From positions 1 to 36,116 of the forward strand of contig CAISPT010000363.1 of NCBI GenBank assembly GCA_903887455.1: a stretch of 36,116 bases of DNA, given 5' to 3'. This DNA is from an uncultured Opitutaceae bacterium (lineage in GTDB: Bacteria; Verrucomicrobiota; Verrucomicrobiia; Opitutales; Opitutaceae). Position 1 is the first letter of the stretch, and each line of letters opens with the position of its first letter. The position numbers and the translations under genes were made by a program. This document shows, in pieces, positions 1 to 36,116 of this stretch. The notes under the pieces were generated by a model, which was given only the letters and a program-made list of their open reading frames with translations, had not been told where the DNA came from and ran no database searches.

Positions 1-303
1 GAGAAGCAGATCCTTGAGAAGGCGATCGGCTGGAGCGGGCAGATCTTCAAGGCGAACCCCCAGGGTTGCCCCGTGTGCAACGGCCTTGGCTACAAGGGCC
101 GGGTCGGCATCCACGAGCTCATGGTGAACAACGAGAAGCTCACCGAGGGCATCAACAAGGAGATCGAGGTTGCGGAGCTCAAGCGCATCGCCATGGCCAC
201 GGGCATGAAGACGCTCCACCAAGACTCAATGCTCAAGGTGAAGATGGGGCTCACCACGGTCGAGGAGTCGCTCGCGAACGTCCCGCCCGACCTGATCCTC
301 TAG
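1..303 (+). CDS. GspE/PilB-family secretion ATPase, C-terminal fragment
   Basis: Only the last 100 residues are inside the window; the reading frame is open from base 1 and ends at TAG. The visible part contains [19 protein letters not shown] (about residues 23-41), the second half of the cysteine-pair region and the GYxGRxGIxE signature of type II secretion/type IV pilus assembly ATPases. The tail ends in helices with [19 protein letters not shown], typical of GspE and PilB. These hexameric cytoplasmic ATPases power pseudopilus or pilus assembly through the GspF/PilC platform protein. Walker A and B lie upstream, outside the window. The gene is not next to the secretion-like cluster at the right end, so it may serve a different machine (PilB or GspE). 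The family call is secure; the choice between PilB, GspE and PilT-like is not. Confidence 0.88.
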
Positions 304-322
304 AGGCGGCGCGGAGCGAACG

Positions 323-832
323 ATGCCCCCCGCCCTACCCTACAAGATCGCCGTCCTTGTCTTTCTGGAAAACGCCGCCGGGGAGCACCTGCTGCTCTTG
401 CGGGCCAAGGCGCCCAACAAGGGGGCATGGAGCCCGATCGGGGGGAAGCTTGAGATGGCGACAGGGGAATCCCCGTTCGAGTGCGCGGTGAGGGAGACCC
501 TAGAGGAGACCGGCCACAGGATAGGGACCTCCGACCTTCACCTGTTCTCAGTCATCGCGGAAAAGGCCTACGAGGGCCAGTCGCACTGGCTTATGTTCCT
601 GTTCCGGTGTTCGAAGGCCCTGGCGGGGCTTCCGCCCGACATTTCCGAGGGCCGATTTGGTTTCTTCAGCCGCAAGTCTTTGGAGGAGCTAGAGATACCC
701 GAGACCGATCGCACCGCGCTTTGGCCCACCTATGACCGGTACAGAGACTGCTTTGTCAGCCTCAGGGCCGACTGCCAGCCCGGAAAACCGGTGAGGGTTG
801 AGATAGAAGAGATCACGCCGCGGCCCATTTGA
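323..832 (+). CDS. Nudix hydrolase
   Basis: This 169-residue protein has a Nudix box around residues 40-65: GGKLEMATGE followed by SPFECAV and RETLEETG. The E-x7-REUxEExG half is canonical and supplies the metal-binding glutamates. The spacing before it is seven residues rather than five, so the loop carries a two-residue insertion. Nudix enzymes cleave nucleoside diphosphates linked to another group (oxidised dNTPs, NDP-sugars, ADP-ribose and others); the substrate cannot be read from this sequence. The ATG is preceded by GGAG about 7 bases upstream. It follows the secretion ATPase by 19 bases and precedes pdhA by 55 bases. Family call sure; role open. Confidence 0.9.
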   Translation: MPPALPYKIAVLVFLENAAGEHLLLLRAKAPNKGAWSPIGGKLEMATGESPFECAVRETLEETGHRIGTSDLHLFSVIAEKAYEGQSHWLMFLFRCSKALAGLPPDISEGRFGFFSRKSLEELEIPETDRTALWPTYDRYRDCFVSLRADCQPGKPVRVEIEEITPRPI

Positions 833-846
833 AAACCGCGCTTGAT

Positions 847-867
847 TTCCAACCTATCCGGTTGGAA
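847..867. promoter_or_regulatory. Perfect inverted repeat upstream of pdhA
   Basis: TTCCAACC (847-854) and GGTTGGAA (860-867) form a perfect 8-bp inverted repeat with a 5-base centre, in the 55-base gap between the Nudix gene and pdhA. It ends 20 bases before the GTG start of pdhA. No T-tract follows on either strand, so a simple intrinsic terminator is unlikely. It could be an operator for the pdh genes or an mRNA hairpin near the ribosome-binding region. Confidence 0.4.
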
Positions 868-887
868 GCTGACCCTTTCCACTAAAC

Positions 888-1985
888 GTGAGCAAGAAAT
901 CCAGTGCCATCGCCGACGACAGGAACGCCTCCGTGGCCCCGAAAACGGGCTACGCAGCCGCACCCGTCAACGCTTCGCTTTCAATCGACCAGAAGATCGA
1001 ATTGTACCGCTTGATGGTGAGGATCAGGAGGTTCGAAGAGCGAAGCCTCCGTGCCTACCAGGCCAAGAAGATCGGCGGATTCCTGCACCTTTACATCGGT
1101 CAGGAGGCGGTGGCGGTCGGGTGCTGCTCCCTGATGGGCAAGAACGACCACGTGATCACCGCCTATCGAGACCACGGTCATGCGATCGCCGTTGGAATGG
1201 AACTAAACCCTTTGATGGCAGAGCTTTACGGAAAGGTCACCGGCTGTTCCAAGGGCAAGGGAGGCTCGATGCACTTTTTTGATCCGGCCCGCAACTACTG
1301 GGGCGGCCACGGGATCGTGGGCGGACAGGTCCCGCTCGGGGCTGGGCTCGCCTACGGCCTCAAGTTCAAGGGCCTTAAGGGCGCCTGCATGACCTTCATG
1401 GGCGACGGCGCCGTCAACCAGGGAGCCGTGCACGAGTCCTACAACCTGGCCGCTCTGTGGGACCTCCCGGTCATCTTCGTGATCGAGAACAACGGCTACT
1501 CGATGGGCACAAGCCAGGCCCGGAGTTCCGCCGGGGACCTTGCGAGGAGGGCCGAGGCCTACGGGATGTCGTGGGGCGTCTGCGAGGGCCACGACCTCTA
1601 CGAGGTGCGCGCATTCATGGCCAAGCACCTCGAGGAGGCGCGCAACAACTGCAAGCCCTCCGTGGTGGAGATACGCACCTACCGCTACCGGGGGCACTCG
1701 GTGGCCGACCCGGACAACACGTACCGCGCAAAGTCCGAGATCGAGGAGTACCGCAGGACAAAGGACCCTATCCAGGTCTTCCAGGCCAAGCTCCTCGAGG
1801 AGAAGGTCCTCGACCTGGCGCTGGTCGAGAAGATCGACGTCGAGGCCCGCGCCGAGTCCGACTTATCCGCGGACTTCGCCGAGGCGAGCCCCTTCCCCAC
1901 CGCAGACGACCTCCAGAAGGACGTGTACTGGGAGGCTGACAACCCATCCGAGCGCAAGTCCGGCGGTCGGCTATTCTTCAACTAA
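888..1985 (+). CDS. pdhA: Pyruvate dehydrogenase E1 component, alpha subunit
   Basis: This 365-residue protein is the thiamine-diphosphate-binding alpha chain of the alpha2beta2 E1 enzyme, which decarboxylates pyruvate and passes the acetyl group to E2 lipoyl arms. The TPP/Mg2+ motif is visible as GDGAVNQGAVHESYN running to VIENN (residues ~168-200). The E1-alpha loop YRGHSVADPDNTYR is present near residue 265. The start is GTG; no convincing Shine-Dalgarno sequence precedes it, and the first ~40 residues are a poorly conserved extension before the E1 domain. It sits first in a pdhA-pdhB-pdhC run with gaps of 3 and 19 bases. No E3 (lipoamide dehydrogenase) gene is in the window. A branched-chain 2-oxoacid E1 is a remote alternative. 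Confidence 0.95.
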   Translation: MSKKSSAIADDRNASVAPKTGYAAAPVNASLSIDQKIELYRLMVRIRRFEERSLRAYQAKKIGGFLHLYIGQEAVAVGCCSLMGKNDHVITAYRDHGHAIAVGMELNPLMAELYGKVTGCSKGKGGSMHFFDPARNYWGGHGIVGGQVPLGAGLAYGLKFKGLKGACMTFMGDGAVNQGAVHESYNLAALWDLPVIFVIENNGYSMGTSQARSSAGDLARRAEAYGMSWGVCEGHDLYEVRAFMAKHLEEARNNCKPSVVEIRTYRYRGHSVADPDNTYRAKSEIEEYRRTKDPIQVFQAKLLEEKVLDLALVEKIDVEARAESDLSADFAEASPFPTADDLQKDVYWEADNPSERKSGGRLFFN

Positions 1986-1988
1986 GCG

Positions 1989-2966
1989 ATGCCTGTACTT
2001 CAATACCGCGAGGCCATCCGTCAGGCCCTGGCCGAGGAACTCACCCGCGATCCCAACGTCGTCGTCCTCGGGGAGGAGGTCGGCCAGTTCCACGGCGCCT
2101 ACAAGGTGACCGAGGGGCTGCTGGCAAAGTTCGGCCCTAAGAGGATCGTCGACACTCCGATCAGCGAGGCGGGCTTTATCGGCATGGGAATCGGGGCCTC
2201 GATGCTCGGGGTCCGACCCGTGATCGAGCTCATGTTCTGGTCGTTCTACTCGGTCGCCTTCGACCAGATCCTGAACAACGCCGCAAACGTGCGCTACATG
2301 TCCGGCGGCCAAATCAACTGCCCGATCGTAATCCGCGGACCGGCCAACGGCGGAACGAACGTGGGCGCCACCCACTCCCACACGCCCGAGAACGTCCTGG
2401 CGAACCACCCGGGCATCAAGGTGGTCGTCCCTGCGACCCCCTACGACGCGAAGGGGCTGCTCAAGTCCGCCATCCGGGACAACGACCCGGTGATGTTCCT
2501 CGAGAACACGATGCTCTACGGCGACAAGGGCGAGGTTCCCGAGGACGACTACCTGGTGCCGCTCGGCAAGGCGGAGGTGAAGCGCGAGGGCACCGAGCTG
2601 ACGATCGTCAGCTACGGCCGCGCGATGATCCTGTCTCTGGCGGTCGCCAACACGCTCCAGCAGGAGCACAACCGCTCCGTGGAGGTCGTCGACCTGCGCT
2701 CCATTCGCCCGCTCGACATGGACACGGTCCTCGCCTCGGTCAGGAAGACCCACCGGGTGCTGATCGTCGAGGAACAGAAGCCCTTCTGCGGCGTGGGCGC
2801 CCAGCTTGCGTACATGATCCAGAGCGAGGCATTCGACGAGCTCGATGCCCCGATCGCCAGGCTCTCGACCATCGACTCGCCCTCAATCTACAGCCCGCCG
2901 GTCGAGGTCGCGCAGCTTCCCAACACCGAGAGGATCCTGAAGGCCGCGCTCGAGGCCCTGGCCTAA
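1989..2966 (+). CDS. pdhB: Pyruvate dehydrogenase E1 component, beta subunit
   Basis: This 325-residue E1 beta chain has the transketolase pyrimidine-binding domain (start VLGEEVGQFHGAYKVTEGL, then DTPISEAGFIGMGIGASMLG) and the C-terminal transketolase domain (LIVEEQKPFCGVGAQLA). It completes the E1 active site together with PdhA: the conserved Glu of GEEVG activates thiamine diphosphate. The ATG lies three bases after the pdhA stop and has no visible Shine-Dalgarno sequence, so coupling to pdhA translation is likely. Length matches the family (about 325 residues). It is followed by pdhC after 19 bases. Confidence 0.95.
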   Translation: MPVLQYREAIRQALAEELTRDPNVVVLGEEVGQFHGAYKVTEGLLAKFGPKRIVDTPISEAGFIGMGIGASMLGVRPVIELMFWSFYSVAFDQILNNAANVRYMSGGQINCPIVIRGPANGGTNVGATHSHTPENVLANHPGIKVVVPATPYDAKGLLKSAIRDNDPVMFLENTMLYGDKGEVPEDDYLVPLGKAEVKREGTELTIVSYGRAMILSLAVANTLQQEHNRSVEVVDLRSIRPLDMDTVLASVRKTHRVLIVEEQKPFCGVGAQLAYMIQSEAFDELDAPIARLSTIDSPSIYSPPVEVAQLPNTERILKAALEALA

Positions 2967-2985
2967 AATCCGAAAGACTTCCCCC

Positions 2986-4239
2986 ATGGCCAACATCATC
3001 GAAATGCCAAAGCTGAGCGACACCATGACCGTGGGAACGCTCGTGAAGTGGCTGAAGAAGGAAGGCGACCCCGTTAAGTCCGGTGACATGCTGGCGGAGG
3101 TGGAGACCGACAAGGCCACGATGGAGCTAGAGAGCTTCTTCGACGGCACCCTCCTCGCGGTCTACGTGAAGGCCGGCTCGCAGGTGCCCCTCGGGGCTGC
3201 CCTCTGCGCCATCGGCAAGCCCGGCGAGAAGGTGGACGCCCCTGCGCCCAAGGAGGCTCCCGCCGCCGCTGCGGCCCCGGAGGCTTCGCCCGCTCAGGCT
3301 GCCCCGGTTCCGGCCCCCGTTGCTGCGCCTGCTCCCGCACCCGAGCCCGAGGCCCCGAAGGCTTCCGGCCGCATCAAGGTCTCGCCTCTCGCCAGGAAGC
3401 TCGCCGCCGAGAAGGGCGTGAGCCTGGAATCCCTCAAGGGCTCCGGCCCGGGCGGACGGATCCTAAGGAGCGATGTGCTCAAGGGCCCCTCCAAGGCGGC
3501 CCCCGCAGCGTCGGTCTCCTTCGCCGCCACGAGCACGAAGGGCCCCATCCAGGAGGACAAGCTCGTCCCCGTCTCCAACATGCGAGGCACGATCGCGCGC
3601 CGCCTTCTCGAGTCGAAGACGCAGATCCCGCACTTCTACTTGGACATCGAGGTCGACGCGGGCCCGCTCCTTGAGCTCCGCGCCCAGCTGAACGCCGCCC
3701 TGGAGAAGGACGGCGTCAAGCTCTCGGTGAACGACTTCGTGCTGAAGGCCGCCGCAGAGGCACTCCGCCGCGTTCCCGCGGTCAACTGCTCTTGGGAGGG
3801 GACCGCCGTACGGCAGCACCCCGCCGCCCACGTTTCCTTCGCGGTCGCGATTGAGGACGGGCTCATCACCCCGGTCGTCCGCTACGCGCACCTGAAGACG
3901 CTCTTTGCGATCAGCGCCGAGGCCAAGTCGCTCGGCAAGCGGGCCAAGGACAAGAAGCTCACGCCCGCCGAGTTCACGGGCGGGACCTTCTGCGTGTCCA
4001 ACCTCGGGATGATGGGGATCGACCGCTTTTGCGCCATCATCAACCCCCCGAATGCGGCAATCCTCGCCGTCGGGACCACCGTTAAGAAGCCCGTGGTCAA
4101 GAACGACCAGATTGTGATCGGGCAGCGGATGACGCTCACCCTCTCTGCGGACCACCGCGTGGTCGACGGGGCGGTCGGCGCCACATACCTTGCGGCGCTC
4201 AAGGACCTCCTCGAGAAGCCGGCGCTGCTGCTCCTCTAG
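2986..4239 (+). CDS. pdhC: Pyruvate dehydrogenase E2, dihydrolipoamide acetyltransferase
   Basis: This 417-residue E2 core protein transfers acetyl groups to CoA. Domains in order: one N-terminal lipoyl domain (residues 1-78, lipoylation lysine K43 in ETDKATMELES), an Ala/Pro-rich flexible linker (~80-125), a peripheral subunit-binding domain (~130-165, from KVSPLARKLAAEKGV to GPGGRILRSDV) and the catalytic acyltransferase domain with the HRVVDG active-site motif near residue 390. A single lipoyl domain resembles mitochondrial, alphaproteobacterial and Gram-positive types rather than the three-domain enterobacterial form. Its TAG stop shares the CTAG at 4236-4239 with the convergent DUF5069 gene. 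Confidence 0.95.
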   Translation: MANIIEMPKLSDTMTVGTLVKWLKKEGDPVKSGDMLAEVETDKATMELESFFDGTLLAVYVKAGSQVPLGAALCAIGKPGEKVDAPAPKEAPAAAAAPEASPAQAAPVPAPVAAPAPAPEPEAPKASGRIKVSPLARKLAAEKGVSLESLKGSGPGGRILRSDVLKGPSKAAPAASVSFAATSTKGPIQEDKLVPVSNMRGTIARRLLESKTQIPHFYLDIEVDAGPLLELRAQLNAALEKDGVKLSVNDFVLKAAAEALRRVPAVNCSWEGTAVRQHPAAHVSFAVAIEDGLITPVVRYAHLKTLFAISAEAKSLGKRAKDKKLTPAEFTGGTFCVSNLGMMGIDRFCAIINPPNAAILAVGTTVKKPVVKNDQIVIGQRMTLTLSADHRVVDGAVGATYLAALKDLLEKPALLLL

Positions 4240-4706
4240 TAGGCCGACTCCCAGCGCTTGGCCGAAAGGGAGTCCCTGCCCTCGTCCGCGTCGATGTAGT
4301 CGAAGAACGTCTCGAGCCCCCTGCCCTCGAGCCCCCCTTCTCGGATGCGGCGCCTAAGGGTATCCGTGTTCGAGGCCGGGTCGTGCCAGCCGCGCTTCAT
4401 CAGAAAGGAGTTCCAGACAAGGCAGTCCTCGTCGGAGCGCGGGCCGCCCTTGGCCTCCACCCACGCAAGGGCCTCGGCGTCGGTCCCGCCCTCAAGGACA
4501 CGCTTGGAGATCTCAGCAAACGCCACGCGCAGGAACCTGCAGCAGCGCGCGTCAAACACGCCCGGACTAGCGTCGCCCAGGTTTTCGATGTAGTCGGCGG
4601 GAAGATTACCGACCGCGTGCAGGCGGATCTTGTCGAGCATCCGCCCGAAATAGACGATCCGTCCCACCTTTTCGTAGGGGCTCCTGAGTCCGGGTACATG
4701 TGCCAT
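4236..4706 (-). CDS. DUF5069 domain protein
   Basis: This 156-residue soluble protein matches my memory of the DUF5069 family: LRSPYEKVGRIVYFGRMLDKIRLHAVGNLP at the start, then a central CCRFL and a C-terminal segment with aromatic residues. Its function is unknown; members occur in Verrucomicrobiota and Planctomycetota among others. The start is well supported by AAAGGAGAT about 8 bases upstream of the ATG, one of the few strong Shine-Dalgarno sites in the window. It follows the phosphohexomutase gene by 17 bases on the same strand and is probably the last gene of the FtsB-like/UDP-sugar run. Its stop overlaps that of pdhC by four bases. Confidence 0.8.
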   Translation of the reverse strand: MAHVPGLRSPYEKVGRIVYFGRMLDKIRLHAVGNLPADYIENLGDASPGVFDARCCRFLRVAFAEISKRVLEGGTDAEALAWVEAKGGPRSDEDCLVWNSFLMKRGWHDPASNTDTLRRRIREGGLEGRGLETFFDYIDADEGRDSLSAKRWESAY

Positions 4707-4723
4707 GGTAATGATCTCCTTTG

Positions 4724-6673
4724 TTATCCCTCGGCTCGGGTGCGGGCGTCGGCCTCGATCAGCTTCTTCAGTCGGCCAAGCTCCTCGCGGACCCGGGTCT
4801 TGACGGCGGGCAGCTCGGAGGCGGCGCCGACCTTGTCCGACGCAAAGAGGTAGAACTTCATCTTGGGCTCGGTGCCGCTTCCCCGGGCCGCGAAGCGGTA
4901 GCCGTTGCCGAGCGTGACGACGTAGAGGTCCTGCTTCGGGATCTCCTCTCCGTCGGCGTCTAGAATCCGCTCCCTGCCGAAGTCCTGGAATGCCGTGACC
5001 TTCACGTCGCCAAACGCCTCGGGCCTCGAGGAGCGGTAGGTGTCGAGGATCCGCTTGATCTTCGCGTTGCCGCTCGCGCCCTCGTAGTAGATGTTGATCG
5101 TGTCCTCCAGGTAGAACCCGTACTTGAGGTAAAGGCGGTCAAGGTACTCGGGGACCGTGATCCCCTGGCCCGCGATCCATGCGCACACCTCGGTGAACAT
5201 CAGGCAAGCTGCATTGCCATCCTTGTCGCGGACGTAGTCGTTTGGAAGATACCCGTAGCTCTCCTCTGTGCCAAAGACGTAGAAGGTGCTGTGCTGCTGC
5301 AGCAGGCGCGTCCGCTCGAGGAACGGCGTGCTGTCGTAGTCCCAGAGGGGGCCCATCGCCCTCCTGAGGCGCTGCTCGTAGACGTTGATCTTGGCGGCGA
5401 TCCACTTGAAGCCCGTCAGGGTGTCGATCACCTTCACGCCGTGGCCCCGGCCGATCGCGGCCTGGAGCTCCGTCGTGACAAAGGTCTTGATGATGCAGGC
5501 GCTTTTGGAGCCCTCCCTGGGGATCCAGCCAAGCTCCTTGTACTTCAGGAGCCTGTACTCGGCGATTACCGAGCCGATCTGGTTGCCCGTCAGCAGCTCC
5601 ATCTTGCCCGAGGGCCCCCGCACCGCCACGCCCATCCGGTCGCAGTCCGGGTCCGTCGCCATCACGACGTTGCACCCCCGCTGGTCGGCAACCTTGACCG
5701 CCATGGACAGCGCCTCGGCGTTCTCGGGGTTCGGGGACTTGACCGTCGGGAATCGCGGATCGGGCGCGAGCTGCTGGGTCACCTCGATCACTTTGCAGCC
5801 GGCGTGGATCAGCAGGGGGACGGTGTGCACCGCGCCGGTGCCGTGGATGTTGGTGTAGACGACGCTAAGGGCCGTCTTCCTGAGCATCGCGCCGTCGATC
5901 GCCGCTGTGGAGGCCACCGCGAGGTAGGCGTCGTCGGCCGCGCGGTCGAGCGTCGTCACCTTCGAGAGGTCCTTCTGGAGGTAGGCCGAGATGGAACCCA
6001 GCGGTACCGCACCGACCTTTGCGACGATCCCCTTGTCATGGGGGGGGATCACCTGCCCGCCGTCGACGAAGTACGCCTTGAAGCCGTTGTCGTGCGGGGG
6101 GTTGTGGCTGGCCGTGATCACGGCGCCGGCATGGGCCTTCAGGTTCCGCACGGAGAAGCTAAGCTGGGGCGTGGGCCTAGGACCATCAAAGATGAAGGCT
6201 TCGCCGCCCAGGCGCGCCCAGATCGAGGCCGCCAGCTCGCAGAAGTGACGCGAGAAGAACCGAACGTCGTGGGCGATCACCAGCCGGGGCCTCGCTGCGT
6301 CGCCGAGGCCTTCGAGGTAGCCCTTGGTGTAGTGGAAGAGTCCGATCACGGCGCGGGCGAGCGTGAAGTCGTTGAGCATGTTGCTCCCGACCGCGGCGTG
6401 CTCGGGGACCCCGTAACTTCCGGGAGTCCCGGTCTCGGCCTTGGTCGACACCGTGGCGATCGTTCGGCCGCGGATCCCCCCGGTGCCGAACTCCAGCTCC
6501 CGGTAGAACCGGTCGTTCAATTCGCTCCAGGCGCCGCCCTCGATCAACTCGGCGATGCTGGCCTCGGCCCAGGCGGGCAGCTTCGCGGCCAGGTAGGCCG
6601 AAATGTTGGCCGAGGCCGCAGGCATAAGCTTTCCCGCCTCGACGGCGGATTTGAGGGAGTCGGAGTTCGTCAT
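4724..6673 (-). CDS. Phosphoglucomutase/phosphomannomutase family protein
   Basis: This 649-residue alpha-D-phosphohexomutase interconverts hexose 6- and 1-phosphates. Visible motifs in order: FGTGGIRG near residue 63; the phosphoserine loop TASHNPPHDNG (~185-195); the metal loop DPDCDRMGV, with Cys where most members have Ala; the sugar-specificity loop GTEESYGY; and the C-terminal phosphate-binding loop RGSGTEPKMKFY. The length and the GTEESYG loop resemble the large PgcA/PGM2-type group (phosphoglucomutase, or phosphopentomutase activity) rather than GlmM (~450 residues). Its ATG overlaps the stop of the UDP-sugar pyrophosphorylase gene by four bases (ATGA), so the two are translationally coupled and likely act in sequence, 6-phosphate to 1-phosphate to UDP-sugar. 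The exact sugar is inferred, not shown. Confidence 0.9.
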   Translation of the reverse strand: MTNSDSLKSAVEAGKLMPAASANISAYLAAKLPAWAEASIAELIEGGAWSELNDRFYRELEFGTGGIRGRTIATVSTKAETGTPGSYGVPEHAAVGSNMLNDFTLARAVIGLFHYTKGYLEGLGDAARPRLVIAHDVRFFSRHFCELAASIWARLGGEAFIFDGPRPTPQLSFSVRNLKAHAGAVITASHNPPHDNGFKAYFVDGGQVIPPHDKGIVAKVGAVPLGSISAYLQKDLSKVTTLDRAADDAYLAVASTAAIDGAMLRKTALSVVYTNIHGTGAVHTVPLLIHAGCKVIEVTQQLAPDPRFPTVKSPNPENAEALSMAVKVADQRGCNVVMATDPDCDRMGVAVRGPSGKMELLTGNQIGSVIAEYRLLKYKELGWIPREGSKSACIIKTFVTTELQAAIGRGHGVKVIDTLTGFKWIAAKINVYEQRLRRAMGPLWDYDSTPFLERTRLLQQHSTFYVFGTEESYGYLPNDYVRDKDGNAACLMFTEVCAWIAGQGITVPEYLDRLYLKYGFYLEDTINIYYEGASGNAKIKRILDTYRSSRPEAFGDVKVTAFQDFGRERILDADGEEIPKQDLYVVTLGNGYRFAARGSGTEPKMKFYLFASDKVGAASELPAVKTRVREELGRLKKLIEADARTRAEG

Positions 6674-8109
6674 TTTGATGGGGTCGTCAGGCAGAGGCCG
6701 TCGGCGACATCGGGCTTGGGATCGAGGCGCGACCAGGCTTCCCTGAACGTCTCCTCGTCATAGCCGAAGAGAGGCGAAACCTCTAGGGAGAAATCGGGAA
6801 GACCCGTGGAATCGCCGGGCACCGGGACGCCCGAAGCGGCGAGCCAGCGGCCGAACTGGCGCATCTGGTCGGCGCGGCACGTCGCCGGGGAGTCGACGCC
6901 CTCGGCATTCTTAACGGGCGAGAAGTCGTCCGCCCTGGCGGTCTCGATGACGACCGGGTTCCTCGCAAAGGGAAGCGCGTCGAAGACAAAGAGCTCGAAT
7001 TTGACGCCGTTGGCCTTGGCCGGGCGGACCTCCGCACCCGACGCGTCCACCGTGGCAATCTTCTTGTCGGCCCTGTGGAAGGGCAGTCCGCCCGTCCCGC
7101 CCGCCATCCGGCGGACGAACTCGCGGTCGATGATGTGGATCGCGATGCTCCCCGCCTCGTAGCGCAGCGACCCGGTGGCGGTGTCCCGCTCCCTCTGGAG
7201 CTCCATCGGCAGGTCCGAATACTCGATCACGACGAGCCTGCCCTTCTGGACGCAGAAGTGACCAAGCTTCTCCTCGGGGTAGGCCTTGGGCACCATCTTG
7301 CTCGACATCTCTGAGCCGCGGAGGAGGTGCCACCCGATGAAGGCCGGGTCGATGCTCCGGACAAGCGGGTTGTCCACCTGAAAATAGCTGAGTGTGTCGA
7401 TTCCTTCCTCCTGCATGAGGTCGAGCGCCCCGCTCCTGGCGAGCGCCCGGAGCGAGCCGCCGTGCCCGTCGGGCGAAAGCGCCAGGGAGCCCTGGGTCTC
7501 GAGGAGGATCTTCCCCGAGAAGTCGACCGCGGGCATGCGGCCCTGCCTGAAGAAGTGCACGCGCGAGGGGTCGAGCCCGAAGTGGCCGTTCTCCAGGAAA
7601 AAGGCCTCGGTCGCCGCGTGGTTCTGGTGGCTGGTCATGATAAACCAGTGGATCGGCCTATCGTAGTGTAGGCCCGCGGCACGCAGCTTCTCGGCGAAGA
7701 CCTGGAAGAGGGAGCAGCGCCTGACGGGCGTAACCGGGAAAGTGCCCTTCGGGCCGTCGTAACCCAGGCGGGTGCCCTGGCCCCCGGCAACCGTGAAAGC
7801 AGCGACCCGGCCGGCCCGAAGCGCGGCCTCGCCGGCCGCGCGGGCCTTCGCCCAGGCCGCGGCGTCGCCCCCGTTACCGGGAAGGCGCTCGTACGGCGCC
7901 GGAAGGAGTCCCTCCAGGTCCACCGACTGGGCGCCGCTCGAGCGCACGAGGGTCGACACCAGGCGGTCCAACTCGGCTAGGTCCACCTCGGAGGCCTCCG
8001 CGACAAGGCGCGCCCGGGCCTCGGGCCCCAGGCGATCGGCGAACGCGAAGACGTGGCCCTGACCCGCGCGGTGGAACGATTCAAGGATTGCGTCGAGGGC
8101 TTGGGGCAT
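6670..8109 (-). CDS. UDP-sugar pyrophosphorylase (UDPGP/UAP1 family)
   Basis: This 479-residue nucleotidyltransferase has the UTP-binding loop GGQGTRLGYDGPKGTFPV near residue 110, the FIMTSHQNH segment, and the UAP-type signature of Lys-Ala-Tyr-Pro-Glu-Glu-Lys-Leu-Gly followed by VVIEYSDLP. These point to the eukaryote-like UDPGP family, which makes UDP-GlcNAc, UDP-GalNAc or UDP-glucose, rather than to GlmU or GalU. The PEEKLG and EYSDLP segments favour a UDP-N-acetylhexosamine pyrophosphorylase, but the phosphohexomutase partner would also suit UDP-glucose. It starts 12 bases after the FtsB-like gene and overlaps the mutase start by four bases. The product feeds envelope polysaccharide or peptidoglycan precursors. 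Confidence 0.88.
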   Translation of the reverse strand: MPQALDAILESFHRAGQGHVFAFADRLGPEARARLVAEASEVDLAELDRLVSTLVRSSGAQSVDLEGLLPAPYERLPGNGGDAAAWAKARAAGEAALRAGRVAAFTVAGGQGTRLGYDGPKGTFPVTPVRRCSLFQVFAEKLRAAGLHYDRPIHWFIMTSHQNHAATEAFFLENGHFGLDPSRVHFFRQGRMPAVDFSGKILLETQGSLALSPDGHGGSLRALARSGALDLMQEEGIDTLSYFQVDNPLVRSIDPAFIGWHLLRGSEMSSKMVPKAYPEEKLGHFCVQKGRLVVIEYSDLPMELQRERDTATGSLRYEAGSIAIHIIDREFVRRMAGGTGGLPFHRADKKIATVDASGAEVRPAKANGVKFELFVFDALPFARNPVVIETARADDFSPVKNAEGVDSPATCRADQMRQFGRWLAASGVPVPGDSTGLPDFSLEVSPLFGYDEETFREAWSRLDPKPDVADGLCLTTPSK

Positions 8110-8121
8110 GGGGTCTTGGTT

Positions 8122-8403
8122 TCAGTCTTCGAAGCGGAAAATGAACTCGTCCGGCTTGGCGTAGCCGAGCTTCTTCCTGATGACCCTGTCCACGAAGGCC
8201 GGGTCGCTCCGCAGGCGCTCCAAGACCTTCTCCTGGCTGCGCAGCCTCTCCTGCACCTCCGCTAGGCGCGTCCGGTTCAGACGCTCCACCTGCTCCAGGC
8301 GGCTGTACTCCGCGTGGGCATCCATGAAGAGATAGGTTCCCGTGACGCCCAGGCCCGCGAAAAGCAGGAGGTAGAGGCTCAGGATTACTCGGCGCGAATT
8401 CAC
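8122..8403 (-). CDS. FtsB/DivIC-like septum formation initiator
   Basis: This 93-residue bitopic membrane protein has a short cytoplasmic N-terminus, one transmembrane helix (residues ~6-26, VILSLYLLLFAGLGVTGTYL), a predicted coiled coil (~30-65, rich in Leu, Glu and Arg) and a conserved tail with the typical order DPAFVDRVIRKKLGYAKPDE. This layout is that of FtsB/DivIC, which joins FtsL and FtsQ to activate septal peptidoglycan synthesis. The start is GTG. It is first in the minus-strand run leading to the UDP-sugar enzymes and is divergent from the ExeA-like gene, with 121 bases between them for promoters; I could not assign clear -35/-10 boxes there. Confidence 0.83.
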   Translation of the reverse strand: MNSRRVILSLYLLLFAGLGVTGTYLFMDAHAEYSRLEQVERLNRTRLAEVQERLRSQEKVLERLRSDPAFVDRVIRKKLGYAKPDEFIFRFED

Positions 8404-8524
8404 GGAAGTTTGACGCTCATAAACAGCGGCGCATCACCGCTTCGCAATTCTTTTTGAGCGCGGCCCTCGTGAGCGGGTTTTGGCGTGCGTTTTGCCGCGG
8501 GGGCGGGCTTACTTGGCGCCGCAT

Positions 8525-9340
8525 ATGTATCAGAGCTACTACGGATTCAAGGAGATGCCGTTCAACATCACTCCGGATCCGAAATTCCTCTTCCTCAGCC
8601 CCACCCACCAGGAAGCGCTCCAGCACCTCAAGTTCGGGGTCCGGGAGCGGAAGGGGTTCATCGTCCTGATCGGCGAGGTCGGTTGCGGCAAGACGACCCT
8701 CTGCAGGCGGTTCCTGAACGAGCTCGACCCCGCCCACTTCGACACGGCCCTCATCCTGAACCCCCGGGTCACAGAGACCCAGATGCTAAAGGCGATCCTC
8801 GGCGAGCTCGGCGAAACCAAGCTCGCGCGCAGCCAGGTCGACCTCGTCTCGCAGATGAACCGGGTCCTTTTGGACCGGATCCACCAGGGACGCGACATCG
8901 TGCTGATCATCGACGAGGCACAGAACCTCTCGTTTGAGGTGCTCGAGCAGATCCGCCTGCTCTCCAACCTCGAGACCGACAAGCAGAAGCTTCTCCAGAT
9001 TGTCCTCATGGGGCAGCCCGAGCTTAAGGAGGTGCTCGCCCGGGAGGAGCTCCGGCAGCTCCGCCAGCGGATCCTCGTCCACTACGAGCTGAACGCGCTC
9101 ACCCAGAGCGACATGACCCATTACATCCAACACCGCCTCACACTGGCCGGAGGGACTGGACGCCCCTCGTTCACGCCGTGGGCGCTCCGCGCAATCCACC
9201 GGGCGAGCCGGGGCATACCGAGGGTGGTGAACAACCTCTGCGACAAGGCGATGCTTTCGGCGTTCATCCGCGAGTCCGACGAGGTCACCTACTGGGACGC
9301 GAGGCGCGCGGTCAAGGACATGAACAACCTCACCGACTAG
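8525..9340 (+). CDS. ExeA/GspA-like AAA ATPase
   Basis: This 271-residue ATPase has an N-terminal MYQSYYGFKEMPFNITPDP block characteristic of ExeA-type proteins, Walker A GEVGCGKTT (residues 50-58), Walker B VLIIDEAQN (126-134), sensor region LLQIVLMGQPEL and a C-terminal winged region with IPRVVNNLCDKAML. I chose the ATG at 8525 because the family begins with MYxxxYGxxxxPF; an upstream in-frame start at 8480 adds unrelated residues. ExeA/GspA with ExeB/GspB helps insert the type II secretin through peptidoglycan. This version stops after the ATPase domain: the periplasmic peptidoglycan-binding half of Aeromonas ExeA is absent. GspB follows 11 bases downstream. Confidence 0.9.
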   Translation: MYQSYYGFKEMPFNITPDPKFLFLSPTHQEALQHLKFGVRERKGFIVLIGEVGCGKTTLCRRFLNELDPAHFDTALILNPRVTETQMLKAILGELGETKLARSQVDLVSQMNRVLLDRIHQGRDIVLIIDEAQNLSFEVLEQIRLLSNLETDKQKLLQIVLMGQPELKEVLAREELRQLRQRILVHYELNALTQSDMTHYIQHRLTLAGGTGRPSFTPWALRAIHRASRGIPRVVNNLCDKAMLSAFIRESDEVTYWDARRAVKDMNNLTD

Positions 9341-9351
9341 GGCGCCCACCG

Positions 9352-10032
9352 ATGAGCCTGATCAACGACGCCCTAAAGAAAGCGGCCCGCCAGCGTGCCG
9401 AGGAGCAGGCCGACGGCCTCCCCCCGATGCCTGGCGGTGGCCACCGGAGGATCCCGCGGGACCGCGAGCCGATGAAGACGCAGACCCTCGTGCTGATTGG
9501 CGGCGCCGCGCTCGCGCTCATCGTCGTCTCGGCCGTGGTCACTGGGATCTTTGTTTCGGGAAAGCCCGAGCCCAAGCCCGCCCTTGCGCCCGTCACCGTG
9601 GCTCCCGCACCGACCCCGCCGCCCGTGCCGGCCAAGGCCGTTGTCCAGGCGCCGGTGATCTCCCTTCCCCTGGTACAGGCGGCGCCCACAGCCGCACCGA
9701 CCGCGGCGCCTACACCCGTGCCCACGCAGCCGCCGTTGCTCGTGAAGGCGGCGCCGGCCCCGACCCCTGGGCCCGTCGCAAAGGTGGCCGCCGCCCTGCC
9801 GGCGCCGGCCCCGACGGAGAGCCGCAACGACATCATCCAGGGAATCGTGGACCGCTACAGGATCTCCGGGGTGCGGGCCGCCGGCGTCGACAGCAAGGCG
9901 CTTGTGGACGGACACGTCTACAAGGTGAACGAGGTGATCGACCGTACGATCGGCCTGAGACTCGTGAAGGTCGACACCGACCACCTGACCTTCGTTGACG
10001 CCCAGGGCGAGACCTACACGCGGAGCTTCTGA
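9352..10032 (+). CDS. GspB-like general secretion pathway protein
   Basis: This 226-residue protein begins MSLINDALKKAARQRAEE, the amphipathic N-terminal signature of GspB/ExeB partners, which fixes the start at 9352. One transmembrane helix follows (residues ~43-68), then a Pro/Ala-rich periplasmic linker (~70-150) and a C-terminal domain containing RISGVRAAGVDSKALVDGH and VDAQGETY, matching the GspB secretin-interacting domain (PF16537-like). It probably forms an inner-membrane complex with the ATPase encoded just upstream. The gene ends 10 bases from the convergent sugar-transferase stop. Confidence 0.82.
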   Translation: MSLINDALKKAARQRAEEQADGLPPMPGGGHRRIPRDREPMKTQTLVLIGGAALALIVVSAVVTGIFVSGKPEPKPALAPVTVAPAPTPPPVPAKAVVQAPVISLPLVQAAPTAAPTAAPTPVPTQPPLLVKAAPAPTPGPVAKVAAALPAPAPTESRNDIIQGIVDRYRISGVRAAGVDSKALVDGHVYKVNEVIDRTIGLRLVKVDTDHLTFVDAQGETYTRSF

Positions 10033-10042
10033 CCGGGCCCGG

Positions 10043-11470
10043 CTAGAAGGCAGTCTCGGGCGGGTCGATGACCTGCCAGAGGGTCTTCGCCGTGATTTGT
10101 ATGTCCATCCACATCGACCAGTGTGAGATGTAGTAGACGTCCCAGTAGACACGCCGGCGGATCATCTCGTCCATCAGCACCGCGCCCCGGAAGCCCATGC
10201 TCTGAGAGAGCCCCGTGATGCCCGGCTTTACCAAGTTGCGCGTCCTGTAGCCCTGGGTCTGCGAGCGGAACTCCTCGTCCAGGATCGGCATGTACGGGCG
10301 CGGTCCGACGATGCTCATCTCCCCCACGAGCACGTTCCAGAACTGGGGAAACTCGTCCAGGCTCCTGCGGCGCATATAATGGCCAAAGGGAAAGATCCGT
10401 CCGTCCTCAGACATCACCTGCCGGGACTCGTCGGCTGGGCTGGAGCGCACCTCGTACATCGAGCGGAACTTCAGCATGCAGAAAAGCCTGCCCTGCTTTC
10501 CCCTCCTTTCCCTCGCGTGGAACAGCGCCCCCGGGGCCTGTATCCTTTGCATCAGGTAGACCCAGGCGCAGAGCGGGGGCAGCACGAGCACGACCACGGT
10601 CAGCGCGACTGCGATGTCGAAGGCCCGCTTCATCATCCGGTTCAAGGGATCCTCAAGAGGCTCGTCCTGGAGCGTGTAGAAGTGACGTCCCTCCTCGGTC
10701 ACGGGCACCAGAGGCTGCGAGTAGCGTTCCTCGATGTTGCTGTGAATCAGCAGGCGGCAGCCGTGATCGTTGCAGGCCGTGATGACACGGCTCGCCTCCT
10801 GGTCGTTGGCGGGCAGCTCAAGCATGACCACCTGCCCCACCAGCCTCTCCTCAAGGATCCTCGGCAGGTCCGCGAGCGTCCCCAGCCAGGGTAGGCCGAG
10901 ACCGTGGGGGTCCGACGTCGCCGGCTCCGGCGAGAGGAGGCCTACCGGGAAGATGCCGAGGGGCTCCTTGTTAGCCACCCACTCCCCCAGCCGGGAGAAG
11001 GACCCGGGCTTGCCGATAAAGACCGTCGGCAGGCGGTGCCCCTTCTGGAACACGAACCGCGCGAGCCTTGAGGGCAGCCAGGCGTTCATCAGGGCGAGCG
11101 CGCACCAGCACCCCACGAGAAAGAGGCCGAGGAAGAGGCGGCTGATGCCGTGGTCCTGGTTCGCGAACATGAGCGCGAAGAGCAGCATCGCGATCAGCCC
11201 GACCTGCCGCGTCGCAAGCCTTGCGGAGCCCCCGAGGTCGGGCAGGTGGAAGCGCGAAGCCAGGCGCCTCGAGACGTCCCGAGCCGAGAGCGCCATCCCG
11301 CCCGCCACGCAGAGGAAATAGGGGACGAGGTTCTGGAAGCGGTTCATGTGGACGAACGGCACCTGGAAGTTGAGATTCAGGTACGCCCACACCCAGAACA
11401 GCGCCAGGACCATGATGGTCATGATCACCGCGTGAAGGTTGGCCAGCCCTCGTGCCCGCGTGTCGATCAT
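10043..11470 (-). CDS. Polyprenyl-phosphate sugar transferase
   Basis: This 475-residue membrane enzyme has several N-terminal hydrophobic helices (about residues 12-125), a central nucleotide-fold-like region, and a C-terminal bacterial sugar transferase domain (PF02397 type) beginning [20 protein letters not shown]. Catalytic-domain motifs include [34 protein letters not shown] and KPGITGLSQ. Such enzymes (WbaP, WcaJ, EpsL types) load the first sugar 1-phosphate onto undecaprenyl phosphate for exopolysaccharide or O-antigen. I chose the ATG at 11470 because it overlaps the polX stop by four bases (ATGA) and lies just before the first helix; the longer frame to 11629 lies inside polX. No other exopolysaccharide genes are nearby, so this may be an orphan initiator. 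Confidence 0.9.
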
Positions 11471-13233
11471 CGCCTTGCCCGCTTCGCGGAAAGCCAGGAC
11501 TGCATCTGGCCGAGCGGAAGGGTGTTCACCACGCTTGCCCGCGTGAGCCACCCTTTTCGGGCCGAGTTGATCCCCGCCCTGACGGCACCGAGTCCGGTCG
11601 TGGTGTGGGCATCCGGGTTCACGGAGCACAGGAGTCCGCGCTCGGCCGCACGCCTCCAGTGGCGCCAGTCCATGTCCAGCCGGTAGGGACTCGCATTGAG
11701 CTCGATGACGACGCCGTTGGCGATGGCTGCGTCGATGACCTTCGAAGCGTCGACCCTGTAGCCCTCACGCTCGAGCAGGATGCGACCTGTCAGGTGGCCG
11801 AGCATCGTCGCCCTCGGGTTCTCGACCGCACGGATGATTCTCCGGGTCATCGTCTCCTCGTCCTGAGCAAAGGAGCTGTGCACCGACACCACCACGTAGT
11901 CCAGGCGCGCAAGCAGCGCGTCGTCGAAGTCGAGGGCCCCGTCCGGAAGGATGTCGCACTCGGTTCCGGTGAAGAGGCGCGTGCGGAGCTTTCCGGAGGC
12001 GTTGAGCGCGGCGATGTCCTCGACCTGCTTCAGGAGGCGCTCCTCGGTGAGGCCGTTGGCCTGGCGGCTAGACTTGGAGTGGTCGGCGATCCCGAGGTAT
12101 TCCCATCCGAGGGCCTGCGCCGCCGTCGCCATCTCAAGGAGGGTGTTCCTGCCGTCGCTGGCAGTCGTGTGGTTGTGGAAAGCGCCGCGCAGGTCCCCGA
12201 GTTCGACAAGTTCCGGCAGCTCGCCCTTCTCCGCGGCCTCGATCTCGCCAAGGCCCTCACGCAGCTCCGGCGGGACGAATGAGAGCCCGAGTGCCGCGAA
12301 CACGCCTGCCTCGTCGGGCGCGGCCACGCCCTCGCTCCTCGCAGCCTTTTCCTTGGCTGTGCCCTCCCCCGCCGCGGGCACCAACCCCCACTCGCTAAGG
12401 CTAAGGCCGCGGTCGAGCGCCCGCTGGCGCATCTGGACGTTGTGGTCCTTTGAGCCGGTGAAGTGGTGGAGGGCGAACGCGAACTGCTCCGGGGGCACGA
12501 TCCTGAGGTCGGCCTGGATCCCGCCCTCCAGCCGGACGCTCGCCTTGGTGTCGCCCTTCGCCGTCACCTCGACGACCCCGGGGTTGGAGACAAACCAATC
12601 CACCACGGGCGCGACCTCTCCGGCAGCAACGATGAAATCCAGGTCGCCTACCGTCTCCATGCCCCGCCTAAGGCTACCGGCGATCTCCGCCCGCTTGACG
12701 GCGCCAAGCGACCTAAGGCCCTCGAGGATCGGGGTGGCGACGCCCTCGGCCTCCCACCACAGGTGCCTGCGCGAGTAGGCCTCGCGGTTACGGATCCCGG
12801 CGATGATCTTCTCCTGGGTCTTCTCGCCGAACCCGGCGAGCCCGGCGACCCTGCCTTCCCTGCATGCGGCCTCGAGCGCCGCAACCGAGGACACGCCGAG
12901 CTCCCTCCGAAGGGCCGCGATCTTCTTCGGGCCGAGGCCGGGTATGCCCAGCATTTCAACAAGCCCGGGTTCAACGGAGGCCTTCAGGGTCTCGAAAAAG
13001 GCGAGCTTACCGGTTGAGTGCAGCTCGGTGATCTTTGACGCCAGGGCCTCGCCAATGCCCTTTAGGGTGTCGATCTTGCCCTCGGCCACGAGCTTCTCGA
13101 AATCCTCGTTTTCAAGCGCCTCGATCGCCCGGGCCCCGCCCGAGTAGGCACGGATCTTGAACGGGTTCTCGCCCTTGAGCTCCATCAGGGTCGCGATCTC
13201 GGCGAGGACCTCGGCGATCTCGTTCTTGGTCAT
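11467..13233 (-). CDS. polX: Family X DNA polymerase with PHP domain
   Basis: This 588-residue DNA repair enzyme is built in the usual bacterial order: helix-hairpin-helix N-terminal domain (residues ~1-150, [16 protein letters not shown] and [17 protein letters not shown]), nucleotidyltransferase core with [15 protein letters not shown] (186-200; catalytic D197, D199 and D242), and a C-terminal PHP phosphoesterase domain from ~345 ([30 protein letters not shown]). Metal-binding residues of both active sites look intact, so gap filling and 3'-5' exonuclease activity are both expected. The start at 13233 begins [21 protein letters not shown], as in relatives; an upstream frame to 13446 is an artefact. 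It is coupled by ATGA to the sugar transferase, an odd pairing. Confidence 0.95.
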
Positions 13234-13284
13234 GGGGGCATTCCAGACGGCCGGGACGGCAAATTCAACGCCGTAAGACGCCCA

Positions 13285-13330
13285 AACCGGCGGCCCTCTG
13301 CGATATTGCCTCCTGGGCCCTTCGCCGGTT
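13285..13330. repeat. Inverted repeat between polX and the thioesterase gene
   Basis: AACCGGCG (13285-13292) pairs perfectly with CGCCGGTT (13323-13330); the stem can extend by GCCC/GGGC (13293-13296 with 13315-13318) across a 4-base bulge, leaving an 18-base loop. It lies in the 123-base space between the divergent polX and thioesterase genes, ending 26 bases before the thioesterase ATG. It could be an operator or a structured leader. No T-tract follows. Confidence 0.35.
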
Positions 13331-13356
13331 CGCTGGTCTAAGGCACTCGCCCACCC

Positions 13357-13764
13357 ATGCCCTTCAACTACCCCAGGACGGCCCACTTCTCGGACACCGA
13401 CGCCGCCGGGGTCGTGTTCTTCGCCAACTACCTGGCTATCTGCCACGAAGGCTACGAGGAGGCGCTCTCGGCATCAGGCGTCGACCTCAACGCGTTCTTC
13501 TCGGACAACGGCGTCGTCGTGCCGATTTCGCGGAGCGAGGCGGAGTACCTGCGCCCGATTAGCTGCGGGGACCGGCTGAGCGTGACGGTCGCCCCGAAGC
13601 GGCTCTCCGAGAATTCTTTTGAGATCCGCTATGAGATAACGCGCCTCGGCCCGCCCGCAAAGTGCGCGGCTCGGGTCCGAACCGAGCACGTCTGCATCGA
13701 CTCGAAGAGCCGCGCCCGGAAGGCGCTGCCGGGCGCCCTGGCCGCATGGGTTGACGGGGGCTAG
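13357..13764 (+). CDS. Hotdog-fold acyl-CoA thioesterase, probably DHNA-CoA thioesterase
   Basis: This 135-residue 4HBT-type protein has the active-site segment [27 protein letters not shown] (two pieces: DTDAAG from residue 13, and the helix after it). The central helix and five strands fit a single hotdog domain. The Asp of DTDAAG is the expected catalytic residue. The sequence resembles the 1,4-dihydroxy-2-naphthoyl-CoA thioesterases of cyanobacteria and the YbgC group. Because the convergent neighbours are menE and menC, a menaquinone role, releasing DHNA from DHNA-CoA, is the best inference; a general acyl-CoA thioesterase is the alternative. Its TAG stop and that of menE are both made by the CTAG at 13761-13764. 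Confidence 0.8.
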
Positions 13765-14948
13765 GCTGCCCCCGAGGCCAGACGGGCAAGGCCGGCCCTG
13801 TCGATCTTCCCCTGCTCGTTGCGAGGCCAGGGTGCGACGGCCACGAACCTCTTCGGCCGTTTGTAGGGTTCCAGGTCGGCGAGCACGGCCTCCACGTCGG
13901 CCATCCTGGGGGATCCCGGCGGATGGCAGGCCACCACCATCTCACCCCAATCCGGGTCGGGCACACCGATGACGGTGACGTCCTCAAATTGCCCGCTCCG
14001 CCTGAGCACGGCCTCGACCTCCAGAGGAGACACCTTCTTGCCGCCGGTAACGATCACGCTGTCGCGCCTGCCGAGGACGACCAGACTCATGTCGGCGTTG
14101 AATCCGCCGAGGTCCTCGGTGACCCATGAGCGCTCGGCCGAGCGCCCGGGGAAATATCCCTTGTGGACCGACTCCCCGGAGACCCGGATGACCCCATCAG
14201 AGAATTCGACCGAGGCGTGTGGGAGCGGCTGTCCGCAGCCTCGGACACCGCGCAGAAAGTCCTCGGGCCTTAGCGCCGTGGCCATCGCGGCGGTTTCCGT
14301 CGCCCCATAGCATGGGGAAAGCGGGAGGCGGAGCTCGGCCGCCCGCTCCGTCAATGCGGCCCACGCAGGCCCTCCTCCGACAAAGATGACGCGGAAACGC
14401 CGGAGCCAGTCCACCGTCCCCGGCGCGTCCAGGAGCCGGTTGAGCTGGGTCGGCACAAGGGAGAGGCAGCACTCCGGCGGGAGGGCGGTGGGAAGGCGCC
14501 CCTCTTCGAGGTCCTTCCATGACCAGGGAAGGTACGACCCGCCGGTCATCACGGCCCGCATCCAGGCCATCAGACCGCTCACATGGTGAAGCGGGAGGAC
14601 GCCGAGGCTGTTGACCCGGTCCACGCGAAAGTGCCGCTGGAAGCCGCGCACGGCTGCCTCGAGCGTGCACCCGTCGTGCCGGGCGAACTTGAGGCCCCCG
14701 CCCGATCCCCCGCTCGGGATCATTAGCCACCCCTCGGGGCCCGGCTCGGAAAGGGTCATCAGCCTCGAGAGTTCGCCCCGCTCGCGCTCGCGCCACGACG
14801 GGTTTCCGAGGAAGACATCCCCTCCCGCGGCTATCGCACCGGCGAAGGCGGCCATGAAGGCCGCGGGATCCTCGAGAAAAAGGGCCGTCGGCGAACGACC
14901 CGGGGCCGCTCGAACCCCGAGGAGGGCCGCTAGCTGAGCGCGTTCCAC
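13761..14948 (-). CDS. menE: o-Succinylbenzoate-CoA ligase
   Basis: This 395-residue adenylate-forming enzyme activates o-succinylbenzoate with ATP and CoA in menaquinone synthesis. Motifs: a phosphate loop PSGGSGGGLKFA (residues 78-89), LPLHHVSGLM, the YGATE box (214-218), GRRDSVIVTGGKKVSPLEVE, and a C-terminal GKIDR with the catalytic Lys. It is short for the superfamily, as MenE usually is. The start is uncertain: I prefer the GTG at 14948, which overlaps the end of menC by 19 bases; a longer frame to 15041 would run inside menC and adds basic, unconserved residues. Substrate assignment rests on the fused menC neighbour. Confidence 0.87.
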   Translation of the reverse strand: MERAQLAALLGVRAAPGRSPTALFLEDPAAFMAAFAGAIAAGGDVFLGNPSWRERERGELSRLMTLSEPGPEGWLMIPSGGSGGGLKFARHDGCTLEAAVRGFQRHFRVDRVNSLGVLPLHHVSGLMAWMRAVMTGGSYLPWSWKDLEEGRLPTALPPECCLSLVPTQLNRLLDAPGTVDWLRRFRVIFVGGGPAWAALTERAAELRLPLSPCYGATETAAMATALRPEDFLRGVRGCGQPLPHASVEFSDGVIRVSGESVHKGYFPGRSAERSWVTEDLGGFNADMSLVVLGRRDSVIVTGGKKVSPLEVEAVLRRSGQFEDVTVIGVPDPDWGEMVVACHPPGSPRMADVEAVLADLEPYKRPKRFVAVAPWPRNEQGKIDRAGLARLASGAA

Positions 14949-15973
14949 AGGGCCTCCGGGTTGATGCGGTTTATGTCGCCGGGCGCGATGAAGGGGGACA
15001 CGGGAGGACCGTCGAAGCGCGCGTCCGCAAAGAGCGGCCACACACCAAAGCCGAGCGCCGACCTTGCGCCTGTCCAGGCGAACGCACGGCCGAGGCTTTC
15101 CCTTGCCCCAAGCGCCGTCTCAAGGGCCGAGGAGAACACCACGCGAGCACCGGCGCGAGCGAGACGCTCAAGGGCCTGATCGGGGTCGCCGAGTAGGGAG
15201 GGTTTCACGACAAAGTACCCCTTCCAGCCCCTGTCGAGCCAGCCCCCGAGGTCGGAGTCGCAGACCAAGGACTCGTCGAGAGCCAGCGGGACGGGATAGT
15301 CCGAGGCAAGTCCCAGGAGAGTATCCACAGATCGGGGATCGGAGCCTGCGACGGGCTGCTCGACGAACTCGACGGGCCTTTCCGAGGCGCGCGCCAGCCA
15401 TCGGCCCGCCGTGCGGCGGTCCCAGGCCCCATTGGCGTCGAGCCGAATGAGCGAACCCGCCGGGACCGCGGCGACCAGGTCGTCCAGGATCGCGATCTCG
15501 TCCTCGGCGCGCCCCACCCCGACCTTCCACTTGAAGACACGGAACCCCATCTCCGCTCTCCCCGGCGCCACGGCGAGCGCCGACCTTCCGGCCGGCAGGA
15601 GCGCCGCCACGCTGAGGCTTGGCCCCGGCTGCGCATCCCTTGCCCCGCGTAGGGCGCATGAGATGGCGTTCCGGAGCGAGGGCACCGAGTCGGGCAACGC
15701 TCTAAGCGCCTCCGGCTCAACGCGTGCGCCGATAGCCCGGCACGCGGCCTCGGCCGCATCGACGCTGTCGTCGCCGAACCCGGGGACCGGCGCCGCCTCG
15801 CCATAACCCGCCCTCCCGTCCGCCGCCTCCAGGCGCACGTAGAGGCCTTCCCGCTCAGCCCACAGGCCCCGGGACGTCCGCACCGGATGGCGGAACGCGA
15901 GACGGTACCTGCGGAATTCGAGTAGGAGTTCCAATTTGTTTGCGCTTTGAGTGAACCGCACTACTTGGATCAC
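14930..15973 (-). CDS. menC: o-Succinylbenzoate synthase
   Basis: This 347-residue enolase-superfamily member dehydrates SHCHC to o-succinylbenzoate in menaquinone synthesis. The N-terminal capping domain contains [15 protein letters not shown] and [12 protein letters not shown]. The barrel shows the catalytic KWKVG (KxK), metal ligands in [15 protein letters not shown] and ALDES, and the second lysine in VVKPSLLGD. The start is uncertain: the longest frame begins at GTG 15973, only 8 bases from the divergent guaB ATG, while conserved sequence begins about residue 20. A TTG at 15934 is an alternative that would leave more room for promoters. It is followed by menE with a 19-base overlap. Confidence 0.88.
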
Positions 15974-15981
15974 GGCAACTC

Positions 15982-17556
15982 ATGAGCAAGGTTGCTAAGA
16001 AATCGCAGACCGCGGTCGATGCCAGTTTTTACCTGCCCGCGGACCAATTCTTCCGCGCCAACATCCCCACGGCGCTCACGTTCGATGACGTGACCCTCGC
16101 CACGCTCTACTCGGAGATCCTGCCGAAGGACGCGGACACGTCGACGTCGATATCCGACTCCCTCAGCCTGCAGATGCCGATCATCTCCTCGGACATGGAC
16201 ACGGTGACGGAGATGAGGATGGCTATCGCCATGGCTCTTAACGGGGGCATGGGCCTGATCCACTACAATATGACCCCAAAGGACCAGGTGAAGGAGGTCG
16301 CCCGGGTTAAGCGCCACATTCACGGCCTTATCCAGGACCCGATCACCGTCCTGCCCTCGCACGCGATTGGCGACGTACTGGCGCTCATCGACCAGAAGCA
16401 CTACGGCTTCTCGACGTTCCCTGTCGTCGATGCGGAGGGTGTCCTCTGCGGGCTTCTCTCGGGCAACGTCGTCAAGGAGCGCTACCGTGCCAAGTCCGTC
16501 GCCGACGTCATGACCCCGCGCTCGCAGCTCAAGACGGAACTCCAGTCCGACGTCGCGAAGGACCCGATCAAGGCCGCGGACAAATTTTTCACCGCCAACA
16601 TCGGCATCAACAAGATGCTCGTCGTGGACCGCCAGGGCCGGCTGAAGGGACTGGTCACGGCCTCGGACGTCGAGCGGATCACGGGCGAGATCAAGTCGCG
16701 GAGGAAGCCTGCCCGCGACACCCAGTTTAGGCTTGTGGTCGGGGCTGCGCTCTCCCCCAAGCGGACGCCGTCGGGCGCACTCGACAAGGAGGCTATCCTC
16801 GAGCACGTCGGACACCTTGTCGACGAGCACGTCGACGCCATCGCAGTCTCGACCGCCCACGGCCACACCTCCGGTGTCGGCGAGGTCGTCAAGCTCGTCC
16901 GTGGCGCTTTCCCCTCCCTTACCCTGATCGCTGGCAACGTGACGAGCGCCGAGGGTGTCGAATTCCTCGCCAAGTGCGGGGCCGACGCCATCAAGGTCGG
17001 ACAGGGGCCGGGGTCGATCTGCACGACCCGCATCGTGGCGGGGGTCGGGATCCCTCAGCTGACAGCGCTCTACGTCGCCTCGCAGGCCGCGCGCAGGGCG
17101 GGCGTCCGCCTGCTTTCCGACGGCGGCATCTCCAAGTCTGGGGACATCGTGAAGGCGCTCACGCTCTCTGACGCGGTAATCTGCGGCGGCGTTCTGGCGG
17201 GTTGCCGTGAGGCCCCGGGGGAGATCATGGAAATCGGCGGCAAGGTCTATAAGCAGTACCGCGGCATGGGCTCCTTGGCCGCGATGAAGGCCGGAAGCGC
17301 CGCCCGCTACGGGAGGGACCGGGACGACACGCGAAAGATAGCGGCCGAGGGCATTGAGGCCCTGAAGGAGGTCAGCGGTTCCGTGGACGAGGTGCTAACG
17401 AGCCTGATCAGCGGAGTCCAGAGCGGCATGGGTTACCTCGGGGCCAAGAACCTCGCCGCTCTCAGGCAGAAGGCGCGCTACGCCCGCGTGAGCCCCGCCG
17501 GCCAGAAGGAAGCGGCACCCCACGACGTGGTCGAGGTCTCGACCCGTGCCAACTAG
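15982..17556 (+). CDS. guaB: IMP dehydrogenase
   Basis: This 524-residue enzyme oxidises IMP to XMP, the committed step to GMP. It has an N-terminal barrel part (LTFDDVTLA at 32-40, SSDMDTVTE at 69-77), two CBS domains (~113-235), the catalytic cysteine loop [15 protein letters not shown] (Cys347), the IMP phosphate site [12 protein letters not shown], and the Arg-Tyr dyad R442-Y443 on the flap. CBS domains and the flap distinguish it from GMP reductase. Odd points: the position usually Asp in (V/I)DTAHGH is Ser290, a residue that contacts the NAD ribose in characterised enzymes, and the flap lacks the usual EGxEGxVPY pattern. It is divergent from menC with only 8 bases between starts, so its promoter probably lies within the 5' end of menC. 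Confidence 0.93.
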
Positions 17557-17656
17557 GCCGCGTCCGGCCCGTCCAGTTGAGGCTTGCCCTCGGGCTTGGC
17601 CTGCCCTTTTCAATGCCCTGCAACAGGGGTCCATCGCTTCGGTTGCAAAACCCTAA

Positions 17657-19189
17657 ATGGCACTCCCTCCCTTCTCCAGTCAGCTCATAGCGGATGTCGG
17701 CATCTCCCTCGGGGACGAGGGTAAGGGCCGGCTGGTCCCCGAGATCGCAGAGGAGCTTGGATCGACCGACCGACGGGTCACGGTCGTGATGAAGGTGAAC
17801 GGAGGGGCGAATGCGGGGCACACGGCTGCGGGGGTTAAGCTGAACCTCCTGCCCTCCGGGGTCGTCGAGCGGCAGATCCCCCACCTGGCCATCGGAAGCG
17901 GGGTCGTCGCCGACCCAAGAAAGTTTCTCTGGGAGGCTGCGCCGCTGGAGCGGAAGGGCTACTCGGTCCTCGACCGGCTCCTGATCGACGAGCGCACGAT
18001 GACCAGCGACCTGACTCACCGCCTGCTCGACCTGGCCGAGGAGGACTACCGCGTTAAGGTACTCCTCGAGGAGTCACGGGGCTCGACGGGACGCGGCATC
18101 TCCGCCGCCTACAGCGAGGAGACGGCCCACTGGCAGATGTACTTCTCCGACTTCCTGGCCGGGCCCAACTTCTTCGCCCGCAAGCTCGCCCAGAGGGCCG
18201 ACCGGGCGTGCAGAATGATCCAGCACGTCTACCGCGTGGACGCGGCGACCTGGAACGCCTTCTTCGACAGACTTTCGGAGGCCGAGAAGCGCGCGAATGC
18301 GGAGACGATCGAGAGCGGCGTGTTTCCAGCTGACGAGTTCGACTTTGCGAAGTTCAGGGGAAAGCGGCCCTTCGAGCTGGACCTGGACTGCCTGACCTCG
18401 GTGTACTGGAAGGCGGGCACCGCGCTCCGCCGAAACATCGGCGAGGTTCGCGAGCTGATCCTCGGCGAGATCAGCAGGGGCCACTCGATCATCGGTGAGT
18501 TCGGACAGGCCTACTGGCTCGACAAGCGCCATGGCTTCTCCGGCACCTCATCCCACACCTTCACGCCCGAGTTCTTCGAGAGCGCGAACATCCCCGTGCA
18601 GCCGATCCACACCTTCGGCGTGGCAAAGGCCTACGACACGAAGGTCGGCACCCACACCTTCCTGACAGAGATGTCCGATGCGGATCCCCTCTGCCGGAAG
18701 CTGAAGAAGCTCGAGTTCGGCACGAGCACCGGGCGCCAGAGGATGGTGGGCTGGTACGACGCGGTCGAGAAGGGCGACGCCCTCAGGTACGGCGGATTCC
18801 AGGACCTGATGATCAACAAGCTCGACGCGCTCACGTGGTCGGGCGACTGGAAGGGCGAACTTCTGATCTGCACGGCCTACGAGCAGGCCGACGGCACGCG
18901 CTGCAGCCACGTCCCGAGGAACGAAGCGGTGCGCAAGTCGCTCAGGCCCGTCTACGAGCGCTACGGCGGCTGGGCCGAGGACATATCGAACGTGAGGCAT
19001 TTCTCAGACCTTCCTTCCAACGCCAGGCGCTACGTGGCAGGCATGGTGAAGGCTGTGGTCGACGTGGCCTACTTCGGTGAGAAGCGCCCCGCCAAACTGC
19101 CCAATCTCCGCTACCTTGGCGTCGGCCCAGGTCCGTCCCAGCTGATCAAGGACCTGCCGACCACCGAGGATCTGGTGAGGCTCGTCTAG
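17657..19189 (+). CDS. Divergent adenylosuccinate synthetase-like protein
   Basis: This 510-residue protein is clearly related to PurA, which joins IMP and aspartate with GTP. It keeps the GTP loop and catalytic Asp (GDEGKG, D20), catalytic His (NAGHT, H55), an STGRGI segment (144-149), Gln285, TSTGR (R361), the guanine-recognition NKLD (388-391) and a C-terminal GPG. It departs from canonical PurA in many places: GEFGQ replaces FEGAQG, the double arginine after the TTGRGIGPAY region (E. coli R143) is not seen, GPDRTET becomes GPGPSQL, and about 80 extra residues lie around 165-245. The length is 510 against about 430. Adjacent guaB makes purine function likely, but whether it is the cell's only PurA cannot be known here. 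Confidence 0.8.
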   Translation: MALPPFSSQLIADVGISLGDEGKGRLVPEIAEELGSTDRRVTVVMKVNGGANAGHTAAGVKLNLLPSGVVERQIPHLAIGSGVVADPRKFLWEAAPLERKGYSVLDRLLIDERTMTSDLTHRLLDLAEEDYRVKVLLEESRGSTGRGISAAYSEETAHWQMYFSDFLAGPNFFARKLAQRADRACRMIQHVYRVDAATWNAFFDRLSEAEKRANAETIESGVFPADEFDFAKFRGKRPFELDLDCLTSVYWKAGTALRRNIGEVRELILGEISRGHSIIGEFGQAYWLDKRHGFSGTSSHTFTPEFFESANIPVQPIHTFGVAKAYDTKVGTHTFLTEMSDADPLCRKLKKLEFGTSTGRQRMVGWYDAVEKGDALRYGGFQDLMINKLDALTWSGDWKGELLICTAYEQADGTRCSHVPRNEAVRKSLRPVYERYGGWAEDISNVRHFSDLPSNARRYVAGMVKAVVDVAYFGEKRPAKLPNLRYLGVGPGPSQLIKDLPTTEDLVRLV

Positions 19190-19199
19190 CGGGCGCTAG
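19186..19199. repeat. Palindrome holding both stop codons of a convergent pair
   Basis: CTAGCG, two bases, CGCTAG. The plus-strand TAG (19187-19189) ends the purA-like gene and the minus-strand TAG (19198-19196) ends folC. Both stops therefore lie inside one palindrome. It lacks T-tracts, so it is not a standard terminator. Confidence 0.5.
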
Positions 19200-20506
19200 A
19201 AGTCCTGAAGCCGGCCTTCGCCCGGTCCCCGCTGGGGCTCAAGGCGGCCGAGGATCTCCCCGAGCAGGTAGATCGATCCGGTGACGACAACCACGTCGTC
19301 CCTTCCGCCGGCGGTGCAGACCGACCCCGACGGGAAGAGCTCCTCGACCGTTGACCGGATGAGCCGGCCCTGGAACGCGGCCGGGACGAGTGCCTCCAGC
19401 TCCTCGAAAGTCGACGCCCGGGACTGGTGCGGGACCGCTAGGTGGATGTCCCGGCAGTGGCGGCTGAGCACCTCGAGGAGAGCCTTGGCCCGCATGGTCC
19501 CAAGAGCGCCCACGACGGCGACGATCGGCCTGCCGACCTCCTTCCTAAGGCCATCAAGATTGTGGTCGAGGACGGCCGCCCCCTCTGGATTGTGCGAGGA
19601 ATCGAGTATCGCCAGTCGCCCCCCGATCTCGATCCGCTGCCATCTCCCGGGCCAGTCGACCGCCACCAGCCCACGCGATATGGATTCCGGGGCTACGCCC
19701 AGCCCCCGTGGCAACAGGCGCGCAGCCAGAGTCGCCGTGGCCGCGTTCCACCGCTGGTAGTCCCCTTCCAAGTTGGTCCGCGGGTATGCCTCGACGTCCT
19801 CGCCGTATTCCTCCCTGACCGAGTGGAGCGGAGCCCCCTTCTCTGACGCGATCCGCCTTATCGCAGCCTCGGCCTCCGGCGGCATCCTGCCCATCACAAC
19901 GGGGCGCCCCGCCTTGATTATACCGGCCTTCTCACTGGCAATCGCCTCGAGCGTGTCGCCGAGCATCTCGCAGTGGTCCATCCCAATGGAGGAGATGACG
20001 CTCACCTCAGGCTCGACGACATTGGTGGCGTCTAGCCGCCCGCCGAGCCCCACCTCTATCACACTAAACGTGCAGGCCCGCCGCGCGAACTGCAGGAAGG
20101 CCATCGCGGTCATGAACTCGAAGAACGTCGGTCCATCGCCGGGTCCTCCGTCCCGGGCGATGTCGGCGGCCACGGGCTGGAGCTCCCGGACGAAGCCGAC
20201 AATCTCCTCCTCCGTGAGAATCTCCCGGTTCACCTGGACGCGCTCTCCAAGGCGAACCAGGTGCGGGGACGTGTAGAGGCCTGTCCTTTGACCCGAGCAG
20301 CGCAGGATGGACTCGAGCATCGCCGAAACCGATCCCTTGCCATTGGTCCCCGCGACGTGGATGCAAGGCACCTTCCTCTCGGGGTTTCCGATCCTCTCGG
20401 AAAGGATTCTCATCCGGTCCACGCCGAACTTCACCCCACCGGCCTTCAGGCCGAAGAGATAGTCCTGGACGGCCGCATAGCCGGCCAGCGGCAGGTCGGA
20501 CGTCAT
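19196..20506 (-). CDS. folC: Dihydrofolate/folylpolyglutamate synthase
   Basis: This 436-residue Mur-ligase-like enzyme adds glutamate to dihydropteroate and folates using ATP. The P-loop is HVAGTNGKGSVSAMLESIL near residue 51; the omega-loop region follows with TSPHLVRLGERVQVN; the metal and folate segment has VGLGGRLDATNVV; and the C-terminal domain has the ATP-contact DSSHNPEGA. Length is normal. It lies 13 bases downstream of accD on the same strand, the accD-folC order found in many bacteria, and ends the minus-strand run that begins with the class IV aminotransferase. Confidence 0.95.
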   Translation of the reverse strand: MTSDLPLAGYAAVQDYLFGLKAGGVKFGVDRMRILSERIGNPERKVPCIHVAGTNGKGSVSAMLESILRCSGQRTGLYTSPHLVRLGERVQVNREILTEEEIVGFVRELQPVAADIARDGGPGDGPTFFEFMTAMAFLQFARRACTFSVIEVGLGGRLDATNVVEPEVSVISSIGMDHCEMLGDTLEAIASEKAGIIKAGRPVVMGRMPPEAEAAIRRIASEKGAPLHSVREEYGEDVEAYPRTNLEGDYQRWNAATATLAARLLPRGLGVAPESISRGLVAVDWPGRWQRIEIGGRLAILDSSHNPEGAAVLDHNLDGLRKEVGRPIVAVVGALGTMRAKALLEVLSRHCRDIHLAVPHQSRASTFEELEALVPAAFQGRLIRSTVEELFPSGSVCTAGGRDDVVVVTGSIYLLGEILGRLEPQRGPGEGRLQDF

Positions 20507-20519
20507 CTTGTGGGGGCGG

Positions 20520-21383
20520 TCAGGACCCGGCGGCGAGAGGTTCCTTCTTCAGGAAAAGGGCCGAAAGGATGTCCTTGAGGCGCTCCCGCATCTCGGTCCG
20601 GCTCACAATCTGGTCGATCAGGCCGTGCTTGAGAAGGAACTCCGCCGTCTGGAAGCCGGCCGGCAGCGTCTGCTTGGTCGTGTCCTTGATGACGCGGGCG
20701 CCGGCGAAGCCGATCAGGGCCCCGGGCTCGGCGATGATGACGTCGCCAAGGGTTGCAAAGCTTGCCGTGACGCCGCCCATGGTGGGGTGGGTCAGGACCG
20801 AGATGTACGGGAGACCCGCCTGCGCCAGGCGACCCAAGGCCGCACTGGTCTTGGCCATCTGCATGAGCGAGTAGATCCCTTCCTGCATGCGCGCCCCGCC
20901 CGAGGCGCTCACGATGATGCAGGGGATGCGCTTGGCGAGCGCGTCCTCGATCGTGCGCGTGATCTTCTCGCCCGCGGCGGACCCCATGGCGCCCCCGCAG
21001 AACCTGAAGTCCATCACCGCTATCGCGACGGGTATGCCGTGGATCGAGCCCGTTCCGCAGACGACAGCCTCGGGAAGGCCGCTGTCGCGCTGGTAGCGCT
21101 TGATTCGCTCCGAATAGGGCTGGGAATCAACGAACTTGAGGGGGTCGTCCGAACGGACGCCGGTGTGCAGCTCGACGAACGAATCGGCGTCCAAGAGCTT
21201 TGAGATGCGCTGCCTTGCCCCGATGGGAAAATGGTGCCCGCTCTTCGGGACGACCATCTGGTTGTCCTCGATTTCTTTGTTAAAAAGGATCTCACCGGTG
21301 ACCGGGTCCTTCGTGTAAAGGCCCTCGGGGATGCCCTTTTTCTTCGTCCTGCGAACCGAGTACGTCGGCTTGTCAAAATGCAT
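20520..21383 (-). CDS. accD: Acetyl-CoA carboxylase carboxyltransferase beta subunit, zinc-ribbon cysteines lost
   Basis: This 287-residue beta chain works with AccA to move CO2 from biotin to acetyl-CoA, making malonyl-CoA. The crotonase-like core is well preserved: [45 protein letters not shown] and [10 protein letters not shown]. The N-terminal zinc ribbon, normally KCxxC and VCPKCGHH, is present in outline but without any cysteine: KDPVT (25-29) and VVPKSGHH (44-51), so the four ligands are Asp26, Thr29, Val45 and Ser48. I checked these codons on the reverse strand. In E. coli the zinc ribbon is implicated in activity and nucleic-acid binding, so this subunit is expected to be zinc-independent. 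No accA is in the window. Confidence 0.94.
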
Positions 21384-21440
21384 GAAGGGGGGATCGGGAG
21401 GGTGCGTTCCGGCTCGCGGGCTGGCAACCGAATTCGGGAT

Positions 21441-22187
21441 CTACCGGTACATTACCCGCCTCAGGAAAAGACCCTGCGGGGGGGACGTCTGGATGCGGGC
21501 GGTCCTCACCCCTGACCTGAGGTATTCAGAGACCTCGGAAGCTGTGAGCTTGCCCTCGCCGGCTGACACGAGCGCTCCCACCAGGCTTCGCACCATCTTG
21601 TAGAGAAACCCGTCTGCCTCCGCCACCACCTTGATCGACCTTCCGCGCTCCACCACCTCCAGCCTCCTGAGATCGCGGACCGTGTCGTCGGCTTCCCCGG
21701 GCTCCTCGCCGTTGAACGCCGAAAAGGCCTTGAAGTTATGCCTGCCCACCAGGACCCCGGCAGCCTGCCTCATGAGAGCGGTGTCCACGGGTTTCAGCAG
21801 GGACCAGGTGAAGGGCCTCGTGAACGGATCTGCGTCGCCCTTGTGAAGGCGGTACTCGTAGATCTTTCCCGTTGCAGAAAAACGCGCGTGGAAGTCCGCC
21901 GAAACGGAATGGGTCGAGACGATCTGGATGCTCCTTGGAAGGCGGTGCTGGAGGGCGGCCGTCAGCTTGCCGGCGCCATGCTTCCAGGCGGCCTCGAAAT
22001 GAAACACCTGGCCCATCGCGTGGACGCCGGCGTCGGTCCGTCCGCTCCCGTGTATCCTCGTCCTGACCCCGACCATCTCGGCTAATCGCGCCTCGATCGA
22101 GTCCTGTATGGAGTCGCCCTTGGGCTGGCTCTGCCAGCCCGAGAACCCGGTTCCGTCGTATGCGCAGATGCACTTCCAGCGCTGCAT
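21441..22187 (-). CDS. truA: tRNA pseudouridine(38-40) synthase
   Basis: This 248-residue enzyme isomerises uridines 38-40 of the tRNA anticodon stem. It begins with the YDGTGFSGWQSQP motif, has the catalytic aspartate in GRTDAGVHA (D52), the HARFSATGKIYEYRL strand and the C-terminal FLYKMVRSLVGALVSAGEGK. Length is typical. The ATG is two bases from the ruvX stop, so it is likely coupled. A 57-base gap separates it from accD; I see no clear hairpin there. Confidence 0.95.
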   Translation of the reverse strand: MQRWKCICAYDGTGFSGWQSQPKGDSIQDSIEARLAEMVGVRTRIHGSGRTDAGVHAMGQVFHFEAAWKHGAGKLTAALQHRLPRSIQIVSTHSVSADFHARFSATGKIYEYRLHKGDADPFTRPFTWSLLKPVDTALMRQAAGVLVGRHNFKAFSAFNGEEPGEADDTVRDLRRLEVVERGRSIKVVAEADGFLYKMVRSLVGALVSAGEGKLTASEVSEYLRSGVRTARIQTSPPQGLFLRRVMYR

Positions 22188-22189
22188 GT

Positions 22190-22621
22190 TCAGGCCTCCG
22201 GCGGCGGATCCACCTCCACCCGGGTGTCCAGATAGTCCTGCAGTATTATCGTGGCCGCGCGCGAGTCGACCAGGCCCGACTTCCTAAGGCCCCTGCGCTT
22301 AGAGGGGGGGATTGTGGACTCGGCCTCGTAGCTCGTCAGCGTCTCGTCCACCAAATGCACGGGCAGCCCGAACTCGGCGCCGAGGCGCCTTGCGAACGCC
22401 TCGACCTCAAGGGCCTTCGGGCCCGAGGTCCCGTCCATGTTGAGGGGATGGCCGACAACGATCTCCGTGATCCGGCGTTCCTTCACGACCGCCGCGAGCC
22501 CCGCCCACTGCTTGGCGGTGTCGTCTGTCGTGATCGCCGCCAGCGGCGTCGCAACCCCGATCTCGTCTCCGTAGGCAAGCCCTACCCGGCGCGAACCATG
22601 GTCTATTCCGAGAAAGCGCAT
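22190..22621 (-). CDS. ruvX: RuvX/YqgF-family Holliday junction resolvase-like protein
   Basis: This 143-residue RNase H-fold protein starts MRFLGIDHGSRRVGLAYGDE, with the first acidic residue and DxGxxR motif of the YqgF family. Further motifs are VVGHPLNMDGTSG, LVDETLTSYEAE and a C-terminal Asp in DSRAATIILQDYLD. In E. coli YqgF is needed for 16S rRNA 5'-end maturation; the family is also annotated as a resolvase. It lies 9 bases after the aminotransferase gene and 2 bases before truA. Confidence 0.93.
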   Translation of the reverse strand: MRFLGIDHGSRRVGLAYGDEIGVATPLAAITTDDTAKQWAGLAAVVKERRITEIVVGHPLNMDGTSGPKALEVEAFARRLGAEFGLPVHLVDETLTSYEAESTIPPSKRRGLRKSGLVDSRAATIILQDYLDTRVEVDPPPEA

Positions 22622-22630
22622 CGTCCCGAT

Positions 22631-23545
22631 CTACGCAGCCAAGTCGGGATGCTCGCGGGCGTAGCGCTCGGCGGCGGACGCAAAGGCCGCCTTCAGACGG
22701 GCGGTCGTCGTTTCTGCCCCGACGGCAAACAGGGTCCCGTCGATCTCACCGACGGGAACGATGTCCTTTGTCGTGGAGAGGAGGAAGCACTCCTCCATCG
22801 ACGTGAAGTCCACGGGCCTGATGGGCGCCTCGTAGGCCTCGATCCCCGCCGACTTGGCGATACCGCCAAGCACGAGCCTTCGCGTGATTCCGCTAAGAAT
22901 GCCCGCGGATAACGGTGGGGTCACGACCCGCCCGCCCCTGACGAAGGCGATGTTTGCCACCGACGCCTCGGTGACGTCGCCCGCGAGGTTGAGGATCACG
23001 ACGTCATCGGCGCCCCTCGACTTGGCCTCGCGCAGGCACAGGAGGTTGTTCAGGTAATTCCCGGTTTTCCAAGCGGGGTCCAGGCTTTCAGAGGGGTTTC
23101 GGCGCATCGTCTTGGCAACCGAAAGCCGGAGTCCCGTTCTCCACTTATCCTCGGCCATCTCCGGGCAGGGCTGGACCAGCAGGATGAAGTTCGTCCGGTC
23201 TGCGAGCGCCACGTCCAGGCCGATGGCCCCGGCCCCCCTTGATATTTGGAGGCGGATATAGAGCTCCTTTGCTTCGGGCACGTGGGAACGGTACTCGGCG
23301 ACGGTCCTGCGGACCTCGGCAAGAATCTGCGTCGCGGTGAGATCCAGGGGCATGTGAAGGGCCAGCGCCGACGCGCCAAGGCGCTCCCAGTGCTCATCCC
23401 ACGCGAAGATCACCCCGTTGTAGGTGCGCCATACCTCGTAGATCGCATCACCGTAGAGAAAGCCCCTGTTCAGGGGCGTGATCGACGGCTCGCTCGCAGG
23501 ATGAAGCCTCCCGTTTGTGTTGGCCTGTATGTAGTGCGTCAGCAT
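22631..23545 (-). CDS. Class IV aminotransferase (aminodeoxychorismate lyase/branched-chain aminotransferase family)
   Basis: This 304-residue PLP enzyme has the fold-type IV pattern: NRGFLYGDAIYEVWRTYNG at the start, the Schiff-base lysine in WKTGNYLNNLLCLREAK (about residue 160), the glutamate in GDVTEASVANIAFV, and TPPLSAGILSGITR for phosphate binding. The family includes PabC (4-amino-4-deoxychorismate lyase), D-amino-acid transaminase and IlvE, which are hard to separate by eye. A folC gene three genes downstream favours a folate role slightly; that is only inference. It heads the five-gene minus-strand run (this gene, ruvX, truA, accD, folC) and starts just past the terminator of the helix-turn-helix gene. 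Confidence 0.85.
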   Translation of the reverse strand: MLTHYIQANTNGRLHPASEPSITPLNRGFLYGDAIYEVWRTYNGVIFAWDEHWERLGASALALHMPLDLTATQILAEVRRTVAEYRSHVPEAKELYIRLQISRGAGAIGLDVALADRTNFILLVQPCPEMAEDKWRTGLRLSVAKTMRRNPSESLDPAWKTGNYLNNLLCLREAKSRGADDVVILNLAGDVTEASVANIAFVRGGRVVTPPLSAGILSGITRRLVLGGIAKSAGIEAYEAPIRPVDFTSMEECFLLSTTKDIVPVGEIDGTLFAVGAETTTARLKAAFASAAERYAREHPDLAA

Positions 23546-23552
23546 TGAGGGG

Positions 23553-23586
23553 AAACAAAAAGGCCCCCGACTACAAAGCGGGGGCC
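23553..23586 (-). terminator. Rho-independent terminator
   Basis: On the minus strand a perfect 8-bp GC-rich stem (GGCCCCCG with CGGGGGCC, 23562-23569 and 23579-23586, 9-base loop) is followed directly by TTTTTGTTT (23561-23553). It lies 28 bases after the stop of the helix-turn-helix gene and would end that transcript before the aminotransferase gene. It is the clearest intrinsic terminator in the window. Confidence 0.85.
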
Positions 23587-23614
23587 CCGTAAATCTGGCA
23601 AGAACGCTATCTCG

Positions 23615-24004
23615 TCAGGCCCGCGCCTTAACTAGACCGATTGCCTTCTTGATGTTCTGCACGCTCGGCAGGGAAATGCCAAGCGCCTTCGCGATCTGGG
23701 AACCGGTCTTGCCGGCCTCCACGAGCTTCTTCACACCAGCCCGTGTCTCTTCGGTAATGACGGCCCGCTTGCGGCGCTTGACCTTATCCACGGCTTTGGC
23801 GGGACGGCCCCGGCGACCCTTGCCGCCCTTGGCTTCACGGAGTGCGTCGATAAAATCTTCGAGCGAAGAGTAGCCGTACTTGCCCGGGAGGGCAGCGAGC
23901 TCCTTCTTGATACGCAGTGCAATCGACTTCTCAAGAGCCACCATCTTCGCCTTAGTCACTTCAAGTTCCTTTATTTGTTTTGTTACCATTGTTTTAGCGC
24001 TCAT
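23615..24004 (-). CDS. Small basic DNA-binding protein: coiled coil, AT-hook-like motif and helix-turn-helix
   Basis: This 129-residue protein has an N-terminal helical, probably coiled-coil part (residues ~7-40), a short KYGYSSLEDFIDALREA segment, an AT-hook-like GRRGRPAK (63-70) with surrounding basic residues, and a C-terminal helix-turn-helix with GSQIAKALGISLPSVQNIKK (101-120). The first 70 residues recall H-NS-type proteins (coiled coil, then a basic RGRP-like motif), but the helix-turn-helix resembles resolvase or transposase tails. I infer a nucleoid-associated or regulatory DNA-binding role; no target is visible. The ATG at 24004 is preferred because AAAGGGTG lies about 5 bases upstream; an in-frame ATG at 24019 would precede that site. 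It is a single-gene unit with its own terminator, divergent from the LMF1-like gene. Confidence 0.75.
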   Translation of the reverse strand: MSAKTMVTKQIKELEVTKAKMVALEKSIALRIKKELAALPGKYGYSSLEDFIDALREAKGGKGRRGRPAKAVDKVKRRKRAVITEETRAGVKKLVEAGKTGSQIAKALGISLPSVQNIKKAIGLVKARA

Positions 24005-24078
24005 ATGGCACCCTTTCATCTATAGCAAGCAGTATATATACATAAAATCACGCATTCTACCGCCCGCCTGTTTCCAAC

Positions 24079-24095
24079 TTATAGGCCATCTATAA
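24079..24095. promoter_or_regulatory. AT-rich intergenic region with inverted repeat, candidate promoter/operator
   Basis: The 112-base space between the divergent helix-turn-helix gene and the LMF1-like gene is much more AT-rich than its surroundings. TTATA and TATAA (24079-24083, 24091-24095) form an inverted repeat, and TATAAC at 24091 resembles a -10 box for the plus-strand gene. The octamer CATCTATA occurs twice (24017-24024 and 24087-24094), once near each gene start. Binding by the helix-turn-helix protein is a guess. Confidence 0.3.
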
Positions 24096-24116
24096 CTTCC
24101 ACATGATGATCGCATA

Positions 24117-25601
24117 ATGAGCACCGAAGGATCGCCCACCCCTCCCACGTTTGCAAATGGCACACAGCTATTTGTGCGTGTCGTGGCCTTGGCTCACCTT
24201 TTTGCGTTCAGCTCATTCTGGGTGCAGGCGTCTGGCCTAATAGGCCCCCACGGCGTGCTGCCGGCGGGGCAATTTTTCAGCATGGCATACAAGGAGCTGG
24301 GGCTGAGGGCATTCTACGAGGCACCGTCGCTCTGCTGGCTCTTCGGCTCCGCGCATTTCCTGGATCTGCTTTGCGCTGCGGGGGTAGCCTTCTCCCTCCT
24401 GCTCCTGGCCGGCTATATGCAGGCCGTCAGCCTGGCCGCCCTCTGGATATGCTACCTCTCCCTTTGCTCGGCGGGCCAGATCTTCATGGATTTCCAGTGG
24501 GATTCCCTCCTCCTCGAAAGCACCCTGATCGCCATCTTTCTTGTCCCGTGGCGCGCCGGCCGCGGGCACCTTGGGTACGAGCCGCCGAAGCTCGCCCGCT
24601 ATCTTTCCTGGTGGCTCCTTTTCCGACTCATGTTCCTGTCGGGGGCGGTCAAGCTTACTAGCGGCGACCCGACCTGGAGGAGCCTGACGGCGCTCTCGTT
24701 CCACTACCAGACCCAGCCGCTTCCCACGCCCCTCGCCTGGTATGCGAACCTACTGCCCCTCTGGTTCCAGAAGGCCTCCTGCGCGGCAATGTTCGCCGTG
24801 GAGCTGGGTGCCCCCTTTCTGCTCCTCGCACCGCGCCGCGCCCGGCACGCGGCGGCACTTTCTCTTATCGCGCTACAGCTTCTCATAGCGCTCACCGGCA
24901 ACTACGCCTTCTTCAACCTACTTACGATAGGGCTCTGCCTCACCTGCCTTGACGACGACTGGTGGAGACGGCTGCACTGGGGCGTCGAGGCCGTTCGAGA
25001 AGGCGAGCGGGGCGTGCCGCGCAGGGGCGTACGCGCCACCGCCACGCGCTGGTTTGCCGCGTTCTCGGTCGGCATAACCTTCTTCGAGACGGCGGCCGCG
25101 CTGTCGGGCACGGCCGCCCGGTCTCCGATCGTGCGCACGGTGGCCGAGGCGGTGGGCCCGTTCAGGAGCTTCAACGATTACGGTCTCTTTGCTGTGATGA
25201 CCGTCGAGCGGCCGGAGCTCGTGATTGAGGGCAGCGACGACGGGACCGACTGGAGGGAGTACTCACTGCCCTACAAGCCCGGGGAGCTCGCGCGGCGCCC
25301 ACCGTGGGTCGCTCCGCACCAACCGCGGCTTGACTGGCAGCTGTGGTTCGCGGCGCTTGGACCCTCCGACAGCAACCCCTGGGTCGGTACGCTCTGCGAG
25401 AAGCTGCTTCGCGGCGAAGGGGATGTCGCGAGTCTCTTCGCCCGCAATCCGTTCCCCGACCACCCGCCCCTTTACATGCGTGCGGTGCGCTACAGGTACG
25501 AGTTCACTTCGCCCGCCGAAAGGACTCGAACTGGAAATTGGTGGCGTCGGACCCCCATTGATTTTTACATTCCCCCTGTGAGCCTCAAGAAAGAGCAATG
25601 A
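24117..25601 (+). CDS. LMF1-family (lipase maturation factor-like) membrane protein
   Basis: This 494-residue multi-pass membrane protein matches the lipase maturation factor family. Diagnostic segments are FQWDSLLLESTLIAIFLVPW, RLMFLSGAVKLTSGDPTWRS, the LSFHYQTQPLPTPLAWY block, NYAFFNLLTI, and a C-terminal soluble part with FNDYGLFAVMTVERPELVIEGSDDG and PHQPRLDWQLWFAALG. About six to eight hydrophobic helices lie in residues 15-290. In animals LMF1 is an ER protein needed to fold dimeric lipases; bacterial members are uncharacterised as far as I know. It leads a trio: the next methyltransferase overlaps its stop by ATGA. No lipase gene is nearby. Confidence 0.9.
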   Translation: MSTEGSPTPPTFANGTQLFVRVVALAHLFAFSSFWVQASGLIGPHGVLPAGQFFSMAYKELGLRAFYEAPSLCWLFGSAHFLDLLCAAGVAFSLLLLAGYMQAVSLAALWICYLSLCSAGQIFMDFQWDSLLLESTLIAIFLVPWRAGRGHLGYEPPKLARYLSWWLLFRLMFLSGAVKLTSGDPTWRSLTALSFHYQTQPLPTPLAWYANLLPLWFQKASCAAMFAVELGAPFLLLAPRRARHAAALSLIALQLLIALTGNYAFFNLLTIGLCLTCLDDDWWRRLHWGVEAVREGERGVPRRGVRATATRWFAAFSVGITFFETAAALSGTAARSPIVRTVAEAVGPFRSFNDYGLFAVMTVERPELVIEGSDDGTDWREYSLPYKPGELARRPPWVAPHQPRLDWQLWFAALGPSDSNPWVGTLCEKLLRGEGDVASLFARNPFPDHPPLYMRAVRYRYEFTSPAERTRTGNWWRRTPIDFYIPPVSLKKEQ

Positions 25602-26764
25602 AGCCGGCCGGACCGGACAAGTTCATGGAGCTTCTGCGCGAGGCCGTAGCCACCGGCTCGCTCGTGAAGCTGACGCTGGGTAAGCCCGACGGGCGGGATC
25701 CGACGCTGAGGAACCTCTTTGTCCGTCCTGTCCAGCTCAAGTCGGGCCCCCGGCTTGCCTTCGTCTGGCGGTACGCGACACGCGACGTGACGAAGAACCA
25801 CGAGTCGGCCGAGGCAATCCGCGTCATCGAGCCGCTGGTGGGCAGCGATTTCCAGGATGCCCACCTGTTCACCACGACGGGCAGCGCCCAGCTTGAGACG
25901 GGCGGCCGGGCGCCTCGTCTTCGGGTAACCGGGGGTGCTCGCGCCGGCGCGGGCCCCGCCGCAAACGACCGGGTCAAGAGCAGGCCGATCGAACCCGGGT
26001 CGGCGTGGCTGAGGTCGCTCGGGATCACCGACCAGGCGGGAAGGCCAATGACCGCGATGGCCGACAAATACCGGCAGATCCAGAAATTCGGGGAAATCCT
26101 CGGCCACCTGATCGGCCAGGCGCCCCTTCCCCATGACAGGAAGCTGCACCTCTACGACATGGGTTGCGGCAAGGGCTACCTCACCTTTGCCGCTAGCGAG
26201 CTCCTCGGAGGCCGCGCGCTGGTCCGCGGCGTGGAGGCCAGGCCGGACCTTGTCGATTTCTGCAACAAGGTTGCGGCCGAGCAGGGCATTTCGGACCGTC
26301 TCGGCTTCTGCGTGGGCACGATTGCCGAGACTGAGGCCGGGGACGCCGACATCCTCGTTGCCCTCCACGCCTGCGACACGGCGACGGACGACGCGCTCGC
26401 CAAGGGAGTTTCCGCAGGCGCCGCCCTTCTGGTGGTCGCCCCGTGCTGCCAGAAGGAGGTGCGGCCGCAGATCCTCCCGCCGCCCGTCCTAAACTCGGCC
26501 CTCAGGCACGGCATCTTTGTCGAGAGGCAGGCCGAGTTCGTCACCGACGCCCTGCGCGCCCAGCTGCTTGAATGGGCGGGCTACTCGGTGAAGGTGATGG
26601 AGTTCATCTCGACGGAGCACACGGCGAAGAACACGATGATAACCGCGGTGCGGAACGGGAGCCGGGGAGATGAGGCGGTGGCCCGCTCCATACGGGATCT
26701 CGCGGCATTCTACGGCGTCAGGCGACACACCCTCGCACGCCATCTCGGGTTCGATCTTCAATGA
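25598..26764 (+). CDS. SAM-dependent methyltransferase, PF13679-like
   Basis: This 388-residue protein has an N-terminal ~155-residue domain of unknown type, with LVKLTLGKPDG and KNHESAEAI, and a Rossmann methyltransferase domain: motif I YDMGCGKGYLTFA (186-198), an acidic E213 in GVEARPDLVDF, then LVALHACDTATD (253-264) and VVAPCCQKE (279-287). The HACxTATD and APCCQ motifs are typical of the Methyltransf_32/METTL25-like group. The N-terminal half may bind nucleic acid, but I cannot show this. It overlaps both neighbours by four bases, so all three proteins of the run should be made together. Being next to an Rsm22-like protein and near rimO, an RNA substrate is a reasonable guess. Confidence 0.85.
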   Translation: MKPAGPDKFMELLREAVATGSLVKLTLGKPDGRDPTLRNLFVRPVQLKSGPRLAFVWRYATRDVTKNHESAEAIRVIEPLVGSDFQDAHLFTTTGSAQLETGGRAPRLRVTGGARAGAGPAANDRVKSRPIEPGSAWLRSLGITDQAGRPMTAMADKYRQIQKFGEILGHLIGQAPLPHDRKLHLYDMGCGKGYLTFAASELLGGRALVRGVEARPDLVDFCNKVAAEQGISDRLGFCVGTIAETEAGDADILVALHACDTATDDALAKGVSAGAALLVVAPCCQKEVRPQILPPPVLNSALRHGIFVERQAEFVTDALRAQLLEWAGYSVKVMEFISTEHTAKNTMITAVRNGSRGDEAVARSIRDLAAFYGVRRHTLARHLGFDLQ

Positions 26765-27753
26765 CTTGGGAGGAAATTGACTGGGCCAGCCTTGGCCGGC
26801 TGCGCGAAAGGTTCCTTGAGGGGGCCCCGGGTACGGGACCCTACTGGGAAACGAGGGGCGACCTGGCGAGCTACGACTTCACGTACGGTGAGCGCATTGG
26901 CTGGAAGTGGGACGCCGTCCTTGAAGAGCTCCAGACGAGGGGATGGACCCCTTCTGACGGGGTCGTGCTGGACTGGGGCTGCGGAAGCGGCATCGCGGGC
27001 AGGCGCGTGGTCTCAAGGTTTGGTCGCGGCAAGATCACCGGCCTGGCGGTGTGGGACCACTCGGAGCTCGCCCGCGCCTTCGCCGCAGAGACGGCCTCCC
27101 GGGAATTCCCGGGGCTCGCTGTTTCCGACGGGGCGGGTCTCATTTCGGAAGAGACTCCAATCGGGCTTCTTGTGGTCAGCCACGTCCTAAATGAGCTCGC
27201 ACCCGCGGACCTCGAGGAGCTCGCCCGCCTGGCGGCGAGGTCGAGTGCGGTTCTCTGGACGGAGCCCGGCTCCAGGGAGGTCAGCAGGGCGCTGGGGGCG
27301 ATCCGCGACAAGTGGAGCCAAAGCTTCGGCGTCGTGGCGCCGTGCACGCACGCCCTGCCCTGCCCGGTGCTAGCGCCGGGAGACGAGCGCCACTGGTGCC
27401 ATCATTTCGCGCCCCCTCCGCCGCTCATATTCGCCGATCCAAACTGGGTGAGGTTCGGCCAGAGAGCCGGGATTGACCTCCGGAGCCTGCCCTACTCCTT
27501 CATCGCGCTAGACCGGAGATGGTCCGGCGGAGAACCCGGCCTGTCGCGCGTGATAGGCAGGCCCGAACACTTCAAACCCTACGTCCGCCTGCTCAACTGC
27601 GACCCGAGCGGGCTTCACCAGCTGACGGCAATGAAACGGGGCAACCCCTCGCTGTACAAGGAACTGGAGAAGACGAAGCGCCCCCTTGTGTACCGGTGGT
27701 CGCGCCAAGGGGATACCATCACTTCCGGCGAGGCTTTCCGCCCTAGGTCTTGA
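26761..27753 (+). CDS. Rsm22-like protein with four candidate Fe-S cysteines
   Basis: This 330-residue protein has a methyltransferase fold with motif I DWGCGSG (71-77), VSHVLNEL (139-146) and TEPGS (167-171), followed by APCTHALPC and HWCHHF. That Cys pattern, C195-x5-C201, C213 and a later C280, is the arrangement seen in Rsm22/METTL17, where four cysteines hold a 4Fe-4S cluster. Mitochondrial Rsm22/METTL17 binds the small ribosomal subunit and is needed for its assembly; bacterial homologues are poorly known. It is coupled by ATGA to the methyltransferase before it. A ribosome assembly role is inferred from homology and from rimO downstream. Confidence 0.87.
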   Translation: MTWEEIDWASLGRLRERFLEGAPGTGPYWETRGDLASYDFTYGERIGWKWDAVLEELQTRGWTPSDGVVLDWGCGSGIAGRRVVSRFGRGKITGLAVWDHSELARAFAAETASREFPGLAVSDGAGLISEETPIGLLVVSHVLNELAPADLEELARLAARSSAVLWTEPGSREVSRALGAIRDKWSQSFGVVAPCTHALPCPVLAPGDERHWCHHFAPPPPLIFADPNWVRFGQRAGIDLRSLPYSFIALDRRWSGGEPGLSRVIGRPEHFKPYVRLLNCDPSGLHQLTAMKRGNPSLYKELEKTKRPLVYRWSRQGDTITSGEAFRPRS

Positions 27754-27778
27754 CTCACCGTCAAAGATTGGGTCTCAT
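27750..27778 (+). promoter_or_regulatory. Candidate sigma-70 promoter
   Basis: TTGACT (27750-27755), a 17-base spacer and TCTCAT (27773-27778; four of six matches to TATAAT). The -35 box overlaps the stop codon of the Rsm22-like gene. A start about 7 bases downstream would give a leader of some 20 bases ahead of the microprotein. It would separate the microprotein and rimO from the upstream trio. Confidence 0.4.
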
Positions 27779-27803
27779 CAGCCTTTACCCACATCACAAC
27801 ACC

Positions 27804-27899
27804 ATGGGACAGCAGCTAAATAAGATCATTAAACGCAAACGCCGCGCCGCTTACCTGAAGCGCAAGAAGGCGGCGGCCACTGCCGCGAAGAAGAAGTAG
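27804..27899 (+). CDS. 31-residue Lys/Arg-rich microprotein
   Basis: ATG to TAG encodes 31 residues: MGQQLNKIIKRKRRAAYLKR followed by KKAAATAAKKK. Fifteen residues are Lys or Arg and none is acidic, which gives a very high charge. The peptide would form one basic helix with an Ala-rich tail, like the smallest ribosomal proteins. No Shine-Dalgarno sequence is visible, though a plausible promoter lies upstream, and the space between the Rsm22-like gene and rimO is otherwise unexplained. I recall no named family with this sequence. It lies 41 bases before rimO and could be a ribosome-bound or RNA-binding peptide; that is inference. The reading frame alone is weak evidence, but its composition and position make it a likely gene. 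Confidence 0.62.
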   Translation: MGQQLNKIIKRKRRAAYLKRKKAAATAAKKK

Positions 27900-27940
27900 G
27901 CGGCCCCGGGGCCTCCTTCCGTTCTTAGTCTTCTCGCAGT

Positions 27941-29353
27941 ATGATCAAGGTCAGCCTGATTTCACTCGGCTGTGCTAAGAACCTTGTAGACAGCGAGATA
28001 ATGGTTGGGCACCTGCACAAGGCAGGCATGCAGGTCACCCCCGACGCCGAGGCGGCGGATGTGGTGATCGTCAACACGTGCTCCTTCATAGACTCGTCGA
28101 AGGAGGAGTCTATCGGGCACATCCTTGAGGTCCACGCCCAGCGTGGCCTTCGCAAGAGGCGCAAGGAGCAGAAGCTGATCGTGGCCGGCTGCATGTCGCA
28201 GCGCTTCTCCAAGGACCTTCCCGGCTCGATCCCCGAGGTGGATGCCTTCATCGGGCTCGACCAGGTGACGCAAGTGGCACCGATTATCGAGGAGATCTAC
28301 GCAAAGGAGCGGGCCAAGGGGGATTTGCCCGCAAGCTTTGTCACCACGCGCTCGACCTACATCCCCGACTACGACACGCCGCGGTTCCGGCTGACTCCAG
28401 CGCACCTCGCCTATGTCAAGATAGCCGAGGGCTGCAACCACCCCTGCACCTTCTGCATCATCCCTCAGATCCGCGGCCGCCACCGAAGCCGCACTGTCCA
28501 GAGCGTAGTCGCCGAGGTCCGCCAGCTGGTCGCCGAAGGTGTCAAGGAGGTCAACCTGATCTCCCAGGATACGACCTTCTTCGGAATGGACACCTGGGAC
28601 GAGCGCCCGAATCCGAGGACGCCCGTCGATTCCACGCGGGGCACCGCGCTCACGTCACTGCTTCGCGAGCTCAACGCCATCGAGGGCGACTTCTGGATCC
28701 GGATCCTCTACACTCACCCCGCCCACTGGAGCGACGAGCTGATCAGGACAATCGCCGAGTGCCCGAAGGTCGCCCGTTACGTGGATATGCCCCTGCAGCA
28801 CATCAGCGACCGGATGCTCAAGGTCATGCAGAGGGAGACCTCCGGCGATTACATCCGTGGTTTGGTGAAGCGCATCAGGGCCGGCATTCCCGGGATCGCG
28901 CTGAGGACTACCTTCATTGTCGGCTTCCCTGGCGAGACTGCCGAAGACGTCGACGAGCTCTGCCAGTTCGTGCGCGAGGCCCGCTTTGAGAGGCTGGGCG
29001 TATTCCGGTATTCCCAGGAGGAGGGAACGCGCGCGGCCAAGATGGAGGACCAGGTGTCGCCCAAGGAGAAGGAGCGCCGCTGGCACCAGGTGATGGCCCT
29101 CCAGAAGGAAATCGCGGCGTCCGTCAGCGCCGAAAGCGTCGGCAAGACCCTCAGGGTTCTGGTCGACGAGGCTGGCGTCGCCCGGGGCGAGGCCGACGCT
29201 CCGGACATCGACGGAAGGGTCTACATCCCGAAGGAGCTGAAGGTGGGTTCGTTCGCCTCCGTGACGATAAACGGGCACCACGACTACGACCTCCTCGCCC
29301 TTCCCGAGGGCGAGAGTCCGGCCTCGTACAAGGTGGCCCGCCAGGCCCAGTAG
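27941..29353 (+). CDS. rimO: Ribosomal protein S12 methylthiotransferase
   Basis: This 470-residue radical SAM enzyme methylthiolates a conserved aspartate of ribosomal protein S12. The N-terminal MTTase domain has cluster cysteines C11 (SLGCAKNLVDSE), C47 (VNTCSFI) and C84 (VAGCMSQR). The radical SAM cluster is EGCNHPCTFCIIPQIRGRHR (C155, C159, C162). DMPLQHISDRML and a C-terminal TRAM domain (from ~405, TLRVLVDEAG) complete the pattern. CAKNLVDSE and FCIIPQIRG favour RimO over MiaB. It is downstream of the basic microprotein and of two methyltransferase-fold proteins, forming an RNA/ribosome-modification group. Its stop lies three bases from the convergent mpl stop. Confidence 0.96.
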   Translation: MIKVSLISLGCAKNLVDSEIMVGHLHKAGMQVTPDAEAADVVIVNTCSFIDSSKEESIGHILEVHAQRGLRKRRKEQKLIVAGCMSQRFSKDLPGSIPEVDAFIGLDQVTQVAPIIEEIYAKERAKGDLPASFVTTRSTYIPDYDTPRFRLTPAHLAYVKIAEGCNHPCTFCIIPQIRGRHRSRTVQSVVAEVRQLVAEGVKEVNLISQDTTFFGMDTWDERPNPRTPVDSTRGTALTSLLRELNAIEGDFWIRILYTHPAHWSDELIRTIAECPKVARYVDMPLQHISDRMLKVMQRETSGDYIRGLVKRIRAGIPGIALRTTFIVGFPGETAEDVDELCQFVREARFERLGVFRYSQEEGTRAAKMEDQVSPKEKERRWHQVMALQKEIAASVSAESVGKTLRVLVDEAGVARGEADAPDIDGRVYIPKELKVGSFASVTINGHHDYDLLALPEGESPASYKVARQAQ

Positions 29354-29356
29354 CCG

Positions 29357-30796
29357 CTAGGCCTTTGCGGCGGCCGCGTAGCGGCCGATGATCCCGTCAA
29401 AGGAGCCGTTCGTGAAGAAAACGACGACACGTGACTTGGCTCGCGTCGAGAGCGTGTCGCCGACAAGGCTGTCGTAGAGGTCCTCGTTTGTGCCGAACTC
29501 CCTGGCGTTGATGCCCTGCGCCTCGAGGTTCTGCGCCACCGCCTCCGCGTCAAACCTCTCGTCCTCGCGAAGCGCCCCTGCCCGGCTCACGGGTCCGAGG
29601 TAGACGTCGTCCGCAAAAGACAGGGCCCGCTCGAAGCCCGCCTGAAGGGTGCGAACCCTCGCCGTGTTGCTTCGGGGCTCGAAGACGGCGGTGAGGACCG
29701 AACCGGGATGCTTGGCCCTCAGGGAGCGAAGGGTCTCGGAGATCGCTGTCGGATGGTGGCCGAAATCCTCGATCACCGTGAGCGCCGGCTGGGAGACCAG
29801 CACCTCCTGGCGGCGCCTGACGCCCCTGAACGCGTTCAGGAGGCCGGGGTTGATGCTCGTGGGCTCGCCGGAAAGGCAAAGCCCGGCTGCGGTCGCCGCC
29901 ATCGCCCCGTTTCGGGCATTGTAGGCGCCCGAAAGGGCCCACTTCACGACGCCCCAAGGCCTGCCGCGCCACGACAGCGAGAAGGAGGAGCCGGCCGGCC
30001 CCTCCTTGAAGTCGGAGATCCTCACATCGTTGCCTTCCTCGGTCCCTACGCTGACGACGTTTGTCCACGCCATCAGGCCAAGGGCGCGCAGGTTGTGGTC
30101 ATCTCCGTTAATCACGGCGAAGCCGTTGCGCGGGATGATCCTCGAGAAATGCACGAACGTCCTTTGCACGTCGGCCAGGTCGCGGAAGATATCTGCGTGG
30201 TCGAACTCCAGGTTGTTGAAGACCGCCACGTGCGGGGCGTAGTGAATGAACTTGCTGCGCTTGTCGAAGAAGGCGCTGTCGTACTCGTCACCCTCGATCA
30301 CGAAGGGGTCGACCAGATTGCCCAGGTGGCTGCCGGTTGGGGGGTCCTGGGGCACGCCTCCGATCAGGTAGCCCGGGTCCCTGCCCGCGGACCTGAGGAG
30401 GAACGCGGCGATCGCGGTCGTCGTGGTCTTCCCGTGGGTGCCCGAAACGACGAGGTTCCTGCGGTGCCTGAGCACCTGGTCGTGGAGAAGCGCGGGGAGC
30501 GAGGTGAAGGGGATCGCCCGCGACTCGAGTAGCCACTCGACCTCGGGGTTCCCGCGGGTCATCGCGTTGCCGATCACGACCACATCGGGTTTAAGCGAGC
30601 CGAGGCGCGCGGGGTCGTACCCCTCGTGAACCGTGATCCCCGCCTCGGCCAGCACCGTGCTCATCGGAGGGTAGACGTTCGCATCGGCGCCCAGCACCTC
30701 GTGCCCGGCGGCCCTGGCGAGGAGCGCCGCGTTTCCCATGGCGGTCCCGCAGACCCCCATGAAGTAGATCCTGCGGCTACTGGTCCCGGTACTCAC
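29357..30796 (-). CDS. mpl: UDP-N-acetylmuramate:L-alanyl-gamma-D-glutamyl-meso-diaminopimelate ligase
   Basis: This 479-residue Mur-ligase-like enzyme reattaches recycled murein tripeptide to UDP-MurNAc. Motifs: RIYFMGVCGTAMGNAALLA at the N-terminus, the ATP loop VVSGTHGKTTTTAIAAFLL (117-135), EGDEYDSAFFDKRSKF, NNLEFDHADIF, and the C-terminal EDFGHHPTAI and FEPRSNTAR. EYDSAFFDKRSKF and FEPRS are Mpl markers, not MurC. I chose the GTG at 30796 because AAGGGGC lies about 5 bases upstream and homology starts seven codons later; the frame to 30955 adds a low-complexity extension. The 160 bases between it and the pseudopilin stop probably hold its promoter, but I see no clear boxes. Confidence 0.93.
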   Translation of the reverse strand: MSTGTSSRRIYFMGVCGTAMGNAALLARAAGHEVLGADANVYPPMSTVLAEAGITVHEGYDPARLGSLKPDVVVIGNAMTRGNPEVEWLLESRAIPFTSLPALLHDQVLRHRRNLVVSGTHGKTTTTAIAAFLLRSAGRDPGYLIGGVPQDPPTGSHLGNLVDPFVIEGDEYDSAFFDKRSKFIHYAPHVAVFNNLEFDHADIFRDLADVQRTFVHFSRIIPRNGFAVINGDDHNLRALGLMAWTNVVSVGTEEGNDVRISDFKEGPAGSSFSLSWRGRPWGVVKWALSGAYNARNGAMAATAAGLCLSGEPTSINPGLLNAFRGVRRRQEVLVSQPALTVIEDFGHHPTAISETLRSLRAKHPGSVLTAVFEPRSNTARVRTLQAGFERALSFADDVYLGPVSRAGALREDERFDAEAVAQNLEAQGINAREFGTNEDLYDSLVGDTLSTRAKSRVVVFFTNGSFDGIIGRYAAAAKA

Positions 30797-30956
30797 GGTG
30801 TGCCCCTTCCCTCGGCCCGGACGGGGACGCCAGGCCGCCGCGGATCGTGGGCAATGCGGTGGGGTGCTTTCGGGCGGGAATTCACGCGGGTTCTGTGGGA
30901 CCAAAATCCCGGCCGGACGCGTCGATGGCAAGACCATGCTTCGGCCCTGCCCCACC

Positions 30957-31913
30957 CTACTGCACGGTGAGGTTCACGTCCGAGTACAGGAAGAACCTCT
31001 GCACCTCGTAGGCGGTGGCCGGAGCCGCGCCCCGGCGAACGACGATCAGCCGGCCCGACAGGATGCCTGTTGAGAATCCCGGGGCCGAGGTGCTGAGCAC
31101 CGTGCCGGAGTTCGGGGCGGCTACCAGAGCGTTCGCCGCCGAGCCGATGTCCACCCAGGCCGTGTCAGTCGGGCTGTTGTTGGCGAGCGTGAGCGAGTAC
31201 TTGGGCTGGACAATACGCTCGACCAGCAGGCGCGATGCGTTCGTCCGGTTGTTGGAAGAGGCCGTGTTCCAGAGCGCGACTTGGGCGGCCGGCAAGAGCG
31301 CCGACCAGGACACCGGAGCCTGGGCCTGGGTCGAATCCCAGCTCTGGTCCCAAATTGAATCGAAGGTCTGGGTGGGGTCCGCCGACGGGAATGCCAACGC
31401 GCGGTAGGGGGGAACCATGAGCGAGACCAGCAGGTAGCGCTGCTGCCCGGGCTCGGCCGTGGGGCCGGCCACCACGCATCGCTGGGCTCCGTAGGGGTTG
31501 AAGGCGATCGAGGAGTACTGGTTCTGCGAAAGCGCGGTGTAGGTGGCGCCGGCCACATACGAGCTCACGCCGCGCTTGATCGCCAGCTTGGTGACCCATC
31601 CGGCGGGGTCGACGACGACACTTGGGGCGAAGATTCTTGAGGCCATGCCCGTTGCGGAGTCAAAGGCGGTGAAGGCAGTCCCGGGCGCCAGCCCGTCCCC
31701 TGCGATCGACGACTCGTTCTGCCCGGAGAAATCCACCGAGTCGAACGTCGCCTCAAAGTCGCGCCGGAGCGACCGCAGGGTCTCAGCCTCCGCCCGGATC
31801 TGCGCGTCGTCGAGCTTGTTGGAGAGAACGGGGGCAAGGATGCCGGCCAGGACACCCAGTATCGCCACGGCGACCAGGAGCATCAGTAGGAACTCGGCCC
31901 TTGCGCCTCTCAT
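30957..31913 (-). CDS. Type II secretion/type IV pilin-like pseudopilin
   Basis: This 318-residue protein has a class III-like leader: a short basic start MRGARAE, then a long hydrophobic helix FLLMLLVAVAILGVLAGILAP that aligns with the pilin helix after GFTLIE. The usual Gly at -1 is Ala and the conserved Glu at +5 is Met, so the processing site is degenerate; Glu5 is also missing in GspK-type minor pseudopilins. The remainder is Ser/Thr/Ala-rich with beta-like stretches and is large for a pilin. I chose ATG 31913, just before the leader, rather than 31961 within gspF. It directly follows gspF (one base gap), which supports a pseudopilin role. GspG, GspH and GspK-like identities are all possible. 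Confidence 0.7.
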   Translation of the reverse strand: MRGARAEFLLMLLVAVAILGVLAGILAPVLSNKLDDAQIRAEAETLRSLRRDFEATFDSVDFSGQNESSIAGDGLAPGTAFTAFDSATGMASRIFAPSVVVDPAGWVTKLAIKRGVSSYVAGATYTALSQNQYSSIAFNPYGAQRCVVAGPTAEPGQQRYLLVSLMVPPYRALAFPSADPTQTFDSIWDQSWDSTQAQAPVSWSALLPAAQVALWNTASSNNRTNASRLLVERIVQPKYSLTLANNSPTDTAWVDIGSAANALVAAPNSGTVLSTSAPGFSTGILSGRLIVVRRGAAPATAYEVQRFFLYSDVNLTVQ

Positions 31914-31914
31914 G

Positions 31915-33111
31915 CTAGTGGATCCGGTTGACGACCTCCACCACGGGCAGAACAACCGCAAGGGCCACGCCGAGGACCCAGGCGAGCACCACGAGCAGGA
32001 CGGCCGGCTCGATCAGCGAAAGGGCGACGGCCACCCGGTGTCGGGACTCGGACATGTAGTGCTCGGAAAGGCGCCCGAAGACCTCGGTCAGCGACCCCTC
32101 CGCGCTCCTGACGGCTAGGACCACTTCAGGGGCGAAGAGGCCCGCACGGTCGAAGGCGTCGCCGACAGGCGCGTTCTCGCGGACGGCCGCCGCCACGCCA
32201 ATGAGGGCGGTGCGGTAGACCGCGTTGCCCGCGACCGCTGCGCACGCGTCCAGGGCCTCCACAATCCGGATGCCCGATCCGGCGAGCGCGCGGAAGGTGG
32301 CGCAGACCCGCGCCATCGCGAGCGCCTCGACGGCCCCACGGACCACCGGGATGCCAAGGAGCGCCCTGTCGCGAAGGGGCCTAAGGCGCGGCCCGCTTAA
32401 GGCCGCCACCGCCGCGAACGGTGCCGCAGCGGCTGCCAGCGAGAGAACGGGGTGAGCTGTGACAAAGTCGCTCGCGGCGAACATCGCTGCCGTCAGCCCG
32501 TTCGTCCTCTCGGCCCCGATGTCCCTTAGCATCTTCGAGAACCTCGGGAGCGTGAACGTGCACGCGAGCGCCGAGGCGCCCAAGGCCGTCAGGCAAACCA
32601 AGCACGGGTACATGAGTCCCCTCACCACCTCGCGGCGGATCTGCAGCATTTGCGCCGAGTAATTCCTGATGGCCCGGACGCCCTCGGGCAGCCGGCCCGC
32701 CGCCTCGTGCGCCGTCACCACGCCCACCATCGAGTCGCTGAAGACTCGGGGAAAGAGGCGGAGTGCGCCGCCGAAGCCGCCCGTTTCCTCCAGATGCCTC
32801 GCCACCTCGGTCCAGAGAACCCGCGAAGCGCCACTCGGCGCGCACTGCGCGAGAGTTCGGACGGCGGAATTGACCCTCACCCCGCTAGAAAGCATGAGCT
32901 CGAGGGAATCAAGCGAGGCGAGAAGCAGGGCGCCCGGGACCCGAACACGGGCGAGCCGGCGCCCCCGGGTCTCAACGCGGTGGATCTCGATCACGTAGGC
33001 CCTCTTCTCGGCCTCGATGTGCTCCGCGAAGCTCGCCATGTCGACCGCGTCTAGGACGAGCGTGCTCCGGCGGCCGGTGCGTCCTACGAGGTGTGCGCAA
33101 TAGCGGGGCAT
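31915..33111 (-). CDS. GspF/PilC-like inner-membrane platform protein
   Basis: This 398-residue protein is the platform of a type II secretion or type IV pilus machine, coupling the ATPase to pseudopilus assembly. It contains two GspF repeats: the first ~65-190 with SLELMLSSGVRVNSAVRTLA, GALRLFPRVFSDSMVGVVTAHEAAGRL (two pieces) and IRREVVRGLMYPCLVCLTAL; the second ~265-390 with MARVCATFRALAGSGIRIVEAL and FAPEVVLAVRSAEGSL, plus a C-terminal hydrophobic helix. The GLMYP and ALAGSGI-type motifs are characteristic. It lies between the PilP/GspC-like gene (11 bases) and the pseudopilin. A matching ATPase is not visible next to it. Confidence 0.92.
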   Translation of the reverse strand: MPRYCAHLVGRTGRRSTLVLDAVDMASFAEHIEAEKRAYVIEIHRVETRGRRLARVRVPGALLLASLDSLELMLSSGVRVNSAVRTLAQCAPSGASRVLWTEVARHLEETGGFGGALRLFPRVFSDSMVGVVTAHEAAGRLPEGVRAIRNYSAQMLQIRREVVRGLMYPCLVCLTALGASALACTFTLPRFSKMLRDIGAERTNGLTAAMFAASDFVTAHPVLSLAAAAAPFAAVAALSGPRLRPLRDRALLGIPVVRGAVEALAMARVCATFRALAGSGIRIVEALDACAAVAGNAVYRTALIGVAAAVRENAPVGDAFDRAGLFAPEVVLAVRSAEGSLTEVFGRLSEHYMSESRHRVAVALSLIEPAVLLVVLAWVLGVALAVVLPVVEVVNRIH

Positions 33112-33122
33112 GGTCGCAACGT

Positions 33123-33722
33123 TCAGGGCACCAGAATCCGCGTCGTGCGAGCCACCGGCAGGAGCACGAGCGACCCCGAGGCCTCCACTACGAGGCCCTC
33201 ACGGAAGATGCCTCGGACCCGGAAGGCACCAAGGGGATCGCCCGGCGACACCAAATGCCCGTTCACGAGCCCGACTGGGCCGCGCTCCCCTCCGAGAATG
33301 ATCCCCCCACAGGCGAATGCAGCCTCAGCTGGCGCCTCCCTGCGCCGCCCGCGCGCCACGAAGGGATTCGGGCAGTCCGATGGATCCCCGGCCCCAGGCA
33401 CGGGCGCCGGAATCCAAACACGACCCGCCGGGTCCGGAACGAGGGTGCCCTGCGGCGCCGATTCGGGCGCCGAGGCAGGCCGGGCGTCGACCTCGGGCCC
33501 CGGAAGGCCGAAGCTTGTGACCACCCTGCTCGCAGCAGCCAAGGCGATCCCGGCCACGGGGACTCCGACCAGCACGACGTCATCCTCTGAGGCGGCCCGG
33601 GGAACCTCGATCGTACCCATGACCCTAGCCGCGGGCGATGCCGGGACGTAGGCATAGGGCGATTGGGGGCGTCCCGCCGCGGGGCAGAGCCCGAGCGCCA
33701 GGAGGATTAGGCGCGTCCTCAT
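33123..33722 (-). CDS. PilP/GspC-like secretion component
   Basis: This 199-residue protein starts with a likely signal peptide (MRTRLILLALGLCPAAGRPQ), continues with a Pro/Ala-rich stretch, and ends in a compact beta domain with GGIILGGERGPVGLVNGHLV and GDPLGAFRVRGIFREGLVVE. The latter fits the GspC homology-region/PilP domain, which contacts the secretin N-terminal domains from the periplasm. It overlaps the preceding 88-residue gene by four bases and sits 11 bases before gspF, as expected for an alignment-subcomplex protein. The exact identity (PilP or GspC) is uncertain, since GspC normally has a transmembrane anchor rather than a cleaved signal. Confidence 0.7.
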   Translation of the reverse strand: MRTRLILLALGLCPAAGRPQSPYAYVPASPAARVMGTIEVPRAASEDDVVLVGVPVAGIALAAASRVVTSFGLPGPEVDARPASAPESAPQGTLVPDPAGRVWIPAPVPGAGDPSDCPNPFVARGRRREAPAEAAFACGGIILGGERGPVGLVNGHLVSPGDPLGAFRVRGIFREGLVVEASGSLVLLPVARTTRILVP

Positions 33723-33985
33723 TGCTGGAACGCGAGCTCGATGGCGGGCGGGGTGGTAGCCGCCTGCGCGAGGGAGAACCGCGCGCCTCCCATCGTGAAG
33801 CCCATCGCCCCACCCTTAAGGCAAACCCATGTGCGGGAGGCCCCCATCTGGAGGAGCGCGGAGGCAAACGGTTCCATCGCCAGTTCGCCGCGGCACTGCC
33901 GGACTCGCTCGGCAAGCTCCCGCAGGGCGACCAGCACCCGCTCTTCCTCAGCCGAGAGGACTCTGAGCCCTTCGCCGGCGCTCAT
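33719..33985 (-). CDS. Unrecognised 88-residue protein in the secretion cluster
   Basis: I do not recognise this protein. It has no signal peptide or transmembrane helix, a helical N-terminal half rich in Glu and Arg (AEEERVLVALRELAERVRQC), and a C-terminal half with alternating hydrophobic and small residues (GASRTWVCLKGGAMGFTM) that suggests beta strands. It overlaps the gene before it and the gene after it by four bases each (ATGA), so it is translated as part of the secretion operon and is very likely real. A role in assembling the GspL/M/C-like subcomplex is inference from context only. Confidence 0.6.
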   Translation of the reverse strand: MSAGEGLRVLSAEEERVLVALRELAERVRQCRGELAMEPFASALLQMGASRTWVCLKGGAMGFTMGGARFSLAQAATTPPAIELAFQQ

Positions 33986-34431
33986 CGGGTGGTGTCCTCC
34001 ACGGCCTTTCGCGCCTGCTCGACGGCAAGGGCCACGGCATCGAGCGCCGCGCGCTGGCGCGCGAGCCTCTCCGCCATCCGGGAGGACTCCCGCTTCTTCA
34101 GGGCGATGTCCCCCAGGAGGTCGTCGCGCTTCTTAAGCAATTCCCCGGCCTCCGCCCTCACCTGCTCGGCGGTCCGGTCGGTGCGCAGCCTCCTTCTAAG
34201 ATCTGCGGCCCTCTCTGGGTCGTTCGTGAAAACCTCAAGGAAGGTCGGGTTCCCGTAGAGTTGCGCCACCTCCTCGACCGCCGCCCTCATTCGGGACAGC
34301 ATCTCGTTGTACCGCGTTTGGGCGGCGTCTGCCGCGGGCGGTTGTCCGGGCTCGGCGGGCACGGCTGCGACACCGGCCGGCTCGCCACGGGCCACTTGTG
34401 CGGCGGAAAGTAAAAGCTGGAGGGCCCACAA
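33982..34431 (-). CDS. Exported coiled-coil protein in the secretion cluster, unrecognised
   Basis: This 149-residue protein has a short hydrophobic N-terminus (residues 2-13, WALQLLLSAAQV) that may be a signal peptide, a Pro/Ala linker, and a long charged helical region (~40-148) rich in Arg, Glu and Ala with heptad-like spacing. I do not recognise a family. The start is doubtful: the first possible start after an in-frame stop is a TTG at 34431, and a GGAGG lies immediately next to it, closer than normal. It is separated from the PilO-like gene by 49 bases, where I see no clear promoter, and overlaps the 88-residue gene by four bases. Confidence 0.55.
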   Translation of the reverse strand: MWALQLLLSAAQVARGEPAGVAAVPAEPGQPPAADAAQTRYNEMLSRMRAAVEEVAQLYGNPTFLEVFTNDPERAADLRRRLRTDRTAEQVRAEAGELLKKRDDLLGDIALKKRESSRMAERLARQRAALDAVALAVEQARKAVEDTTR

Positions 34432-34480
34432 CCTCCAGATTCGCCCCTAGGGCTTCGTTGTTTGTCTCATAAAATAGCCG

Positions 34481-35005
34481 TTACCCGTTCTTATGGCGCA
34501 CCGAAACCCCCACCCTGACCACCGCAAACCCGCCTGGGGCCTCCGGTCCCGCGGAGGCTAGCTCGATGCTCTCTAGCGTAACTCCCGCTAAGCCCTCGGC
34601 CCGCTCAATCGCGGCGAGGATCACCGGCCAGTCGCCCGTGCCCGCCTTCAGCATCCGAAGCGAGCTAACGATCGTCGTGAAGCCCTCATGCTTCTCGCTC
34701 CTGGACGTTTCCACCGACCAGCGCGTTCCGAGAATCCCGAGGAGTCGCTCCCAAGTGTCCGCAGGCCCGAGCCTCGAATCAAAACGGCGCTCCTCCTCGA
34801 TGAGGGATTTAAGTCCCGCTTCATCAAATGCGGACAGCCCTGCGACGCGCTGCTCCAGCTCAGAAGCCCGGGCGCCGTGGTTTAGGCGCTCTGCGCGGAT
34901 CCGGGAAAGCTCGACGGAACGTCCTGCGCCGGCGCCTACCGCCGCGCCCGCGCAAACGACGACGGCTAGCGCCAGGCCTCTCGAGTAGCTCGTTCGCGCC
35001 CTCAT
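34481..35005 (-). CDS. PilO/GspM-like inner-membrane protein
   Basis: This 174-residue protein has a short basic cytoplasmic tail, one transmembrane helix (residues ~10-30), a helical stretch with many charged residues (~30-80) and a C-terminal ferredoxin-like part with WPVILAAIERAEGLAGVTLESIEL. This single-span, coiled coil, small alpha/beta domain layout is that of PilO and GspM, which dimerise with PilN/GspL. Sequence similarity is weak, as is normal in these families, and the call leans on its place next to a PilN/GspL-like gene (ATGA overlap) and upstream of PilP/GspC-like and gspF genes. Confidence 0.65.
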   Translation of the reverse strand: MRARTSYSRGLALAVVVCAGAAVGAGAGRSVELSRIRAERLNHGARASELEQRVAGLSAFDEAGLKSLIEEERRFDSRLGPADTWERLLGILGTRWSVETSRSEKHEGFTTIVSSLRMLKAGTGDWPVILAAIERAEGLAGVTLESIELASAGPEAPGGFAVVRVGVSVRHKNG

Positions 35006-36111
35006 TGCTCAGGGGCCGCCATCCGGCCGCTAACCGTCAACCTCCTGGACTGCTTGTCATACACCCATCCCCCCGACATCGAGTCGAATCCCGCGGAGGA
35101 CAGGCGTGCCCTCATCTCCTCGGGCCTGAAATCCTCCCCGAGCGCATTGGCCTCGATCCGGAACGCGTCCGACGAGGAGATCAACAGCGACCCGAGAACC
35201 ACGGTGTCCGGGACCGCCGCTGCAAGGCGCCGCAGGGCCCCAGCGATGTCGGATTTGGGATGCTCCCCGGCCAGGCCCATACGGGACCTCAAGGCACCCA
35301 TCCTCTCGCGGTTAGCCTCGAGCCGTGAGAGCTTCTCCGCGAGTAGCGTAAGATGCGCACGGTCCCGGGTCCCCTCCGAGGCCAGGCGCCTGCGCGCGGC
35401 GTCCGCGTCGAGGCCGAGTGCAACAGCCACAAGCACGGTCGCTGTGAGGGCGCAAGCGAGCGCCCTGTTCAGATTCCGTGGCGCCGGAAAGGTGCGCGCG
35501 AGGTTAGCAGGGTGCCTCGTATCTAGCGCCGCCGCCCGGTCGGCGAGGTCGTCAAGCCCGTACACCCCTGCGACTTTCGGGGACGAGGAGATCCGGTCCC
35601 AATGGGGGCATACGCACACCGGATCCCCTTGGACCACGGCCGCGATGGCACCGCCTTTGCCACGGCCCTCGCGGGAGGGATCTCCCAAGTCGTGCTCCAG
35701 GATGCCGAGGGAGCTGAGGATCACTGACCAGTCGCGTTCCAGAACGGGATCGACCCAAGCTCTGAAGGAACGCCGGCCGCCTAGGCAGGCAACAGCGACG
35801 AAACCCGGGACCAAAAAGAGGACCGTCTGGACGGCCCCGCCCGAGCAGACGCGGGCAAGTTCCGCCGCCGCGGTGAAAGCAGACCAAGCCGCGTCGACGG
35901 CGGCAACGTCGCCGTCCACGATTTTCGAGAGACCGGGCGTCATCTCGTAATGCATCAGCGTCTCGAAGGATCCCGAGGCTCCCGCCTGCGGCGGCTCCAT
36001 GCCCCAGCCCAAGGCGTCCGAGCAGACTACCGGGTGCTCGCTCCTGACCCGGGCAAGCATGGCGAAAACCTTCCGCGACACGCGCGGAGTCTCAACCGCG
36101 GGATGGGCCAT
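35002..36111 (-). CDS. PilN/GspL-like assembly protein, possibly incomplete at its 5' end
   Basis: At least 369 residues. Residues 1-210 form a cytoplasmic region that may be a diverged actin-like (GspL/PilM) domain, though I see no clear ATP motif; TVLFLVPGFVAVACLGGRRS is the most strand-like part. A transmembrane helix follows (~215-233), then a coiled coil (~245-275) and a C-terminal periplasmic domain with VPDTVVLGSLLISSSDAFRIEA and GWVYDKQSRRLTVSGRM, a PilN-like ferredoxin fold. The ATG at 36111 lies five bases from the window end, so the true start may be further upstream. It overlaps the PilO-like gene by four bases. GspL is the better guess because the cytoplasmic and PilN-like parts are fused. 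Confidence 0.62.
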   Translation of the reverse strand: MAHPAVETPRVSRKVFAMLARVRSEHPVVCSDALGWGMEPPQAGASGSFETLMHYEMTPGLSKIVDGDVAAVDAAWSAFTAAAELARVCSGGAVQTVLFLVPGFVAVACLGGRRSFRAWVDPVLERDWSVILSSLGILEHDLGDPSREGRGKGGAIAAVVQGDPVCVCPHWDRISSSPKVAGVYGLDDLADRAAALDTRHPANLARTFPAPRNLNRALACALTATVLVAVALGLDADAARRRLASEGTRDRAHLTLLAEKLSRLEANRERMGALRSRMGLAGEHPKSDIAGALRRLAAAVPDTVVLGSLLISSSDAFRIEANALGEDFRPEEMRARLSSAGFDSMSGGWVYDKQSRRLTVSGRMAAPEQ

Positions 36112-36116
36112 CCCCC

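Follow-up and report, generated by a model that had tools for sequence, protein, structure and literature searches.

The locus

The window, the whole 36,116-nt stretch of DNA analysed here, contains, between a gene for an Rsm22-family methyltransferase-like protein and rimO, a 31-codon frame that runs from ATG to TAG at 27804-27899 (+), where the preliminary description had placed it (Table 1). Its translation, MGQQLNKIIKRKRRAAYLKRKKAAATAAKKK, includes 9 lysines and 4 arginines, which corrects the earlier count of 15 Lys/Arg residues (48%) to 13 of 31 (42%), and, as had been claimed, no acidic residue. The window contains 173 frames of 25-60 codons that start with ATG; no other combines at least 40% K/R with a lack of D and E, and 200 simulated windows of the same dinucleotide make-up gave a chance expectation of 0.04 such frames per window. 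This tiny basic protein is usually overlooked by gene finders. The region 5' of the microprotein gene (25598-27753) holds two consecutive methyltransferase-like genes, a Methyltransf_32 gene followed by that of the Rsm22 family; Rsm22, which lies here near rimO, is by name a protein family of the mitochondrial small subunit.

Table 1. Coordinates of the microprotein gene, its parts and its surroundings in the window
Feature	Position	Strand	Remark
Rsm22-family methyltransferase-like gene	26761..27753	+	PF09243, 6e-13; 5' neighbour in part of the Opitutaceae
-35-like TTGACT	27750..27755	+	shares bases with the Rsm22-like stop codon
-10-like TCTCAT	27773..27778	+	less conserved; putative promoter function
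Short C/A-rich leader	27779..27803	+	lacks an obvious Shine-Dalgarno motif; by eye
Microprotein gene, 31 aa and TAG stop	27804..27899	+	ATG-TAG frame, conserved across relatives
Conserved core, codons 1-22	27804-27869	+	part of the microprotein gene
Variable tail, codons 23-31		+	part of the microprotein gene
rimO (S12 methylthiotransferase)	27941..29353	+	TIGR01125, 1.5e-144; 3' neighbour

The candidate promoter proposed earlier (TTGACT, 17 bases, TCTCAT) is present at 27750-27778, which is the sole exact match to TTGACT-N17-TCTSAT in the 3.34-Mb genome. TTGACT lies 47-62 nt 5' of the ATG in 12 of the 13 loci of the genus and in all 31 further Opitutaceae-type loci (43/44), and it is kept also where a different gene stands upstream of the microprotein; the -10-like hexamer (TCTGAT or TCTCAT) was found in 8/13 genus loci. 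Thus, the Opitutaceae microprotein has its own conserved candidate promoter element, which may serve as a promoter. Inspection by eye indicated that Opitutaceae leaders are C/A-rich with no obvious Shine-Dalgarno motif, that most Verrucomicrobiae lack such a motif too, and that several Lentisphaeria-type loci (within L123-L162) have GGAG-like, Shine-Dalgarno-like motifs, a hint that lineages may differ in how they initiate translation.

Conservation and selection

The preliminary description had held that absence of the frame from related genomes, or stops or frameshifts within it, would speak against a gene. In a search of 19 relatives, the microprotein was found in every one of the 13 genomes of its genus, the own genome among them, and in one of six genomes from other families of the order. 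The frame is intact in every genus genome, and its spread extends far beyond the genus, so this objection failed. In one of the 13 (locus L008, also L089, of genome G007) the frame continues, close to a contig end, into about 65 residues of unrelated sequence with no rimO downstream, which is probably an assembly join. Within the genus, nucleotide identity is 81% over the first 22 codons and 31-52% upstream. The comparison of synonymous and nonsynonymous change that had been proposed as a check gave a pN/pS of 0.21 in frame, whereas the two remaining sense frames gave 1.35 and 1.13. For 36 distinct Opitutaceae sequences pN/pS was 0.19 (bootstrap over codons 0.09-0.38), a value biased downwards because these loci were picked by peptide pattern; the genus set is less biased. 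The microprotein is therefore under purifying selection, with a pN/pS of about 0.2, and 27804-27899 is a real gene, for which conservation is the decisive evidence.

Spread across Verrucomicrobiota

A collection of 84,980 species yielded 150 relatives, 79 loci of which were returned. These carry Verrucomicrobiota names in 78 of 79 cases (the remaining one is an 'uncultured bacterium') and represent Opitutaceae, Verrucomicrobiaceae/Prosthecobacter, Akkermansiaceae, Limisphaerales/Pedosphaera, Lentisphaeria and Chthoniobacter. A 10-row profile matched 211 of the 387 genomes sampled from the phylum at E ≤ 0.1, and a 39-row profile built from diverse rows (A2) matched 299/387 at E ≤ 0.1 and 267/387 at E ≤ 1e-3, counts in which the genomes that supplied 26 of the 39 rows match by construction. 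The reversed profile, used as a control, matched 5/145 genomes at E ≤ 0.1 and 0/145 at E ≤ 1e-3. Nearly every genome matched by the 39-row profile has one copy. The microprotein is lacking in some members of the phylum, among them 16 of the 26 order-mates sampled beyond the Opitutaceae (E ≤ 1e-3), which indicates that it is not essential in general, and its presence in only 10 of these 26 indicates that it can be lost. A phage origin was considered and rejected, since 75 pattern matches in viral contigs included no relative of the microprotein and PHROG gave no match. Judged from these searches, the family is widespread in Verrucomicrobiota.

Conserved core, tails and predicted fold

The family shares a core of about 22 residues at its N-terminus, MG[QK]QxNKxxKRxRRxAYLxRxK, in which M1, Q4 and R13 are invariant in 39/39 rows and K7, K10, R14, Y17 and R20 are nearly invariant. 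The K/R share of the first 31 positions ranges from 32 to 48% in the 39 diverse members. Length varies with lineage: short members of 31 to about 40 residues occur in Opitutaceae, most Limisphaerales and Lentisphaeria, and long members of 65-195 residues, with a tail that is K/A/P-rich and then acidic, occur in Verrucomicrobiaceae, Akkermansiaceae and some others. Among the long-tailed Verrucomicrobiaceae/Akkermansiaceae loci (L065-L116), the tail end is strongly acidic, and L109 carries PEIET-like repeats in tandem. The microprotein had no match to any Pfam family at E ≤ 10, and its core had none in Pfam, NCBIfam or PHROG. AlphaFold2 predicted a single helix over residues 3-30 (mean pLDDT 89, 20 unchanged sequences). 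AlphaFold is prone to assign helices to short basic peptides, and conservation along the sequence shows weak helical periodicity (p 0.035); the helical fold is a prediction.

The tails are the source of the main rival to a ribosomal role, namely that the microprotein is a small nucleoid or general nucleic-acid-binding protein resembling histone H1, with the short forms as a minimal DNA-binding core. The K/A/P-rich repeats of the long members resemble histone H1-like proteins and weakly match NF038053 (3.2e-5, below the cut-off) and the HC2 family PF07382 (E 0.011). However, these sub-threshold matches begin at residue 20 or later and are confined to the variable tail, which is missing in Opitutaceae, Limisphaerales and Lentisphaeria, and no H1-like model gave a match above its cut-off that covered the conserved core. 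Histone tails are conserved in composition only, whereas the microprotein has a specific 22-residue core with Q4, K7, K10, R13, R14, Y17 and R20 fixed or nearly so, and translation genes recur among its neighbours. We consider a histone-like function unlikely.

Neighbouring genes and the relation to RimO

In the genus, rimO is the next gene in 12 of 13 loci, starting within about 45 nt of the microprotein stop or just overlapping it; the contig of L008 ends before any rimO, and the rimO of L010, overlooked by the search pattern, was identified by eye. Across the 79 returned loci, rimO lies 3' of the microprotein in 36, all of Opitutaceae type, two more are cut by contig ends, and 41 have no RimO within the fetched stretch, so that in the stretches examined the adjacency is limited to Opitutaceae-type loci. 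Elsewhere the next gene is rpsP (S16) in six Prosthecobacter-like loci (S16 confirmed by Pfam for one), where rpsP is followed by a KhpA-type frame (one checked), or a YacP/Rae1-like NYN gene in six loci of one BLAST cluster (Pfam-confirmed in three). On the 5' side, L157 and L158 have leuS (identified by Pfam in L157), and L120 has an S4/PseudoU_synth_2 gene. Neighbours thus differ by clade, and translation genes recur but not exclusively. YgbB/IspF, LpxA-like, PALP/CysK-like and OGG_N genes are found as well, which makes the gene context suggestive only.

The proximity to rimO raises another possibility, that the microprotein is a cofactor of ribosome assembly, hibernation or modification that binds transiently, for example acting with RimO on S12. 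RimO was above the TIGR01125 cut-off in 298/387 genomes, and its occurrence is associated with that of the microprotein (E ≤ 1e-3) over 386 genomes: both were present in 227, the microprotein only in 40, RimO only in 70 and neither in 49, in a table that was compiled from hand-typed lists (386 of the 387 genomes, with 297 strong RimO matches against 298 by the tool) and ignores shared ancestry. In the order outside the Opitutaceae, 13 of 26 genomes lack both, and in Opitutaceae-type loci not cut by a contig end the two genes adjoin. However, the microprotein persists without RimO in 8 of the 37 Opitutaceae genomes, RimO persists without the microprotein in three order-mates, and outside the Opitutaceae the two genes are not adjacent in the stretches examined. 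Because related genomes are not independent and these eight Opitutaceae lack RimO, the microprotein is no mere RimO partner; a strict partnership is rejected since each occurs without the other. The broader idea of a transient cofactor seems to us improbable. In G015, G322 and G354, a diverged microprotein copy upstream of rimO was sought among the short basic frames of the fetched loci and rejected, as none resembles the family. As a side observation, rimO itself has seemingly been lost from 13 genomes of the same family or order (G014, G016, G057, G126, G134, G149, G176, G190, G225, G228, G241, G307 and G363), and the relatives lacking it have as best match a paralogue of 31-34% identity that probably belongs to the MiaB/MtaB type.

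Comparison with known small proteins

Tiny lineage-specific ribosomal proteins, such as bS22, bL37, bL38 and Thx, readily escape annotation and have often surfaced only with solved structures. Several of them resemble the microprotein. Members of the bS22/AURKAIP1-COX24 family (mS38; PF08213, NF047430) are about 30 aa long, start with MG, are extremely basic and helical, and are often unannotated; bTHX (PF17070), which occupies a pocket in the rRNA of the 30S head, is about 27 aa, basic and also starts with MG; and bS21 (PF01165), a 30S protein, is likewise small and basic. The microprotein matched none of PF08213, NF047430, PF17070 and PF01165. We compared these families over a panel of 38 genomes, 30 with the microprotein family and eight picked for showing no match to it. 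A separate bS21 gene is present in 36 of the 38, including the microprotein's own genome (G000:C11:1155-1295); the bS22/COX24 family is above its cut-off in 19 and seen at E ≤ 1 in 36; and Thx is above its cut-off in 0 of these 38 verrucomicrobial genomes. bS22 occurs in the same genomes as the microprotein. In the own genome, a separate gene encodes a bS22/COX24-type protein of 33 aa from G000:C160:9101 (L196). At 17.3 bits this protein falls short of the NCBIfam bS22 cut-off of 34, and its gene is therefore probably unannotated too. The microprotein is accordingly neither bS21 nor bS22, since its own genome encodes both elsewhere and it matches neither family; Thx is rejected for want of a match to PF17070.

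Profile comparison pointed the same way. Aligned to the bS22 profile, the microprotein family profile gave an hhalign probability of 0.3%. A bS22 profile from seven verrucomicrobial sequences, the positive control, recovered bS22 and mS38 chains from the PDB (7jil_5, 4.6e-5), whereas the 39-row microprotein profile matched no ribosomal chain at E ≤ 10 in a PDB copy without a verrucomicrobial ribosome; its sole PDB match, leucine carboxyl methyltransferase 2 (E 2.4), was taken as chance. The Pfam and NCBIfam results, the separate bS22 gene and the hhalign value bear out the earlier impression that the sequence does not match Thx or bS22.

The nearest prior art is CT421.2, a small, phylogenetically restricted protein of unknown function that is described as a signature of the PVC group with a 53-aa region conserved in all members and more than 80 aa in Planctomycetes (Gupta 2012, PMC3444138), and as an RNA binder whose fold resembles ribosomal L30 (PMC7203096, a 2020 paper citing Lagkouvardos 2014). 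The microprotein could conceivably be a member of this family, which is reported for Planctomycetes, Verrucomicrobia, Chlamydiae and Lentisphaerae, and is reported to bind nucleic acids. Nevertheless, the whole microprotein in Opitutaceae is 31 residues long and a single helix is predicted for it, in contrast to the longer, L30-like protein described from Chlamydiae and Planctomycetes as well. The described length and fold argue for a different protein, which CT421.2 probably is, and we regard the identity of the two as very improbable. A literature search that included four motif strings, and in which Lagkouvardos 2014 was represented through citing papers, found no description of the family, which looks new.

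Least credible of all, with next to no weight in our assessment, is that the frame is spurious or that it encodes a leader peptide or attenuator which regulates rimO: the frame is short and directly 5' of rimO in Opitutaceae, but it is conserved at the amino-acid level (pN/pS about 0.2), occurs away from rimO in other families, and showed no folding signal between its stop and rimO in any of five loci tested (0/5), and Rfam had no match in the window.

A putative lineage-specific ribosomal protein

The microprotein gene is a genuine gene of a previously uncharacterised family of very small basic proteins, and we conclude, with moderate confidence, that it most likely encodes a lineage-specific accessory ribosomal protein. 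Its size, basicity, MG start, single copy, protein-level conservation, promoter-like element and translation neighbours all fit such a protein, and it looks like a ribosomal or ribosomal-RNA-binding protein. The likeness to tiny ribosomal proteins noted in the preliminary description stands in composition, length and MG start, and gains from the single copy and the many translation-gene neighbours; the K/R count had been overstated, and the ribosome binding is what we infer from sequence. A precedent for the ribosomal reading is the Borrelia ribosome, in which bS22 (61% K/R) and bL38 were unannotated until cryo-EM density was obtained (PMC10618245). A place on the small subunit is suggested by rimO (S12), rpsP (S16) and the Rsm22-like neighbour.

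On this ribosomal model, the chain would form one alpha-helix on binding, and the basic helix would pack into rRNA, with G2, Q4, K7, K10, R11, R13, R14, Y17 and R20 making contacts with ribosomal RNA. The short MG start would be buried and the C-terminal tail would be free to shrink or grow. More tentatively, and with rather less assurance than for the ribosomal assignment itself, we propose that the family is an undescribed bacterial ribosomal protein typical of most Verrucomicrobiota ribosomes, perhaps filling a pocket that is empty or occupied by another small protein in other phyla, whose free tail has been expanded in some families to a long basic-then-acidic extension. These genomes lack a recognisable Thx.

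If this is correct, the family would have been predicted from sequence before the searched PDB copy contained any verrucomicrobial ribosome structure. The prediction is a sharp one, an unassigned basic helix starting G-[QK]-Q-x-N-K. Verrucomicrobiota, which are common in soils, lakes and the gut, would gain one more ribosomal protein, and the family would show how a tiny ribosomal protein can acquire long tails.
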